Shown here: in pieces, positions 1-64,000 of the stretch
Layout: each line of letters starts with the position of its first letter
Numbering within the stretch: position 1 is the stretch's first letter
NCBI GenBank assembly: GCA_022712915.1
Contig: JAFLJQ010000256.1
Coordinates: 1-64,000 of the forward strand
Reading direction: 5' to 3'
From: Gammaproteobacteria bacterium
GTDB taxonomy: Bacteria > Pseudomonadota > Gammaproteobacteria > UBA6429 > Thiohalophilaceae
Length of the DNA: 64,000 bases
Notes under the pieces: model-generated
Database searches by the model: none
What the model was told of the DNA's origin: nothing
Seen by the model: the letters and a program-made list of their open reading frames with translations, nothing else
Position numbers and translations under genes: made by a program

Positions 1-140
1 GGATGCTGTAGAGAAATATATTCGTTTTTATAATTACAAGCGATTGCATTCTACCCTTGGATATTTAACACCTAACCAGAAAAAAATGGAATTGAAAAAT
101 GCGGCTTAAATTCTTTCCAATAAAACTTGACCACTACACA
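1..140 (+). mobile_element. Right end of an IS3-family insertion sequence (truncated by window edge)
   Basis: The window opens inside an insertion sequence. It holds the last codons of a transposase followed by the terminal inverted repeat, which reads on the minus strand as TGTGTAGTGGTCAAG and ends at about position 138-140. IS3 elements end in TG...CA, which fits. Immediately beyond lies the interrupted SIR2 gene. The left end is outside the window, so the target duplication cannot be checked. Confidence 0.7.
2..109 (+). pseudogene. IS3-family transposase OrfB, C-terminal end only
   Basis: This is the last 35 codons of a DDE transposase (integrase core), cut by the window edge. The open frame contains YIRFYNYKRLHSTLGYLTP, the classic IS3 OrfB tail in which the integrase core ends with Y-N-x-x-R-x-H-S-x-L-G-Y-x-x-P. 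The stop lies about 30 bases before the terminal repeat, as usual for this family. Whether the full element is intact cannot be known from here. Confidence 0.8.
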
Positions 141-515
141 ATCATCCTTTGCCAGACCTTTTAAGTAATTTGAAACAGAATATTTTAAAAATGATTCAGA
201 ACTTGACTCGGAAGTAAATAGTTTGTCAGGGAAATGCTTTTTCCCTTCGCCCCATGCCCACTCTTTATATAAATCAGCAAAAATAGAACCTATTTCAATA
301 TAATCTTTATAACTTTGCTTATAGTATGCGAATTCTTTATCAATTAATGGACAGTTAGAAGCCATTTCAATTAGAAGCTCTTCCCAGCTAGGGGCGTTTA
401 TATACCTTCTTGAAAAGCCTGAACCAATAAATAAAATAGGTTGACAGCCCATGCTGTCTAGACATGTGTCTATGTCATCTTTTACGTGCGTAACGTAATC
501 TTCGTAATTTTCCAT
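141..515 (-). pseudogene. SIR2-family protein, truncated by IS3 insertion
   Basis: This is the N-terminal ~125 residues of a sirtuin-like NADase/deacylase. Residues 27-34 read LFIGSGFS, the glycine-rich NAD-binding loop of SIR2, followed by PSWEELL, the order seen in defence-associated SIR2 proteins (DSR, Thoeris-like) rather than in classical CobB. The ATG at 515 has an AGGAAA ribosome site. The frame runs on to position 72, but the part after residue ~125 is translated from the IS terminal repeat, so the catalytic His region is lost. In bacteria such proteins often deplete NAD during phage infection. The family call is fairly sure; the defence role is inferred. Confidence 0.65.
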
Positions 516-1201
516 TTTATTTTCCTAGAAATCTAACTGCATATTTGGCTGAATTAGTATTTTTAGATATGAGGAGATTCCGTATATAATATTGAAAACA
601 TATGCTCTAAGATGTGCTTTTACATCCTTTATTTCAAGCAGTTGAAACATTTAAAGCTTGAATGTCATACGGTAAAAAATTACTGTGTTAAATGTCAACT
701 ATGTGCAGCTAGCAGAAATTTGTTTTATTTACTGTTTGTCAGATTAAGCCAGAGTATGTATAGGTGATTAGTAAAGTGTAATTCACCATATGTTGCAAAG
801 TTAGTAGTTCGTAACGACCAGCTTACTCCTGCCGTGATTGAGGATCAATCCCCTTTAGATGGCGTGTTGTGATGTTTGGCTTTCTTGAAAAATAAAATCA
901 GGGGCATCAGGGGTGATGCCGGTTCGCAGCCGGGCCAGGGAAGGCCCGTCTACGAACCTCAACCAGAAAGCCGGACATCACAACACGGTTTTGCCATCTT
1001 TGGGGCGGCCTTCTCTTTGGTTACTTTCTCTTGGCCGTTCAAGAGAAAGTGACTTGCTGTCGGGCAACCCCCGACATAAAATTCCAGTATCGCGCTAGCG
1101 ATTCCAAATATAAACATCCTCCATATACAAACCACAGGAATCCCAGCAATCCCCCTCATAATTGATTAAACTAAATAAAATACCAAACCAACCCATATAA
1201 A
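516..1201. other. Intergenic region with no gene; AT-rich left half, palindromic right half
   Basis: About 690 bases separate the broken SIR2 gene from the acyltransferase gene. Positions 516-856 are AT-rich and must hold the SIR2 promoter on the minus strand; nothing more is evident. Positions 857-1102 are a chain of inverted repeats described separately. A 61-codon open frame at 913-1098 is translation of these repeats and not credible as a gene. Confidence 0.6.
857..1102. repeat. Nested inverted-repeat cluster (REP/MITE-like or structured RNA)
   Basis: The outer arms 863-886 and 964-987 are complementary over 24 positions with two mismatches that would be G-U pairs in RNA. The stem extends outwards through 857-863 with 993-999 after a small bulge. 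Inside are two hairpins: 903-909 with 914-920, and 921-926 with 953-958, the latter capped by 931-936 with 943-948. Downstream follow hairpins 1020-1032/1041-1053, 1059-1064/1070-1075 and 1089-1093/1098-1102. The first block folds as a three-way junction. The block around 1010-1055 looks like dispersed palindromic repeats common in proteobacteria. Confidence 0.7.
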
Positions 1202-3070
1202 ATGCTAAAACTCCTCCTCCGTACAATCCTAAAACTCCTTTACAAGGTCGAGGTCACGGGCCTTGAACACTATCACGCCGCTGGTAAACGTGTGTTGATC
1301 ATCGCTAATCATACTTCTTTCCTCGATGGTATTTTACTCGCTGTTTTTTTACCTGATAAATTGAATTTTGCGATTAACACTGAAATAGCCCGTAACTGGT
1401 ATACGAATCTGGTGAAGCCGTTTGTGGGGTTGTTTGTGCTGGATCCGATGCGGCCATTTTCAGTGCGTTCGATGATTCGTTATGTCCAGCAGGATAAACG
1501 GGTGGTCATTTTTCCTGAGGGGCGGATCACGATGACGGGGGCTTTGATGAAGATTTATCATGGGCCGGGTTTGATTGCGGATCGGGCTGGGGCGAATGTG
1601 TTGCCGGTTCGTATTCAGGGGGCGCAGTACACGCCGTTTTCGCGTTTGCGGGGGCGTATCCGGCTGCACTGGTTTCCTAAAATTGAAATAATGATTCTGC
1701 CTCCGCGCCAGATTTCTGCCCCTACTGATGTGCGGGGTCGGCATCGCCGTGTTTATGCGGGGCAGGTTATGTCGGATTTGATGACGGAGATGATGTTTGC
1801 GACGACGCATTATCGGCGGTCGGTGTTTCGAGCGGTGTTGAATGCCATGCGTTTGCATGGGCCTAAGCATGTGGTGGTTGAGGATATTCGGCGTGTGCCG
1901 CTGAATTATCGGCAGTTGCTGACGCAGACTTTTATGTTGGGTCGAATCATCCGTCGACAGACGAAGGCCAAATCCAATGTTGGGGTGATGTTGCCGGGCA
2001 CCACGGCGGTGGTGGTGAGTTTGTTGGCGATTCAAAGCCAGGGTCGGGTGCCGACGATGCTGAATTATACGGATGATATCCGGCGTATTGTGGCGGCATG
2101 TGAATTGGCTCAGTTGACGCACATTTATACCTCGCGGCAATTTGTCCAGACAAGCCGACTGGATACTTTGCTTGATCAGTTGGCTGAGCAGTTGACGGTT
2201 ATTTATCTGGAAGATCTAGTGGCTGGGCTGGGTCTGTGGGATCGTTTGCGTGGATCACTGGCCGCCCGTTTTCCCTTCCTGAGTTATTATCGGGGTGCGG
2301 GCAAGGTCAACCCTGATGATCCGGCAGTGGTGTTGTTTACCCTGGGCACGGAAGGGCCGCCCAAGGGTGTGGTGTTGTCGCATGGCAATCTGATGGCCAA
2401 TATGGCGCAATTGGCGGCCAGGATCGATTTTGGTTCAAACGATATTGTCTTTAATGCCTTACCTATATATAGGTCGTTTGCTGTGACGGCGGGGGCCCTG
2501 TTGCCGTTGACGGCTGGGGTACGCACGTTCTTTTATCCTAATCCCCAGCATTATCGGATCATCCCTGAGTTGGTTTATTCAACCAACGCAACCATCATGT
2601 TTGGCACGGACACCTTTTTGAAAAACTATGCTGACTATGCTCATCCCTATGATTTTTATAGTGTTCGTTATATTTTTGCCGGGGGGGAAAGATTGGAACC
2701 GGATACGCGCCGTATCTGGAATGAAAAATTTGGTTTGCGTATTTTGGAGGGATATGGTGCCACGGAGACCAGCCCGGTGTTGGCGGCCAATACACCGATG
2801 GAAACCCGGCCAGGGACGGTGGGTAAGTTTTTGCCAGGGATTGAATATCAAATACAGGCTATGGCGGGTATTAATCGGGGTGGACGACTTTATGTTAAAG
2901 GACCGAATGTGATGCAAGGTTATTTAGTGGGTGACAAGCCCGGTGAAATTCACAAACCGGCCACTGCCCTGGGTGATGGCTGGTATGATACAAGTGATGT
3001 GGTCAGCCTCGACAAGCAGGGCTATGTCACTATACTGGGACGGGCCAGAGATTTTGAGACAGAATTGTGA
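1202..3070 (+). CDS. PlsC-type acyltransferase / acyl-ACP synthetase fusion (Aas-like), C-terminally truncated
   Basis: The product would re-acylate lysophospholipids at the inner membrane, with its two halves activating a fatty acid and transferring it. Residues 36-42 NHTSFLD and 104-108 FPEGR are the HX4D and substrate motifs of PlsC acyltransferases. An AMP-binding domain follows, with a P-loop near residue 379 (GTEGPPKG) and GYGATETSP near 517. E. coli Aas is about 719 residues; this one is 622 and stops just after the A8 hinge motif (GRARDFE, ~613). The C-terminal subdomain with the catalytic lysine is therefore missing, and none of the other frames in the 47 bases before the next gene restores it. 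The synthetase half is probably inactive, while the acyltransferase may still work. Confidence 0.75.
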   Translation: MLKLLLRTILKLLYKVEVTGLEHYHAAGKRVLIIANHTSFLDGILLAVFLPDKLNFAINTEIARNWYTNLVKPFVGLFVLDPMRPFSVRSMIRYVQQDKRVVIFPEGRITMTGALMKIYHGPGLIADRAGANVLPVRIQGAQYTPFSRLRGRIRLHWFPKIEIMILPPRQISAPTDVRGRHRRVYAGQVMSDLMTEMMFATTHYRRSVFRAVLNAMRLHGPKHVVVEDIRRVPLNYRQLLTQTFMLGRIIRRQTKAKSNVGVMLPGTTAVVVSLLAIQSQGRVPTMLNYTDDIRRIVAACELAQLTHIYTSRQFVQTSRLDTLLDQLAEQLTVIYLEDLVAGLGLWDRLRGSLAARFPFLSYYRGAGKVNPDDPAVVLFTLGTEGPPKGVVLSHGNLMANMAQLAARIDFGSNDIVFNALPIYRSFAVTAGALLPLTAGVRTFFYPNPQHYRIIPELVYSTNATIMFGTDTFLKNYADYAHPYDFYSVRYIFAGGERLEPDTRRIWNEKFGLRILEGYGATETSPVLAANTPMETRPGTVGKFLPGIEYQIQAMAGINRGGRLYVKGPNVMQGYLVGDKPGEIHKPATALGDGWYDTSDVVSLDKQGYVTILGRARDFETEL

Positions 3071-3117
3071 TTACCATGTTGATGTTTCTATGAGAATAAT
3101 AAATAAAAGGATGGTGC

Positions 3118-4398
3118 ATGTTTAAAAAAGTAGACCGGCAAATTGTCTCCTGGGCTTTATATGACTGGGGAAATTCAGCCTTTGCGGTAGTGATGTTAAC
3201 GGCATTCTTTCCACCTTTTTTTAAACAATATTTAAGTGCAGATGTTGATGCCGTCACCAGTACGTTCTGGTTAGGGGTCGCCAATTCTACCGCGAGTATT
3301 ATTATTGTGTTACTTGCTCCCGTATTGGGCGCCATTGCCGATGCACGTTATGCAAAAAAACGCTTTCTACTGAGTTTTGCTGCACTGGGCATTGTGACGA
3401 CCTTTGCGCTTGTGTTTGTGGATAAAGGTGAGTGGTTCTTTGGTTTGACGCTCTTTGTTTTTGCTACAGTGGGTTTTATGGGTGCTAACGTATTTTATGA
3501 TGCGTTACTCATGACCGTTGCGCCAAAGGATAAACTGGATTTTATTTCTGCATTGGGTTATGCCATGGGCTATCTTGGTGGTGGTTTGTTATTGGCCTTC
3601 GATGTGGCGATGTTTATGATGCCGGAAAAATTTGGTTTTGAGAACTCAACACAGGCTATTCAAGCTAGCTTTATCACGGTGGCCATCTGGTGGGCCTTAT
3701 TCAGTTTGCCGCTATTGTTTTTTGTAAAAGAGAAAAAAGCAGATAAAGATGTATCGTTTGGGCAGTCTGTGAAGTCAGGCGTCAATCAACTTTCTGAGAC
3801 ATTTCAACATATTAAAAAGTTAAAAGTTGTGATGTTGTTTTTGCTTGCTTATTGGTTATATATTGATGGGGTTGATACGATCATCCGTATGGCGGTTGAT
3901 TACGGATTGTCGATTGGTTTTGATGTCGGCAATCTTATTATCGCCATTTTAATAACCCAGTTTGTCGGTTTTCCTGCGGCGATTGCCTTTGGTTTAATTG
4001 GTGAGCGTATTGGTGCCAAGCGAGGCATTTTGATTGCGATTGCGGTGTATATTGTCGTGACCATTTGGGCCTACTGGATGGAAAATGTCAGTCAGTTTTA
4101 TACACTTGCGATTGTCATTGGGTTGGTGCAGGGTGGGGTGCAGTCACTGAGTCGCTCTTTTTATGCGAGCATTATCCCGGCCAATAAATCAGCCGAGTTT
4201 TTTGGTTTTTATAATATGCTCGGTAAATTTGCTGCTGTGTTAGGCCCCTTGCTTATGGGGGTTGTCGGCCTTGTTACCCAGGATTCACGCTTGTCAATTT
4301 TGTCGGTGGTTGTTCTGTTTGTTGCTGGCGGGGTGTTGCTCTGGTTTGTTGATGAAGAAAAGGGCCGCAAGATGGCGCAGGAACTCGAATTAAAATGA
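3118..4398 (+). CDS. MFS transporter, UMF1/Atg22-like family
   Basis: This is a polytopic inner-membrane protein of 426 residues with about 12 hydrophobic segments. The N-terminus carries SWALYDWGNSAFA, the signature of the UMF1 family (related to yeast vacuolar Atg22 effluxers), followed by the MFS loop GAIADARYAKKR. A substrate cannot be assigned; bacterial members are usually unannotated exporters. It starts 47 bases after the truncated Aas-like gene. LplT lysophospholipid flippases are also MFS proteins paired with Aas, so a lipid-related role is possible, but the sequence looks like UMF1 rather than LplT. Confidence 0.8.
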   Translation: MFKKVDRQIVSWALYDWGNSAFAVVMLTAFFPPFFKQYLSADVDAVTSTFWLGVANSTASIIIVLLAPVLGAIADARYAKKRFLLSFAALGIVTTFALVFVDKGEWFFGLTLFVFATVGFMGANVFYDALLMTVAPKDKLDFISALGYAMGYLGGGLLLAFDVAMFMMPEKFGFENSTQAIQASFITVAIWWALFSLPLLFFVKEKKADKDVSFGQSVKSGVNQLSETFQHIKKLKVVMLFLLAYWLYIDGVDTIIRMAVDYGLSIGFDVGNLIIAILITQFVGFPAAIAFGLIGERIGAKRGILIAIAVYIVVTIWAYWMENVSQFYTLAIVIGLVQGGVQSLSRSFYASIIPANKSAEFFGFYNMLGKFAAVLGPLLMGVVGLVTQDSRLSILSVVVLFVAGGVLLWFVDEEKGRKMAQELELK

Positions 4399-4411
4399 TT
4401 AATATTAATTT

Positions 4412-5641
4412 ATGAAACGCAGAACATTATTAAAATTGCTGGGTGTGGGGGCCATAGCAGGAACTGGCGCGGCTTACTGGCCTGATGAAGGTTTGTTTAA
4501 TCCGTGCCTGATGGGTAAGACACCTGATGATTTGTTATCAAATGACATTGTGCAGGCTGCCTGGGAAGGGATTGATGCGCGCTATTATCTTGATTGTCAT
4601 ACCCATGTTGCCGGGACAGGGGATTCTGATTCCGGTATCTGGTTGCATCCAGATATGCAAAACCCCTTGCATTTAACACAATATGTTCGTTTTAAGTTTT
4701 ATCTGAATGCAGCCTGTGTGCAAAGTGATCACAATATTGATCTGCAATATGTGCAACAGTTGTTGCGCCTGCAAGCTGATTTTCCTGGCGGTGCAAAGAG
4801 TATGTTGCTGGCCTTTGATTATCGGCATAATGAACAGGGTGAAGTATTGAAAGACAAATCGCCCTTTGCTGTGCCGAATGAATATGCGGCGCAACTGGCA
4901 AAACAACATCCTGAACAATTTGAATGGGCTGCGTCGATTCATCCCTATCGAAAGGATTGTCTTGAGCTGCTCGATTGGTCGGTCAAAAATGGTGCCAGGG
5001 CGGTAAAATGGTTGCCACCGATGATGGGTATTGATCCGGCATCGCCTTTGTGTGAACCATTTTATGAGGCCTTGATCAAACACGGTATTGCGCTTTTAAC
5101 CCATGCTGGCGATGAACATGCCGTGGCCGGGGTTGATGCGCAAAAACTGGGCAATCCATTGTTATTGCGTAAACCGCTGGAACACGGTGTTAAGGTGATC
5201 GTTGCGCATTGCGCGACTATGGGAAGCAATCAAGATATTGATAAAGGGGCGAATGGCAAGGAAATAGAAAACTATGATCTCTTTGCCCGTTTGATGAGTG
5301 AACCTCGTTATGAAGGTCAATTGTATGGTGATATCTCGGCTGTCCCGCAGGTTAATCGTTATGGTCCTGCGTTGGTGGATATTATCCAGCGGCAAGAGTG
5401 GCATCATCGCTTATTGAATGGTTCGGATTTTCCCTTGCCCGGTGTGATGCCTATTTTTTCGGTGAAACGTATTGCCGATATGGGATTGCTGGATGAGAAA
5501 AAAATAGGTTTTATAAAAGAGTTACGCCGTTATAATCCTATTTTGTTTGATTTTGTATTAAAGCGCAGCATGCGTTATAAAGGCATGAAATTATCGGACA
5601 GTATCTTTGAGACGGGTCGATTGTTATATCCGGTGACGTAG
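4412..5641 (+). CDS. Tat-exported amidohydrolase-family metal-dependent hydrolase
   Basis: The N-terminus MKRRTLLKLLGVGAIAG carries a twin-arginine signal followed by a hydrophobic stretch, so the enzyme is probably folded and exported to the periplasm. Near residue 60 lies LDCHTHVAG, the HxH metal-binding strand of the amidohydrolase superfamily. Later candidate ligands are in ALLTHAGDEHA, VIVAHCATMG and LLNGSDFPLPG, matching the His, His and Asp order of a TIM-barrel amidohydrolase_2 fold. The length, 409 residues, suits the family. The substrate is unknown. It follows the MFS gene by 13 bases and probably shares its transcript. Confidence 0.75.
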   Translation: MKRRTLLKLLGVGAIAGTGAAYWPDEGLFNPCLMGKTPDDLLSNDIVQAAWEGIDARYYLDCHTHVAGTGDSDSGIWLHPDMQNPLHLTQYVRFKFYLNAACVQSDHNIDLQYVQQLLRLQADFPGGAKSMLLAFDYRHNEQGEVLKDKSPFAVPNEYAAQLAKQHPEQFEWAASIHPYRKDCLELLDWSVKNGARAVKWLPPMMGIDPASPLCEPFYEALIKHGIALLTHAGDEHAVAGVDAQKLGNPLLLRKPLEHGVKVIVAHCATMGSNQDIDKGANGKEIENYDLFARLMSEPRYEGQLYGDISAVPQVNRYGPALVDIIQRQEWHHRLLNGSDFPLPGVMPIFSVKRIADMGLLDEKKIGFIKELRRYNPILFDFVLKRSMRYKGMKLSDSIFETGRLLYPVT

Positions 5642-5705
5642 CCTGTTAATAGGTTAATTAATTTTCACCACCAAGATACTATGGTATCAAGGCATCAAAA
5701 AAATA

Positions 5706-5833
5706 AACCGCAAAGGGCACAAATAAATCAATCGGGTATTTTATAAACAAAAATCTGAATACCTCAGCTCGTGTTTAATATTTCTCAAATAGATAATAAA
5801 ACAACTTTGTATTTCTTTGTGCCCTTTGCGGTT
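5706..5833. terminator. Long-armed inverted repeat between convergent genes
   Basis: Two perfect 18-base complementary arms, AACCGCAAAGGGCACAAA at 5706-5723 and its complement at 5816-5833, face each other across about 92 bases. They lie between two convergent genes, so the structure could stop transcription from both sides. The arm sequence and the CACCAAGATACTATGG stretch before it resemble dispersed repeats found in many bacterial genomes, so it may instead be a mobile repeat. Confidence 0.5.
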
Positions 5834-5850
5834 ATATTTAAAAATTAGTT

Positions 5851-6249
5851 TTACTCTAGTAGTCTGTTTAATTCATCGGGTATTTCTGGTCGGCCTCGTG
5901 TGTTTAAAGCCGTGCCGATGATTTTGCCCTTAACCATGGTCTTTTCATCAGATAAACGAACAATGTCCTGGTAGAAGGCAAATTTTATCCTGGATTCACG
6001 TTCCATTTTCAGATCGACTCGGAACTTGTCACCGCTTATTAACGGCATTTTGTAATCCAGTTCGGCACGCACGACGACCAGGTTTATACCTTTGCGGGCT
6101 AGTTCAACAAAATCGATACCGACCTGTTTTAGGTATTCATGTCGGGCGTGTTCAAGATAGTTCTGATACACGGCATTGTTGACGATGCCCTGGATATCAC
6201 ATTCGTAATCCCTGACATCCATTTCCAGACTAAATGTGTATTCACTCAT
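5851..6249 (-). CDS. Hotdog-fold acyl-CoA thioesterase (4HBT family)
   Basis: This is a 132-residue single-domain thioesterase that would hydrolyse acyl-CoA in the cytoplasm. The N-terminal motif is VRDYECDIQGIVNNAVYQNY, in which D and the GIVNN..Y..Y.E.AR pattern mark the active site and helix of the 4HBT family. It resembles the YbgC relatives but has NN in place of the Y-H of YbgC proper. It lies 15 bases downstream of valS on the same strand and is probably cotranscribed. The usual ybgC position between ruvB and tolQ is empty in this genome, so this gene might cover part of that role; that is inference only. Confidence 0.8.
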   Translation of the reverse strand: MSEYTFSLEMDVRDYECDIQGIVNNAVYQNYLEHARHEYLKQVGIDFVELARKGINLVVVRAELDYKMPLISGDKFRVDLKMERESRIKFAFYQDIVRLSDEKTMVKGKIIGTALNTRGRPEIPDELNRLLE

Positions 6250-6264
6250 CTGCTTTCCTTATGG

Positions 6265-9024
6265 TTATAGTTTTTCGATCTTGGTTTTTTGTTCGGTCAG
6301 ATTGGCCAGTGTTGATTTTATATCAGCCAGTTTATCGCGTTCTTTTTGCACCACGGCTTCGGGTGCCTTGTCGATAAACTTATTGTTGCCCAGTTTTCCT
6401 TCTACACGCTGAATATCCTTTTGAAGCCTGTCGACTTCTTTATTGAGTCTGGCCAGTTCGACATCTTTATCGATCAGGCCCGCCATCGGCACCAGTACCT
6501 TCATATCACCTACCAGGGCAGTGGCTGATTCTGGTGCTTCCTTGGAGTTCAACCAGGTAATGGATTCGGTTTTGGCCAGAGATTGAATGTATTGCTTATT
6601 TGCTTGCAGGCGTTGTTTATCCTGTGCACTGCCGTTTTGGATCAACACGGGCAGGGGCTGACTGGGTTTGATGTCCATGCCGCTTCTAATCTGGCGAATA
6701 CCGATGATGAATTGCTTGATCCATTCAAGCTCATCAACCGCATTTGTATCGAGCCGTGTTTCATCAAATTGTGGATAGGCTTGCCGCATGATGGTTTTTG
6801 CTTTAATGCCAGCTAAGGGCGCAACCCGTTGCCAGATCTCTTCTGTGATATAAGGCATGATGGGGTGGGCAATACGCAAAAGTGATTCGAGTACATATAC
6901 CAGAGTTTGGCGTGTTCCGCGTTTGGCTGCTTCGCTGCTGTCCTGACCCATCAGGATCGGTTTGGACAGTTCAAGATACCAGTCACAGTATTCATCCCAG
7001 GTGAATTCATAAATGGCCTGGGCAATGCGATCAAAACGGTATTGACCGATAGCATTTTCAACCGATTGAATGGTCTGTTGCAGACGACTGAGGATCCAAC
7101 GATCGGCGACTGAAAGTTCAAGCTCATCATTGTTGATACCGCAGTCTTCATCTTCGGTGTTCATCAGTACATAACGGGCGGCATTCCACAGTTTGTTACA
7201 GAAATTGCGATAACCTTCGGTACGAGCAAGATCAAAATTGATATCGCGTCCGGTCGAGGCCAGTGCCGCCATGGTGAAGCGCAGGGCATCGGTGCCGAAG
7301 GCGGGGATGCCATCTGGAAATTCTTTTTTGGTTTGCTTGCTGATCTTTTCTTTTAAGTGCGGTTGCATCATGCCGGTGGTGCGTTTGTCGAGTAGGGCTT
7401 GTAGTTCAATCCCGTCGATTAAGTCGATGGGATCGAGTACGTTGCCTTTGGATTTCGACATCTTATGTCCATGGGAATCACGGATGAGTCCGGTGACATA
7501 CACTTCTTTAAAGGGTACTTCATCCGTAAACTTCAGGCCCATCATAATCATGCGCGCGACCCAGAAGAATATGATGTCAAAGCCGGTGACCAACACAGAA
7601 GTCGGGTAGAAGGTTTTGACGTCTTGCATTTTATCCGGCCAGCCTAGAGTAGAGAAGGGCCACAGTGCTGAGGAGAACCAGGTATCGAGGACATCTTCAT
7701 CCTGTCGTAGCGTACGATCACCGAGATTATGTTTGTCTCTTACTTCCTGCTCATTACGACCCACATAGACTTCGCCTTCATCGTCATACCAGGCCGGGAT
7801 GCGATGCCCCCACCAGATCTGGCGAGAGATGCACCAGTCCTGGATGTTACGCATCCATTCAAAATAGGTGTTCTTCCAGTTGTCAGGTACAAATTTGATG
7901 GAGCCATTTTCTACTGCCTCGATGGCGGGTTTGGCCAGGGGGCCGGCTTTGACGTACCACTGGTCGGTAAGATAGGGTTCGATGACGGAACCGGAGCGAT
8001 CGCCGCGTGGTACGACCAGCTTGTGGTCATCGACCTTTTCGAGCAGACCGATAGCCTCAAGATCGGCAATGATCTTCTTTCTGGCGTCATAGCGATCCAT
8101 GCCGCGATAGGCCTCGGGTGCCTCGTCATTGATGCGGGCATCGACGGTCAGGATGTTGATCATGGGTAGTTTGTGCCGTTTACCCATTTCATAATCATTG
8201 AAATCATGGGCCGGGGTGATCTTCACACAACCGGTGCCGAATTCGGGATCGACATAATCATCGGCAATAATAGGGATCTCACGACCCACCAGTGGTAGGG
8301 TGATGGTTTTGCCGATGTAATCTTTGTAGCGCTCATCCTCTGGATTTACGGCCATGGCGGTATCACCCAGCATGGTTTCGGGGCGGGTGGTGGCGACCAC
8401 TAGTTGACCTGAACCATCGGTGAGGGGATAACGGATATGCCAGAGATGGCCATTTTCTTCTTCGGAGATCACTTCCAGATCAGATACGGCGGTGTGTAGC
8501 ACGGGATCCCAGTTCACCAGGCGCTTGCCACGATAGATCAGGTCTTCTTCATATAAACGGACAAAGACTTCTTGCACGGCCCTGGATAGACCCTTGTCCA
8601 TGGTAAAGCGTTCGCGGCTCCAGTCGAGGGAGGCACCCAGACGGCGCAATTGACGGGTGATGGTACCGCCGGAATGTTCTTTCCACTCCCAGACTTTGTC
8701 GATAAAGGCATCGCGCCCCAGGTCGTAACGAGTTTTGCCTTCTGCCTGTAGCAGGCGTTCGACGACCATTTGTGTGGCGATCCCGGCGTGATCCGTACCT
8801 GCCTGCCAGAGGGTGTTGTTACCCTTCATGCGATGGAAGCGGGTCAGGGCATCCATAATGGTGTCCTGGAAAGCGTGCCCCATGTGCAGACTGCCCGTCA
8901 CATTGGGGGGGGGGATCATGATGCAATAGGGTTCACCTTTGCCAGAGGGGGCGAAGTGATTTTCTTTTTCCCAGGTTTCGTACCAACGTTGCTCGATATT
9001 CTGCGGGTTGTAAGTTTTTTCCAC
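6265..9024 (-). CDS. valS: Valyl-tRNA synthetase
   Basis: The enzyme charges tRNA-Val with valine and edits mischarged threonine. At 919 residues it is slightly shorter than E. coli ValS (951). The class I signatures are present: [13 protein letters not shown] at residues 38-50 and KMSKS near 520. The connective editing domain ([15 protein letters not shown]) lies between them, and a tRNA-binding anticodon domain and a C-terminal coiled coil rich in Lys and Glu end the protein. It is the last conserved member of the pepA-holC-valS neighbourhood but is separated from holC here by an inserted plus-strand glycosyltransferase gene. Confidence 0.97.
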
Positions 9025-9229
9025 GGTGTCTTTTACTTGTTTTGGTTAGCAAATTTAAACGGGATCATGACATTGCTGACTAAGTTTATTCTTAATCTTA
9101 GTTAGTACTATTGATTATACAGAATAAGAGGGGTGTTGGTTACTCTTGAAGTCATATACTGGCCTGTTGCGGAGTTATGTTATGATGACGGGAACAAACA
9201 TCATTATTTTTATGCCTCTTTAAGGGGGA

Positions 9230-10744
9230 GTGTTGAAGCCCGATCTATTGAAAAATTCTCAGAGTCTATTTTATTTTGCATTAGTCGTGACTCTGGTTAT
9301 ACGTCTTTTCATTGCATCTTACCTCCCTCTTATTGGTGATGAGGCCTATTTTATTTTATGGGCCCAAAATCTTGATTATGGCTATTACGACCACACCCCG
9401 ATGGTGGCCTGGCTATTATCGGCATTTTTGTCGGTTAGTGACCATCCTGTCTGGTTGCGACTGCCGGCTATTTTGAGCCCAACACTGATTGGCTGGGTTA
9501 TTTATCGCTTGTTACGCAACAGATATCCCGATACCGCAGCCTATGCGGCTATCTTTTATTTATTGATACCGGTCAATGTTGTAGGGGTTCTTATCTTAAC
9601 GGATACCCCGCTTGTACTCTGGTCATTTTTATCTGTGCTGGCCTTTTATAAGGCCCAGCGTGGGGATCGTTATATCTGGTATGTCCTGGCGGGTCTGTTT
9701 TTAGGTCTGGCTTTTTATTCTAAGTATTTTGCCGCCTTGCTGGGTTTCTCATATCTGTTTTATTTGCTGTTATTTGTTCGACGTGGCTGGCAGCCATACA
9801 TTGGTTTAATGTGGTTACTAGCGGCCTGCCTGCCCTTTGTGATCTTGAACATGGTATGGAATTATTACAATTGTTGGGATAATTATCTTTTCAATTTTTT
9901 TAATCGCACCCAGGGTACACATCGGTCTGCTGCTACGCTAATTGAATACTTTGCGTGGTTGCTTTATGTGATGACTCCCCCCGTTATCTATTATTTTGTT
10001 AAGCAGCATCGACATGTTTGGTTGCAACTGAAGAAAAATGAGTTTGCAGTATTTGCGGCATTGTTTTTTCTGCCCATTTTGTTGTTTCTCCTGATCGCCA
10101 CATGGAAGAGTATTGGTTTGCATTGGCTATTGAGCTTCCTGCCAATGTTGGCCTTGAGTATGGCGATTATATTGAATGCTGATCAGCTTCGTCGTTGTTG
10201 TTATTTTATTTTTTCCTTTAGCCTGTTGCATGTGATCGGCTTAGCTATTTTACTTTCTTTGTCTCCCGGAATTTTTCGTCATAGCGATAGTTTTCATAGA
10301 AGTGTTGTTTTGGGATTTGAATTAAAGGAGATTTTGGCACAATTTGAGCCTTATCTGGATGATTATTCTCTGGCTACGCTAAGTTATTCAAAATCGGCCT
10401 TGTTGGGCTATGCTCAAAAAAAGAATGTCATGGTCGTGGGGGTGGGCTCTTACCATGGGCGACAGGACGATATACGGACTGACTTTAGAAAAATGCACGA
10501 TAAGAATATACTCATCTTTAGTCATTCTTTGGCTATAAAAGACTATGGCCGTTATTTTACGAAATATGAAGTTCGCCCACTGATTATTAAGGGGTTCACA
10601 TTTTATTATGCTTTGGGGCAGGGCTTTGATTATCCCCGCTATAGTGATGAAGTACTGATGAAGGTTCTTGATTCTTATTATGATATTCCAGATTGGCTGC
10701 CGGTTGGCTCTTGTCATATGTATGAGCGTTATATTTTTGGTTGA
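9230..10744 (+). CDS. Glycosyltransferase family 39 (PMT/ArnT-like) membrane protein
   Basis: This is a polytopic membrane glycosyltransferase of about 504 residues that would use a polyprenyl-phosphate-linked sugar on the periplasmic side. The first periplasmic loop contains LIGDEAYFILWAQNLDYGYY, with the catalytic acidic residues and the YDHTPMVAW pattern of family 39. Around ten hydrophobic segments follow, then a soluble C-terminal domain. The start is uncertain: GTG at 9230 sits directly on a strong AGGGGG site, and TTG at 9233 is equally possible. The acceptor (lipid A, protein or another glycan) is unknown. The gene interrupts the usual holC-valS linkage. Confidence 0.8.
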   Translation: MLKPDLLKNSQSLFYFALVVTLVIRLFIASYLPLIGDEAYFILWAQNLDYGYYDHTPMVAWLLSAFLSVSDHPVWLRLPAILSPTLIGWVIYRLLRNRYPDTAAYAAIFYLLIPVNVVGVLILTDTPLVLWSFLSVLAFYKAQRGDRYIWYVLAGLFLGLAFYSKYFAALLGFSYLFYLLLFVRRGWQPYIGLMWLLAACLPFVILNMVWNYYNCWDNYLFNFFNRTQGTHRSAATLIEYFAWLLYVMTPPVIYYFVKQHRHVWLQLKKNEFAVFAALFFLPILLFLLIATWKSIGLHWLLSFLPMLALSMAIILNADQLRRCCYFIFSFSLLHVIGLAILLSLSPGIFRHSDSFHRSVVLGFELKEILAQFEPYLDDYSLATLSYSKSALLGYAQKKNVMVVGVGSYHGRQDDIRTDFRKMHDKNILIFSHSLAIKDYGRYFTKYEVRPLIIKGFTFYYALGQGFDYPRYSDEVLMKVLDSYYDIPDWLPVGSCHMYERYIFG

Positions 10745-10858
10745 TATGGATTAAAATCGTTTGGGATGTTCCTATTCATTCAACCGGGTGAATGATGGCA
10801 AGATGTCATAAGGAGAATATGGCTTCGCAGCACAGCCAGTGCCGCATGAGTGACTTAA

Positions 10859-11254
10859 TCAGAGTTTGCCGGGATCATTTTGGGGGTTACTGTGCTGCTC
10901 GATGTAGTCTTTTATTTTCTGTTTTAATTCAAGCTCAAGCTGCTGGGTAAATTGCAGCAATTTTTCGTGCATTTCAGTTTCAAGCTGGGCTTGCAAGGTG
11001 CTGAGTGCATCGGCTGAAGGGACTGAGCCCGAGTCTGAATCCTCAGTTGTGGAATGGCGCTTGCCCGGTACAATAACGTTTTCTAGCACCGGCACTTTGG
11101 TCGTCATTTTCAACGATTGGGCACTGGCCTGGTTAATACTTTTGCGCGCCTGACTGAGTTTTGTTTCACTGGTGGCAAGCAGGTTCTTGATGGACTCAAG
11201 TGCTTTAACCATGTTTTCATTGTCGTCTAGGGATTTATCTGTGTCATCTGTCAT
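10859..11254 (-). CDS. Small hypothetical coiled-coil protein downstream of holC
   Basis: The 131-residue product is hydrophilic with no signal or membrane segment. Residues ~15-50 and ~85-125 are rich in Leu, Gln, Glu and Lys in heptad-like order and should form helices or coiled coils, separated by a Ser/Asp-rich linker. It begins 9 bases after holC and shares its strand, so it belongs to the pepA-holC operon. Unnamed genes of similar size follow holC in several sulfur-oxidising gammaproteobacteria as far as I recall. I do not recognise a function. Confidence 0.65.
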   Translation of the reverse strand: MTDDTDKSLDDNENMVKALESIKNLLATSETKLSQARKSINQASAQSLKMTTKVPVLENVIVPGKRHSTTEDSDSGSVPSADALSTLQAQLETEMHEKLLQFTQQLELELKQKIKDYIEQHSNPQNDPGKL

Positions 11255-11263
11255 AGGGCGAGT

Positions 11264-11695
11264 TTAGCCAGAGAGCTTATGGGTTTCTATGGTATAACCC
11301 CGGTCACGATAGTATTTGTAACGGTCGCGTGCTTTTTGGCGGGTGGTTTCATCACCTGTGACGAGTTCAATAATACGCTCGAAGCGGCTACAAAAGGTCG
11401 GCACCTCGTCAGCCAGATTGATCAGCACATCGGTGGTATGTTCGGGGTCATGACCATGGCCAATGAGTATGGGCGTTTCGGCAGATTCGGCCGTGTCATA
11501 AAGGCAATGTGGTAGGAAACTTCTGTCCTGGTAGACCCACATGAACTGATCCAGTTGTTCGCTGTCTTGCTGGGTGTTGGTATGGATGTAGATCTGATGT
11601 TGTTTGCTGTAGGCCTTATCGGCCAGACGGCAGGCCAGTTGGGTTTGGGCCTGTATGTGGTTATTCTCCAGTACATAAAAGTCGATGCGAGTCAT
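11264..11695 (-). CDS. holC: DNA polymerase III chi subunit
   Basis: The chi subunit links the polymerase III clamp loader (through psi) to single-stranded DNA-binding protein. The 143-residue length matches E. coli HolC (147). Family features are MTRIDFYVLE at the start, ACRLADKAYSKQHQIYI, LDQFMWVYQDRSFLPH and the closing block RDRYKYYRDRGYTIETH. It starts one base after the pepA stop, so the two are translationally coupled, an arrangement conserved across gammaproteobacteria. Confidence 0.93.
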   Translation of the reverse strand: MTRIDFYVLENNHIQAQTQLACRLADKAYSKQHQIYIHTNTQQDSEQLDQFMWVYQDRSFLPHCLYDTAESAETPILIGHGHDPEHTTDVLINLADEVPTFCSRFERIIELVTGDETTRQKARDRYKYYRDRGYTIETHKLSG

Positions 11696-13183
11696 TTATT
11701 TACAACGATCCAGAAGATATTGACTCAGAAGTGCTACCGGACGGCCTGTTGCGCCTTTGTTATTGCCTGATTCCCAGGCCACACCGGCGATGTCCAGGTG
11801 TGCCCATTTGAGTTTTTTGGCAAAACGGGACAGGAAGCAGGCTGCCGTGATGGTGCCTGCACCCGGCCCGCCGATGTTAGCTATGTCAGCAAAGTTACTC
11901 TTGAGCTGCTCCTGGTAGTCTTCCCAAAGTGGCAGTTGCCAGACACGGTCGCAACTGGTGTTGGCGGCTTGTTTGATATCATCAATTAACTCATCATTGT
12001 TGCCTAACAGGCCGGCCGGGTGTTTACCCAGGGCCACGACGCAGGCACCGGTCAGGGTGGCCACATCAATTACTGAGGCAGGCTTGAATTTTTCACTATA
12101 GGTCAGGGCATCGCACAGGATCAGGCGGCCTTCAGCATCGGTATTGAGGATCTCGATGGTCTGCCCCGACATGCTGGTGACCACATCGCCAGGTTTGTTG
12201 GCGTTGCCGTCGGGCAGGTTTTCACAACTGGGCACAATGGCAACCACATTCAACTTAGGTTGCAGTTCGGCTATGGTTTTCATGGTGCCGAGTACGCTGG
12301 CTGCCCCACACATGTCAAATTTCATTTCGTCCATGGCCTGACCGGGTTTGATGGATATGCCGCCGGAGTCAAAGGTAATACCTTTACCAATCAACACATG
12401 GGGTGGCTCATTCTTGTCTGCACCAGTATATTCCAGCATGATAAGCTTGGGTGCTTCACGACTGCCCTTGGCGACGGACAGAAATGATCCCATAGCGAGT
12501 TTTTCCATGTCCTTTTGTTCGAGGATGGTGGCCTTTATGTTCTTATAGTCGCTTGCAATCTGTGCGGCCTGTCTGGCGAGATAAGTTGGGGTACAAATAT
12601 TACCCGGCAGGTTACCCAGTTCTCTGGCCAGGTTGACGCCAAGCCCAATGGCATTGCCCTCGTGTAAAGCCTGCTGGGCTGAAGAGGAAGTCGACTCTGC
12701 CTGGTGAATGGTGATGGTCTTCAATGGGTGTGCCGGTGGCAGCTTTTCAGCCTTGGTGTGATCGAAACGGTATTGGACATAATGACCTGCCTCGGCAATT
12801 TGACGCGTTTTACGATGGCTGCCCATATTTGGTACATCCAGTTCTGTCAGGCAGATCAGCACCGATTGACTGGCTGAGCCATTAAGGAACTTGAGTGCTG
12901 CGTGAGTGATTTTTCGATATTGGCTGGTGGTGAGCTCGTCTTTTTTACCGCAGCCGACCATTAAGACCCGTTTGGCGGTAATGCCCTCGACTTGATGTAG
13001 TAACAGCGTCTGGCCTGTTTTGCCTTCAATATCCCCCTCATCCACCAGTTTTGCCAAAAAGCCCTGGCTTGCGGAATTCAATTGCTGGGCGCTTGAAGTC
13101 AATTCACCGTCCTCATATACACCGACCACAATACAATCTGCTGTGACGAGTTGGGGATTTTGACTTTCAAGTGAAAATTCCAT
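11696..13183 (-). CDS. pepA: Cytosol leucyl aminopeptidase (M17)
   Basis: This manganese/zinc aminopeptidase removes N-terminal residues, especially Leu, from peptides and forms hexamers. The C-terminal catalytic domain has the M17 signature NTDAEGRL near residue 345 and metal ligands in GKGITFDSGG and KFDMCGAA. The 495-residue length is typical (503 in E. coli). E. coli PepA also binds DNA at cer and carAB sites; that function cannot be judged here. It heads the pepA-holC operon, divergent from lptFG with a 146-base shared promoter region. Confidence 0.96.
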   Translation of the reverse strand: MEFSLESQNPQLVTADCIVVGVYEDGELTSSAQQLNSASQGFLAKLVDEGDIEGKTGQTLLLHQVEGITAKRVLMVGCGKKDELTTSQYRKITHAALKFLNGSASQSVLICLTELDVPNMGSHRKTRQIAEAGHYVQYRFDHTKAEKLPPAHPLKTITIHQAESTSSSAQQALHEGNAIGLGVNLARELGNLPGNICTPTYLARQAAQIASDYKNIKATILEQKDMEKLAMGSFLSVAKGSREAPKLIMLEYTGADKNEPPHVLIGKGITFDSGGISIKPGQAMDEMKFDMCGAASVLGTMKTIAELQPKLNVVAIVPSCENLPDGNANKPGDVVTSMSGQTIEILNTDAEGRLILCDALTYSEKFKPASVIDVATLTGACVVALGKHPAGLLGNNDELIDDIKQAANTSCDRVWQLPLWEDYQEQLKSNFADIANIGGPGAGTITAACFLSRFAKKLKWAHLDIAGVAWESGNNKGATGRPVALLSQYLLDRCK

Positions 13184-13329
13184 GCATGCTCCATAAGGTT
13201 ATTTGGTTTGAGGATGGTTTTGCCTGTTTAATCGAGTTTGCTAGGCAGGTTTATATAATGGTATTACAATTACCAGATGATGGATAGCACCCGCCAGATC
13301 CAATGCAAATAGAGTTGGTTTGAGATAAC

Positions 13330-14418
13330 TTGTTTCTTATAAATAAATACTTGATAAAGGAAGTTTTTTCATCTTTTTTAGGGGTGGTATCAGTGCTGTT
13401 TCTGATTTTAATCAGCGGCCAGTTGGTTGCCCTTTATTCACAGGTGGCTTCTGGAGCCATGTCCGTCGATACTATCCTGATTCTCCTGGGTTTAAAGAGT
13501 CTCAGTAACATGACCATTGTTCTACCGCTGGCCTTTTATCTGGCGGTGTTACTCGCCTTTAGCCGTTTGTATCGTGATAATGAAATGGCGGTATTGGCTG
13601 CTTGTGGCATTGGACAGTTTCGATTACTGAATCCTGTGTTGCGAATTACGTTGTTTTTTGCTTTGCTCATGGGGGGACTTACCTTGTATTTGTCACCCTG
13701 GTCGCTTGATAAGGCTAGGCAGTTGATTCAACAATCAGAGTCGCGCACAGATATACAGGCCATTGGTACAGGAAAGTTTCGTGAAACGCCGAGTGGTGAA
13801 GGGGTCATCTATGTTGAAGAAACCAAGGAGGATTCTGGCAAGTTGCAGAATGTTTTTATCAAGCAAAGCAAAGGTAATTCAAATTCCATTATTTCTTCTG
13901 CAGCAGGTTATCAACAAACAAATGAAAAGACCGGTATTCGTTTTTTGATTCTTGAAAATGGTTATCGCTATGATGGTCAGCCGGGTGATGGTGAATATGT
14001 TGTGACTCGTTTCAAGAAACATGGTATTCGATTAACCGATCAGGAACTTTTATCGGCCAATCGAAGACGTAAAGAACTCTCAACGATGGAACTCTGGAAC
14101 AGATGGCAGCGACACGATGTTGCTGAGTTTCAATGGCGTATCTCAACGGTATTGCTCTGTATTATTTTGCCTATCATGGCTCTGCCCTTAAGCAAAACCT
14201 CTGCCCGGCAGGGACGATATACCAAGGTTGGGCTCGCATTATTAATTTACATTATTTATACGAATCTTCTCAATGCCTCACGTGTTTGGGTTGAGCGCGG
14301 CGAGATACCTTATGCCATTGGCCTTTGGTGGGTACACGGCATTATGTTTTTAATTGCTGTTTCATTTTATATTCAGCCTCGATTTATAAAAACATTGTTT
14401 TTTAAACGTAGGTTGTGA
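13330..14418 (+). CDS. lptF: LPS export ABC transporter permease LptF
   Basis: LptF forms, with LptG and the LptB ATPase, the inner-membrane complex that extracts lipopolysaccharide and passes it to LptC. The 362 residues show the YjgP/YjgQ layout: three N-terminal membrane helices, a large periplasmic beta-jellyroll (~120-250) and three C-terminal helices. NKYLIKEVFSSF at the start and RLYRDNEMAVLAACGIG on the coupling loop are family landmarks. The start is TTG; no better codon precedes it. lptG follows after 17 bases. Confidence 0.93.
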   Translation: MFLINKYLIKEVFSSFLGVVSVLFLILISGQLVALYSQVASGAMSVDTILILLGLKSLSNMTIVLPLAFYLAVLLAFSRLYRDNEMAVLAACGIGQFRLLNPVLRITLFFALLMGGLTLYLSPWSLDKARQLIQQSESRTDIQAIGTGKFRETPSGEGVIYVEETKEDSGKLQNVFIKQSKGNSNSIISSAAGYQQTNEKTGIRFLILENGYRYDGQPGDGEYVVTRFKKHGIRLTDQELLSANRRRKELSTMELWNRWQRHDVAEFQWRISTVLLCIILPIMALPLSKTSARQGRYTKVGLALLIYIIYTNLLNASRVWVERGEIPYAIGLWWVHGIMFLIAVSFYIQPRFIKTLFFKRRL

Positions 14419-14435
14419 ACGGACTTATATAATAA

Positions 14436-15500
14436 ATGCGTATACTCGATCGTTACATAGGTAAATCAGTTATCAGTGGTGTTTTCTCAGTGCTGTTTGT
14501 TTTTCTTATCCTGAATGCTTTGGTGGGCTTTGCCGGACAGTCTCATGTGATTGGTCAGGCAGACTATACTATGTGGCATGCACTTAGTTATGTCTTGCTG
14601 CGTATGCCTCAACAGATTTATGAATTGTTTCCTATGATCGTCTTACTGGGAACCATGCTGGGTTTAGGTGGACTGGCCAATAGCAGTGAGTTGATTGTTA
14701 TACGTGCCGCTGGGGTTTCGATGTGGCAATTTATTATCTCGATTTCAAAGACAGCCTTCCTGATTATAGTGCTTGCCATCTTTATCGGGGAGGTCATTGC
14801 TCCTCCCGCAGTTCAGTATGCAAAGCTGCAACGTGTCAAGGCGTTATCACGGCAAATCACCTTGAATACAGATTATGGTCTTTGGGTGCGTGATGGTGAT
14901 TCTTATGTCAATGTCCGACGTGTGGAGACCGACGGTACATTAACGGGTATTACACTTTATACATTCGATGGGCACAATGAGCTCAAGGGTCTGACTAAAG
15001 CAGCCAAGGCAAATTATGATGGAGAAAACTGGTTTTTATCCAAAGTAACTCAAACCAGTTTTAGTAAACATGGTTTGACGGTAACAAAAAATAAAAGACA
15101 GAAGTGGTTAACTTTGTTGAGTCCTAATCTGGTCAGTGTGGTGTCGGTTTCACCCGAAAATCTGGCTATCTGGAAATTGAGCAGTTATATTGATTATCTT
15201 GAAGAAAATGGCCTGGATAGTTCTACCTATAGGCTTTCCTTCTGGACTAAAGTATTTATGCCGATCACGATCGGTACTATGATTCTGATTGCGATACCTT
15301 TTATTATGGGTTCCTTACGACATACCGGTGTAGGGCAAAGAATACTGATTGGTTTTTTGGGCGGTTTGGCATTTTATATGGTGAATCGATTATCGGGTCA
15401 AATGGGCATTGTTTATGGTTTGCCGCCGATACTGAGTGCAGGTTTGCCGACTGTACTGGTTTTGATCTGGAGTGTTTACATTTTGCGACGATTCAAGTAG
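14436..15500 (+). CDS. lptG: LPS export ABC transporter permease LptG
   Basis: This is the partner permease of LptF for lipopolysaccharide export. At 354 residues it has the same six-helix plus periplasmic-domain layout, beginning MRILDRYIGKSVISG as in other LptG proteins. The coupling-helix stretch GGLANSSELIVIRAAGVSMWQ matches the family, and the last helices end LVLIWSVYILRRF. It forms a two-gene operon with lptF, convergent with the RDD gene 11 bases downstream. Confidence 0.94.
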   Translation: MRILDRYIGKSVISGVFSVLFVFLILNALVGFAGQSHVIGQADYTMWHALSYVLLRMPQQIYELFPMIVLLGTMLGLGGLANSSELIVIRAAGVSMWQFIISISKTAFLIIVLAIFIGEVIAPPAVQYAKLQRVKALSRQITLNTDYGLWVRDGDSYVNVRRVETDGTLTGITLYTFDGHNELKGLTKAAKANYDGENWFLSKVTQTSFSKHGLTVTKNKRQKWLTLLSPNLVSVVSVSPENLAIWKLSSYIDYLEENGLDSSTYRLSFWTKVFMPITIGTMILIAIPFIMGSLRHTGVGQRILIGFLGGLAFYMVNRLSGQMGIVYGLPPILSAGLPTVLVLIWSVYILRRFK

Positions 15501-15511
15501 CAAATTAGTTG

Positions 15512-16027
15512 TTATTGTTTCATTACCATGAATGTACCTGAGAGTTTGTCTCGCCATGAGTTTTCCCAGTGATCGATGACTAGCCAGATACAAGCAATGA
15601 CCAGTAGCCAGGCAGGACTGAGGGCGAGTATCCAGTCAGTAAAATAGTTTGCCTGAATTTTTTCGGGGACAAATTGCCGGATCAGGCCGAGGGTCAGAAT
15701 TCCCCATGCGGGCAAACTGCTGAGAAATCGAATTAAGGCCTGTTTCCAGGTAATTGCGCTGCCATCCTTCTGTTTGATTCGGATGTGCCAGACATGCATA
15801 CCCAGAGTTTGTCCTCCATGAACCCAGAAGCTCGCATAGAACAGAAAACAGACTGTCAGCAAGTAAAGACTTAGTAGTGGGCTATTGGGTTTGATAATAC
15901 CGGCATGGGTCAAGGGTATTGTAATGGCCGATGCAATCAGTAATACGGCTATAAGCAGTAGGCCATCATAGATTAATGAGATAAGTTGGCGCAAGGCACT
16001 GGCTTTTTCAGTTTCGATCATGCTCAT
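15512..16027 (-). CDS. RDD-family membrane protein
   Basis: This 171-residue inner-membrane protein has about four hydrophobic segments. It shows the RDD layout: an R-x-x-x-x-x-x-D pattern in the first helix (LRQLISLIYDGLLL), a central W-x-H-G-G-Q-T-L-G-M turn and a final WRDKLSGT motif. RDD genes commonly sit beside lptFG in gammaproteobacteria, as here. Some RDD proteins act in Na+/H+ exchange, but the usual function is unknown. It runs convergent to lptG and divergent from the DUF2173-like cluster. Confidence 0.85.
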   Translation of the reverse strand: MSMIETEKASALRQLISLIYDGLLLIAVLLIASAITIPLTHAGIIKPNSPLLSLYLLTVCFLFYASFWVHGGQTLGMHVWHIRIKQKDGSAITWKQALIRFLSSLPAWGILTLGLIRQFVPEKIQANYFTDWILALSPAWLLVIACIWLVIDHWENSWRDKLSGTFMVMKQ

Positions 16028-16058
16028 GATTGATTCTTGTCGTTATCAGGACTATATA

Positions 16059-16088
16059 TTGACATTGTACATGTATTAATCATAGATA
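16059..16088 (+). promoter_or_regulatory. Candidate sigma-70 promoter for the DUF2173-like cluster
   Basis: A perfect -35 hexamer TTGACA at 16059-16064 is followed 18 bases later by TAGATA, a fair -10 match, about 50 bases before the first DUF2173-like start codon. A short TGTACATGTA palindrome lies in the spacer and could be an operator. This is a visual call only. Confidence 0.45.
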
Positions 16089-16136
16089 AGAAATTTTGGG
16101 TGTAGATATTTTACGGTCATATACAAATGAGGGACT

Positions 16137-16493
16137 ATGAGTATTATAAATGAATTGGCCACTATGCCAGGTGTGATTGCTGCTGGAGAATATTCTTATC
16201 GGGGTGATCGGTTTTCCTATGAGGGGCAACTGGATGAGGAAAAAGCCCGTATGGCTTCAATTATGTGTCGTGCTACGACCATGGCGGTGCGTATGCAAAC
16301 CGACATGATGAAATCATTGAATGCCGATTGTGGCTGTGCGCCATCTCGTGGCTGGATCATTAAAGGTTCTAGTTTTAGTGTGTGTGTGGTGGCAAATATT
16401 TTTTGTTTTATTGACAGTGGCTCAGTATCTCTAAATGACATTGTTAAAATGATGCGCGACAAGGTGCCTAATCAGGATAGGCAGTTGGTTTAG
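16137..16493 (+). CDS. DUF2173/roadblock-like small protein 1
   Basis: This 118-residue cytosolic protein begins MSIINELATMPGVIAAGEYS and contains DRFSYEGQLDEEKARMASIMC, RGWIIKGSSFSVCVV and IFCFIDSG. The alternating strands and helices fit a roadblock/LC7 (profilin-like) fold, and I match it to the DUF2173 family, which is frequent in sulfur-oxidising and related proteobacteria. Roadblock proteins often dimerise and regulate small GTPases, but no MglA-type GTPase is in the window. It is first of three such genes in a row on the plus strand. The family call rests on memory of family sequences. Confidence 0.7.
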   Translation: MSIINELATMPGVIAAGEYSYRGDRFSYEGQLDEEKARMASIMCRATTMAVRMQTDMMKSLNADCGCAPSRGWIIKGSSFSVCVVANIFCFIDSGSVSLNDIVKMMRDKVPNQDRQLV

Positions 16494-16532
16494 AATCCTT
16501 GTGACTCAATATGGATTGCAGAGGATAAATAA

Positions 16533-16868
16533 ATGGCTGACCTGGAAAATTTACTAAAATTGGATAGTGCACGAGCGGCCTTTAAGTTTAGTGCCAAAGG
16601 TGAACTTGTCGATCACAAGATAGCCGAGGATAGCGGCTTGAATGAATCGGTACTCGATTTGTTATGCCATGTTTGTGTTGCGAATATGTCGATTGCCAGT
16701 ATGCAGGCATGTGGTTGGGAAAATATGACAGGGATTAAAGGTTTCTACCCCATCGAAGGTTTTACTTTGATTGGTTTTGACTGGACAGCTATTGCCAATA
16801 GTGAATATGGTGTGGTGTTGCCCAATGATAAAGTTAATTATGAGAAAGTCTATGCAGCATTGGCGTAA
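16533..16868 (+). CDS. DUF2173/roadblock-like small protein 2
   Basis: This is a 111-residue protein, 39 bases after the first. It is the most divergent of the three: it opens LENLLKLDSARAAFKFSAKGELV and ends with WTAIANSEYGVVLPNDKVNYEKVYAALA. The same strand-helix-strand order (short N-terminal helix, hairpin, long amphipathic helix with Cys residues, then strands) suggests the same fold. Its helix holds the unusual run LLCHVCVANMSIASMQACG with three cysteines. Function is unknown; it could pair with either neighbour as a heterodimer. Confidence 0.65.
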   Translation: MADLENLLKLDSARAAFKFSAKGELVDHKIAEDSGLNESVLDLLCHVCVANMSIASMQACGWENMTGIKGFYPIEGFTLIGFDWTAIANSEYGVVLPNDKVNYEKVYAALA

Positions 16869-17065
16869 GGATTTTTCCAAGAGTGCATTTTTTACCCCAA
16901 CGGGTAGCGAGGTCTGTAATAACGGTATCAGTCTGGCACTCAAATCGTTATGACTCTTAATTGCGGCGGTTCTTTGCTCTACCTTCTACGCTTATGCCGT
17001 CGTGTGTGCAGTGTTTGTTTGCGCTCATGAAAAAACACTGTTTTTGACGTATCCACAAGAGGGCT

Positions 17066-17404
17066 GTGGTGATGATTAAGCAATTGATGGCATTGGATGG
17101 GGTCATGGTGGTTTGCAATTTCCGCGATGATGGCTTGTTGGTGGAAGGGTATGGTGCATATAACACGGAACAACTGACGGGGTTGGCCAAGTTGGCACAT
17201 AGCTATAAGCGTATGGTGCAGGGCAATGCCGATCAACTGGCTATATTCACCCAGATTAACGGCTGGACGCCGCCAGGTGGCTGGATTGCACGGGGGCCAG
17301 AGATGACGGTGTGTAGTATGAGGAATACGGTCTGTGTGGTGAAAAATAGTGAGGGAGCACTGAACGAGGTTATGCAGGGGCTGTCCGAGGCTTCTCGCTG
17401 GTAG
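17066..17404 (+). CDS. DUF2173/roadblock-like small protein 3
   Basis: This 112-residue protein lies 197 bases downstream of the second. It reads MIKQLMALDGVMVVCNFRDD, then LVEGYGAYNTEQLTGLAKLAHSYKRMVQ, PPGGWIARGPEMTVCSM and NTVCVVKNSEGALNEVM. The block GGWIARGPEMTVC aligns with RGWIIKGSSFSVC of protein 1, so the two are clearly paralogues. The start is an ATG just inside a GTG-rich stretch; GTG at 17060 is an alternative two codons earlier. purL follows after 64 bases. Function is unknown. Confidence 0.7.
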   Translation: MVMIKQLMALDGVMVVCNFRDDGLLVEGYGAYNTEQLTGLAKLAHSYKRMVQGNADQLAIFTQINGWTPPGGWIARGPEMTVCSMRNTVCVVKNSEGALNEVMQGLSEASRW

Positions 17405-17468
17405 ATTAGGCCATCTTCCAGTATTATTCGGCCCCTCAATTGGTCGAATCACCCGATGGTAAACTAAT

Positions 17469-20400
17469 ATGCTGCAGATTGGCGGTAGTGCCGCATTTTC
17501 TCCTTTTCGTCTAGCTAAATTACTCGAATCCTTGTTGGTGATTGAGCCACCAATAAGTAGTGTCCATGCTGAGTTTGTTCATTTTGTCGATTTGGAAAGG
17601 CGTCTCAGTGAGTCCGAACATACTGTGCTGGGAAAATTACTCGATTACGGTGAAATTCCCGCCTCCGATTCAAGCGATGGTAGCTTGCTCATTGTTACGC
17701 CACGGCCTGGCACGATTTCTCCCTGGTCGAGCAAGGCGACAGATATTGCCCATAATTGTGGTCTAACCGCCATTAAACGTATTGAGCGTGGTGTGGCGTT
17801 CTATCTTTCTTCGACCAAAACACTTTCTGAACAAGCTATCGCGGCCATTAAACCGTTGTTGCATGATCGTATGACTGAGTTGGTGATGTGCAGTTTTGAT
17901 GAGGCCGATGCCCTGTTTGTTCAGGCGGAGCCTCGTCCATACAGTACGGTGGATATCCTCGGTGGTGGTCGTGAGGCTCTGGTGAGGGCCAATATCGAAC
18001 TGGGTTTGGCCCTGGCAGATGATGAAATCGATTATCTGCTTGAGAATTTTATTGCCCTTGGTCGTAATGCCGTTGACGTGGAATTAATGATGTTTGCTCA
18101 GGCCAATTCCGAGCATTGTCGGCATAAAATCTTTAATGCGGACTGGGTGATCGATGGCAAGGTGCAGGATAAATCTCTGTTTTCGATGATTCGTAATACC
18201 CATCAGAAAAATGGCGAGGGTATTTTGTCGGCCTATCATGACAACTCGGCGGTGATGGTGGGGTTTAAGGCGGGCCGTTTTTATCCCGATGCACAGCGTC
18301 ATGAGTATGCCTATCATGAACAGGACATCGAAATTTTGATGAAGGTAGAAACGCATAACCACCCGACGGCCATTTCACCCTTCGCCGGTGCGGCCACCGG
18401 TTCTGGTGGTGAGATCCGTGATGAAGGTGCCACAGGTCGAGGTTCCAAACCCAAGGCCGGTTTGACAGGCTTCAGTGTTTCCAATCTCAATATCCCTGGT
18501 TATGCCCGTCCCTGGGAAACGGATTATGGCCGGCCGAGCCGGATTGTCTCTGCACTGGATATTATGTTGGATGGCCCCATAGGTGCTGCGGCCTTTAATA
18601 ACGAATTTGGTCGCCCCAATATTTGCGGTTATTTCCGTAGTTATGAAGAAAAGGTGGCAGGGCCTTCTGGTGAAGAGGTTCGCGGTTATCACAAGCCAAT
18701 CATGCTGGCCGGTGGTGTGGGTAATATTATGGCCCAACATGTTGATAAAGACGTGATCCCGGCCGGTGCGCAGATCGTGGTTTTAGGTGGCCCGGCCATG
18801 CTGATTGGCCTGGGTGGCGGGGCGGCTTCGTCCATGACCACCGGGCAAAGCCATGAAGACCTAGACTTTGCCTCGGTGCAACGGGGCAATCCCGAGATCG
18901 AGCGACGTGTCCAGGAAGTTATCGATCGTTGCTGGCAAATGGGGGATGCCAATCCCATTATCTCCATCCACGATGTGGGGGCCGGTGGACTGTCCAATGC
19001 CCTGCCCGAGTTGGTGAATGATTGTGATCGCGGTGCGCGTTTTGAATTGCGGACGATCCTCAGTGCCGATCCCGGCATGTCTCCCATGGAAATCTGGTGC
19101 AACGAGGCCCAGGAACGTTATGTTCTTGCCGTGAGTGCTGAGGACATGCCCCTGTTCAGCCAGCTCTGTGACCGGGAACGCTGTCCCTTTGCTGTGCTTG
19201 GTGAAGCGACAGAAGAACGACAACTGATTCTTGGTGACGGTTATTTTGATAACAAGCCGATTGATCTACCACTAGAGGTTTTATTGGGCAAACCACCCAA
19301 GATGCTGCGTGATGTGCAGCGCAAGCCATTCCACAAACCTGAGTTTGATGCGCAGGCCATTAGTGATTTGCACCAGGCCGCAGAGCGCGTACTGAGTCTG
19401 CCGACCGTGGCATCCAAAAATTTTTTAATCACCATCGGGGATCGCTCAGTCACTGGCTTGGTGACGCGAGATCAAATGGTCGGCCCTTGGCAGGTGCCAG
19501 TGGCCGATGTGGCGGTCACCGCCAGCAGTTTTGAAACCTTTAATGGCGAGGCCATGGCCATAGGGGAACGAACCCCGATCGCGCTATTGCACCACGCGGC
19601 CAGTGCTCGAATGGCCGTGGGGGAAGCGCTGACAAACATTGCCGCTGCCCGCATTGGTGAATTGGGTGATATGGTTTTGTCAGCCAACTGGATGGCCCCG
19701 GCCGGGCATCCGGGTGAGGATGCCGGTTTGTATGACGCCGTTAGGGCGGTGGGTATGGAGCTGTGTCCAGCACTGGGCATTGCCATTCCGGTGGGCAAGG
19801 ATTCCATGTCCATGAAAACAGTCTGGCAGGATGATGGCGAACAACGTGCGGTCACTGCTCCCTTATCGCTGATTATTTCCGCCTTTGCCCGTGTGCAGGA
19901 TGTGCGCAAGACGCTGACCCCTGAACTGAAAACGGACAAGGGTGATACCGACCTGATCCTGATCGATCTCGGCAAAGGCAAAAACAGATTGGGCGGTTCT
20001 TGTTTAGCCCAAGTCTATAAACAACTGGGACACCATCCTGCTGATCTGGATGATCCCAATGCCCTGAAGCAGTTTTTTAATACCATCCAATCACTGAACG
20101 ACAAAGGTTTGTTGCTGGCCTACCATGACCGTTCCGACGGCGGCCTGTTTGCGACGATATGCGAAATGGCCTTTGCCGCCCATACGGGCGTAAATATTCA
20201 GCTGGATGATCTGGGTGATGATCCTACTGCGTCCTTATTCAATGAAGAACTGGGTGCTGTGATCCAGATTGCCCATCAGGACACGGATGATGTTTTAGCC
20301 TGGTTACATGATGCCGGGCTGGCTCACCATAGTCATGTCATCGGTAGTTTGAATGATGCAGATCGAATCATTTTTACCCATGACAAACAGCAGGTGCTAG

Positions 20401-21362
20401 CCGGAGAACGTATTGACTGGCATCGTGTCTGGTCTGAAACCAGTTATCATATGCAGTCTTTGCGCGATAATGTTGAATGTGCCCAGCAAGAATTTGACGG
20501 CCTGCTGGATCAACATGATCCTGGTATGCCGGTCAGCCTCAGTTTTGATCCAGAAGAAAATATTACCGCAGCTTACATCAACACCACCCGACCCAGAATA
20601 GCTATCCTGCGCGAGCAAGGCGTTAACGGTCAGATCGAAATGGCGGCGGCCTTTGATAAGGCTGGCTTTAACAGTGTCGATGTCCATATGAGTGACATCA
20701 TCAGTGGCCGGGTGGCATTGGATGAGTTCAAGGGGCTGGTGGCCTGCGGTGGTTTTTCCTATGGTGACGTATTGGGGGCCGGTGGTGGTTGGGCCCGCTC
20801 TATACTATTCAATACACAGGCTCGGGATGCCTTCGAGGCCTTTTTCCAGCGGGAAGACAGTTTTGGCTTTGGCGTATGTAATGGTTGTCAGATGTTGTCT
20901 CACCTGAAAGACATGATACCCGGTGCCGAACATTGGCCACGCTTTATGCGTAACCACTCCGAACAATTTGAGGCCCGTTTATCAATGGTAGAAGTTCAGC
21001 CCTCACCCTCCATTTTATTAACCGGCATGGAAGGCTCCCATCTGCCCATCGCTGTAGCGCATGGTGAAGGTCGGGCAGTGTTTGAATCGTTAGACAAACA
21101 ACAACAGGCCGACTCAAGTGGCATGGTCTCGCTGCGTTATACCGATAACTACGGTAAAACTACACAGGCCTATCCATTTAATCCCAATGGCTCACCTCAG
21201 GGCATTACTGGTTTAACCACCACCGATGGTCGTTTCACCATTATGATGCCGCATCCTGAACGGGTCTATAAAACCATGCAGTATTCCTGGCACCCAGAGA
21301 ACTGGGGCGAAACAGGGGCCTGGTTACGTCTGTTCCAAAACGCACGCCGTTGGGTTGATTAA
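17469..21362 (+). CDS. purL: Phosphoribosylformylglycinamidine synthase
   Basis: PurL converts FGAR, glutamine and ATP to FGAM in purine synthesis. At 1297 residues it is the large single-chain gammaproteobacterial form (1295 in E. coli). It has an N-terminal PurS-like domain, two fused AIR-synthetase-like ATP-binding units ([16 protein letters not shown] near 215 and [19 protein letters not shown] near 293) and a C-terminal glutaminase with the nucleophile in [10 protein letters not shown] near 1137 and catalytic His in MMPHPER near 1260. All key motifs are intact. Confidence 0.97.
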
Positions 21363-21363
21363 A

Positions 21364-21416
21364 ACAAGGAGTATTCCTTGTCGTTGAAATACCGTTGGTT
21401 GAATGATGCCAACGGT
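21364..21416 (+). terminator. Double hairpin after purL
   Basis: Two hairpins follow the purL stop: ACAAGGA/TCCTTGT (21364-21370 with 21375-21381) and ACCGTTGG/CCAACGGT (21391-21398 with 21409-21416). The second is followed by GTTTCG rather than a clean T-run, so termination efficiency is uncertain. Confidence 0.5.
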
Positions 21417-21540
21417 GTTTCGATTGCGGTACTATCACTCTGCTTAGCAACAGCCTATTCAATTTCCTAGATACATCATCAAAACAACTTTACACCCCTT
21501 CGTATCCTCTGCCGTTTAATTTTTAAAAATGGATTGAATC

Positions 21541-21928
21541 TTTAATGGGATAGCTGTGATCTACTTCGGGTGGCTGTGGTCTTTTGAAAACCAATTAATG
21601 ACATGCCGGGCATCATGAAAGATTAAATATCTTTATAACCATTAAGCGGTATGTTGTTTATGTTTTACTGGCTATGGCGCTATTAAGTATGACAGGTTGT
21701 GTTTGGCGACATGCTGTTGGCTGTTCATAACATACTTAATGGGACAGACGTAATCAACTCCGGGTGGCGGTGGTCTTTTTAAATTAACTAATGACATGTC
21801 TGGCTTCATGAAAGATAAAACATTCTTATAAGAACTCAACGAGATGCAGTTTATATTTTACTGGGTGTGGCGCTATTAAATATAACAGTGTGTATTTGGC
21901 GACAGTCTGTTTGTGTTTCATAAATAAC
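21541..21928 (+). repeat. Diverged ~190-base tandem direct repeat
   Basis: Copy 1 (21541-21731) and copy 2 (21735-21928) align along their full length, sharing blocks such as TTAATGGGA, GGGTGGC.GTGGTCTTTT, TTCATGAAAGAT, TTTTACTGG and TTTGGCGACA. Each ends with a short open frame in the same register, described separately. The divergence suggests an old duplication. Confidence 0.75.
21641..21923 (+). pseudogene. Two decayed copies of a small lipoprotein leader
   Basis: Within each repeat copy one frame ends at an equivalent TAA: copy 1 (21641-21730) reads YVLLAMALLSMTGCVW and copy 2 (21840-21923) reads YILLGVALLNITVCIW. Copy 1 looks like a lipoprotein signal with a lipobox-like MTGC; copy 2 has lost the Gly. 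Neither has a start codon in frame, although an ATGAAAGAT out of frame upstream in both could be the lost start. I infer a small duplicated lipoprotein gene that has decayed. Confidence 0.4.
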
Positions 21929-22447
21929 ACTATAAATAGTGATAAATGCTGTGCTGATTTATTACGTTTTTTTGATGAGTTTGGGTTGGATTTTAATTAA
22001 TGAGGGGCAAAAACAACACATTCAAAGTATCACTATTGATCTGTGTATGCGCAAAAAATGAACAGATAAAAAAGTGTCAAAAATATTTTGTGGTGATAAG
22101 TTCGGGTATCTGTTTATGTAGGCACTGCATGATGGTGATATTTATTTATCGAGCAAGTGTTTATTTTTGAAGTGTGATTTGTGTTGCTAAAAATAATAAT
22201 GGGTGAGTTGGTTGTATTTGTAAATATGTGTTACGCTTTTCACAGTTATTAGGAATAAAATTTTAAGAGTGCAAATGGAAACCTTTAAGAGCGCCCAGGC
22301 AAAATATATAATTGTATGCAAAGTACACTGTCGTCATATAGATACACTAAAGATAGAAGTTATACCAAAGATAAATGGAGTTGATGTGTCGATTATAATG
22401 TTTTCTTATAAAAATTAATTTGTAGCGATAATGATCATTTGTACGTT

Positions 22448-22917
22448 TAGATGGTTGAGTGTGTGCGGTTCTAAATGTAATAAGGCGAGGTGTAATTTAA
22501 TCATACGCGATGTGAAGAAGACACACACATCGTTGAAAAAAATTGATAGTTTAGTCAATGTTCATTGGGGGATGTGGGTGTTATAGGTTGCACTGTGGTG
22601 TTAATGCCCGGGACGATGAGTCTTACCTGATGACGTATGTTGCGATACCGGGTATGACTAAAAAATGACATGTCATGCCCTCAGGGGGGATGTTTCGCTG
22701 TAAATTGAGCGAATAGGAATTGCATATTTCTTTGAAAAGCTGTGCATCATATGCAGGTTGTTAGTGATGAAGGTTTTGGCAATTGATAGAAATATGGAAT
22801 AAAGCCTGGTCGATCTAAATAAAAGAGAGGCCAGGAACATATGGGATGGCAGGGGGAATGAGTAGACTTGCCGTCCTTGTTCGTTGACTATAAACCATAA
22901 TTTGAGGACTCAATATT
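22448..22917 (+). repeat. Long conserved leader, copy A, before LRR gene 1
   Basis: About 470 bases upstream of the first LRR gene recur, nearly unchanged, upstream of the second (24255-24805). Conserved small stems include TGCATAT/ATATGCA (around 22720-22762), CCTGG/CCAGG (around 22806-22834) and GGATGGCA/TGCCGTCC (around 22843-22876). It ends in an identical GAGGACTCAATATT ribosome-site stretch before ATG. It may hold a promoter with a long structured 5-prime UTR; no known riboswitch class was recognised. Confidence 0.65.
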
Positions 22918-23913
22918 ATGAATAAGAAAATAATGGGAATTAAAAATATAATTAAAATTTGGCTGATTGTATCGTCTGTTTTTATGGGCTTTACAAGTTT
23001 TTCGGTCTCGGCGGCAGTGTTTCCTGATACCTATCTGCAGACCTGTGTGGATGCAGCCGTTGTTAGTAGTGGTGTGGCAACCGCTGAAGATTTGACATCT
23101 CTTACCTGTTTCCCTAATTTAGGACTTTCGGATCTTACGGGTATAGAAGCTCTTGTAAATCTTGAAAGTTTGACTATTTATGGTACTTCGGTCCATGATT
23201 ATTCGAAACTGGCGACTCTAACGGGTTTGACATATCTGAACCTGCAGTGGAATATGCAAGATGTTGATGTTAGTCCTCTAAGGCATTTAGTTAATTTACA
23301 GACGCTCAACCTTTCAGTTAATAATATCCCTGTTCACGGTAATCTTAAAGATCTTGTCTCATTAACATCTGCTACAAGTATCAACCTAGACGGCAATGCG
23401 GCTATGTCCTGTGTAGACTTGCAGATTCTTATCGATAACATGCTGCCGGGTGTTGTTAGTCCTAGTGTTGCTACAGCGGGTGTTACATGTAAAGCTGGAA
23501 TACCTGTTGCAGATCTAGTGTTTCCTGATCCTGCTTTACAGGCTTGTGTAGATTCTGCGAGCAGTGGTGCGGTCTACGCTCACGATGTCACTGGCATTTA
23601 TTGCCCATTTGTGGGTATTTCGGATGTCAGTGGCATGGAAAAGATGTCAGGTCTGACTTATTTGAGCTTTTACTATAATAATATTGTTGATGTTACGCCA
23701 CTGAAGGGATTAAGAGGTCTGACTGTCTTGGAACTGGATTACAACAATGTCAGTATTGGTGTCAGGGAACTGGATGATCTAACTAATCTAACCTTTTTTG
23801 GGATTTCAGGTAACATGTATATGTCCTGTGCAGATTTGGATTATCTCAAAGGGATTTATGGGAGTATCCTCTGGTATCAGTCTTATTACTACCCAAGCTG
23901 TACTAACCCTTAG
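22918..23913 (+). CDS. Secreted leucine-rich-repeat protein 1
   Basis: This 331-residue exported protein has a signal peptide (residues ~1-32, cleavage near SVSAA). The mature part has two similar modules. Each opens with VFPD..LQ.CVDAA, passes through a conserved Cys and LSDLTGIEAL, then short 22-residue leucine-rich repeats (LTYLNLQWN, LQTLNLSVN), and closes with MSC.DL. Module 1 ends near residue 195 in VTCKAGIP and module 2 at the C-terminus in SCTNP. The repeats resemble internalin-type LRRs of bacterial surface and secreted proteins. The paired Cys suggest disulfides. It is a tandem paralogue of the gene at 24806, with the first 24 codons almost identical. Confidence 0.8.
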   Translation: MNKKIMGIKNIIKIWLIVSSVFMGFTSFSVSAAVFPDTYLQTCVDAAVVSSGVATAEDLTSLTCFPNLGLSDLTGIEALVNLESLTIYGTSVHDYSKLATLTGLTYLNLQWNMQDVDVSPLRHLVNLQTLNLSVNNIPVHGNLKDLVSLTSATSINLDGNAAMSCVDLQILIDNMLPGVVSPSVATAGVTCKAGIPVADLVFPDPALQACVDSASSGAVYAHDVTGIYCPFVGISDVSGMEKMSGLTYLSFYYNNIVDVTPLKGLRGLTVLELDYNNVSIGVRELDDLTNLTFFGISGNMYMSCADLDYLKGIYGSILWYQSYYYPSCTNP

Positions 23914-24020
23914 GGTGAGTTAGGTATAAATATGTTGTAGGAATTAGCCAAACGGGTATATTTTGGCGATATGGTTTTTGCTGTAGATCTATTAAGGAGG
24001 ACTGCACAAACCGGATGATT

Positions 24021-24047
24021 GGCTACACGGGTGAAGCCCGTGTAGCC
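24021..24047 (+). terminator. Rho-independent-type hairpin after LRR gene 1
   Basis: A perfect 11-base-pair stem, GGCTACACGGG with CCCGTGTAGCC, closes a 5-base loop about 107 bases after the stop codon and is followed by GGTTATTATTTATT. The same hairpin recurs after the second LRR gene, so the duplicated unit carries its own terminator. Confidence 0.75.
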
Positions 24048-24254
24048 GGTTATTATTTATTGAACTTAACAGATAACTCTGCGACTGAGAGGCGTGCATG
24101 TGGCGTCTTAAACTTAGAATATAAGTACATGCCTTTAAAGAAAACTCAGCTCGTTTTCACGGGTAAATGAGATGCACATGCGGCTAATAACCTAGCCGGA
24201 ATTTCTGACTACCAATGCCTACGGTTAAATCGGTAGCAAAATTCATTACAGTAG

Positions 24255-24805
24255 ATGGTTAGTTTGATGTGTGCGATTCTGTGTGTAATAAGGCAAGGTG
24301 TAATTAAATCATGCGTGATGTGAAGAAGATACACGCATCGTTGAAAGAAGGTTGATAGTTTAGTCAATAGTCATCGGGGGTGTGGGTGTGAACAATACGT
24401 TGGTCTAACGTGATCAAAAAAATTCCATCAGGTGATCATTGCGATCAGACAAGGTGAATGTAACAGGTTGCACTATGGTCTTAATGCTTGAGACTATGAG
24501 TCTTCCATGATGACGTATGTTGCGATACTTTGTTTGACTACAAAAGGATAAGTCATGCCCTCAGGGGGATGTTTTGCTGTAATTTGAGCGAATAGGAATT
24601 GCATATTTCTTCAAAAAGCTGTGCATCATATGCCCGTTGTTAGTGATGAGGGTTTCGGCAATCGATAGAAATATGGAATAAAGCCTGGTCGATCTAAATA
24701 TAAAGAGAGGCCAGGAACATATGGGATGGCAGGGGGAATGAATAGACTTGCCGTCTTTTGTTAGTGAGTAGTTAACTAAAAACCATAATTTGAGGACTCA
24801 ATATT
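24255..24805 (+). repeat. Long conserved leader, copy B, before LRR gene 2
   Basis: This is the second copy of the long leader, aligned with 22448-22917 almost end to end. It differs mainly by about 75 extra bases near 24389-24463 that are absent from copy A. The last ~150 bases are nearly identical, including the small stems, the GGATGGCAGGGGGAATGA stretch and the ribosome site. The remaining 23914-24254 holds the terminator of gene 1 and unit-1 downstream sequence, with no gene. Confidence 0.65.
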
Positions 24806-26020
24806 ATGAATAAGAAAATAATGGAAATTAAAAACATAATTAAAATTTGGCTGATTGTATCGTCTGTTTTTATGGGCTTTACAAGTTTTTCAGCTTCAGC
24901 GGCGGTGTTTACGGATACCAAGCTGCAGGTCTGTGTGGATGCGGCTGCTGCAAACGCCGGTGTGCCTGCTGAAAGTCTGACGAATCTCAGGTGCTCTTCT
25001 ATGCTGATTTCAGACCTTAGTGGTATGGAGGCGATGGTGGGACTGACTTCATTGGGCCTGCAATTTAATAAAATTATTGATATCTCACCGCTGGCTAATC
25101 TAACGGGGCTGACTTTTCTGGAACTAGATTTTAATCGGATCAGGGACGTTACGCCGCTGGGTAATCTTACCATGCTGGAGAGGCTTCATATTTCAGATAA
25201 TGATTTTCATTTGACTAGTAACCTTGCTGCTCTTAAGTCATTAACTAATGCAGTGACTATCTATATGCCGAGCTGGACCAGTCCAGGTAATACTGGTATG
25301 TCCTGTGCGGAACTGCAAGACCTCACCAATACCCTTGGCGCAAATGTTGTAAGCCCAACTGCTTTAGTAGGTGTTACTTGTTCTGATCCAGTACCCGTGG
25401 CAAATGTAGTGATTCCTGATGCCAGTTTGCAGGCCTGTGTAAATTACGCTTTTCAAAACATCGGTGCGGTACATGCCCATGATTTGTCAGACCTTGTCTG
25501 CTATTTCACTCTGATTTCAAATCTTAGTGGTATAGAAGCGTTGACGGGTCTGAATTGGCTGTCGGTGGTTATTTCTGGTGTCAGTGATGTCACGCCGCTG
25601 CGCAATCTAACAGGTTTAACCAGTCTGAATCTGAGATCGAGTGCTATTACTGATGTCACGGCGCTGGGTAATCTAACGGGGTTGACCCGTCTGGATCTAG
25701 CTTATAATAATATTAGTAGTGGTGTCGCGGCGCTGGGTAATCTGCCCAATTTGACTCATCTTGATCTAACTAGTAATAATATTAGTGGTGTTGTCACGGC
25801 GCTGGGTAATCTGACCAGTCTGAATTACCTTAGTCTTGTAAGTAATAGTCTTCAGGGGACTAGTAATATTAGTGCTCTTAGCTCATTAACAAATACTAGT
25901 ACTCTTGCGCTAGATAATAATGTAGGTATTTCCTGTACGGAACTGCAGGGCCTTATCAGTCTTGGACTACCTGTAAGCCCTAATGTTGCCACAAACGGTG
26001 TAACCTGCACCAACCCTTAG
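24806..26020 (+). CDS. Secreted leucine-rich-repeat protein 2
   Basis: This 404-residue paralogue of the preceding LRR protein shares its signal peptide almost exactly (cleavage near SASAA). It also has two modules opening with VF.D..LQ.CVDAA and VVIPDASLQACVNYA, but the second module carries more LRR units: repeats around residues 250-350 read LTSLNLRSS, LTRLDLAYN, LTHLDLTSN and LNYLSLVSN at 21-24-residue spacing. Each module ends with MSC/ISC plus a VTC. Repeat-number expansion relative to gene 1 suggests unequal recombination. A role in adhesion or host or cell contact is typical for internalin-like LRRs but is not shown here. Confidence 0.8.
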   Translation: MNKKIMEIKNIIKIWLIVSSVFMGFTSFSASAAVFTDTKLQVCVDAAAANAGVPAESLTNLRCSSMLISDLSGMEAMVGLTSLGLQFNKIIDISPLANLTGLTFLELDFNRIRDVTPLGNLTMLERLHISDNDFHLTSNLAALKSLTNAVTIYMPSWTSPGNTGMSCAELQDLTNTLGANVVSPTALVGVTCSDPVPVANVVIPDASLQACVNYAFQNIGAVHAHDLSDLVCYFTLISNLSGIEALTGLNWLSVVISGVSDVTPLRNLTGLTSLNLRSSAITDVTALGNLTGLTRLDLAYNNISSGVAALGNLPNLTHLDLTSNNISGVVTALGNLTSLNYLSLVSNSLQGTSNISALSSLTNTSTLALDNNVGISCTELQGLISLGLPVSPNVATNGVTCTNP

Positions 26021-26499
26021 GGAATAACTGCTTATAAATATGTTATAGAAATTAACTAAGCGGGTATATTTTGACGATAGGGTTTTGTTGCCGGTCTAAA
26101 GGAAGACGGTACAAACCGGGTGATTGGCTACACGGGTGAGGCCCGTGTAGCCGACTGCCATCGAACTTGGCGGATAACTCCGCAATTGAGAGGCGCGGAG
26201 TGTGTCAGTGTCAAATTTAGGGCATAAGCGACAAAAAAATGCGATTGCAATGTCTGTTTTGATTCATGATAAACCCGTACTTGATCATCCCTCCGAAAAT
26301 TCTGTCACTTAATAATCTTGTTGCTAATATGTGTATAGCCTGAACCTACCCTGTAGGCGCAATGAGATTAGATATGCTTGTTTAGCTGGAAAGTCGCGTT
26401 ATTATTTTATTGTGCGGTATACTCAATTCTAATGTTGTTGATGTTTTCTGTCTATATCGTTTGTTTCCCGACTTATTTTTCAAACTATCGTAAAAAATA
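26021..26499. other. Gap after LRR gene 2, end of duplicated unit
   Basis: The first ~200 bases repeat the downstream flank of LRR gene 1, including the GGCTACACGGG hairpin and the GATAACTC.GC..TGAGAGGCG stretch. The rest is AT-rich and leads into the ABC transporter gene; a promoter must be here but no clear hexamers stand out. Confidence 0.5.
26126..26152 (+). terminator. Hairpin after LRR gene 2
   Basis: The stem GGCTACACGGG/CCCGTGTAGCC with loop TGAGG repeats the terminator seen after LRR gene 1. The downstream T-run is weaker here (GACTGCCATCG), so termination may be less efficient. Confidence 0.6.
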
Positions 26500-27417
26500 A
26501 TGTATGCCCTGAAAATTCGTAATCTAACCAAGACCTATAAAAGTGGTGTTCAGGCCCTCAAGGGTGTTGATTTAGATGTGCCGACAGGTGATTTTTTTGC
26601 TCTGTTGGGGCCAAACGGTGCCGGTAAATCAACCGCCATTGGAATTATCTGCTCATTAGTGAACAAAACCGCTGGTACGGTTGAGGTCTTTGGACACAGC
26701 ATTGACACCGAACTTGAACAGGCCAAGAGTTGTATTGGCCTGGTGCCTCAGGAATTTAATTTCAACCAGTTTGAACCTCTTATTGAAATTCTTGCTGGAC
26801 AGGCGGGTTATTATGGCATCGATCGTGATACGGCCTATCAACGAGCAGAAAAATATCTGAAGCAACTCAGTTTGTGGGATAAACGCAGTTCAGTTGCCCG
26901 TGAATTGTCGGGTGGTATGAAACGCCGACTTATGATTGCTCGTGCTTTGGTACATGAACCTCGATTGCTGATTCTGGATGAACCCACTGCCGGGGTTGAT
27001 ATCGAAATTCGCCGCTCAATGTGGCAGTTTTTAACAGAAATAAACCAGCAGGGTACGACGATTATTCTGACTACACATTATCTGGAAGAGGCGGAAAAGC
27101 TTTGTCGGCATATCGCCATTATTAATAATGGACAAACTATTGAAAGTACCGGGATGAAGTCATTGCTCAAAAAACTTCATCTTGAAACCTTTATTTTGCA
27201 ACTCACAGAGGCCATCGAAACTGTGCCTGTAATGAGCGGTTATGCCTTTCGTCTGCTGGATGAGTTTAATGTTGAGGTCGACATTAACAAGGGTAAAAGT
27301 GTTAATGAGGTCTTCATTGAGTTGCAAAAACAGGGGGTGTTGGTTGAGAGTATGCGTAATAAATCTAATCGGCTTGAAGAGTTATTTATGAATTTGGTTG
27401 AACACGATCGCGCATGA
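26500..27417 (+). CDS. yadG: ABC transporter ATP-binding protein (YadG-like)
   Basis: This is the 305-residue ATPase of an ABC-2 type exporter. It has Walker A GPNGAGKST (near residues 37-45), the Q-loop VPQEF, the ABC signature LSGGMKRR, Walker B LLILDEPTAGVD and switch His in LTTHYLEEAE. A ~90-residue C-terminal extension follows, as in YadG. It overlaps the permease gene by four bases (ATGA), so the two are translationally coupled. The substrate of YadGH is unknown. No ribosome site is obvious before the ATG. Confidence 0.88.
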   Translation: MYALKIRNLTKTYKSGVQALKGVDLDVPTGDFFALLGPNGAGKSTAIGIICSLVNKTAGTVEVFGHSIDTELEQAKSCIGLVPQEFNFNQFEPLIEILAGQAGYYGIDRDTAYQRAEKYLKQLSLWDKRSSVARELSGGMKRRLMIARALVHEPRLLILDEPTAGVDIEIRRSMWQFLTEINQQGTTIILTTHYLEEAEKLCRHIAIINNGQTIESTGMKSLLKKLHLETFILQLTEAIETVPVMSGYAFRLLDEFNVEVDINKGKSVNEVFIELQKQGVLVESMRNKSNRLEELFMNLVEHDRA

Positions 27418-28187
27418 AAATGCGGCAGCAATATATTGCCTTTACGGCCATCATGTTGAGGGAGATACGGCGATTTATGCGTATCTGGGTGCAGACCATA
27501 TTGCCTGCCTCTATCACTATGACGCTCTATTTTGTCATCTTTGGTAATCTGATTGGCTCTCAATTGAATGATATCCACGGTTTTAAGTATATAGATTACA
27601 TTGTTCCTGGGATTATTTTGATGGCCATTATTAATAACTCCTATGCCAATGTTGTCTCGTCTTTTTTTAGTGCTAAATTTCAGCGGCATATTGAAGAGTT
27701 GCTTGTTTCTCCCATGCCAAATTACCTGATTGTGCTGGGTTATGTTTCGGGTGGGGTGGCTCGCGGGTTAATGGTTGGTTTGGCAGTGACGCTGGTGTCA
27801 ACATTTTTTGTTGACTTGCCGTTTGTGCATGTTGGGATAACTATTACGGTTGTGATCCTAACATCTATATTGTTTTCGTTGGCTGGATTTATCAATGCTG
27901 TCTACGCCAAGAGTTTTGATGATATCACCATCATTCCTACGTTTGTCTTGACACCCTTGACCTATCTTGGTGGGATATTTTACTCAGTAGATATGTTGCC
28001 AGAGTTTTGGCAATCTATTTCTTTGGTAAATCCGATTTTGTATATGGTCAATGCGGTACGGTATGGGATGTTGGGTGTATCGGATATTAACATCGTTACT
28101 GCATTTACGATGATTATATCCTTCGTTGTTGCCTTATTTGTGTTTGCCCTGTATCTATTTAATAAGGGGATAGGTATTAGAAGTTAG
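27414..28187 (+). CDS. yadH: ABC-2 type permease (YadH-like)
   Basis: This 257-residue inner-membrane permease has six hydrophobic segments and the ABC-2 motif region SFFSAKFQRHIEELLVSPMP, typical of the YadH branch. It also carries VLTPLTYLGGIFYSVDMLP, the conserved loop between the last helices. With the preceding ATPase it forms a complete exporter. The substrate is not evident from neighbours. Confidence 0.88.
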   Translation: MKMRQQYIAFTAIMLREIRRFMRIWVQTILPASITMTLYFVIFGNLIGSQLNDIHGFKYIDYIVPGIILMAIINNSYANVVSSFFSAKFQRHIEELLVSPMPNYLIVLGYVSGGVARGLMVGLAVTLVSTFFVDLPFVHVGITITVVILTSILFSLAGFINAVYAKSFDDITIIPTFVLTPLTYLGGIFYSVDMLPEFWQSISLVNPILYMVNAVRYGMLGVSDINIVTAFTMIISFVVALFVFALYLFNKGIGIRS

Positions 28188-28317
28188 GTGACGGCTGATT
28201 AAGTAGTTGTCGACCATGCATAAGAATTTGTCATACTCATTTCTCTCACACATACTTTTTAAGTCTTACCTTTACTCTCTCAGCCGCCTGTTTTGGAGGA
28301 TGATTTTTTATGGGTTA

Positions 28318-29364
28318 TTATTGGCAGGAAAAATAGATGATGTGTTCGTTATCGACGGTAACAGATTTTCCAAGACTGATAAAGCCTGAACCTGATAGAG
28401 GTAACTCCTCTTGCTGGACATAAACTTCTTTTCCTCCCTGGGTTTTGACAAACGTTCCGTTGGTACTTTGATCGATTAACACGTATTTTCCTTTGCGATA
28501 CACAATTTTAGCATGATGCCGTGAAGCTAGATCTGAATTGACGATAATATTGCTCTTTTTGGATCGGCCAATAATAAAATCATCTGATTTTGTATTTATT
28601 TCTTTAATAGTGTTGTGGTATGTGAGGTAGAGCTGAACCTCTTTGTTAAACAGGGAACGAACCCTTGATACGTCCATTTCCTGAGTATGATGCCCGGAGT
28701 CTTGATCATACAATTCATCATCAGTCAGTTGCTCAGACTGCACTGATGTTTGGAGAGAAATGATTTCGATAAAGTTATTTTCACGGTGTATCAGAAATCG
28801 ACCGAGTTGATCAAAAAAATCATCATTTATCAATTTTTCATTGAGTGTATATTGTTGTTTTCCTAGTTGTTTAAAGTTATTGAGCATAAGGTTAATGTTG
28901 TGCTCCTCTGGATTGACGCTAAATATAATTGAACTACTTATATCGCCATCTACAATAATGTCATTTTGACTATTGGAGAAATTAATGCCGCATTGTTCAA
29001 GAATTTTTTTGATTTCATCATTATTTTCTTGGTCCAGGTTAAGCGGACAAGAATCTTGTATGTTTGTTGAAAAGTGCAGCGCAACCTGATTCTGGTTTGC
29101 TCGGTTTTCCCACAAGAGTTCATAATTATTCTGATGGAGGTTTGATATCACGCCAAATTCGGGGATTTGAACATCAACAGTTGTGGTGTAATTGAGATGA
29201 TTGAGATTATTGCTTAGCTCATTGAGGTAGTCATGTATTTGTCTAAGTCTTCCCAACAAGATTGAATGCTGGTATGTGTTGATTTCACTGGCTATGGCCT
29301 CAGGGGTTTCAGATTTTCCCTGTTTGGTTTCATTTTCTTTTTTGAGTTCGTCAAGAATATCCAT
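28318..29364 (-). CDS. FHA-domain protein with unknown N-terminal region
   Basis: The 348-residue cytosolic protein has a C-terminal forkhead-associated domain at about residues 262-345: FIIGRSKKSNIIV, SRHHAKIVY and STNGTFV are the phosphothreonine-binding loop residues (GR, S..H, NG). The N-terminal ~250 residues are acidic and Asn/Gln-rich with no recognised domain; residues 40-60 look helical. Three other FHA domains lie 11 kb away in the kinase cluster, and this protein could read the same phosphorylation. It is convergent with yadH and alone on its strand for ~80 bases. Confidence 0.8.
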   Translation of the reverse strand: MDILDELKKENETKQGKSETPEAIASEINTYQHSILLGRLRQIHDYLNELSNNLNHLNYTTTVDVQIPEFGVISNLHQNNYELLWENRANQNQVALHFSTNIQDSCPLNLDQENNDEIKKILEQCGINFSNSQNDIIVDGDISSSIIFSVNPEEHNINLMLNNFKQLGKQQYTLNEKLINDDFFDQLGRFLIHRENNFIEIISLQTSVQSEQLTDDELYDQDSGHHTQEMDVSRVRSLFNKEVQLYLTYHNTIKEINTKSDDFIIGRSKKSNIIVNSDLASRHHAKIVYRKGKYVLIDQSTNGTFVKTQGGKEVYVQQEELPLSGSGFISLGKSVTVDNEHIIYFSCQ

Positions 29365-29446
29365 TAATCAAATCCTGCTGAAGTGTCATTATTTAATGCG
29401 CTGATTTTAGCAATTTATAACACATTTGGAAACAAATCGCGTCTGC

Positions 29447-30289
29447 TTATCCCGCTTTTAAGAGTATCCAATCCAGTAATCTTGATGACAGAAGCCGTTT
29501 AAGGGTTCCAAACAAGTAGGTGGGGATGGTGACATAATAGTGTACTTTGGGCCTGGGGCTTTCCAGTGCATGGATGACCCTTTTTAATACTGACTCCGGT
29601 GGCAAGGTAAAAGGGACTGCTGGCCCTTCTTTGGTCAGACGATTTTCCATGATCAAGTAGCGATCACGGTGTGGGCTGTTGTCCCGGTCAATATTATGTT
29701 GATAAGCCTTGAAGGCATTGGCCCTGAACTGGCTTTCAATGGGGCCTGGTTCGATCAAACTGGCGTAGATGTTGGTGCCTGCCAGCTCCAGTCTTAGGGT
29801 ATCTGTCAGACCTTCGAGTGCATATTTGCTGGCATTATAGGCTCCACGGTAGGGAAAACTAACCAGACCGAGAATTGAACTGTTTTGAATAATCCGACCA
29901 TGTCCCTGTCTGCGCATAACCGGAATGAGCATGTTGGTCAGTTCCAGTCCGCCAAACAGGTTGGTCTCGAATTGGGCACGTAATACATCGCGGCTCAGAT
30001 CTTCAACTGCCCCGGGCTGACCGTATGCGCCGTTATTAAAAACAGCATCCAGCGTGCCACCCGTCAGGGCCAGGATGTTCTTGACTGCATTGGTAATGGA
30101 AAGGCTCTCATCCAGGTCAAGTATGAAACTCTCAAAACCCATTTCATTCAGTTTATGTACATCTATGGATTTGCGGGCAGTGGCAAATACACGGTGACCA
30201 CGTTTTTTTAGGCCATGGGCGACACATAAGCCTATACCACTGGCACAACCTGTTATAAGAATTGATTTTTGTTTTATTTTTTTTGGCAT
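29447..30289 (-). CDS. Short-chain dehydrogenase/reductase
   Basis: This is a 280-residue NAD(P)-dependent oxidoreductase of the classical SDR family. It has the nucleotide-binding motif TGCASGIG near the N-terminus, the structural NNGAYG motif (NNAG equivalent) and the active site Ser plus YNASK. The C-terminal PRPKVHYYVTIPTY is common in SDRs annotated as YciK/DltE-like. I place the start at ATG 30289; a TTG at 30319 extends the frame but overlaps the upstream gene and is less likely. The substrate is unknown. Confidence 0.85.
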   Translation of the reverse strand: MPKKIKQKSILITGCASGIGLCVAHGLKKRGHRVFATARKSIDVHKLNEMGFESFILDLDESLSITNAVKNILALTGGTLDAVFNNGAYGQPGAVEDLSRDVLRAQFETNLFGGLELTNMLIPVMRRQGHGRIIQNSSILGLVSFPYRGAYNASKYALEGLTDTLRLELAGTNIYASLIEPGPIESQFRANAFKAYQHNIDRDNSPHRDRYLIMENRLTKEGPAVPFTLPPESVLKRVIHALESPRPKVHYYVTIPTYLFGTLKRLLSSRLLDWILLKAG

Positions 30290-30296
30290 GAATTTA

Positions 30297-31424
30297 TTAG
30301 CCGAAATGAGTTTCGTCAAAACGCTGTTGGATTTCTTCTATTTCAGAACGGCTATCAAGCATGGCCTTGACGCAATCATTGTCCAGTTGCTGATTTGAAA
30401 GTTTTTCCAGCATGGCAAAGGCCTCATTATTGTCCCAGGCCATTTTGTAGGGACGTTTACTGGTTAATGCATCAAATACATCGGCTACGGCAATAATACG
30501 GGACTCTATAGGTATATTCTGTCCCGACAGTCCATGAGGATAGCCTTTACCATTGACAGATTCATGATGATATTCAGCGATGTTACGCAGTATTTCAATC
30601 GAGGTTAGATTTTGTAGTTCAAAATTATCGAGCATTTTTTCAATCATTTCTCTACCAATAATAGTATGCGTTTTCATGTGTTCGAATTCATCATCCGTTA
30701 GTTTGCCGGGTTTTAACAGTACCTTGTCAGGAATGCCAATTTTACCAATATCATGTAAGGGTGCAAAGAGAAAGAGTTTTTCAATATATTCATCGGTAAA
30801 ATGGTATTTGTCAACAAGTTTCAATGCGATGAGTCTTGAATAATGGGCCATATGATTGAGGTGGGTGCCGGTTTCGAAGTCTCGGCGATGTACCATCTCT
30901 TTGGCTGTTTTAATGGTCGCAATCAGATTGCGTGTGGAGGTTAGATCGTGTCCTACCACCATCATGATTAAATGACCCATTAAATCCAGATAATGAAGAT
31001 TCTCTGCGTTAAAAACGTCTGGTTGATAGGAATTAAAAAATAGAAAACCAAAAAAAATACTGTCGATATACATAGGCATGGTGTAGCTGGCGGCATAACC
31101 TTGCGCAAGTATTTTCTTTGTATGTGTACGTTTGCTATCTTGAAAAATATTTACATTTGCAACAATACGAGGTTTCCCCTGTTTGAGAATCTCCAATAGG
31201 GATGGTGCTTCTGCCAGTTTTACCTGGTAGTGATTAAGAGGTTCATCACGGCCGCTGCTGTGCAGGAAGGTTTTTAATTTATCTGTTGTTGGATCATGAA
31301 TGGCAATGGACAGCCGATCAATAAAATCATAGTGTTGTTTGAGCACATTATGTACATAGCGAAGTTTGTTATTTAATGGGATGTTTTTGTTTAACTCTTC
31401 GAGTGTGTCATGATAATCAAACAT
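30297..31424 (-). CDS. HD-GYP domain cyclic-di-GMP phosphodiesterase with N-terminal GAF-like sensor
   Basis: The C-terminal HD-GYP domain would degrade cyclic di-GMP. It contains APLHDIGKIGIPD (HD metal pair), HTIIGREM, EYHHE and GKGYPHGLSGQNIP, the GYP loop, all intact. The N-terminal ~170 residues look like a GAF domain (IHDPTTDKLKTFLHSSG, IFFGFLFFNS). I start at ATG 31424, which has an AAGG ribosome site, giving 375 residues; the frame extends 24 codons further upstream to 31496 without a good site. The SDR gene follows almost directly and may be cotranscribed. Confidence 0.87.
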   Translation of the reverse strand: MFDYHDTLEELNKNIPLNNKLRYVHNVLKQHYDFIDRLSIAIHDPTTDKLKTFLHSSGRDEPLNHYQVKLAEAPSLLEILKQGKPRIVANVNIFQDSKRTHTKKILAQGYAASYTMPMYIDSIFFGFLFFNSYQPDVFNAENLHYLDLMGHLIMMVVGHDLTSTRNLIATIKTAKEMVHRRDFETGTHLNHMAHYSRLIALKLVDKYHFTDEYIEKLFLFAPLHDIGKIGIPDKVLLKPGKLTDDEFEHMKTHTIIGREMIEKMLDNFELQNLTSIEILRNIAEYHHESVNGKGYPHGLSGQNIPIESRIIAVADVFDALTSKRPYKMAWDNNEAFAMLEKLSNQQLDNDCVKAMLDSRSEIEEIQQRFDETHFG

Positions 31425-31823
31425 ATCAACCTTCTTTCTATTATTGTTATTAAAAACGTAGCTGTGTGCGTGGTTTCTATTAAGTATGGCTGTCATCGTT
31501 GTTGCCGTGAAAGGGGCAATAAATATGAGTGTACTAATGCTTAACCTATGAACTTGTCAACCAAACAGGTAGCTTACCGCACCAACAATACTGATGGCTA
31601 TAGCCGTATTCAATGCTGACAGGGGATTGGTGTTGCATGAATGTGTATATTGGCAATGGTGAATAAAGGCTGGTTGATAAAACTGTCAAGCAAGGATGTT
31701 GCTACAACTAGGGCAATAGAATGTAAGGGCACTTCTATAAATATTTTATAGAAAAGTCCTTAAGATGATATTTGTTTTTAAAGATTCAGTCGAGAGATAA
31801 AGTTAGGAGATTTTTCATGTTAT
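31425..31823. other. Gap between HD-GYP and PRPP-synthase-like genes
   Basis: About 400 bases hold no intact gene. On the minus strand around 31555-31660 a frame without a start reads SALNTAIAISIVGAVSYLFG and stops, possibly a relic of a membrane protein. A palindrome at 31724-31764 carries the same GGGCACTTCTATAAA arm found at the end of the small mobile element at 44495-44652. Confidence 0.45.
31724..31764. repeat. Palindrome built from GGGC-type terminal repeats
   Basis: TAAGGGCACTTCTATAAA and a near-complement (three mismatches in 18) face each other with about 4 bases between. The left arm is the same as the right terminal repeat of the element ending at 44652 over about 17 bases. It looks like two element ends joined with the interior gone, and could also act as a terminator for genes on either strand. 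Confidence 0.55.
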
Positions 31824-32708
31824 TCAAAGTGACAAGTTTCGAATGCTATCGGCAAGTAGTTTGTCCAGGTGGATGACATTATCTGGATGGGTAACGGAAT
31901 CTGTACTCCATATCGATTCCACGCCGCTGTCTTTCAGTAATTTACTCGTTTCTTGATTAAATAAGGCATGGGTAATGAGGCAATTAACTGATAAAGCACC
32001 TTGCCGGAATAATTGTTGTGCTGCCTCCAGCATGGTGTGTCCTGTACTGATCATGTCATCAACCAATACAATATTAGTCTGTTGCACATCAATGTCCGGT
32101 AGCACTACCTTGACATTTTTATCGGCAAAACGGGTTTTATTGGCGACTGCATAGGGAAATCCGGCGATGGCGGCAACGGCGCTGACCCATTGATGTGATT
32201 CTTCATCTGGCCCGATTAACATGTATTGTTTGTTGTGTGACGCAAGAAATTCACCCAGTGGCCGGGTGGCTGAAAGGGATAATGCCTGTTGGCAAGGGAT
32301 GGCTTCATCCAGCTTGTTAATTCGGTGTAAGTGGGGATCGACTGTGATGAGATTGTCAAAAAGGTCACCAAGATATTGACCAATGATCTGTTGGCTGACT
32401 GCTTCGCCTGCGTGAAAGGCCATATCTTGACGCATGTAACACAAATACGGGGCAACCAGGGTTAGTTGTTTTGCACCCATCTCACGGGCGGTCTTGGCTA
32501 CCAGTAATAATTCGATCAGCTTATTGTTTGGATCGTGCAGGCTACGGCACACAATCACGTGCTCCGTGATGGGCTCGGGTAATTGTATGCGGCTTTCTCC
32601 GTCAGGGAATCGATGCAGCTTGATGGCCTGGTAGGGTATCTCCAGTTGTTGAGCCAGTCGAACAGCCGGGTCATGGTAATCGTCAAAAAATAGTAATGAT
32701 GTTTGCAT
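31824..32708 (-). CDS. Divergent ribose-phosphate pyrophosphokinase (PRPP synthase-like)
   Basis: The 294-residue protein has the two-domain PRPP synthase layout. LHRFPDGESRIQLPE, PYLCYMRQDMAFHAGE and VDPHLHR match the ATP and metal regions, and NIVLVDDMISTGHTM is the PRPP-binding loop. It differs from housekeeping Prs in several positions (HAGE in the flexible loop), so it is likely a specialised paralogue. The ATG at 32708 is chosen because homology begins there; an upstream extension to 32846 would run into the phosphorylase gene. It follows that gene by only 7 bases, pointing to a joint role in ribose-phosphate metabolism. Confidence 0.82.
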   Translation of the reverse strand: MQTSLLFFDDYHDPAVRLAQQLEIPYQAIKLHRFPDGESRIQLPEPITEHVIVCRSLHDPNNKLIELLLVAKTAREMGAKQLTLVAPYLCYMRQDMAFHAGEAVSQQIIGQYLGDLFDNLITVDPHLHRINKLDEAIPCQQALSLSATRPLGEFLASHNKQYMLIGPDEESHQWVSAVAAIAGFPYAVANKTRFADKNVKVVLPDIDVQQTNIVLVDDMISTGHTMLEAAQQLFRQGALSVNCLITHALFNQETSKLLKDSGVESIWSTDSVTHPDNVIHLDKLLADSIRNLSL

Positions 32709-32715
32709 GTTATAA

Positions 32716-34269
32716 CTAAAACTCCATGTGTGCTTTGGTGACATCTTCGACCCGGCCGATGCTGTAGCCATCATCGATACTGGCCAGGTTATGAGAAAAA
32801 TTAAAATCAGCCGGAAATTCAGCGTAGATGCGGTAGAGTGGCGCACCTTTTTCTACCTCGTCACCGATTTTTTTCAGCAGATCGACACCGGCCCGTTTTG
32901 CCATTGGGGCACCGGCCATGCGCGCGATCCGCGCCAGTTGATAATTATTAATGGTAGTGACCACGCCTGTCTTATTGGCCAGAATATCGATAGTCAGGGG
33001 GGCGGGGCTGAAGTCAAAGCCCCGACTACCCTGACTCGTGATAATGTCATGCATCTTTTGCAGGGCACGGCCGGATTCGAGAATGTCTCGTGCCAGGGCA
33101 TAGCCCTGTCCGCCGCGTACATCTGGGTCAAATTCGAGGATTCGGCCAGCCAGTTGCAGGGTCTTTTGACGCAAATCGTCTGGGGCCTCGGGCAGATTTT
33201 CCAGTACCTGCATGACATCCCGTGCCTCCAGTATTGGGCCAATACCCCGGCCGATAGGTTGGCGGCCATCGGTAATGATGACTTCGAGATGCAGTCCGAG
33301 ACGATCGCCAACGTATTCAAATAATTTGCGCAGGTGTAACGCCTCTTGCATGTGTCGTACCTTGGCGGTGGGGCCAAGGGGGATGTCGATTAATAAATGG
33401 GTAGCACCGGCAGCAAGTTTTTTTGACAGGATGGAGGCGACCATCTGGCCCTCTGAGTCGATGCCGAGGGGCCGCTCAACGGAGATCAGAATATCATCGG
33501 CCGGGGCGAGTCGGGCCTTGCCGCCCCAGGTGAGGCAGGCACCGTTTTTTTCTATGACCTTCTGCATGCGTTCAGGTGATAAATCTACCTCTGCTAATAT
33601 GGCCATGGTGTCGGCTGTACCGGAAGGTGAGGTAATGGCCCGACTGGAGGTCTTGGGCATTAACAGACCATGACTGGCTATGATGGGGACGATCAACATG
33701 CTGGTACGGTTGCCAGGGATACCACCAATACAGTGTTTATCGACAACCTGTGGGGCATGCCATTTTAATTGTTCTCCAGTCTCGGTCATTGCCTGAGTCA
33801 GGCTATAAATCTCTTCCCGATCTAATCCTGTGTGCATGGAGGCGACCAGGAAGGCCGCCATTTCCATTTTTGAATAGCGATTTTCGACAATATCGCGCGT
33901 AATCGCGCGAAAATCGATCAGTTCCAGTCGTTCACCGGCAATTTTACGACGCACGGCCTCCATGGAATCGGGTGGTTCGGCATGGGCGATACAGATGTGT
34001 TTTCCTTCCTCCATATTCAGTTGCTCGAAGGCCTGCTCTGCCAGTCCCAGCTCATCGGGCATGACGATGTTGTCGTCATCGACGATATTTAATACGGCAA
34101 ATATGCGTAAGCCATTGGCCAGCACCATGACCTTGCTTAAGGCCTGAAAACCTTCCGCCTGATAGAGCCGACATTTGCGGTTTAGGTAAGCCACATTTTC
34201 GTGGTAGGTATCGATGGCAACACGACGTAGTTTGAGTTGCGCCTCATTTTGGGAAGGTGTATTTGTCAT
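32716..34269 (-). CDS. Archaeal-type nucleoside phosphorylase (AMP/thymidine phosphorylase family)
   Basis: This enzyme would split a nucleoside or nucleotide with phosphate. At 517 residues it has the ~90-residue N-terminal domain ([20 protein letters not shown]...) typical of archaeal AMP phosphorylases, which bacterial DeoA (~440) lacks. Core landmarks are [35 protein letters not shown] and [12 protein letters not shown]. The family is annotated as putative thymidine phosphorylase in bacteria, but the archaeal relatives use AMP, CMP and UMP and yield ribose 1,5-bisphosphate. The neighbour is a PRPP-synthase-like gene. Substrate specificity cannot be decided from sequence. ATG 34269 is preferred over 34323. 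Confidence 0.85.
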
Positions 34270-34458
34270 GCTTAAATTATTGCGGATAAACCACGGCTTG
34301 GCTATAAGGGGGCCGTAAACCAATATTTTCCTGATTTAACAGGTCAATTTTTGTCATCTGACTTGGGTTTATGATCATTGTCCCTATATTGATGGTGATT
34401 ATAACTGAAAAGCTGGCGTATAATCGCTGGCCGGTTAATGTAGCTTTGGAGAGTTGTA

Positions 34459-34779
34459 ATGCCGATTTATGAATATGAGTGTAAAGCTTGCGGTCATCAG
34501 ATGGAATCGATACAGAAAATTAGTGATGCCCTACTGACAGTCTGTCCTGAATGTGGAAAAGAAGACCTGCAGAAAAAGATTTCGGCTTCGGGCTTTCGGC
34601 TTAAAGGCGGTGGTTGGTATGAAACCGACTTTAAAAAGGATGGTAAGAAGAATTTGGCCGGTGATGCATCTGCTCCATCCAATACATCTACTGCATCTAC
34701 TGCATCTACTGCATCTACTACATCCACCGCTACTACGCCTAAATCCACCGACAAGGCAGCCACAAAACCGGCAAAATAG
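34459..34779 (+). CDS. FmdB-family zinc ribbon protein with Ser/Thr/Ala-rich tail
   Basis: The first ~65 residues form the FmdB zinc ribbon: MPIYEYECKACGHQMESIQK with a second pair in CPECGKEDLQKKIS, four Cys for one zinc, then SGFRLKGGGWYETDF. The tail is low-complexity STASTAS-type sequence with Lys at the end, encoded by a 9-base tandem repeat. FmdB proteins are commonly next to aspS in proteobacteria, as here, and may act as transcriptional regulators, but their role is not established. 106 residues. Confidence 0.85.
   Translation: MPIYEYECKACGHQMESIQKISDALLTVCPECGKEDLQKKISASGFRLKGGGWYETDFKKDGKKNLAGDASAPSNTSTASTASTASTTSTATTPKSTDKAATKPAK
34685..34720 (+). repeat. 9-base microsatellite inside the zinc ribbon gene
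   Basis: The unit CATCTACTG is repeated four times (last copy with one change), followed by a degenerate fifth (CATCCACCG). Because nine is a multiple of three, copy-number change lengthens or shortens the TAS repeat in the protein tail without breaking the frame. Confidence 0.8.
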
Positions 34780-34901
34780 GCCGGAGTGATACCGGTTTAT
34801 TTTGTCTTGCATCATGAAATAAGCCCGGGCACTTGCACTGATTCCCCTCAATCCGTAACATGCCGCCTCTTAATTTATCAATCAGAGGCAGGTCAAGAAA
34901 G

Positions 34902-36677
34902 ATGCGTACCCAGTATTGTGGCGAAGTGAGTGAGTCCCTAATTGATCAGGAAGTGACGGTCTGTGGATGGGTGCATCGTCGTAGAGACCATGGTGGTGTT
35001 ATCTTTATTGATCTGCGTGATCGTAGTGGTTTGTTGCAAATGGTTTTCGACCCAGATAATCCTGATATGTTCATGATGGCCGAAAAGGTGCGCAATGAAT
35101 TTGTATTGCGGATCCGGGGCAAAGTCCGGCACCGACCGGAAGGCACCACCAATACCAATATGCCCACCGGCATGGTTGAAGTGCTGGGGCAAGAACTGGA
35201 AATTGTCAACCCCTCGGAAACCCCGCCTTTTGTATTGGATGACGAGTTGGTTTCGGAAGAAATGCGTCTACGTTATCGTTACCTGGATCTGCGTCGTCCG
35301 GAAATGCTGCAACGTCTGCAATTGCGCTCTAAAATTGCCACATTTTTGCGTAATTTCCTCGATGAACACGGTTTCATTGAAGTTGAAACGCCGATGCTGA
35401 CTCGTGCCACGCCGGAAGGGGCGCGTGATTACCTGGTGCCTAGTCGTACCCATGCAGGTGAGTTCTTTGCCTTGCCGCAGTCTCCGCAATTATTTAAACA
35501 GTTATTAATGGTTTCGGGTGTGGATCGTTATTATCAAGTGGTGCGCTGTTTCCGTGATGAAGATCTGCGTGCTGATCGTCAGCCTGAATTTACTCAGCTT
35601 GATATCGAAGCCTCGTTCCTGGACGAAGCCACCATCATGCAGTTGATGGAAGATATGATGCACAAGCTGTTTGCCCGGATTCTGGAAATTCCTTTGCACG
35701 ACCCTTTCCCTCAGATGACCTATGCTGAGGCTATGCAGCGTTTTGGATCAGATAAGCCCGATCTGCGTATTCCGATGGAGCTGGTTGATGTTAGCGACGT
35801 GTTGCAGGATGTAGAGTTTAAGGTTTTCAGTGGGCCGGCCAAAGATCCTCAGGGCCGAGTAGCGGCATTGCGCTTGCCTAAGGGCTGCGAACTAACACGC
35901 AAGGAAATTGATGATTACACCAAGTATGTCAGTATATTTGGTGCCAAGGGACTGGCCTATATCAAGGTCAATGAATGGGCTAAGCACCGTGAAGGTCTGC
36001 AATCTCCAATTTTGAAATTTCTGCCTGATGAGGCGGTTGATGCCATTATGCAGCGTACCGGCGCGGAAGATGGTGACTTGATCTTTTTTGGTGCCGATAA
36101 AACCTCTGTTGTAAATGAGGCATTGGGTGCCCTGCGTGTTAAATTGGGCCATGATCGTGATTTAGTCGAGCGTGGCTGGAAACCCCTCTGGGTGATTGAT
36201 TTCCCCATGTTTGAGCGGGATGAACAAGCCAAGCGTTGGGTGGCCCTGCACCATCCATTTACCTCGCCCAAGGAAGAACACCTTGAACTGCTGGCGACCG
36301 ATCCCGGTGCCTGTAATTCTCGTGCCTATGATCTGGTTCTGAACGGTACCGAAGTAGGCGGGGGCTCAATGCGTATCTTCCGTCCCGAGATACAACAACA
36401 GGTTTTGAAGCACCTGGGTATTGGTGAGGAAGAGGCGCGAGACAAGTTTGGTTTCTTGCTGGATGCCCTGAAATATGGCTGTCCTCCTCATGGTGGGATT
36501 GCATTTGGGCTGGATCGGTTGGTCATGCTCATGACTGGAGCTCAGTCTATTCGTGATGTTATGGCCTTTCCCAAGACCCAATCAGCGAGTTGTTTGCTGA
36601 CCAAGGCCCCTTCGCCGGTGACCGAGAAACAACTGAGCGAATTGCATATTCGTTTGCGTAAATCTGCCGTTGAATAG
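34902..36677 (+). CDS. aspS: Aspartyl-tRNA synthetase
   Basis: This class II synthetase charges tRNA-Asp. It has an N-terminal OB-fold anticodon domain ([23 protein letters not shown]), then motif 2 ([18 protein letters not shown]), an inserted GAD domain in the middle typical of bacterial AspRS and motif 3 ([12 protein letters not shown]). The start is ATG 34902 (MRTQYCG), as in homologues, giving 591 residues, matching E. coli (590); an upstream ATG at 34860 is less likely. All catalytic motifs are intact. Confidence 0.97.
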
Positions 36678-36940
36678 CGAGGTTAAAGCCATAATTTTAA
36701 GATGGATAAGTCTGCCATGATCTGATATTTAGCTTGGCAGACCGATAAGTCCATAGACAAACCGTGCAAGCAGACTGATATGCCACTAGAATTGTTTATT
36801 TTGGGGTGTGGACAGGATATTGCCCTGAGTTTCTGTGCAGTTTAACATCATCATTCTTTAAACTGGCGAGAAGAACCAGTAGGGTAGGAGCCAGGGGTGA
36901 TAAAACCACTCCTGACTCGTACAACAGGAAAAATATTTTT

Positions 36941-39448
36941 GTGAACTTATCGTATTGGAAGAAAGATTGGTTTATTGGTCTACTTGTAGCATCAATATTT
37001 CTTGTCTTTGCGGCAACTGACAGTTTGCGTGCCCCAGATTTGGCGGCGTATGACTTGGGGGTGCGTTTTTCTCCTAATAAAAAGGCTAACCCTGATGTCG
37101 TTGTCATAGCCATAGACGATGCGGCATTACAGGAGATGGGCAGTTGGCCCTGGCCGCGAGACATTATGGCCAGTCTGACCCAGCAAATCGTTGCAGCTCA
37201 TCCCAAAGTGATCGGCTATGCCCTTTCATTCGATACTCGCCAGGGTGGCCACAGTCTTGGTGCCCTCAATGAACTCAAATCAGTTATCGATCAATCCAGT
37301 GCCGTTCGTTTGTTGTTACGGCGTGTCGAAGGTGGATTGGATACCGATCAAACCTTTGCCAATAGCTTGAAAAAGGCTGGGCGGATCGTGATGGCTGTTC
37401 CCTATCAATTGCAAACGAATACCAACAAACTTGACGTCTTGCAGTTGAGTGACGATGTTAAACGGTATGGCATAACAAAAACACTTAACAGGCAAAGCAA
37501 GCTGGCTAGTTGGCTTGGCTCTGAACCTGTTCCAGTCGCGGGATTGGCCTTTCCACCTATTCCGGAGTTAAGTCGCTTTGCAGGTGCACTTGGTCATGTT
37601 CAATTGAATGCACCACGAGGTGCTAGTGGCAGAATTGAACCATTGGTTTTGAAGGTGGGTGACATTTACTTGCCTTCCTTTTCGTTAATGATGGCGGCTC
37701 GAAGTAAAGGATTGATGACGCGCCACCTTAAGGTCGATCTGGGTGAACAAATAAGTGTTCCTGGATTCCAGTTGCCAACAGACAAGAAATTACAGCTTTA
37801 TTCAAGTTTTTACTCTGCTCAGGCAGATAAGCCGCCCTTTAAAGTTTATTCGATCCTTGATGTGCTGAATGAGAAAACGCCAGCGATAGCCTTTAAAAAT
37901 AAGTCTGTCCTGATAGGCTTGACGGCCAGACAACAAGCCAATTTGTTTGACACTCCTCTGGGTGCCATGCCGCCGGTTATGTTGGCGGCACACCGTGTTT
38001 CGAGTCTGTTAAACGGCGATTTGTATCAAATTCCTGAATGGGCCGGTGTATTGGGGATTCTGGTTATCCTGGCTATTGGACTTTACCTGGCGTTTGTCTT
38101 GCCACGTTTTCGCCTTGGTACAGGTCTGGCGTTGAGTATTTTGTTGCTGGTGATACTGCTTAATATACACTTTATTTTTATGATGGCCAAGGCCACCTGG
38201 ATACCGTTAATGCTGCCAGTGCTGGCCTTGATTATCGGGCATGTTGTGTTGAGTGTGAAACATCTGCTTGAAAATACCATCGGTACTATTAAGGCAGAAT
38301 TGTCGGATGCCAATTGTTTACTGGGGCAATCTTTTCAGTCACAGGGCCAGTTGGATCAGGCCTTTGAAAAATATCGTCGTTGTATTGTTAACCAGTCCAT
38401 TATTGGCATGCTCTATAATCTGGGACTGGATTATGAGCGAAAACGGCAATTCAACAAAGCCGTGACTGTTTTTAAATATATTGAGCAGCATGATATCAAA
38501 TATTCCGATGTTACCGAACGAATCAAACGTAATCAGGAAGTAACCGATGTGCTGGTCTTGGGTGGGAAGAATAGCGGGAGTTCTGCAAATGGCACCTTGA
38601 TGCTCAGTAATCCAGGTGTACAAAAACCCATGCTGGGTCGTTATCATATCGATAAGGAGCTGGGCCGTGGCGCTATGGGCATGGTTTATCTTGGTCATGA
38701 TCCCAAAATAGGCAGAACCGTAGCGATCAAGACCATGGTGCTTGCGCAGGAATTTGAAGGTGAGCAGTTGGAAGATGTGAAACAGCGCTTTTTTCGTGAA
38801 GCTGAAACGGCTGGTCGATTAAATCATCCTAATATTGTGACTATCTATGATGTTGGTGAAGATCAGGATCTTTCTTATATTGCGATGGATTACCTGAAAG
38901 GGGTTAATCTACTGGCTTATTGTAAAAGTGAAACGCTTTTATCAGTTGAAACTGTATTTACGCTAGTTATGCAGGTAGCGGATGCTCTGGATTTTGCGCA
39001 CAAACAAAATGTGGTGCACCGGGATATCAAACCGGCAAATATTATTTATGATGAAGACGGTGGGGCGCTAAATGTGACAGACTTTGGTGTGGCTTGTATA
39101 ACGGATGCAAGCAAGACCAAGACCGGCACTATTTTGGGTAGCCCCTCTTATATGTCACCCGAGCAACTGGCGGGCAAAAAGGTAGATGGTCGTTCGGATT
39201 TATTTTCGCTTGGCGTGACTTTTTACCAGATGTTAACCGGTGAGTTGCCGTTTATAGGTGAATCATTGGCGAGTTTAATGTATAAAATTGCTAATGAAAA
39301 ACATCCAGATGTGAGAATGTTTCGACCAGATTTACCTGCCTGTGTCAGTAAATTGATTAACAAGGCTTTGCATAAAGAGATAGAAAGGCGTTTTCAATCC
39401 GGGGAGAAAATGGCGGAAGCAATTCAACGTTGTCTTGAACGCCTGTAA
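36941..39448 (+). CDS. CHASE2-TPR-serine/threonine protein kinase
   Basis: This transmembrane signalling kinase has about 835 residues from a GTG start that follows an AGGA site; the frame is open back to 36806. One N-terminal membrane helix precedes a periplasmic CHASE2 sensor (~35-340), then three membrane helices (~365-450), a short TPR-like stretch (~465-530: LLGQSFQSQGQLDQAFEKYRR), and a C-terminal kinase from ~565. Kinase landmarks are LGRGAMGMVYLG, AIKTM, HRDIKPANI (~693), DFGVA (~713) and GSPSYMSPEQ, all intact. It heads a cluster with a PP2C phosphatase and two FHA proteins, so it likely phosphorylates threonines that the FHA proteins read. Confidence 0.9.
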   Translation: MNLSYWKKDWFIGLLVASIFLVFAATDSLRAPDLAAYDLGVRFSPNKKANPDVVVIAIDDAALQEMGSWPWPRDIMASLTQQIVAAHPKVIGYALSFDTRQGGHSLGALNELKSVIDQSSAVRLLLRRVEGGLDTDQTFANSLKKAGRIVMAVPYQLQTNTNKLDVLQLSDDVKRYGITKTLNRQSKLASWLGSEPVPVAGLAFPPIPELSRFAGALGHVQLNAPRGASGRIEPLVLKVGDIYLPSFSLMMAARSKGLMTRHLKVDLGEQISVPGFQLPTDKKLQLYSSFYSAQADKPPFKVYSILDVLNEKTPAIAFKNKSVLIGLTARQQANLFDTPLGAMPPVMLAAHRVSSLLNGDLYQIPEWAGVLGILVILAIGLYLAFVLPRFRLGTGLALSILLLVILLNIHFIFMMAKATWIPLMLPVLALIIGHVVLSVKHLLENTIGTIKAELSDANCLLGQSFQSQGQLDQAFEKYRRCIVNQSIIGMLYNLGLDYERKRQFNKAVTVFKYIEQHDIKYSDVTERIKRNQEVTDVLVLGGKNSGSSANGTLMLSNPGVQKPMLGRYHIDKELGRGAMGMVYLGHDPKIGRTVAIKTMVLAQEFEGEQLEDVKQRFFREAETAGRLNHPNIVTIYDVGEDQDLSYIAMDYLKGVNLLAYCKSETLLSVETVFTLVMQVADALDFAHKQNVVHRDIKPANIIYDEDGGALNVTDFGVACITDASKTKTGTILGSPSYMSPEQLAGKKVDGRSDLFSLGVTFYQMLTGELPFIGESLASLMYKIANEKHPDVRMFRPDLPACVSKLINKALHKEIERRFQSGEKMAEAIQRCLERL

Positions 39449-39472
39449 CATAATGCATAAAGGTTAAGCTGT

Positions 39473-40297
39473 GTGAATGATAATGGTCTGAAAATTTTAA
39501 TTTATGGCTCAACGGATGTCGGGCAAACTCGTGATCATAACGAAGATGCTATTTCCTGGGATGCCCGTCTTGGATTGGCCCTGTTAGCTGATGGCATGGG
39601 GGGCCATAATGCGGGTGAAGTCGCCAGTATTATGGCAGTCGATTCGATTAAGACATCATTGGCTGATGTGGTGACGCCCGAGATCATTGCTTCAGGCATA
39701 GTGGATTACAGTGAAGCCGTGGTTGATGCCATTAGCTTTGCCAATAGTGAAATTAACGAGCAATCGCTGGATAACCCGGAATATGCTGGTATGGGTACGA
39801 CTCTGGTGCTGGTGTTATTCCTGAATCATGTTGTTATCTATGCTCATGTAGGTGACTCCAGGATTTATCGTTTACGGCAATCCAAATTAGAGCAACTTAC
39901 CTCTGATCATTCTTTGGTTCAGGAGATGATTGACAATGGTTACCTAAGTCATGAAGAGGCTCAGGAATCAACCAGCCGTAATCTGATTACCCGTGCACTG
40001 GGTATCAGTGATGAGGTTGAGGTTGATATTGCCGAGCAAGACACGGAAATTGGTGATATTTATTTGTTATGCTCAGACGGTTTGACTGATTTGGTAACAG
40101 ACCAGGATATTAACGATGTGATAATACGATACCGTGAAGACTTGGATTTGGCATCTAGAACGTTGATTGATATGGCCAACCAAAAAGGTGGTACTGATAA
40201 TATTTCGATCGTCCTTGCGGCTGTTTATAAAGCTTATTCTGATGGTAAAGACGACGATGAGTCGACGACACTTGAGATAAAAATGGGTGAAGATTAA
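39473..40297 (+). CDS. PP2C-type serine/threonine phosphatase
   Basis: This 274-residue metal-dependent phosphatase would reverse the neighbouring kinase. Metal-binding motifs are GQTRDHNEDAI, LADGMGGHNAGEVAS, HVGDSRIYRLR, LCSDGLTDLVTD and GGTDNISIVLA, all in the right order for a Stp1/PrpC-like enzyme. The start is GTG at 39473, 24 bases after the kinase stop. It has no signal or membrane segment, so it is cytosolic. Confidence 0.93.
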   Translation: MNDNGLKILIYGSTDVGQTRDHNEDAISWDARLGLALLADGMGGHNAGEVASIMAVDSIKTSLADVVTPEIIASGIVDYSEAVVDAISFANSEINEQSLDNPEYAGMGTTLVLVLFLNHVVIYAHVGDSRIYRLRQSKLEQLTSDHSLVQEMIDNGYLSHEEAQESTSRNLITRALGISDEVEVDIAEQDTEIGDIYLLCSDGLTDLVTDQDINDVIIRYREDLDLASRTLIDMANQKGGTDNISIVLAAVYKAYSDGKDDDESTTLEIKMGED

Positions 40298-40298
40298 T

Positions 40299-40931
40299 AT
40301 GCCAAAGTTAAGACTCATCCGCGATGGTGTCGTAGTTAGAGAATATCCTTTAGACAAGGAGCGTGTGTCTGTAGGCCGCAAGGCGTATAACGATATCCAG
40401 ATTGATGATCCAACGGTGAGTGGTGAGCATGCTGTTTTTCTGGTGTTGCAGAATGTTTATGTTGAAGATATGAACAGCACTAATGGGGTTGTTCTGAATG
40501 GTAAGAAAGTGAATAGAAGGCAACTCAATCATGGTGATGTAATTTATATCGGGCAGCATGAGTTCAAGTTTGTCGATGACACGTCTCATGATTTTGAGCG
40601 TACTATTATCATTCCAGCATCGGTTTCAGGTAAGAATACATGCAGTGATGTGGTCACGGCTGAGACAGCATCTCTTACCATTATGAGCGGGCCCAAAGAA
40701 GGTGAAGTGATGGCTGTAAAAAAAGCCTATACCAAGATTGGTACTGCTGACCATGTGGCCGTAATTGCTCGGCGTGGGGGTCGTTTTTTCCTGATGCCCA
40801 TGACGGGTGTTGGTGATCGGGATAATCATGCCAAGTTGAATGATACCCCCCTCAAGGCGGAGAGTATGTCGCTTAAGTCAGGTGATATTATTGAGGTGGG
40901 TGGTACGCAGTTGGAATTTTTGCAGACATAA
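40299..40931 (+). CDS. Protein with one canonical and one degenerate FHA domain
   Basis: 210 residues from ATG 40299, one base after the phosphatase stop codon. Residues ~18-92 are a full FHA domain: VSVGRKAYNDIQI, VSGEHAVF, NSTNGVVLNGKKV and GDVIYIGQHEFKF. Residues ~125-210 repeat the FHA pattern in weaker form (GPKEGEVMAVKKAYTKIG, then LKSGDIIEVGGTQLEFL) but lack the Ser-x-x-His and Asn-Gly residues, so this half probably does not bind phosphothreonine. It is a likely effector of the kinase pathway. Confidence 0.87.
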   Translation: MPKLRLIRDGVVVREYPLDKERVSVGRKAYNDIQIDDPTVSGEHAVFLVLQNVYVEDMNSTNGVVLNGKKVNRRQLNHGDVIYIGQHEFKFVDDTSHDFERTIIIPASVSGKNTCSDVVTAETASLTIMSGPKEGEVMAVKKAYTKIGTADHVAVIARRGGRFFLMPMTGVGDRDNHAKLNDTPLKAESMSLKSGDIIEVGGTQLEFLQT

Positions 40932-40967
40932 AATTTTTTGAGAATGTAAATTAATTCAGGGTGTAAA

Positions 40968-41321
40968 ATGGCAAAGCTGCTTGTGAAGCATGAAGGTATT
41001 GTACTAAAGGAATTTTTAATCGAAAAAACAAGTATGACGCTTGGACGAAATATCGGTAATGATATACAACTGGATGATGCCGCTATTAGTGGTGTACATG
41101 CCAAAATTATGGTTGAACCTAATCAATACCTTGATGGGCATGATGATATCTACATAGAAGACTTGGGCAGTACCAATGGTACTCAGGTCAATGGTCGGGT
41201 TATACAGAAGCATTTATTGAAAAATGATGACCAGTTACAGATTGGCAAACACAAGCTGAGTTATGTCAGTGAACTGGATCATCGGCATGAGCAGACGGCC
41301 ATTTATGTTCCTGAAAATTGA
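40968..41321 (+). CDS. Single FHA-domain protein
   Basis: This 117-residue protein is almost entirely one FHA domain: MTLGRNIGNDIQLDDAAISG, VHAKIMVE, LGSTNGTQVNG and DQLQIGKHKLSYV. All phosphopeptide-contact residues (Arg, Ser-Gly-x-His, Asn-Gly) are present. It closes the kinase-phosphatase-FHA cluster, 36 bases after the previous gene. A free FHA module could bridge the kinase to targets. Confidence 0.9.
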   Translation: MAKLLVKHEGIVLKEFLIEKTSMTLGRNIGNDIQLDDAAISGVHAKIMVEPNQYLDGHDDIYIEDLGSTNGTQVNGRVIQKHLLKNDDQLQIGKHKLSYVSELDHRHEQTAIYVPEN

Positions 41322-41464
41322 TTTTTGCAATAAATTCTCAACAGTTGGTTCCCCACCCTGATATTGCACCACCTTTGTAAACTGGTGGTTTCTGTGTCTT
41401 GTCTGGCAGTGTTAAACTGTACAGCTTATTTTTTTCTAAACTTAAGTCAGCACTGAGGTTTGTT

Positions 41465-42211
41465 ATGGCAGGACACAGTAAATGGGCCAATATTCGCCAC
41501 CGTAAGGCAGCACAGGATGCCAAACGGGGAAAATTATTCACCAAACTGATACGTGAAATTACTGTTTCTTCCCGGGTTGGTGGGGCCGATGCGGACTCCA
41601 ATCCACGTCTGCGCGATGCTACCAGCAAGGCCCTGGTGGCCAATATGACCCGGGATACCATCGAACGGGCCATCAAACGGGGTGCGGGCGATAATAGTGG
41701 CGATCATTATGACGAAGTCCGTTACGAGGGCTACGGCCCGAGTGGTGTGGCGGTCATGGTGGATTGCTTGACCGATAACCGTAATCGCACCGTGGCTGAG
41801 GTGCGTCACGCCTTTAGCAAATCAGGTGGTAATTTGGGTACAGATGGTTCAGTGGCCTATTTATTCAGCAAATTAGGCATATTGACTTATCCAACGGGTA
41901 GCGATGAAGACCAGATCATGGAGGTTGCCCTGGAGGGTGGGGCGGAGGATGTGGTCAATAATCAGGATGGTTCGGTTGATGTTGTGACGTCAGTGGATGG
42001 TTATCATACAGTGGTGGCTGCGATGGAACAGGCTGATCTTAAGCCGGAGCGTACGGAATTGACCATGCAAGCGGCCATTGAAGTCAATCTTGAGCTTGAT
42101 GATGCTGAAAAGGTGCTACGTCTGGTGGATATGCTGGAGGATTTGGACGATGTTCAACAGGTTTACACCAATGCTGACTTTTCCGACGAGGTCATGGCCA
42201 AACTAGGTTAA
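41465..42211 (+). CDS. yebC: YebC/TACO1-family translation or transcription factor
   Basis: This 248-residue conserved protein begins [23 protein letters not shown], the hallmark of the family. Recent work on the family links it to translation of proline-rich stretches; older annotation calls it a transcriptional regulator. It precedes ruvC in the classical yebC-ruvCAB order. The frame is open upstream to 41399, but homology begins at ATG 41465. Confidence 0.95.
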
Positions 42212-42285
42212 TTCCGACCAATTTTGTCAAAATTGCTTATTATCCCCTTTTAATGAGGCCCTGCTATCCTGTATCTTCTGATTCC

Positions 42286-42807
42286 ATGATTCGCATTTTA
42301 GGTATTGATCCAGGTTCACAAGTGACAGGGTTTGGCATCATTGAGGTGCAGGCGAACCATCTTCACTGTATTACTACAGGCTGTGTGAGAATTAAGGGAG
42401 ATGATCTGGCCAGTCGGCTCAAGGTGGTTTTTGAAGGCATTAGTCAGTTAGTGACAGAGTTTCAGCCTGAGGAAGTGGCCATTGAAAATATCTTTATGTA
42501 CCGCAATGCCGACTCGGCCCTCAAGTTGGGGCAGGCACGGGGCGCCGCTATCAGCGCCGTATCGGTACAATCGATACCCGTGTTTGAGTATACCCCCACG
42601 CAAATTAAAAAGGCCATTGTTGGTAAAGGTAACGCAAGCAAGGAGCAGGTACAGCATATGGTTAAGGTTCTTTTATCGCTTAACCGGACACCACAAAGTG
42701 ATGCGGCTGATGCCCTGGCTACGGCCATGTGCCATAGTCATTTACGCAACCAACCCCTGCAGATAGAACGGCGTCGGCGGGTGGGGCGTTGGAAAAGTTT
42801 AAAGTAA
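42286..42807 (+). CDS. ruvC: Holliday junction resolvase RuvC
   Basis: RuvC cuts Holliday junctions during recombinational repair. It has 173 residues from ATG 42286 (MIRILGIDPGSQVTGFGI), like E. coli RuvC (173). The catalytic acidic residues fall in GIDPGS, VAIENIFM and SDAADALATAMCH. An in-frame upstream ATG at 42253 lacks homology. It is followed by ruvA after 28 bases. Confidence 0.96.
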   Translation: MIRILGIDPGSQVTGFGIIEVQANHLHCITTGCVRIKGDDLASRLKVVFEGISQLVTEFQPEEVAIENIFMYRNADSALKLGQARGAAISAVSVQSIPVFEYTPTQIKKAIVGKGNASKEQVQHMVKVLLSLNRTPQSDAADALATAMCHSHLRNQPLQIERRRRVGRWKSLK

Positions 42808-42835
42808 AATACATAGCTAAGGACATAAAAACAGC

Positions 42836-43447
42836 ATGATTGGTCGTTTAAGCGGAATTTTGCTCGAAAAACAACCACCACAACTGTTGCTTGATGTAAA
42901 CGGGGTGGGTTATGAGCTGGATGCACCCATGTCGACTTTTTATCAGTTGCCTTCGACGGGCGAGAAAGTCAGTTTGTTTACCCACCTGGTGGTGCGTGAG
43001 GATGCCTGGTTACTGTGCGGTTTTGCCTCTCTGGCCGAGCGGCGTATGTTCCGTGATCTGATTAAGGTCAATGGCGTCGGTGCCAAGCTGGCATTGACCA
43101 TCTTATCTGGTATTAGTGCCGATGAATTTGCCCGCTGTATCCTAGAGGCTGATAGTTCATCACTGGTGCGCCTGCCGGGTGTTGGTAAAAAGACGGCTGA
43201 ACGACTGATTATTGAGCTACGTGATAGATTGCAGGGTTGGGAATCGACGACTGGCCTGCCGACTTCGGCCACGGTGAACGGGGCTGATACACAGGTAAAC
43301 GATCCGAGTCGTGATGCCGTTAGTGCGCTGGTGGCTCTGGGATATAAACCTCATGAGGCCAACCGCATGGTCTCCATCGCGAGCCGTGGTGACGTGGTAT
43401 CGAGTGAAGAATTAATTAAGGCAGCACTCAAGGCAGCGGTAAACTGA
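42836..43447 (+). CDS. ruvA: Holliday junction DNA helicase subunit RuvA
   Basis: RuvA binds four-way junctions and loads RuvB. It has 203 residues, with the N-terminal OB domain ([15 protein letters not shown]), helix-hairpin-helix motifs ([15 protein letters not shown] and [20 protein letters not shown]) and the small C-terminal RuvB-contacting domain after a flexible linker. One base separates it from ruvB. Confidence 0.96.
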
Positions 43448-43448
43448 G

Positions 43449-44489
43449 ATGTTGGAAACAGAACGATTCATAACAGGGCAGCAACTTGATCGGGAAGATA
43501 ATCAGGATCGGACTATCCGGCCTCAGACATTGTCGGATTATGTTGGTCAGACGGCCGTGTGTGAGCAAATGCAAATTTTTATCCAGGCGGCCCGTTCACG
43601 CCAGGAAGCCCTGGATCATGTGCTTATATTTGGCCCACCAGGCTTGGGTAAAACAACCTTGTCACACATTATTGCCAATGAACTGGGTGTGAACATGAAG
43701 CACACATCGGGCCCGGTTCTGGAGCGTCCAGGTGATCTGGCTGCTTTGTTGACCAATCTGGAAGCCGATGATGTTCTGTTTGTTGATGAAATTCATCGAC
43801 TCAGCCCGGTGGTGGAGGAAATTCTCTATCCGGCTATGGAAGATTACCAGATCGATATTATGATTGGTGAGGGCCCTGCGGCCCGTTCTATTAAACTTGA
43901 CTTGCCACCTTTTACTCTGGTGGGGGCCACCACCCGTGCTGGGTTATTGACCTCACCTTTGCGAGATAGGTTTGGTATTGTGCAACGTCTGGAATTTTAC
44001 ACTGCCGATGAACTGGTCAGTATTGTAAAACGAACGGCGGGTATCCTGGGTGTGGAGTTAGATCATGAGGGTGCCATGGAGATCGCACGTCGTTCCCGTG
44101 GCACCCCCAGAATTACCAACCGCTTGCTACGGCGGGTGCGGGACTATGCGCAGGTTAAGGCAGACGGTAAGATTGATAGTGACATCGCCCAACGGGCGCT
44201 GGAGATGCTGGATGTGGATAAGTGCGGATTTGATATGATGGATCGTAAACTGATGCTTGTTATCATGGAAAAATTTGATGGGGGGCCGGTGGGTCTGGAT
44301 AGCCTGGCTGCTGCAATTGGTGAAGAACGGGACACCATTGAGGATGTGCTGGAGCCTTATTTGATACAACAAGGGTTTATGATGCGTACTCCACGAGGCC
44401 GGGTGGCGACGAATAGTGCCTATCAGCATTTTGGTTTAACGAACAAGCATGAAGTTGATAACGCGGGCATAAATTTGTTCGGAAACTGA
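43449..44489 (+). CDS. ruvB: Holliday junction helicase motor RuvB
   Basis: This AAA+ ring ATPase drives branch migration with RuvA. The 346 residues contain Walker [10 protein letters not shown], Walker B LFVDEIHR, sensor 1 GATTRAG and the C-terminal winged helix. The N-terminal QTLSDYVGQ is typical. It ends the ruvCAB operon; the usual next gene ybgC is absent and a small mobile element fills the gap. Confidence 0.97.
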
Positions 44490-44839
44490 GTTTAGGGCGC
44501 GTCTAGAAATAGTAATTTTTTCGTGAGAGCAAGGAAAGCACCGCGCGCAGAACCGCAGTGTATATGGCATACATGAGGATTCGAGCACGGTACTGACACT
44601 GCTATCGCGGACTTGTGCCCCTTGGGTGAAAAGTGCATTTATAGAAGTGCCCTTTAGTTAATTGTGAAAACAATTAAATCGCTAGCATAACAAAATTGCG
44701 TTGTTTGTTATTTGAGTGCATCAGGGATGTCAGTTGTAATTAAGGCGATTGTGAACTAGTAAATGGTGTTGCTGTCACAGCAGGTGCTATTTTAAGGATC
44801 ACTGGATAATTTATAACATACAAATAAAGGTTGGTGGGT
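44490..44839. other. ruvB-tolQ gap without ybgC
   Basis: In many gammaproteobacteria the thioesterase ybgC sits here at the head of the tol-pal operon. This gap has no open frame for it; instead it contains the small element at 44495-44652 followed by ~180 AT-rich bases that probably carry the tolQ promoter. Confidence 0.6.
44495..44652. mobile_element. Small non-coding transposable element (MITE-like), copy 1
   Basis: The 158-base element has imperfect terminal inverted repeats, GGGCGCGTCTAGAAAT on the left and, read inwards, GGGCACTTCTATAAAT on the right. It is flanked by direct TTTA duplications (44491-44494 and 44653-44656). It codes for nothing, so it would depend on a transposase elsewhere. 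A four-base target duplication and GGGC ends resemble IS5-type elements, but the parent is not in the window. Confidence 0.65.
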
Positions 44840-45520
44840 GTGAGTACGGATTTATCAATATTTCAATTAATGCTGGACGCCAGTATTGTGGTGCAGCTGG
44901 TTATGCTCCTGCTGATTTTGGCATCTCTGTTTTCATGGACGATTATTTTTGTTAAAGGCTTAACCTTTAAACGGGCGAGAGAAGCAGCGGAACAATTTGA
45001 GCGGCGTTTCTGGTCAGGTGCTGAATTGGGTGAGCTATATAAAAGAGTTTCAGCACGGCGTGGTAAGGTTCCCGGCATGGAGGCGATTTTTGAAGCGGGT
45101 TTTCGTGAATATGTGCATTTACACAAACAGGGCAATGTTGATCCTATGTCAGTACTTGAAGGTGCTCAGCGTGCTATGCGCGTGGCCCTTAATCGCGAGA
45201 TTGAAGAATTAGAAATGCACCTGTCATTTCTTGCTACCGTGGGTTCAACCAGTCCTTATATTGGTTTGTTTGGTACGGTCTGGGGAATTATGAATTCTTT
45301 TCATGCCATTGGCCAAATGCAAAACGCCACTATAGCAGCTGTTGCACCGGGTATCTCAGAAGCCTTGGTGGCCACTGCAATGGGCTTGTTTGCCGCGATA
45401 CCTGCGGTAATTGGTTATAACCGTTATTCAAATGATCTGGAAAGACTGGTTGCTCGTTATGATATTTTTGTTGAAGAGTTTTCAACTATATTGCAACGTC
45501 AGGCCCATAACCAGAACTAG
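44840..45520 (+). CDS. tolQ: Tol-Pal system proton channel subunit TolQ
   Basis: TolQ with TolR uses proton flow to energise TolA for outer-membrane constriction at division. The 226-residue form starts at GTG 44840 (an AAAGG site lies 9 bases upstream; GTG 44834 and TTG 44831 are alternatives). Three membrane helices are visible, with the conserved VGSTSPYIGLFGTVWGIM stretch and AMGLFAAIPAVIGYN. Confidence 0.94.
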   Translation: MSTDLSIFQLMLDASIVVQLVMLLLILASLFSWTIIFVKGLTFKRAREAAEQFERRFWSGAELGELYKRVSARRGKVPGMEAIFEAGFREYVHLHKQGNVDPMSVLEGAQRAMRVALNREIEELEMHLSFLATVGSTSPYIGLFGTVWGIMNSFHAIGQMQNATIAAVAPGISEALVATAMGLFAAIPAVIGYNRYSNDLERLVARYDIFVEEFSTILQRQAHNQN

Positions 45521-45537
45521 TATCGGGTAATATAATT

Positions 45538-45993
45538 TTGAGTTACGTTCCAGCTAGTAATCGATTTAAGAAAAAGCGCATGTCAGAGATCAATGTGGTG
45601 CCCTACATTGATGTCATGCTGGTGTTGTTGGTTATTTTTATGGTAACCGCGCCGTTGCTGTCTGAAGGTGTTAAGGTTGATTTGCCGGAAATATCCAGTA
45701 ATTCTCTTGATGAAATTGATCAGGAACCGGTTATTGTAACCGTTGATGCTAAGGGCAAGTATTATTTAAATATTGGTGAGTCCCCACAAGAATCGATTGA
45801 TGATGCGACTCTGATGGCGCGTGTGGCGGCGGTATTACGACATCGAAAAGGGGTTGATGTACTTGTTCGTGGTGATCAAAATGTTGAGTATGGCAAGGTT
45901 ATTGGTGCCATGTCCTTGTTGCAAAAGGCCGGGGTCAATAATGTTGGTCTGGTGACTGAACCACTTAAAAATCGGAAACGAAAGCACAAGTAG
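45538..45993 (+). CDS. tolR: Tol-Pal system subunit TolR
   Basis: This 151-residue bitopic protein has one N-terminal membrane helix with the essential proton-binding Asp in VVPYIDVMLVLLVIFMV, then a periplasmic domain. The start appears to be TTG 45538; ATG 45580 would leave only a few residues before the helix. It is 17 bases after tolQ. Confidence 0.93.
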   Translation: MSYVPASNRFKKKRMSEINVVPYIDVMLVLLVIFMVTAPLLSEGVKVDLPEISSNSLDEIDQEPVIVTVDAKGKYYLNIGESPQESIDDATLMARVAAVLRHRKGVDVLVRGDQNVEYGKVIGAMSLLQKAGVNNVGLVTEPLKNRKRKHK

Positions 45994-45994
45994 T

Positions 45995-46825
45995 ATGCTA
46001 GATATCATTAAGGAGAACCCGCGCGCGATAATGTATGCCGTCATTGTGCATCTTGTATTGATCGCGCTTATGGTGGTTAGTTTCAAGTGGACGGACAAAC
46101 CCGCCATTGAATCAAAGGACAAAGGTGAAGAGATCGTTCGTGCGGTCACGGTAGATGCAAAAATAATCGATAAAGAATTGAAAAAGATTAAGGCAGCTGA
46201 AGGCAAAAAACAGCGGGAACTGGATCAGGCCGCAAAAAAGGCCAAAGAGGCTCGATTAAGGGAAGAAAAAAAACTGGCGAATGCTAAGAAAAAACGGCTT
46301 GCTGAACAAAAGGCATTGGAGCAAAATCGAAAACAGGAACAGGTTCGATTAAATGAACTTGAAAGAAAGCGCAAGCAGGAAGAAGAACGCCTGGGGAAAC
46401 TGGAGCAGCAACAGCGCATGCAGGAAGAAAAGCGTCTGGAAAAGCTGGAACAACAGAAGCGCGAACAAGAATTAAAACATAAATTGCAAGCCGAACAGGA
46501 ACGTCTATCGCTGGAATCGGATAAGCAGAAGCAGTCGATCATTGATCGGTACAAGCTTATGATTGAGGTTAAAGTCATGCAGAACTGGAATGTCCCAGCC
46601 AGTGCTACAGAGGGTATGGGTTGTATCATAAAGGTTCGTTTAATTCCCGGTGGTGATGTGATACAGGTACAGTTAACCAAAAGTAGTGGTGATAGTATCT
46701 TTGATCGATCTGTAGAAAATGCGGTACACAAGGCTTCGCCATTACCGGTGCCACCCGTTGAGTCAGGTTTGTTTGATGTGTTCAGAGATTTAGAGCTTCC
46801 TTTTACGCTGGAAAAGAAAAACTAG
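45995..46825 (+). CDS. tolA: Tol-Pal system protein TolA
   Basis: TolA spans the periplasm between TolQR and Pal/TolB. It has 276 residues: one N-terminal membrane helix (~16-32), a long Lys/Glu/Gln/Arg coiled-coil (~55-190), and a C-terminal globular TonB/TolA domain (VMQNWNVPASATEGMGCIIKV). It is shorter than E. coli TolA (421) through a shorter coil. It begins one base after the tolR stop. Confidence 0.93.
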   Translation: MLDIIKENPRAIMYAVIVHLVLIALMVVSFKWTDKPAIESKDKGEEIVRAVTVDAKIIDKELKKIKAAEGKKQRELDQAAKKAKEARLREEKKLANAKKKRLAEQKALEQNRKQEQVRLNELERKRKQEEERLGKLEQQQRMQEEKRLEKLEQQKREQELKHKLQAEQERLSLESDKQKQSIIDRYKLMIEVKVMQNWNVPASATEGMGCIIKVRLIPGGDVIQVQLTKSSGDSIFDRSVENAVHKASPLPVPPVESGLFDVFRDLELPFTLEKKN

Positions 46826-46830
46826 ATATA

Positions 46831-48147
46831 ATGTTATTAACAAAAAAAATAACCACGGCTATTCTGTTGTGTGTGTTGGCAACAAAAGCCTATGCGACCC
46901 TGACGATCGATATCACCCAGGGGGTTGAAGGTGCCTTGCCCATTGCGATTGTCCCTTTTGTCTGGGAGAGTGAGGAAGCACTACCAGAAGATATCTCTGC
47001 GGTGATACGTGCTGACCTACAACGCAGTGGTCGCTTTGCCCCCGTAGCAGATGAAGATTTGATAGAACGCCCAACAGTCGGCAGCCAGATTAATTTTCAA
47101 ACCTGGCGAACTCTCAACGTTGATAATTTGGTGGTGGGTAAAATATCTCCCCTGAAAGATGGCAATTATCAGGTGAAATTTCAGCTATTTGATGTATATA
47201 AGGCAACACAGCTTGCTGGTTACAGTATCAAAAGCAGCAAAAAAGGTCTGCGCCGTACCGCGCACCGTATTAGCGATATTATTTATAAAAATTTGATGGG
47301 CGTGAGAGGGGCATTTGATACCCATATTGCCTATGTTACAGTCATTGAAAAAGGAGAAGCGAAAACGAAGCTTTATAAACTGGCTGTGGCAGATTCTGAT
47401 GGGTATAACGAACGTATTGTTTATTCTTCAATCCAGCCGGTTTTATCGCCATCCTGGTCGCCTGATGGACGGCATATCGCCTATGTAGCTTATGCGCGAG
47501 GTAGGCCAGAACTTTATATACAGAATGTCAGTACCCGCCGTACCAAACGTATAGCCAGCTACCAAGGTCTGAATAATGCGCCTGCCTGGTCTCCAAATGG
47601 TGAGAAGTTGGCGTTAACCCTTTCCAAGGATGGTAACCCGGAAATTTATATTATGGATGTCAAGAGCCATAAATTAAGCCGGGTTACCCGTAATTATGCG
47701 ATCGACACTGAACCTGCCTGGATGCCTAATGGTAGAGGGTTGGTATTTACGTCAGATCGGGGTGGTGGTCCACAGTTGTATCAGGTTGTCCTCGGTTTGC
47801 GTGGTGTAAAGGGCAAGATTAAACGCTTAACCTATGAGGGTAGCTATAATGCACGGGCCAGTGTTTCACCCGATGGCAAGAAAGTTGCCATGGTTCATAG
47901 GGTAGAAGATGCATTTCATATCGGGGTTCTGGATTTGGAAACGGAACATATGACTGTCTTAACTGACTCGAGTTTGGATGAATCCCCTAGTTTTGCACCT
48001 AATGGTAGTATGATTATTTATGCAACTGAGCATGAGAATAAAGGTATTTTATCGGCCGTTTCGGTCGACGGACGAGCCAAACAACGATTGATTTTTCAAG
48101 AGGGTGACGTACGGGAGCCTGCATGGTCCCCATTTAAGGCACGATAA
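46831..48147 (+). CDS. tolB: Tol-Pal system periplasmic beta-propeller TolB
   Basis: This 438-residue periplasmic protein has a signal peptide (cleavage near AYA), an N-terminal anticodon-like domain and a six-bladed propeller from WD40-like repeats of the type LSPSWSPDGRHIAYV, APAWSPNGEKLAL and SVSPDGKKVAMV. It binds Pal and, in E. coli, links it to TolA and colicins. It is five bases downstream of tolA. Confidence 0.96.
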   Translation: MLLTKKITTAILLCVLATKAYATLTIDITQGVEGALPIAIVPFVWESEEALPEDISAVIRADLQRSGRFAPVADEDLIERPTVGSQINFQTWRTLNVDNLVVGKISPLKDGNYQVKFQLFDVYKATQLAGYSIKSSKKGLRRTAHRISDIIYKNLMGVRGAFDTHIAYVTVIEKGEAKTKLYKLAVADSDGYNERIVYSSIQPVLSPSWSPDGRHIAYVAYARGRPELYIQNVSTRRTKRIASYQGLNNAPAWSPNGEKLALTLSKDGNPEIYIMDVKSHKLSRVTRNYAIDTEPAWMPNGRGLVFTSDRGGGPQLYQVVLGLRGVKGKIKRLTYEGSYNARASVSPDGKKVAMVHRVEDAFHIGVLDLETEHMTVLTDSSLDESPSFAPNGSMIIYATEHENKGILSAVSVDGRAKQRLIFQEGDVREPAWSPFKAR

Positions 48148-48165
48148 CGAATTAAGGAGTTGACG

Positions 48166-48651
48166 ATGCGACATTTATTAAAATTATTATTTATCTCAGG
48201 TTTGGCCATTTCGATAGTGGCTTGTTCGACTATGGGCAACAAGGATGATGGAACAGAAGCCGAAGGAGGGGCTATGTCTGAAACCGGTATGTTGAGTGAT
48301 GATTTTCAAGTTATGCTGGAAAAACGAGTCATCTATTTTGAATTCAATAGTAGTGTGGTTAAGTCTGAGTATCAGGATATTCTTACTGCCCATGCCGAAA
48401 ATATTGCCGGCCATCCTGATGTCACAGTTGTTCTGGAAGGCCATGCCGATGAACGTGGTTCACGGGAGTATAATATTGCTCTGGGTGAGCGGCGAGCCAA
48501 GGCAGTACAGCAATTATTGACACTGCAGGGGGTTTCACAAAAACAGTTGCAGGAGATCAGTTTTGGTGAGGAACGGCCTGTAGCACTTGGTCATGACGAA
48601 TCAGCATGGTCGCTAAACCGTCGTGTAGAACTTCTCTACTCAGGTGAATAA
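48166..48651 (+). CDS. pal: Peptidoglycan-associated lipoprotein Pal
   Basis: This outer-membrane lipoprotein of 161 residues has lipobox IVAC followed by STMGN, then a linker and an OmpA-like peptidoglycan-binding domain (VIYFEFNSSVVKSE, VVLEGHADERGSREYN, SLNRRVELLY). The ATG at 48166 is preferred to the TTG at 48160 because AAGGAG lies six bases upstream of it. It is part of tolQRAB-pal-cpoB. Confidence 0.95.
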   Translation: MRHLLKLLFISGLAISIVACSTMGNKDDGTEAEGGAMSETGMLSDDFQVMLEKRVIYFEFNSSVVKSEYQDILTAHAENIAGHPDVTVVLEGHADERGSREYNIALGERRAKAVQQLLTLQGVSQKQLQEISFGEERPVALGHDESAWSLNRRVELLYSGE

Positions 48652-48663
48652 AGTTAATCAAAT

Positions 48664-49437
48664 ATGAAAAAAAATCTGACAGTTTTTATATTGGGTGTTT
48701 CCTTTGCCTTGGCACCACAAGTTTGGGCTAAGAAACCAACGACTGAACAGCGTATTCAGAAACTTGAAAGGTTACTGGAGGGCAAGGGGCTGGTCGATAT
48801 GCTCATTAAACTGGAAGAGCTGCAAAACGAGGTGCAGATTCTGCGGGGCGAAGTAGAAATGCAAACCCATTCTCTGGGGAGTATTAAAAAACGTCAGCGT
48901 GATTTGTATGTTGATATTGATCGTCGTTTATTGAAGATTGAACGCAGTGGTACAGGTGTAGGGCAGACTCCGGTCGTATCAGCAAAACCCTCTGCTATGA
49001 ACACTAATGTTAAGACAGAGAAGAAATCAAAATATGACATGGCCATGGAGCAAAAGGCTTATCAAAAATCTTTTGATTTGTTGCGAGATCTTAATTATGG
49101 CAAGTCAATAGTTTCATTTCGGACGTTCCTGAAATCATATCCCGATGGGCGTTATGCGCATATCGCTCAGTACTGGATTGGTGAGGCAAACTATGCGCAA
49201 CGCCATTTTACGAGTGCTATCAAGGATTATCAGGTTTTGATTGAACGTTATCCATCGAGCCCCAAACTGGCTGAGGCAATGTTGAAAATTTCTTATAGTT
49301 ATTATGAATTGAAGGATCTTCACAAGGCGGATCTGAATTTGCAGAACTTGATTAGAAACCATCCTAAATCAACCGAAGCGGGACAGGGTAGAAATCTGTT
49401 GCAGAAGGTAAGATTAAAACTTAAGAACAAGTCTTGA
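48664..49437 (+). CDS. cpoB: Cell division coordinator CpoB (YbgF)
   Basis: This 257-residue periplasmic protein has a signal peptide (~1-22, ending VWA), an N-terminal coiled-coil trimerisation segment (~30-95), and C-terminal TPR repeats (YDMAMEQKAYQKSFDLLRD, AQYWIGEANYAQRHFTSAI). CpoB couples Tol activity to PBP1B in septal wall synthesis. It is the last gene of the tol-pal operon. Confidence 0.93.
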   Translation: MKKNLTVFILGVSFALAPQVWAKKPTTEQRIQKLERLLEGKGLVDMLIKLEELQNEVQILRGEVEMQTHSLGSIKKRQRDLYVDIDRRLLKIERSGTGVGQTPVVSAKPSAMNTNVKTEKKSKYDMAMEQKAYQKSFDLLRDLNYGKSIVSFRTFLKSYPDGRYAHIAQYWIGEANYAQRHFTSAIKDYQVLIERYPSSPKLAEAMLKISYSYYELKDLHKADLNLQNLIRNHPKSTEAGQGRNLLQKVRLKLKNKS

Positions 49438-49510
49438 TGTTGCGATAAACTAAAATAATTTGGCAAGGATGATTATTTGGCCGTTTCCTCAGGGGTGACT
49501 TCAACAATTC

Positions 49511-50170
49511 ATGGTTACACAAAAGCAAACAGATCAACTCCGTATTACAGAAATATTTTTTTCCCTGCAGGGGGAGTCACGTACGGTTGGTATCCCAACT
49601 GTATTTATTCGATTGACCGGTTGTCCCTTGCGTTGCCAGTATTGTGATACTACTTATGCCTTTCAAGGTGGAGAGTGGTTCACTTTTGATGAGATTATCC
49701 GGCAAATAGAAAATTTCAACTCAAAATATATTACGGTGACCGGTGGTGAACCTCTGGCGCAGAAAAATTGTTTGAGTTTGCTATCGGTACTCTGTGAACA
49801 AGATTATCAGGTCTCACTGGAAACCAGTGGGGCACTGGATGTTTCTGATGTTGATAAGCGAGTCGTCAAGGTCATGGATATTAAAACCCCTTCTTCAGGT
49901 GAGAGTGATAAAAACTGTTTCGATAACTTACACTATCTGTTGCCTCAGGATCAGGTTAAGTTTGTGATTTGTAATCGTGAAGATTACGAATGGGCAAAAG
50001 ATATTTTGTCTCAGTATAAAATTACTGAGTTATGTGAAGTGCTCTTTTCGCCATCAATGGGGCAGTTGGCTGCGAGAGTATTGGCTGACTGGATTGTTGC
50101 GGATCAGTTAGCTGTCAGGTTTCAACTGCAATTACATAAAATACTATGGGGCGATGAAGTGGGTCGCTAA
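49511..50170 (+). CDS. queE: 7-carboxy-7-deazaguanine synthase QueE
   Basis: This radical SAM enzyme of queuosine (7-deazaguanine) synthesis has 219 residues. It has the cluster motif C-x3-C-x2-C in GCPLRCQYCDTTYAF, SAM-binding VTGGEPLAQ, and EIFFSLQGES at the N-terminus. With queC in the next position it supplies the preQ0 pathway for tRNA modification. Confidence 0.95.
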   Translation: MVTQKQTDQLRITEIFFSLQGESRTVGIPTVFIRLTGCPLRCQYCDTTYAFQGGEWFTFDEIIRQIENFNSKYITVTGGEPLAQKNCLSLLSVLCEQDYQVSLETSGALDVSDVDKRVVKVMDIKTPSSGESDKNCFDNLHYLLPQDQVKFVICNREDYEWAKDILSQYKITELCEVLFSPSMGQLAARVLADWIVADQLAVRFQLQLHKILWGDEVGR

Positions 50171-50182
50171 CGGGGCTGTTTA

Positions 50183-50374
50183 GGGCACCTCTAAAATCCA
50201 CTGAAGCAATACTGGCTGAGTTAAAAACAAGCTTAAAATGCTCATTTACATGGAAATGATTCGCTTCCGCCCATCCATGGGTCTCGCGACATAAGTACAT
50301 ATATGTGCAAAGCTGCATTTGTGTACTTTTTTTGCCTTGCTATCATCCGCTGGATTGAATTTTTAGATGAGCCC
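50183..50374. mobile_element. Small non-coding transposable element (MITE-like), copy 2
   Basis: A 192-base element with terminal inverted repeats GGGCACCTCTAAAA on the left and, read inwards, GGGCTCATCTAAAA on the right, flanked by TTTA duplications (50179-50182 and 50375-50378). It shares ends and target duplication with the element at 44495-44652. It sits in the queE-queC gap and ends 27 bases before the queC start. Confidence 0.65.
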
Positions 50375-50401
50375 TTTAGTCACAACTTGATATGTTTATA
50401 C

Positions 50402-51073
50402 GTGAATAAAAAAGCAGTTATCTTATTATCGGGTGGACTGGACTCTGCCACCACTCTGGCGATAGCCAAATCGCAGGGGTATGCATGCCATGCGATTAGT
50501 TTTGATTATGGTCAGCGGCATCGCTGTGAATTAAGTGCGGCTGAAGTGATTGCGCAATCTATGGGGGTTCAACAGCATAAGACCATTAAGTTGGGGCTTG
50601 GGGAGATTGGCGGTTCTGCATTAACGGATCATTCTATTTTGGTTCCGGAACACAGTACGGATGGTATTCCTGTCACCTATGTTCCTGCACGCAATACGGT
50701 TTTTCTGGCCATTGCCCTGGGATGGGCTGAAGTGCTTGAGGCACAGGACATCTTCATCGGTGTCAATGCGGTGGATTATTCGGGTTATCCTGATTGCCGC
50801 CCCGAATTTATCAAGGCTTTTACATATCTGGCTAATTTAGCTACAAAGGCCGGGGTCGAGGGCAGGTCGTTCCATATTCAGACACCACTGATTGACTTGA
50901 GCAAGTCAGATATTATTCTGCAAGGGAGCCGGTTGGGTGTGGATTATGCTAAAACCATCTCATGTTATAACCCGGATAAAGACGGCCGAGCCTGCAAGCT
51001 CTGTGATTCCTGTCGGTTACGGATAGAGGGTTTTGTCGCTGCTGGAATAACAGACCCGACTTGCTACCAATAA
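50402..51073 (+). CDS. queC: 7-cyano-7-deazaguanine synthase QueC
   Basis: This ATP-dependent enzyme forms preQ0 from 7-carboxy-7-deazaguanine. It has 223 residues from GTG 50402 ([18 protein letters not shown]): the PP-loop SGGLDS is at residues 10-15 and zinc-binding Cys residues lie in [18 protein letters not shown]. The frame extends upstream to 50303, but that part is translation of the mobile element. No clear ribosome site precedes the GTG. Confidence 0.94.
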
Positions 51074-51200
51074 TATCTGATATGTCCTTCAGGACTGGGT
51101 TTGCCACTGGCAGGGCTGGAGGCTCAAGCTATAATTAAAAGTCCGATATATAAATTAATAATAATTTATTTATATTCAATATTTTAAGTGGAGATTTCGC

Positions 51201-52478
51201 ATGGCCTTCGAGAGTTTTTTTGCGGCACAGTCATTTTTCCTATGGTCGACTTTTATCGTTGCTTTGATTTTGGGCATGGTGGTTAACAAAACTAATTTTT
51301 GTACTATGGGAGCGGTTTCTGATCTGGTTAATATGGGGGATGCTGGTCGTATGCGGGCATGGCTTTTGGCAGCTACGGTTGCCATGCTCGGTGTGGTTGC
51401 TCTGGAAACTGCGGGGCTTGCCAATCTAAGTAATTCAACTTTGCCACCCTATCGGGGTAGTGAGTTTCAGTGGGGTCGCTACCTGCTGGGAGGGATCTTG
51501 TTTGGTATTGGCATGACCCTCGCTAGTGGCTGCGGTAACAAGACACTGATTCGTATTGGTGGCGGCAATATCAAATCTATTTTTATTTTGCTGATCATTG
51601 CTGTTATTGCCTATTATATGGTTGATCCCTACAAGCAACTTTCTACAACCTGGTATCAGAGTATGTTTGCCCCCTGGCTGGGTAAGGCCTCCATTTCCCT
51701 CAGCACCCACCAGGATTTGGGGAGTATTGTTGGTAAGTGGTTTGCTGTACCCGCGCTGAGTATGCGTATTGCGCTGGGTTTGATCATTGGTGCTGTTGTG
51801 CTGTTTATCGTGTTTCGGTCGGAAGACTTTCGTAATAGTTCTGACAATATCCTGGCCGGTGTGGTGGTGGGTACGGCAGTATTATTGGCATGGTATTTTA
51901 CCTCGAGTGTGGCAATTGTGGGTGAGGAGGGTGCGCAAAGCCTGAGTTCATTCTACGGTAATTGGGATTTTGCGATGGACAGTACTGACGGTAAACCTAA
52001 AAATGGCTCAACCAACCTATTGCCCCAGTCCTTTACTTTTATCAGCCCGATTGGCCAGACTTTGGGTTTTGCCGCTTCTGGATTTGACACCTCTTTTTTG
52101 ACTTTTGGTGTGGTCGCCGTACTGGGTGTTATCCTGGGGTCTCTGAGCTGGTCTTTAATCAGCCATAGTTTCCGCATCGAATGGTTTGCCTCTTATCAGG
52201 ATTTCATCACACATACGATAGGTGCAGTACTGATGGGTTTTGGTGGTGTACTGGGTTTGGGTTGTACCGTTGGTCAAGCTATCACAGGTGTATCGACACT
52301 GGCTCTGGGCTCATTCCTGGTCTTTCTGGGGATAGTCTTCGGTAGTGCTCTGACTATGAAGATCCAGTACTACAAACTGGTATATGAAGATGAGGCCACG
52401 TTTGGTAAGGCGCTCATAACGGCATTGGTGGACATGAAATTACTACCAGGTAGCATGCGTAAACTGGACGTCGTTTAG
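51201..52478 (+). CDS. YeeE/YedE-family sulfur-compound transporter
   Basis: This 425-residue inner-membrane protein has about ten hydrophobic segments. Three conserved Cys motifs define the YeeE/YedE (sulf_transp) family: VNKTNFCTMGAVSD, TLASGCGNKTLIRIGGGN and GLGCTVGQAITG. Known members take up thiosulfate or move sulfane sulfur and often work with TusA-like carriers; a TusA-like gene and sox genes lie 3-6 kb away. A GGAG site precedes ATG 51201. The exact substrate is unproven. Confidence 0.9.
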   Translation: MAFESFFAAQSFFLWSTFIVALILGMVVNKTNFCTMGAVSDLVNMGDAGRMRAWLLAATVAMLGVVALETAGLANLSNSTLPPYRGSEFQWGRYLLGGILFGIGMTLASGCGNKTLIRIGGGNIKSIFILLIIAVIAYYMVDPYKQLSTTWYQSMFAPWLGKASISLSTHQDLGSIVGKWFAVPALSMRIALGLIIGAVVLFIVFRSEDFRNSSDNILAGVVVGTAVLLAWYFTSSVAIVGEEGAQSLSSFYGNWDFAMDSTDGKPKNGSTNLLPQSFTFISPIGQTLGFAASGFDTSFLTFGVVAVLGVILGSLSWSLISHSFRIEWFASYQDFITHTIGAVLMGFGGVLGLGCTVGQAITGVSTLALGSFLVFLGIVFGSALTMKIQYYKLVYEDEATFGKALITALVDMKLLPGSMRKLDVV

Positions 52479-52508
52479 GGAATTTTTTGTATTCCGACTC
52501 GATAGGGC

Positions 52509-52536
52509 TTGCCATTCTGCTTGAGTCCGGTAGAAT
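52509..52536 (+). promoter_or_regulatory. tRNA-Lys promoter
   Basis: TTGCCA (52509-52514) and TAGAAT (52531-52536) are spaced by 16 bases and followed by a GCGCGC discriminator, as in stable-RNA promoters under stringent control. The tRNA begins 24 bases further on. Confidence 0.6.
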
Positions 52537-52559
52537 GCGCGCTTTATTTTTAGTAGTAT

Positions 52560-52635
52560 GGGCCGTTAGCTCAGCCGGTAGAGCAGTTGGCTTTTAACCA
52601 ATTGGTCGTAGGTTCAAGTCCTACACGGCCCACCA
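52560..52635 (+). tRNA. tRNA-Lys (anticodon TTT)
   Basis: The 76-base gene has acceptor arms GGGCCGT and ACGGCCC, a D-loop with AGCTCAGCCGGTAGAGC, an anticodon stem-loop GTTGG-CTTTTAA-CCAAT with anticodon TTT, and a T-loop GGTTCAAGTCC. CCA is encoded. Its position after queE-queC is conserved in gammaproteobacteria. Confidence 0.97.
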
Positions 52636-52734
52636 AATTGATGATTTAGGGAGCATGAAAGTGCTCCCACATAACTATTTGTTTCCCCTTCCTGTATTTT
52701 TATCAGGTTATTGCTTACTTCTTTAACAACCACG

Positions 52735-53010
52735 TGCTTTCTTTACATTTCACGCAGTATTTGTTGAGAGTGCAGTCCATTGTTGCTTTGTTTCCCGATT
52801 TTTTTGTTTCATCTGTAACGGTCTTGAGCCGTAGTTTTTGGCGGAATATTGAACCTGGGTGTCTCTGATGTACTTTTCTACTGTGGGTAGCATGTTGCCG
52901 ATACGGCTTGAAAGCAGGCACGTCCAGTCATAGGCGTGTATAAACTCATACTCTGCTAGGCATCAGGTTACGCATGATCGTGCTGTAGTGGTCTTTAGGC
53001 ACGTAGACCT
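52735..53010 (-). pseudogene. Frameshifted gene relic of unknown family
   Basis: On the minus strand two frames read like parts of one protein: RSEVYVPKDHYSTIMRNLM runs to a stop, and a shifted frame continues with YEFIHAYDWTCLLSSRIGN, MLPTVEKYIRDTQVQYSAKN and so on to a stop at ~52740. No start or complete domain is present, and I do not recognise the family. It may be a leftover of DNA integrated at the tRNA. Confidence 0.35.
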
Positions 53011-53227
53011 CGCTCCGGGTGATGGTGGGTTGCTAGTGGCTCTGGTGGGATTGTGCTAAAGGTGAACAGTTGATGCTGTCTAAAGTTTTGTCTATCCAAA
53101 ACAGCTTTTGCGGAAGTTTTTGTATTCTTTTAGCGTGCTTGTGAAAAAATCAGAATGCACATGTACGATCGTATAAATTAATACACTTTTGTCTGAGATA
53201 AATTATTTTTTTAGTGAATTGAAACAT

Positions 53228-53253
53228 AAAAACCCGACAAAAGCCGGGTTTTT
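53228..53253 (-). terminator. Terminator of the sox operon
   Basis: The stem AAAAACCCG with CGGGTTTTT (about 9 pairs, 8-base loop) is flanked by A and T runs and can act on both strands. It lies about 22 bases after the soxA stop codon. Confidence 0.85.
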
Positions 53254-53274
53254 ATGTTTTATACAACGGAATGA

Positions 53275-54135
53275 TTACTGGCGAACACCGGGAGCGTTAA
53301 TCTTTAAACCATTACTCATGTAGGTGTGGAAGTACTCCAGCGCTACATAGCTTTGGTTTTGCTTGCCACCTTTGGGCTTGAGCGGTTTAGCGCGAACCAT
53401 TTTGTTACAGCCGCTGTAACGGCGTTGAATGGTGCCAAAACCATGCAGAGGTGAGGTACCTGTCGCTTCCCATTTTTTACGATAAACGGGGAAGTGAGTC
53501 GTTTGGCCAAGGACTGGACTCAGTAGATTGGTTCGCAGTGTTACCCCGGCATTGTAAACGTGGCAATCGGCACAGGAAAAATTCAATTGGCCACGTTTGG
53601 CGTAGAAGAAATTTTTACCCTTGTTGTAGATTCTTCTCGCTTTACCTTTAGGGACTTTTACTTTCGTCGTTTTGTCACGTGAGGTGAAAGCCATATAGGC
53701 CGCAATAGCTGCAAATTTACCTTTACCAAATTGTAGTTTTTCATTCTTGGTATTAATTCCATTACGTTTCAGACAGGCCATCAGATCGCCTTCCAATGTG
53801 CGCACTTTGCCGGACTTGCCGTCATAGTAAGGGTAGTTTTGTTTGATACCAATACCCCCGTTTTTGAAGCATTTACCAACCTTATACTTCTTAAACAGGG
53901 ATTTGCCGATTTCTACACCTGGTTCATAGGGAGGAAATTCTTCCATAGATTCCCATTCAATTCGACGGCTTTTGCTGATGGCATAAATGCCGTTGGCATA
54001 GTCCTGATATTTGACCCCTGGAAATTTCTTGGCGAAGTGCCTTTTCATTTTATTTAGATCTGACTGCGGTGAGGCCTGGCTGACCGTAGGGGCAGCAATG
54101 GCCAGAGCCGCAATAGCGATAATCAGTTTTTTCAT
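53275..54135 (-). CDS. soxA: L-cysteine S-thiosulfotransferase SoxA (single canonical heme site)
   Basis: SoxA with SoxX attaches thiosulfate to the carrier SoxYZ in the periplasm. It has 286 residues with a signal peptide (cleavage near SQA). One heme motif, CADCH (near residue 191), is present; the N-terminal half keeps only paired Cys (GKCFKNGG, LMACLKRN) where diheme forms have a second CxxCH. The active-site Cys is in RYSGCNKMVRA, and YVALEYFHTYMSNG matches the family C-terminus. It is last in soxX-soxY-soxZ-soxA. Confidence 0.9.
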   Translation of the reverse strand: MKKLIIAIAALAIAAPTVSQASPQSDLNKMKRHFAKKFPGVKYQDYANGIYAISKSRRIEWESMEEFPPYEPGVEIGKSLFKKYKVGKCFKNGGIGIKQNYPYYDGKSGKVRTLEGDLMACLKRNGINTKNEKLQFGKGKFAAIAAYMAFTSRDKTTKVKVPKGKARRIYNKGKNFFYAKRGQLNFSCADCHVYNAGVTLRTNLLSPVLGQTTHFPVYRKKWEATGTSPLHGFGTIQRRYSGCNKMVRAKPLKPKGGKQNQSYVALEYFHTYMSNGLKINAPGVRQ

Positions 54136-54169
54136 TACGATAACTCCTGTTCTTATTATCTTCAGGTTG

Positions 54170-54484
54170 TTATTTAACCTTGGCTTCAGCAGAATCGCTC
54201 TTGCCTTTGTTGTCCACCCAGCTCAGCTTAACGGTGTCACCCGGCTTGGCGCCTGTGAATGCAAAAGACAGATAAGGGTTTTTGGAAACCGCTGCACCCC
54301 ATAGTGCGTTGACGACTGTTTTGCCGCCATGTTCACACTTCACTTCCTGAATGAAGTGGGCAGGTATCATTTCACCGGTTTTTGCATCTTTACGTAACCC
54401 GGTTTCCATTGGGTGTGTTATTAGAGCCTTGACTGTGGCCGTTTGACCTTTCACCTTGGCGCGAATTCGAATTGATTTTGCCAT
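54170..54484 (-). CDS. soxZ: Thiosulfate-oxidation carrier subunit SoxZ
   Basis: This 104-residue immunoglobulin-like protein partners SoxY. It opens AKSIRIRAKVKGQTATVKALITHPMETG and has HFIQEVKCEHGGKTV, as in other SoxZ. It lacks a signal peptide, as usual, and is exported with SoxY, whose Tat signal carries both. It lies 21 bases downstream of soxY. Confidence 0.95.
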   Translation of the reverse strand: MAKSIRIRAKVKGQTATVKALITHPMETGLRKDAKTGEMIPAHFIQEVKCEHGGKTVVNALWGAAVSKNPYLSFAFTGAKPGDTVKLSWVDNKGKSDSAEAKVK

Positions 54485-54505
54485 TATTTTTTCTCCTCTT
54501 ATGCT

Positions 54506-54970
54506 TTAACCGCCACAACCACCAATGGTGACTTTGACGTTCTTGCGTGCAGTAAACAACTTACCACCTGATTTGACCACGGCGATAATATCCATGGTTT
54601 TACCCATTTTGATACGTGTGGAAATCATAGCCTTTGCATTGGAAGTCAGCTCAAAATTGGCTGCCAGTGGTGTGCCGTTCTTTTCTGCGATGATGGCGAT
54701 GGCGCTTACACCTTTTATGGTTGTGCTGACCGTAACCGGTACAACGGCACCGTTTTCGGCAATATCTGGGGCCTTGATATTGATGCTGTCAGCGGCTTTG
54801 TTATCGGCTGTACCAAATAGGTTGCTCATGGCATCTTCGATATTCTCAGCTTCAAAGGCCGATTCTGGCCAGGCGGCGAGGACGTGGCGTGGGGTGAGCA
54901 ATCCGGCACTAGCTGCAACCGCGATGGTGCTACTAGCCAGGGTGCCTTTGAGAAAGCTTCTACGTTTCAT
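54506..54970 (-). CDS. soxY: Thiosulfate-oxidation carrier subunit SoxY
   Basis: SoxY holds the sulfur intermediates on a C-terminal Cys arm. The 154 residues begin with a twin-arginine signal (MKRRSFLKGTLASS) and end in TIGGCGG, the mobile carrier arm with the essential Cys. The core is an immunoglobulin-like fold. All expected features are intact. Confidence 0.96.
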   Translation of the reverse strand: MKRRSFLKGTLASSTIAVAASAGLLTPRHVLAAWPESAFEAENIEDAMSNLFGTADNKAADSINIKAPDIAENGAVVPVTVSTTIKGVSAIAIIAEKNGTPLAANFELTSNAKAMISTRIKMGKTMDIIAVVKSGGKLFTARKNVKVTIGGCGG

Positions 54971-55021
54971 TCTGTTTCTCCCGGAAAAATATATTTATAA
55001 GTTTGGTAAATACAATCGGAT

Positions 55022-55396
55022 TTAAAGGGTATGTACCCATTCGGTGATGGCATCAATTTCTTTGTCAGACAATATGCCATGTTTGCCATAGGGAGGCATG
55101 ATGGTATTTGGGTTAGCCTTGGTAGGATCAAAAATATGGGCACGTAATTTAGCTTTGTCAGGATAGCGGGCTTTCATTGCTACCAGAGGGGGGGCTGCAT
55201 TTCCGGGCATATTGGCACCTTCATAGGCATGACAGGCGGTACAATTACCTTTTTTACGATCTTGGGCAATTTTTTTACCTTCTTCTACGCTAGCAGCGGA
55301 TGCTGATACGGGTACCAGTGTGGCACTTAATAGGACCGCAATAGCACTTGCGGCGAAGATTAATTTGGCAGGTTTTTGCATGGGGCTCCTCCTCAA
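55022..55396 (-). CDS. soxX: Sulfur-oxidation cytochrome c SoxX
   Basis: This 124-residue periplasmic monoheme cytochrome is the partner of SoxA. A signal peptide (~1-34) is followed by CTACH heme binding (GNCTACHAYEGANMPGNAAP) and a methionine ligand in NTIMPPYGKHG. It is the first gene of the operon, transcribed leftwards, with ~180 bases upstream to bepA that must carry the promoter. Confidence 0.92.
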   Translation of the reverse strand: MRRSPMQKPAKLIFAASAIAVLLSATLVPVSASAASVEEGKKIAQDRKKGNCTACHAYEGANMPGNAAPPLVAMKARYPDKAKLRAHIFDPTKANPNTIMPPYGKHGILSDKEIDAITEWVHTL

Positions 55397-55576
55397 TTGT
55401 TTTAGATCTCAGTATCTCAGCCAAGGCTGAATGGAAAATATCATTATTATTCTAGCAGGGCTTTGGCCACTACACAGTCATTTAGGATACATGAACGTCA
55501 ATAGATGACAAGGGGATAGATATAGTTAGCTAAGTAGAATCGGTGTATTTATCTTCCCATATATCAAGCTGGAGTG
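55397..55576. promoter_or_regulatory. Upstream region of the sox operon
   Basis: This 180-base gap precedes soxX on the minus strand. It contains a small palindrome CAGCCAAGGCTG (around 55419-55430) close to the start, and TTGGCCACTACACA at about 55474-55487, which matches 13 of 14 bases of the IS3 end at the left of the window. No confident promoter hexamers are visible. Confidence 0.35.
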
Positions 55577-57043
55577 CTAATTACCGTGTTCCTCGGGGAT
55601 AATCTCTTTTTGGTATTCGGCGATACGTGCCTCACGCCCGGCACGGGTATAAAAATCATCTTTTTTATGTGTTTGCATTGCTAGCTGCATTTGTCTGATG
55701 GCTTCATGGGGTTGGCCCAGAAAGAAATAATATTCGGCCAATGCATGGTGCACACCGCTGGTATTTTTCAGTCCGGCCTCTGCTTCAGATAAAAACTTGT
55801 ATAATTGGGGGAGGTTACCGGGTGTCTTGAGGACGTTATTGAGTAGCTCACGAGCTTTGCTGAATTGCCTGTTTTTCAGAAGGCTTTGCACATAATAATA
55901 GGTAATAACCTTGTTTTCTGGATAGAGCTCCAAAGCCTTGGTGTATGTGGTCTGGGACTGCTTTAGCTTTTTAGTGAAGCTTTCAATTTGCCCCTTGGCA
56001 ACAAGATACGTGATCCGAGAGGGGTCTTTCGCCAGCAATTTGTCTAGAATTTTATTTGCCTTGGCATATTGTTTGGTGTTCATTAGTGACAACGCATAGC
56101 CATATTCTTCGGCTGAACGGTTTTGAAAACGACCATTTTCAAGGTGTTTAGTAAATTCTATAACGGCATTATTTTTGTCGTCGTGGGCAAGTGCCCGGAT
56201 TCTGGCGCGGATTAAATCAAAACTCTGCGTATCAAAATTGGTTTTTCTTTTTTGAAGTCCTGATGCGCGGTTGATGGCATCAGCCATTCGATTGGTACTC
56301 ATCGGGTGACTTCTAAGAAATTCTGGGGTTGATGAGCCGTACAGACGACTTTCTTTTTCCATACGGCCAAAAAAAGTGGCCATGGCCATGGGATCATAGC
56401 CTGCATTTGCGAGCATTTGGATACCCATGTAATCAGCTTCTTTCTCATTTGCACGGGTAAAATTGATCTGGCTTTGCATCATTCCCGCTGCGGTTGCAGC
56501 AAATGCTGCCTCACCAATTTGACTATTAGCGCCTCCCAGAATTATGGCGGCAATCAATGCAGCGAGGATGGGCCCCTGATTGCTACCAGCCTCATAGGCC
56601 CGGGCATGGTGGCGCTGGGTGATATGCGCGACTTCATGGGCCATCACTGAGGCAAGTTCTTTCTCAGATTCTGTTGCCAGAATTAATCCATAATTGATGC
56701 CAATAAACCCACCGGGTAAAGCAAAGGCGTTGAGTATTTTGTCGTTAATGAGAAAAAATTTAAAGTGTTGATCACCATGGTTTGTATTAGATATCAGGCG
56801 AAAACCAAGATGATCAAGATAATCTTCAATCAGGGGATCATCCACGACACCGCCACCTCGGCGAATATTACGAATCACTGCTTCACCGGTTCTTTTTTCT
56901 TCCGCAGGACTGACGCTAAAATCAGCACTATTACCCATATCCGGAAGTAGCAGTTCTTCGCTATGGATGTTGGTATGGGAGAAGAGTAATGATAATGCAA
57001 TAAACAGTATCAGGTTGACATTTAACTGTTTGGTTTTTAGCAT
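55577..57043 (-). CDS. bepA: BepA-type periplasmic M48 metalloprotease with TPR domain
   Basis: This 488-residue protein has a signal peptide, an M48 zinc protease domain with HEVAH (near residue 137) and the distal Glu in ANEKEADYMG, and C-terminal TPR repeats (~300-470). It acts on outer-membrane assembly: E. coli BepA (YfgC) assists or degrades LptD at the BAM complex. E. coli BepA is 487 residues. It runs towards soxX, divergent from tusA. Confidence 0.92.
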   Translation of the reverse strand: MLKTKQLNVNLILFIALSLLFSHTNIHSEELLLPDMGNSADFSVSPAEEKRTGEAVIRNIRRGGGVVDDPLIEDYLDHLGFRLISNTNHGDQHFKFFLINDKILNAFALPGGFIGINYGLILATESEKELASVMAHEVAHITQRHHARAYEAGSNQGPILAALIAAIILGGANSQIGEAAFAATAAGMMQSQINFTRANEKEADYMGIQMLANAGYDPMAMATFFGRMEKESRLYGSSTPEFLRSHPMSTNRMADAINRASGLQKRKTNFDTQSFDLIRARIRALAHDDKNNAVIEFTKHLENGRFQNRSAEEYGYALSLMNTKQYAKANKILDKLLAKDPSRITYLVAKGQIESFTKKLKQSQTTYTKALELYPENKVITYYYVQSLLKNRQFSKARELLNNVLKTPGNLPQLYKFLSEAEAGLKNTSGVHHALAEYYFFLGQPHEAIRQMQLAMQTHKKDDFYTRAGREARIAEYQKEIIPEEHGN

Positions 57044-57493
57044 ATATTTATGGCTGTGTTTGGGCTTGAAAGATTAAATCATACTGTATTCATAGTGCTA
57101 ATTATAGTCTGGAAGAATTCTGTTTGTTCGACACATTAAATTATTTTTAAGTGGCATCATTAGATTTTATCATGGAGGGCATAATTTGACTTTAATCCCG
57201 TTTATACATGTAGTAAGTAGAATGAGAAGCAAAAAGAATTCATTCAAATCGGGCTGAAAATATCTTTAATTAACTGAAAATTAAGCTGAAGTTAATAAAG
57301 TGGATTTTTAAGGACTGATGGAACTGGATATCTTACAGAAAAAATAAGCTAATAAATTTTCTGCTGATAAGTGTCGAAAAAGTAAAAATTGCTTGTCATT
57401 GTTGAGGCGAATAGCATATAAGTATGGTTTTAAATACTAATACACTTAAATTTTGTCAAAACTTAAATTTTTAAGTATTACGAGGAGAAGCAT
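57044..57493. other. Divergent promoter region between bepA and the TusA-like gene
   Basis: This 450-base AT-rich gap holds no gene. Near its right end the 11-mer ACTTAAATTTT occurs twice in direct orientation (57444-57454 and 57461-57471), followed by TTAAGTATT and then a GAGGAG ribosome site. The repeats may be binding sites for a regulator of the TusA-like gene. Confidence 0.45.
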
Positions 57494-57724
57494 ATGTCAT
57501 CGTTTGACCAGGAACTTGACGCATCAGGCTTAAATTGCCCATTACCTATTTTGCGTGCCAAAAAGACATTGGCGGGTATGTCAGGCGGACAAGTTCTGCA
57601 TATTATTGCAACTGATCCCGGATCAGTGAAAGATTTTGAAGCGTTCGCCAAGCAAACGGGTAATGATCTGATAGAGTCAAAAGAGGAAGGCGGTAAATTT
57701 TTCTTTTTGATCAAGAAGTCCTGA
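57494..57724 (+). CDS. TusA/SirA-family sulfur carrier protein
   Basis: This 76-residue cytosolic sulfurtransferase has the motif LDASGLNCPLPILRAKK, in which the Cys of CPxP carries persulfide. In sulfur oxidisers such proteins deliver sulfur to reverse-DSR or Hdr-like enzymes; in others they serve tRNA thiolation. It has a strong GAGGAG site 8 bases before ATG, and stands alone between bepA and fadL. Its placement near the sox operon suggests oxidative metabolism, but this is inference. Confidence 0.92.
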   Translation: MSSFDQELDASGLNCPLPILRAKKTLAGMSGGQVLHIIATDPGSVKDFEAFAKQTGNDLIESKEEGGKFFFLIKKS

Positions 57725-57784
57725 TCGGTATTGAAGTTTGTGGTGGCGGGGGCGTCAGCCCATTCTCGGAAGTTAAATACATTT

Positions 57785-57817
57785 AAAAAAAACCCGCTTA
57801 GTCAGCGGGTTTTTTTA
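57785..57817. terminator. Bidirectional terminator
   Basis: AACCCGCT with AGCGGGTT (8 pairs, 5-base loop TAGTC) is preceded by an A-run and followed by a run of seven T, so it works for both the TusA-like gene (plus) and the FadL-like gene (minus). Confidence 0.92.
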
Positions 57818-57841
57818 AACTGCTTATATCGCTGAAAGGTA

Positions 57842-59176
57842 TCAGAACGTCAAGTTGTACTGAGCGCTGAGAATATTAATCTCTGACTCATATTTACCCT
57901 TAAGCGTTGAGTTGGTGCTATTGGTTCTGTTAATAGCCCCATCATCGAGATCAATCATGGCATAGCCAATATCAAGACTCATGGTTTTTGATACAGAATA
58001 TCCCGCACCCAATGTCAGCCAGGTTCGATCCGCATCAGGGACACGTGCTGAAGCTGTTTCAGGAGATGACGCAGCGGATTCATCCAGCGCGTAACCAAAT
58101 CTTAATTTCAGAGTTTCACTGGCATGGTACGTTGTGCCTATGGAAATACGTTCACTGTCCTTCCAGTTCAGTTCTTCGACTGTGGGCCCCTGAACATTGC
58201 TAGTGGCATAAGTAGTGCGTAATTCTTTCATAGTGGACCATTCAGTAAGGGAGTAGTCCGCCATAATATCCCATTGTGAATTCAGAGAATGAAAATAGCT
58301 AAGGGACCAGATAGCAGGTAAGTCAAGTGTAGCCGCTGCTGCAGAATCAACAAAAAAACCAGCGCCGCTAAGTATTGGATCGATATTGCTGAAGGTTGCA
58401 TCTCCGCTAAAATCATGTTCGATACTAGAGCGATAGGCAAAACCAAGGCGACTGGTTGTGGTGAACTGATACATCATCCCGACGTTGTAACCCCAGGCGG
58501 TGCTGTCACCTTTTACATCAGCATGGCCATCTTTGGTTTCTGGAAGACCAGCACAGGCACCGATTCCACTGCCTGCACAAACTGTTGGTTGATCAATATT
58601 CGTGGTGAGGTTTACCTCGGCAATTTGATAATTTAGACCAAAACCCAGAGATAATTTTTCATTGACCTTGAAGGACAGGGCCGGATTGATATTCACGGTG
58701 ATCAATTCAGATTTCAGGGCGTGATAACGGCCTACCCAACCGCTTTGATAATTTGTGGTCAGGCCAAAGGGGGCATTAATCCCCAGACCAAAATCGAGTT
58801 TTGAATTGATATTATTCATGTAATAGAAATTGGGTACGATCGCATCATCGCCAGCATCGCCACCATTACCACCACGCGTTGTGACTGTTGCAGCGCCAGC
58901 GATTTGTGAGCCATCATTTTTGAACTGGATGTTAGGTTCGATCAAGTGTGCACCGATGATTATTTGATTGGTCTGCAAGCGAGCCATGCCAGCTGGATTG
59001 TAATAAATTGTGCTGGCGTCTTCGTTACTGGCGCTGCCGCCAGAATAAGCATTGCCCAGTCCACTGACGCTACCTTCTATTATGGCAAAACCGGCGGCTG
59101 TGACCATTGCCGGAGCGGATAAAGCGCCAATTATTACAACAAGACCGAGTTGGCTTGAATTGATGTGTCGTTTCAT
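57842..59176 (-). CDS. FadL/TodX-family outer-membrane transport protein
   Basis: This 444-residue outer-membrane beta-barrel has a signal peptide (cleavage near VTA-AGFAI). The N-terminal hatch has SGLGNAYSGGSA and STIYYNPAGMARL, the FadL landmarks (NPA), and the C-terminus ends in Phe (QYNLTF) as barrel proteins do. Members import long-chain fatty acids or hydrocarbons. The extracellular loops contain Cys pairs (TVCAGSGIGACAG). The ligand is unknown. Confidence 0.92.
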   Translation of the reverse strand: MKRHINSSQLGLVVIIGALSAPAMVTAAGFAIIEGSVSGLGNAYSGGSASNEDASTIYYNPAGMARLQTNQIIIGAHLIEPNIQFKNDGSQIAGAATVTTRGGNGGDAGDDAIVPNFYYMNNINSKLDFGLGINAPFGLTTNYQSGWVGRYHALKSELITVNINPALSFKVNEKLSLGFGLNYQIAEVNLTTNIDQPTVCAGSGIGACAGLPETKDGHADVKGDSTAWGYNVGMMYQFTTTSRLGFAYRSSIEHDFSGDATFSNIDPILSGAGFFVDSAAAATLDLPAIWSLSYFHSLNSQWDIMADYSLTEWSTMKELRTTYATSNVQGPTVEELNWKDSERISIGTTYHASETLKLRFGYALDESAASSPETASARVPDADRTWLTLGAGYSVSKTMSLDIGYAMIDLDDGAINRTNSTNSTLKGKYESEINILSAQYNLTF

Positions 59177-59950
59177 ATCATATCTCCCTCTGCGTATGGT
59201 ATTTCATTACGTTAGTAAAACCGTGGTATTATCTTACTATATATAAATTTTGTATTCACTTTTATTTATTACTTGCCTAATATTAAGAGTTAAAACTTAC
59301 TGTTTGACTTCTAAGCTTGTTGTAAGTCTTGTATGTATTTTTCATGCTTCGTGTGTAGGGCTACTCACTGTTGATTTTTTGGATCAAATTTTGTTGACTA
59401 CAAATTGGAGGTCGACTATTTTGTGATAGGTTTCTTTGTTTTTGTAAGGATTAGGCTGCTCATCATTTTAGATGCTACATTAGCAAATTAGCAATTTTTA
59501 ATGTATTAAATGTTATTCGCAAAAATTAGAACGGGATTTGAGAGTTTGTTATATATTTTTACTACGTCAGTAGTTTTGATCGCAGGTTGATTTTTTAATG
59601 GGGTATTTCACTCATTTTAAGAAAATAAATTTTTAACAATGAAGATGAAAGAGTTATAAGCGAACAGGGTATTTGATCTGTTGAAAAAATGGTGTATCGG
59701 GTTGGTTTGAGGTTAGCCAACATTAAAGTAACCGACTATCTATTCCACCATTAGCTAATATAATGTTGTTAACTTGAAAGCTTGAGATTAAATCCCCTCC
59801 CTATTGGCTGACATGCTAAAAATAGAAGCCCAGTAATTGATAGTTCAGGTTGTCGAAACCGAGTTGCTGAGGTTATTGAACAGTATTTCAGATTGCCGAA
59901 CGGGTGATGGCTTAATTTGCCAGCGTGATAGCTGGTAGAGCATTCATATG

Positions 59951-60148
59951 AGTAATTTGATTGAGTCTACCTTTGGTACAATTCAATATCGGATGAAAAG
60001 ATCAAAGGGGTGTCTATCTTGCAAAGGTATGTGTGCGGAGAAAAAATGGCGAAGCCCGTGTGGTTTTGATTTCCTGGCCTAGTTGATCACTTGCGTGAAA
60101 TTTGAAGAGGATATTGATGTATCAGGAGTCGATCAGCTTGTCGTTTGA
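59951..60148 (+). pseudogene. IS256/Mutator-type transposase relic, C-terminal end
   Basis: The frame reads SNLIESTFGTIQYRMKRSKG, then CLSCKG...AEKKWRSPCGFDFLA, an internal TAG, and continues CVKFEEDIDVSGVDQL to TGA. It matches the typical end of Mutator-type transposases (N-x-I-E-S-T-F-A-T-x-R-x-R-T-x-x-x-x-G-C-L-S). The in-frame stop, a missing stretch after GCLS and absence of the rest of the gene show it is dead. No terminal repeats are recognised. Confidence 0.65.
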
Positions 60149-60191
60149 TTCATTAAGTTAAGCCCTATATTTGACTGCAACGTTAAAGAAA

Positions 60192-60214
60192 AAGGGCCAT
60201 GTTACATGGCCCTT
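60192..60214 (-). terminator. Terminator of the secreted-protein operon
   Basis: AAGGGCCAT with ATGGCCCTT (9 pairs, 5-base loop) is followed, on the minus strand, by TTTTTCTTT. It lies about 30 bases after the stop codon of the upstream gene. Confidence 0.88.
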
Positions 60215-60243
60215 AGTTTTATTGCTTAGAACAAAAGCTAGTA

Positions 60244-61359
60244 TTATGGGTTGGTTGGAGCAGCCAGAGCTGTCATGTCGTTCTTCAAACCATTGCTCGT
60301 ATCACCTGCCCAACTGATGCTGAATCCATCTGCCACGTCACTGATCGGATTTCCTGCTGTGGCATCCAGTGTAAGTGATCCACAACCTGAACCCGCGACG
60401 GGTGTTGTTGGAGTCGTGTAATCAATACACTGAACATCTCCATTAGGGGCTGAGATGTCATCACCATCTGTATGAGTGGTTGACGTATCGCTCAAGCTAC
60501 CACTTTCAAACATAAAAAAGGCATTGATATTTTTGGTGTTTGAATCACCATAAGCAGCCGCACGGAAACCCATAATTTCTGCGGTCTTGTTCTGGGAACG
60601 AACAATCCAGAATTTGTATGTGCTGCTGGTTAAGGTCTGGAACTTGGCAACGAAATATTCATTGCCGGTTGCTACACCTGGCTCGTTTGTCATATACAAC
60701 TCGAGGTGGCTGTCAGCAGCCACCTCTGTATCGTAATAGACCTCGATTTGACGCAGTGTACCCGTTGATACGCCTTCATCACCCATCGCCATACGCATCC
60801 AGCCGACGGTGTTTGTACAGTTGAATTCGATATTCATGAAGGTGGTGCCATTGTGTTGTACAACAACACGTTTCTCGAATGCATTACCGGCACCGGTATA
60901 GCCCGTGGGGATGGTTTTTATTGGTGTTTCGAAGTACATTTTAAACGTACCGTCTGTGTCCGTCATACTGGCATTACCTGTCGCGGGGACACTGGTACAG
61001 GTGCTAAAGCCTGCTGTCTTTAAGCCGCCCCCCAGTGCTGTTGGGCCGGTAATGTCACGAATCATACCCAGGAAACCTCCATCTGGACCGCCCATGCCTG
61101 ATGGGTAGACATTATTGGGTGCGCCGTTTATGAGAAAGTACATGAAACGAATGTGGTGAGCGAGATTGCCTGGGCCACCGGTCAGGATATCGGTTCCAGC
61201 CATCGCCTCATTAATTAAGCTCAAACGTTCAACAAAGCTGGTAAGGTCATTGCTGGCTTGGGATGCCGTTTTGGGTTTCAGGTTTATATTTAACATACTC
61301 AGGGCAAGCACCAGTGTGGCTGTGCCGAGTATTTTGCTTATTTTGTTTACAGTTTTCAT
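60244..61359 (-). CDS. Secreted protein of unknown family
   Basis: The 371-residue product starts at ATG 61359 with a GAGGAGA site, has an N-terminal signal (~1-35, cleavage near ASQA), then a small helical part (SFVERLSLINEAMAG) and a Gly/Thr/Asn-rich body likely rich in beta strands. It contains four Cys and motifs such as MYFLINGAPNN, VYPSGMGGPDGG and MRMAMGDEG; no catalytic signature was recognised. It follows a tiny lipoprotein gene by 21 bases, so the pair may form one envelope system. I do not know the function. Confidence 0.7.
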   Translation of the reverse strand: MKTVNKISKILGTATLVLALSMLNINLKPKTASQASNDLTSFVERLSLINEAMAGTDILTGGPGNLAHHIRFMYFLINGAPNNVYPSGMGGPDGGFLGMIRDITGPTALGGGLKTAGFSTCTSVPATGNASMTDTDGTFKMYFETPIKTIPTGYTGAGNAFEKRVVVQHNGTTFMNIEFNCTNTVGWMRMAMGDEGVSTGTLRQIEVYYDTEVAADSHLELYMTNEPGVATGNEYFVAKFQTLTSSTYKFWIVRSQNKTAEIMGFRAAAYGDSNTKNINAFFMFESGSLSDTSTTHTDGDDISAPNGDVQCIDYTTPTTPVAGSGCGSLTLDATAGNPISDVADGFSISWAGDTSNGLKNDMTALAAPTNP

Positions 61360-61380
61360 TTTATATCTCCTCACAAATGA

Positions 61381-61542
61381 TTACTCGACACAGCTGCTGC
61401 CACTACAGTCCACACTAGGTTGGGGCAGGGCGTTGGTTGAACCTGTTGCTGCATCATCACTGCTACAGCCGGTCAAGCCTACAAGTAGGGCAAAGCATGC
61501 CGTAAGCAGATAGTGTTTGTATCTTGCGAGTAGCTTATTCAT
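61381..61542 (-). CDS. Very small lipoprotein
   Basis: 53 residues starting at ATG 61542, which has a perfect AAGGAG site. The signal peptide ends in LTGC, a good lipobox; the mature part is about 28 residues, rich in Ser, Asp and Ala with two more Cys (VDCSGSSC) near the end. Ser-Ser after the lipid Cys argues for outer-membrane sorting. It is operonic with the secreted protein at 60244-61359 and may anchor it or bind it. Confidence 0.7.
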   Translation of the reverse strand: MNKLLARYKHYLLTACFALLVGLTGCSSDDAATGSTNALPQPSVDCSGSSCVE

Positions 61543-61871
61543 ATTTGTTCTCCTTACATTAAGCTTCAAATAATGGGTTTGTATCCCCTTTCGATATATG
61601 GGCTAGTGTGGGTATCGTGACTTGATGAGCCTAACTTCAGTAATGTATGTCAACATTTGTTGCGCGGCTATTGGGCGGGATATTGAAATAAAACATGGCA
61701 GTAATCCTTATTAATATTGCGCCTATTATGGTTAAGTCTTTATACGGGAATGCTTTTAAAGGTCAGATAGGTTAATATCTACCCCTTTTTTTAAAGCATC
61801 GGCATCATTAAAATGAACGATACGGTGTTTTCCGGAAGTAAAAATTTACAATTAAATTATTGAGGATATCC
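61543..61871. other. Divergent gap between the mini-lipoprotein and glyA
   Basis: This 329-base gap must hold promoters for both directions. I looked for glycine or folate riboswitch features before glyA and saw none. A GAGGAT ribosome site (61861-61866) precedes the glyA ATG. Confidence 0.5.
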
Positions 61872-63128
61872 ATGTTCAGTAAAGATATGACGGTTGCTGG
61901 TTTTGATGATGAATTGTGGCGTGCGATGGAAAAGGAACAGGTTCGGCAGGAAGAGCATATCGAACTCATTGCATCTGAAAATTATGCTAGTCCACGGGTG
62001 ATGGAAGCCCAGGGTTCGGTACTGACCAATAAGTATGCCGAGGGTTATCCCGGCAAGCGTTATTACGGTGGTTGTGAGAATGTGGATGTGGCTGAGCAAC
62101 TGGCCATTGATCGGGTAAAAGAATTGTTTGGTGCCGATTATGCCAATGTGCAACCGCACTCCGGTTCACAGGCCAATGCCGCCGTTTATTTTGCCCTGTT
62201 ACAGCCGGGTGATACCGTGTTGGGCATGAGCCTGGCCCATGGTGGTCATCTGACCCACGGATCCAAGGTCAGTTTTTCGGGCAAGCTGTTTAATGCCATT
62301 CAGTATGGCCTGAATGAGGCTACAGGGAAAATCGATTATGAGCAGGTCGAGCAATTGGCTAAGGAACACAAGCCCAAAATGATTGTGGCGGGCTTCTCTG
62401 CGTACTCTCAAGTTGTGGATTGGCAGCGTTTTCGCGACATTGCCGATGCAGTGGGGGCCTACCTGATGGTGGATATGGCCCACGTTGCCGGGTTGATTGC
62501 CGCTGGCGTTTATCCCAACCCGGTGCAGATTGCCGATGTCACCACTTCGACTACCCACAAGACCCTGCGCGGCCCGCGTGGTGGGATTATCCTAGCCAAG
62601 TCGAATCCTGAGCTGGAGAAAAAATTCAACTCTATGATCTTCCCTGGTACTCAGGGTGGCCCTCTGATGCATGTGATTGCGGCCAAGGCCGTGGCTTTCA
62701 AGGAGGCCTTACAGGATGATTTCAAAGTCTATCAACAGCAGGTTGTGATCAATGCCAAGGCCATGGCCAAGGTGTTTGTCGAGCGTGGTTTTGATGTGGT
62801 TTCCGGTGGTACCGAAAACCATTTGTTCCTGGTGAGTTTCATTAATCAGGGCCTGACGGGTAAGGAAGTTGATGCCTGGCTAGGTGCGGCCAATATCACG
62901 ATTAATATGAATTCTGTGCCAAATGATCCACAGTCGCCTTTTGTTACCAGTGGTATCCGTGTGGGTACCCCAGCCATTACCACGCGTGGTTTTGGTGAAG
63001 CTGAGGCCAAAGTGCTGGCGGGCTGGATGTGTGATGTGATCGATTCCAAGGGTGATAATGCAGCAATTGAAAGTACCCAGAGCAAGGTACTGGATCTCTG
63101 TTCCCGTTATCCGGTTTATAAAAGCTAA
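61872..63128 (+). CDS. glyA: Serine hydroxymethyltransferase
   Basis: This PLP enzyme interconverts serine and glycine with tetrahydrofolate, feeding one-carbon metabolism. It has 418 residues (417 in E. coli), with [20 protein letters not shown], the PLP lysine in [15 protein letters not shown] near residue 230, and [14 protein letters not shown]. The frame opens 12 bases earlier with TTG, but ATG 61872 has the ribosome site and homology. Confidence 0.97.
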
Positions 63129-63198
63129 ATAATATAGATACTCATGGATAGTCATACCGGCCGTTACTCGTACCTTTTAGCCTGCATCTGAATTAGCT

Positions 63199-63702
63199 AT
63201 GCATTGCCCTTTTTGTGGTGCCGAGGATACCAAGGTTAACGATTCCCGTCTGGCGGGTGAAGGCGCGATGGTGCGGCGGCGGCGGGAGTGTTTGACCTGT
63301 AGTGAGCGTTTTACGACCTTTGAAACGGCCGAGCTGGTTATGCCTCGTGTGGTGAAAAGTGATGGACGGCGCGAACCTTTTGATGAAGAAAAGTTGAGTA
63401 CTGGTATCTGGCGTGCCTTGGAAAAACGACCGGTGGATACGGAAGATGTGGAACTGGCCGTTAATCGTATTTTAAAGAAAATTCGTTCGATAGGGGAGCG
63501 AGAGCTTCCCTCCCTGCAAATCGGTGAATGGGTGATGTTGGAACTGCGTGATCTGGATCAGGTCGCCTATGTGCGTTTTGCTTCGGTCTATCGTAGTTTC
63601 CAGGATGTGAGTGCCTTCGAAGAAGAGATTGAGCGGTTACGGCAGGAACCCACCCCTGAAGAAAAAAAACAGCAGCAATCCTTGTTGCCTGATGACGATT
63701 AA
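63199..63702 (+). CDS. nrdR: Transcriptional repressor NrdR
   Basis: This nucleotide-sensing repressor of ribonucleotide reductase genes has 167 residues. It has an N-terminal zinc ribbon ([32 protein letters not shown]) and an ATP-cone ([17 protein letters not shown]). The C-terminus is slightly extended and Glu/Gln-rich. It sits between glyA and ribD as in many gammaproteobacteria. Confidence 0.96.
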
Positions 63703-64000
63703 CCGTAGTGAGCGTGTAGTGGAATTTTCAGCTAATGATTATGAGTGTATGGCGCATGCCCTGCAATTGGCGAAAAAGGGCTTATACACAGCGCACCCTA
63801 ATCCTCGTGTGGGTTGTGTCATTGTTAAGGACAAGCAGATTGTTGGTGAAGGTTGGCATGAATATGCAGGCGGCCCCCATGCTGAGATTAATGCCCTACA
63901 ACAGGCAGGTGATAAAGCAAAAGGTGCGACAGTTTATGTCACTCTGGAACCCTGTTGCCATGAGGGACGCACGCCACCCTGTACCGAGGCCCTGATCAAG
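63692..64000 (+). CDS. ribD: Riboflavin biosynthesis deaminase/reductase RibD, N-terminal part
   Basis: This is the deaminase half of RibD (second step of riboflavin synthesis), cut off by the window end. The ATG at 63692 overlaps the nrdR stop by 11 bases; GTG 63719 is an alternative. The sequence shows [37 protein letters not shown] (zinc His and catalytic Glu) and [13 protein letters not shown] (zinc Cys pair), exactly the pyrimidine deaminase signature. 103 codons are visible. Confidence 0.93.

Follow-up and report, generated by a model that had tools for sequence, protein, structure and literature searches.

The roadblock fold occurs chiefly in proteins that regulate molecular switches. 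MglB of Thermus and Myxococcus is a roadblock/LC7 GAP of MglA. MglB and MglC of Myxococcus are described as paralogous roadblock-type proteins that interact (PMC7949163), and these two paralogues belong to a polarity system with MglA. In the eukaryotic Ragulator, roadblock heterodimers (LAMTOR2/3 and LAMTOR4/5) act as a scaffold together with p18/LAMTOR1 and the Rag GTPases (PMC5696360). The DUF2173 family (PF09941), to which the proteins considered here belong, is itself uncharacterised. Its sole mention in the literature searched is a sulfur-induced archaeal protein, a DUF2173 membrane protein that in two Sulfolobaceae is 99- and 32-fold up on elemental sulfur (PMC11323534). This near-absence agrees with an earlier sequence-only reading of the locus, which had described the family as largely uncharacterised.

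The locus lies in a window of 64,000 nucleotides, the whole stretch of DNA that was analysed, in which three open reading frames, A, B and C, form a head-to-tail array on the + strand at 16137-17404 (Table 1), in tandem as that reading had described them. The assignment to DUF2173 is likewise sound: PF09941 bit scores of 123 (A), 94.6 (B) and 115 (C) compare with a gathering score of 26.1, and the matches run over the whole domain (profile positions 2-105 of 106). A, B and C are the only DUF2173 copies in the source genome. Within a locus A and C are about 27% identical, and either is 21-22% identical to B. One member had been called divergent and Cys-rich; B is indeed divergent, but A is the richest in Cys (five residues, against three in B and three in C). 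A plasmid tblastn search with A as query gave no match, nor did sequence searches of the PDB, whether with A or with alignment A2.

Table 1. Features of the DUF2173 trio and its surroundings; positions are those of the window unless a locus is named
Feature	Position	Strand	Details
Gene A, DUF2173 protein	16137..16493	+	118 aa; PF09941 8.4e-36; A clade 62/62; AF2 roadblock topology, pLDDT 76; motifs GEYSYRGDR, MCR, invariant Cys44, GWI.KG
Gene B, divergent DUF2173 paralogue	16533..16868	+	111 aa; PF09941 5.7e-27; B clade 62/62; AF2 pLDDT 90.3, pTM 0.80; top Foldseek matches MglB 1j3w/3t12; motifs CVAN..I..MQ..GW, GFYP
Gene C, DUF2173 protein	17072..17404	+	110 aa; PF09941 2.5e-33; C clade 62/62; motifs FRDDG, YKR..Q.NADQL, GWTPPGGW; probable start
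Divergent intergenic region 5' of A	16028..16136	.	109 bp; candidate promoter and ribosome-binding site
B-C spacer	16869..17065	.	197 bp, unusually long
RDD-family membrane protein, divergent from trio	15512..16027	-	PF06271 7.5e-14; neighbourhood tables
Trio beside cbb3-oxidase operon, three families	L086 7067-14999; L103 1-7962; L059 7795-17001; L113 1-8133		ccoNOPGHI; in L113 ccoGHI

DUF2173 is present in 33/40 genomes of the source organism's order and in 71/370 genomes of a class-wide draw of relatives, in which families other than the organism's own are mostly represented by one to three genomes. Exactly three copies occur in 63 of these 71. Two genomes carry two copies (G354, in which one is a partial match, and G394), four carry a single copy (G395, G521, G600 and G620) and two carry six, namely G032, with 7% contamination, and G055, with two separate trios. 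The second trio of G055 (L060 7420-8577) is complete, more divergent and near suf genes; the trio can therefore occur twice as a unit. Seventy loci were read, 65 of them trio loci from about 20 families, and in all 65 the genes lie on one strand in the order A-B-C, the divergent trios of families f94, f185 and f219 included, and are in most cases separated by a few to tens of bases. Because order and strand are the same in so many loci and families, the arrangement is not a matter of chance. The sequence-only reading had named the lack of a conserved trio in relatives as grounds for refutation, and the trio is clearly conserved there.

The three paralogues are each monophyletic (62/62 in every case), with clade supports of 0.79, 0.97 and 0.998, and their pairwise-identity matrices across loci correlate at r = 0.85-0.90. 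As read from these sequence comparisons, the separate clades and correlated matrices indicate one ancient triplication before the families diverged, with inheritance as a unit since. In an evenly drawn sample of the phylum (299 genomes) DUF2173 was found in the source genome only, and thus the trio is restricted and the family rare in Pseudomonadota at large. As a module of three genes the trio is real and ancient, and it is apparently undescribed.

Gene C probably starts at its ATG, since relatives begin MIK.L, the GTG at 17066 being a possible alternative. A promoter of the trio's own is plausible in the divergent region 5' of A: over 1.6 kb, promoter-like consensus matches number 7 against 3.7 +/- 2.0 in shuffles, a mild excess, and GAGG-like sites precede A in several relatives. 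In most members of the family the B-C gap ranges from -4 to about 20 bp. The long spacer of the source genome may be an insertion, because it has no similarity to any locus fetched from other genomes. As a structured RNA the spacer was rejected, there being no stable RNA fold (z -0.26), and an Rfam SAM-III match at 16452-16535, with a score of 18.3 against a gathering score of 45, was treated as chance.

The proteins had also been called roadblock-like, and this stands for A and B at the level of predicted fold but not at that of the sequence profile, Robl_LC7 (PF03259) having no match to A, B or C at E <= 1. A and B were folded with AF2 on a 15-sequence alignment (A: pLDDT 76.2, pTM 0.69), and both are predicted to have the topology alpha-beta-beta-alpha(long)-beta-beta-beta-alpha. 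In Foldseek searches the MglB structures head the matches of B (E 6.5e-5, TM to query 0.66-0.69), followed by numerous other roadblock proteins. For A, the single match at E <= 0.001 is a Thorarchaeota (Asgard) roadblock protein (8.1e-4), after which come LAMTOR and MglB; these matches are weaker than those of B. On the predicted models the roadblock/LC7 fold is assigned confidently to B and moderately to A, so that the two are roadblock-like by predicted fold and DUF2173 by sequence.

Regulation of NTPases is the classical role of roadblock proteins (PMC4316618), and the solved structure nearest to B is MglB; both points would suit a conventional role in which the trio, as a GAP, GEF or scaffold, regulates a small Ras-like GTPase whose gene lies elsewhere in the genome, as MglB does MglA. 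No GTPase adjoins the trio in the neighbourhood tables, in keeping with what had been noticed from the sequence. The source genome has no match over cut-off to PF03029, the profile that detects MglA/Rup (a sub-cut-off match lies in a 271-aa frame), and no Robl_LC7 protein by PF03259 search. Matches to the Arf model, found in the source and five other genomes, lie in long frames (about 440-880 aa), where matches to translation-type GTPases would be expected; the model was set aside as an inadequate GTPase detector, as it failed to pick up the MglA-like GTPase in G003 that PF03029 found. When PF03029 matches over cut-off are counted, with two ParA-like ones left out by our own judgement, a plausible MglA-type small GTPase is present in about 21/71 DUF2173 genomes and missing from about 50/71, and such a GTPase is therefore not required, other GTPase classes being possible given what the Arf model missed. 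The idea that the trio regulates a GTPase is thus weakened genome-wide, and a conventional regulator of the MglB kind is quite improbable.

A separate locus of G003, a member of the source organism's own family, holds two Robl_LC7 proteins, a third small protein and an MglA-like GTPase (L131 3433-8928), with globin-like and phosphatase-like ORFs recognised by eye. Comparisons by hhalign with the three proteins of this roadblock locus were not significant, the alignments being small.

The suspected enrichment of the family in sulfur oxidisers is supported within Gammaproteobacteria when checked by co-occurrence with sox and dsr genes. The source genome carries dsrA and soxB, and among the 71 DUF2173 genomes soxB is found in 66, dsrA in 51 and either in 70, as against either in 113/299 genomes without DUF2173 (Fisher p about 5e-24, a value that ignores phylogeny and overstates the association because the genomes are related). 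At the family level, soxB/dsrA markers are found in 21 of the 22 DUF2173-bearing families, the exception being that of G623. As the trio's partner dsrA alone was rejected, 20/71 DUF2173 genomes being without it. The trio is missing from most genomes with soxB or dsrA (113/183) and is therefore accessory; four members of the organism's own family (G013, G014, G019 and G024) keep sox and dsr and are without it.

In the organism's own family the trio lies between the divergent RDD gene, itself preceded by pepA and lptFG, and purL. Downstream of purL the source window also holds two leucine-rich-repeat paralogues (22918-23913 and 24806-26020). The RDD gene adjoins the trio in many families and is part of a conserved neighbourhood, any functional tie to the trio being putative. 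The same left side recurs in f111, f113, f146, f186 and f209, followed by pcnB, folK, panB and panC, as identified by eye. Elsewhere the neighbours of the trio are rpoH and cco genes (f20, where a second trio is near suf genes), a gene for a LonB-like protease (f219), one of the deacetylase family (f185) or pgi (f203), and a search across trio neighbourhoods for a recurrent partner gene yielded none present everywhere. In high-GC loci, many of the flanking ORFs (F13, F18 and F21 among them) resemble antisense frames and were left uninterpreted. In two genera of f94 the trio lies immediately upstream of ccoNOPGHI and shares its strand, in f20 the trio and the ccoNOPGHI operon converge, and one f203 genome has ccoGHI at a distance of about 2.4 kb; noticed after the fact, this cbb3-oxidase adjacency is a lead only.

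That the usual site of the trio is a housekeeping lptFG-RDD locus counts against the explanation preferred here. The conservation of the site by pepA, lptFG and RDD across many families, and trio losses within the family without a corresponding loss of sox/dsr, would fit an incidental link to sulfur, the trio being an old Gammaproteobacteria gene set with another role (e.g. at the envelope, in view of the lptFG and RDD neighbours) and sharing its ancestry with sox/dsr lineages. Yet the trios of f20, f94, f185, f203 and f219, which have no adjacent lptFG/RDD, are still found in soxB or dsrA genomes, and the markers extend to all but one of the DUF2173-bearing families; a merely incidental link is decidedly unlikely.

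Each paralogue keeps its own residue signature across loci. With family-weighted conservation, Gly12, Gly23, Gly30, Cys44, Trp73 and Gly77 of A are at 100%, as are Asn51, Met57, Ala59, Gly61 and Trp62 of B, in which Cys48 reaches 92%; Phe17, Gly21, Gly28, Gln50, Asp54, Trp65, Pro67 and Trp71 of C are at 98-100%. A Cys in the long helix (alpha-2) is common to A (Cys44, invariant among 65 proteins), B (Cys48) and the single-copy and paired DUF2173 members, and, judged by its presence in the latter, is an ancestral feature. It is gone from most C proteins and kept in those of divergent trios only. This conservation was noticed after the fact, which again counts against the preferred explanation. 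The conserved and ancestral helix Cys, together with the association with sulfur oxidisers, would be expected if A, B and C were redox or sulfane-sulfur handlers in which Cys44 (A) and Cys48 (B) bind a persulfide, a metal or another ligand. Such a role is unlikely, however, given the loss of the helix Cys from C outside divergent trios, the poor conservation of Cys65 and Cys67 of A, and the fact that structural reasons alone can conserve a buried Cys.

The preferred explanation, held tentatively at somewhat less than an even chance, is that A, B and C constitute one heteromeric complex of the roadblock-like kind, linked to sulfur-driven respiration and without an MglA-type GTPase. Of its parts, a heteromeric complex is likely and a role in sulfur-driven respiration plausible. 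A single DUF2173 gene would have been triplicated to give A, B and C, which, inherited together, would be the subunits of one ancient hetero-oligomer. This complex, most likely cytoplasmic, would serve sulfur-driven respiration as a regulatory scaffold or sensor and would have no dedicated MglA-type GTPase, with the conserved alpha-2 Cys (Cys44 of A, Cys48 of B) serving as part of a functional site. A narrower version, in which a sulfur-oxidiser-specific roadblock complex of three subunits, again without an MglA-type GTPase, relays or senses sulfur or redox state to respiration via the helix Cys, is rather doubtful. The fixed order of three paralogues over about 20 families points to an obligate, seemingly undescribed complex. 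Should the trio prove to be part of sulfur oxidation, this core pathway of the sulfur cycle would gain an accessory component that had gone unrecognised, and a roadblock assembly in bacteria that lacks the usual GTPase would, if real, widen the known roles of the fold.

The literature searched yielded no description of a fixed A-B-C trio of DUF2173 genes. The Sulfolobaceae protein shares the DUF2173 domain and has sulfur-responsive expression, but it is archaeal and multi-transmembrane, and no trio is described there (PMC11323534). To MglB the trio is likened by predicted fold, as the top Foldseek match of B, and it differs in being without a Robl_LC7 profile match, an adjacent MglA or one over cut-off in the source genome, and in having three paralogues where MglB is one. 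MglB and MglC act alongside MglA whereas the trio forms one operon in which such a partner was not seen, and Ragulator, to which A has weak structural matches, differs from the trio in being eukaryotic and in its p18/LAMTOR1 and Rag GTPases, none of which was seen with the trio. A, B and C themselves match the DUF2173 model over its full length, well over the family cut-off, and A and B have a predicted likeness to roadblock proteins.
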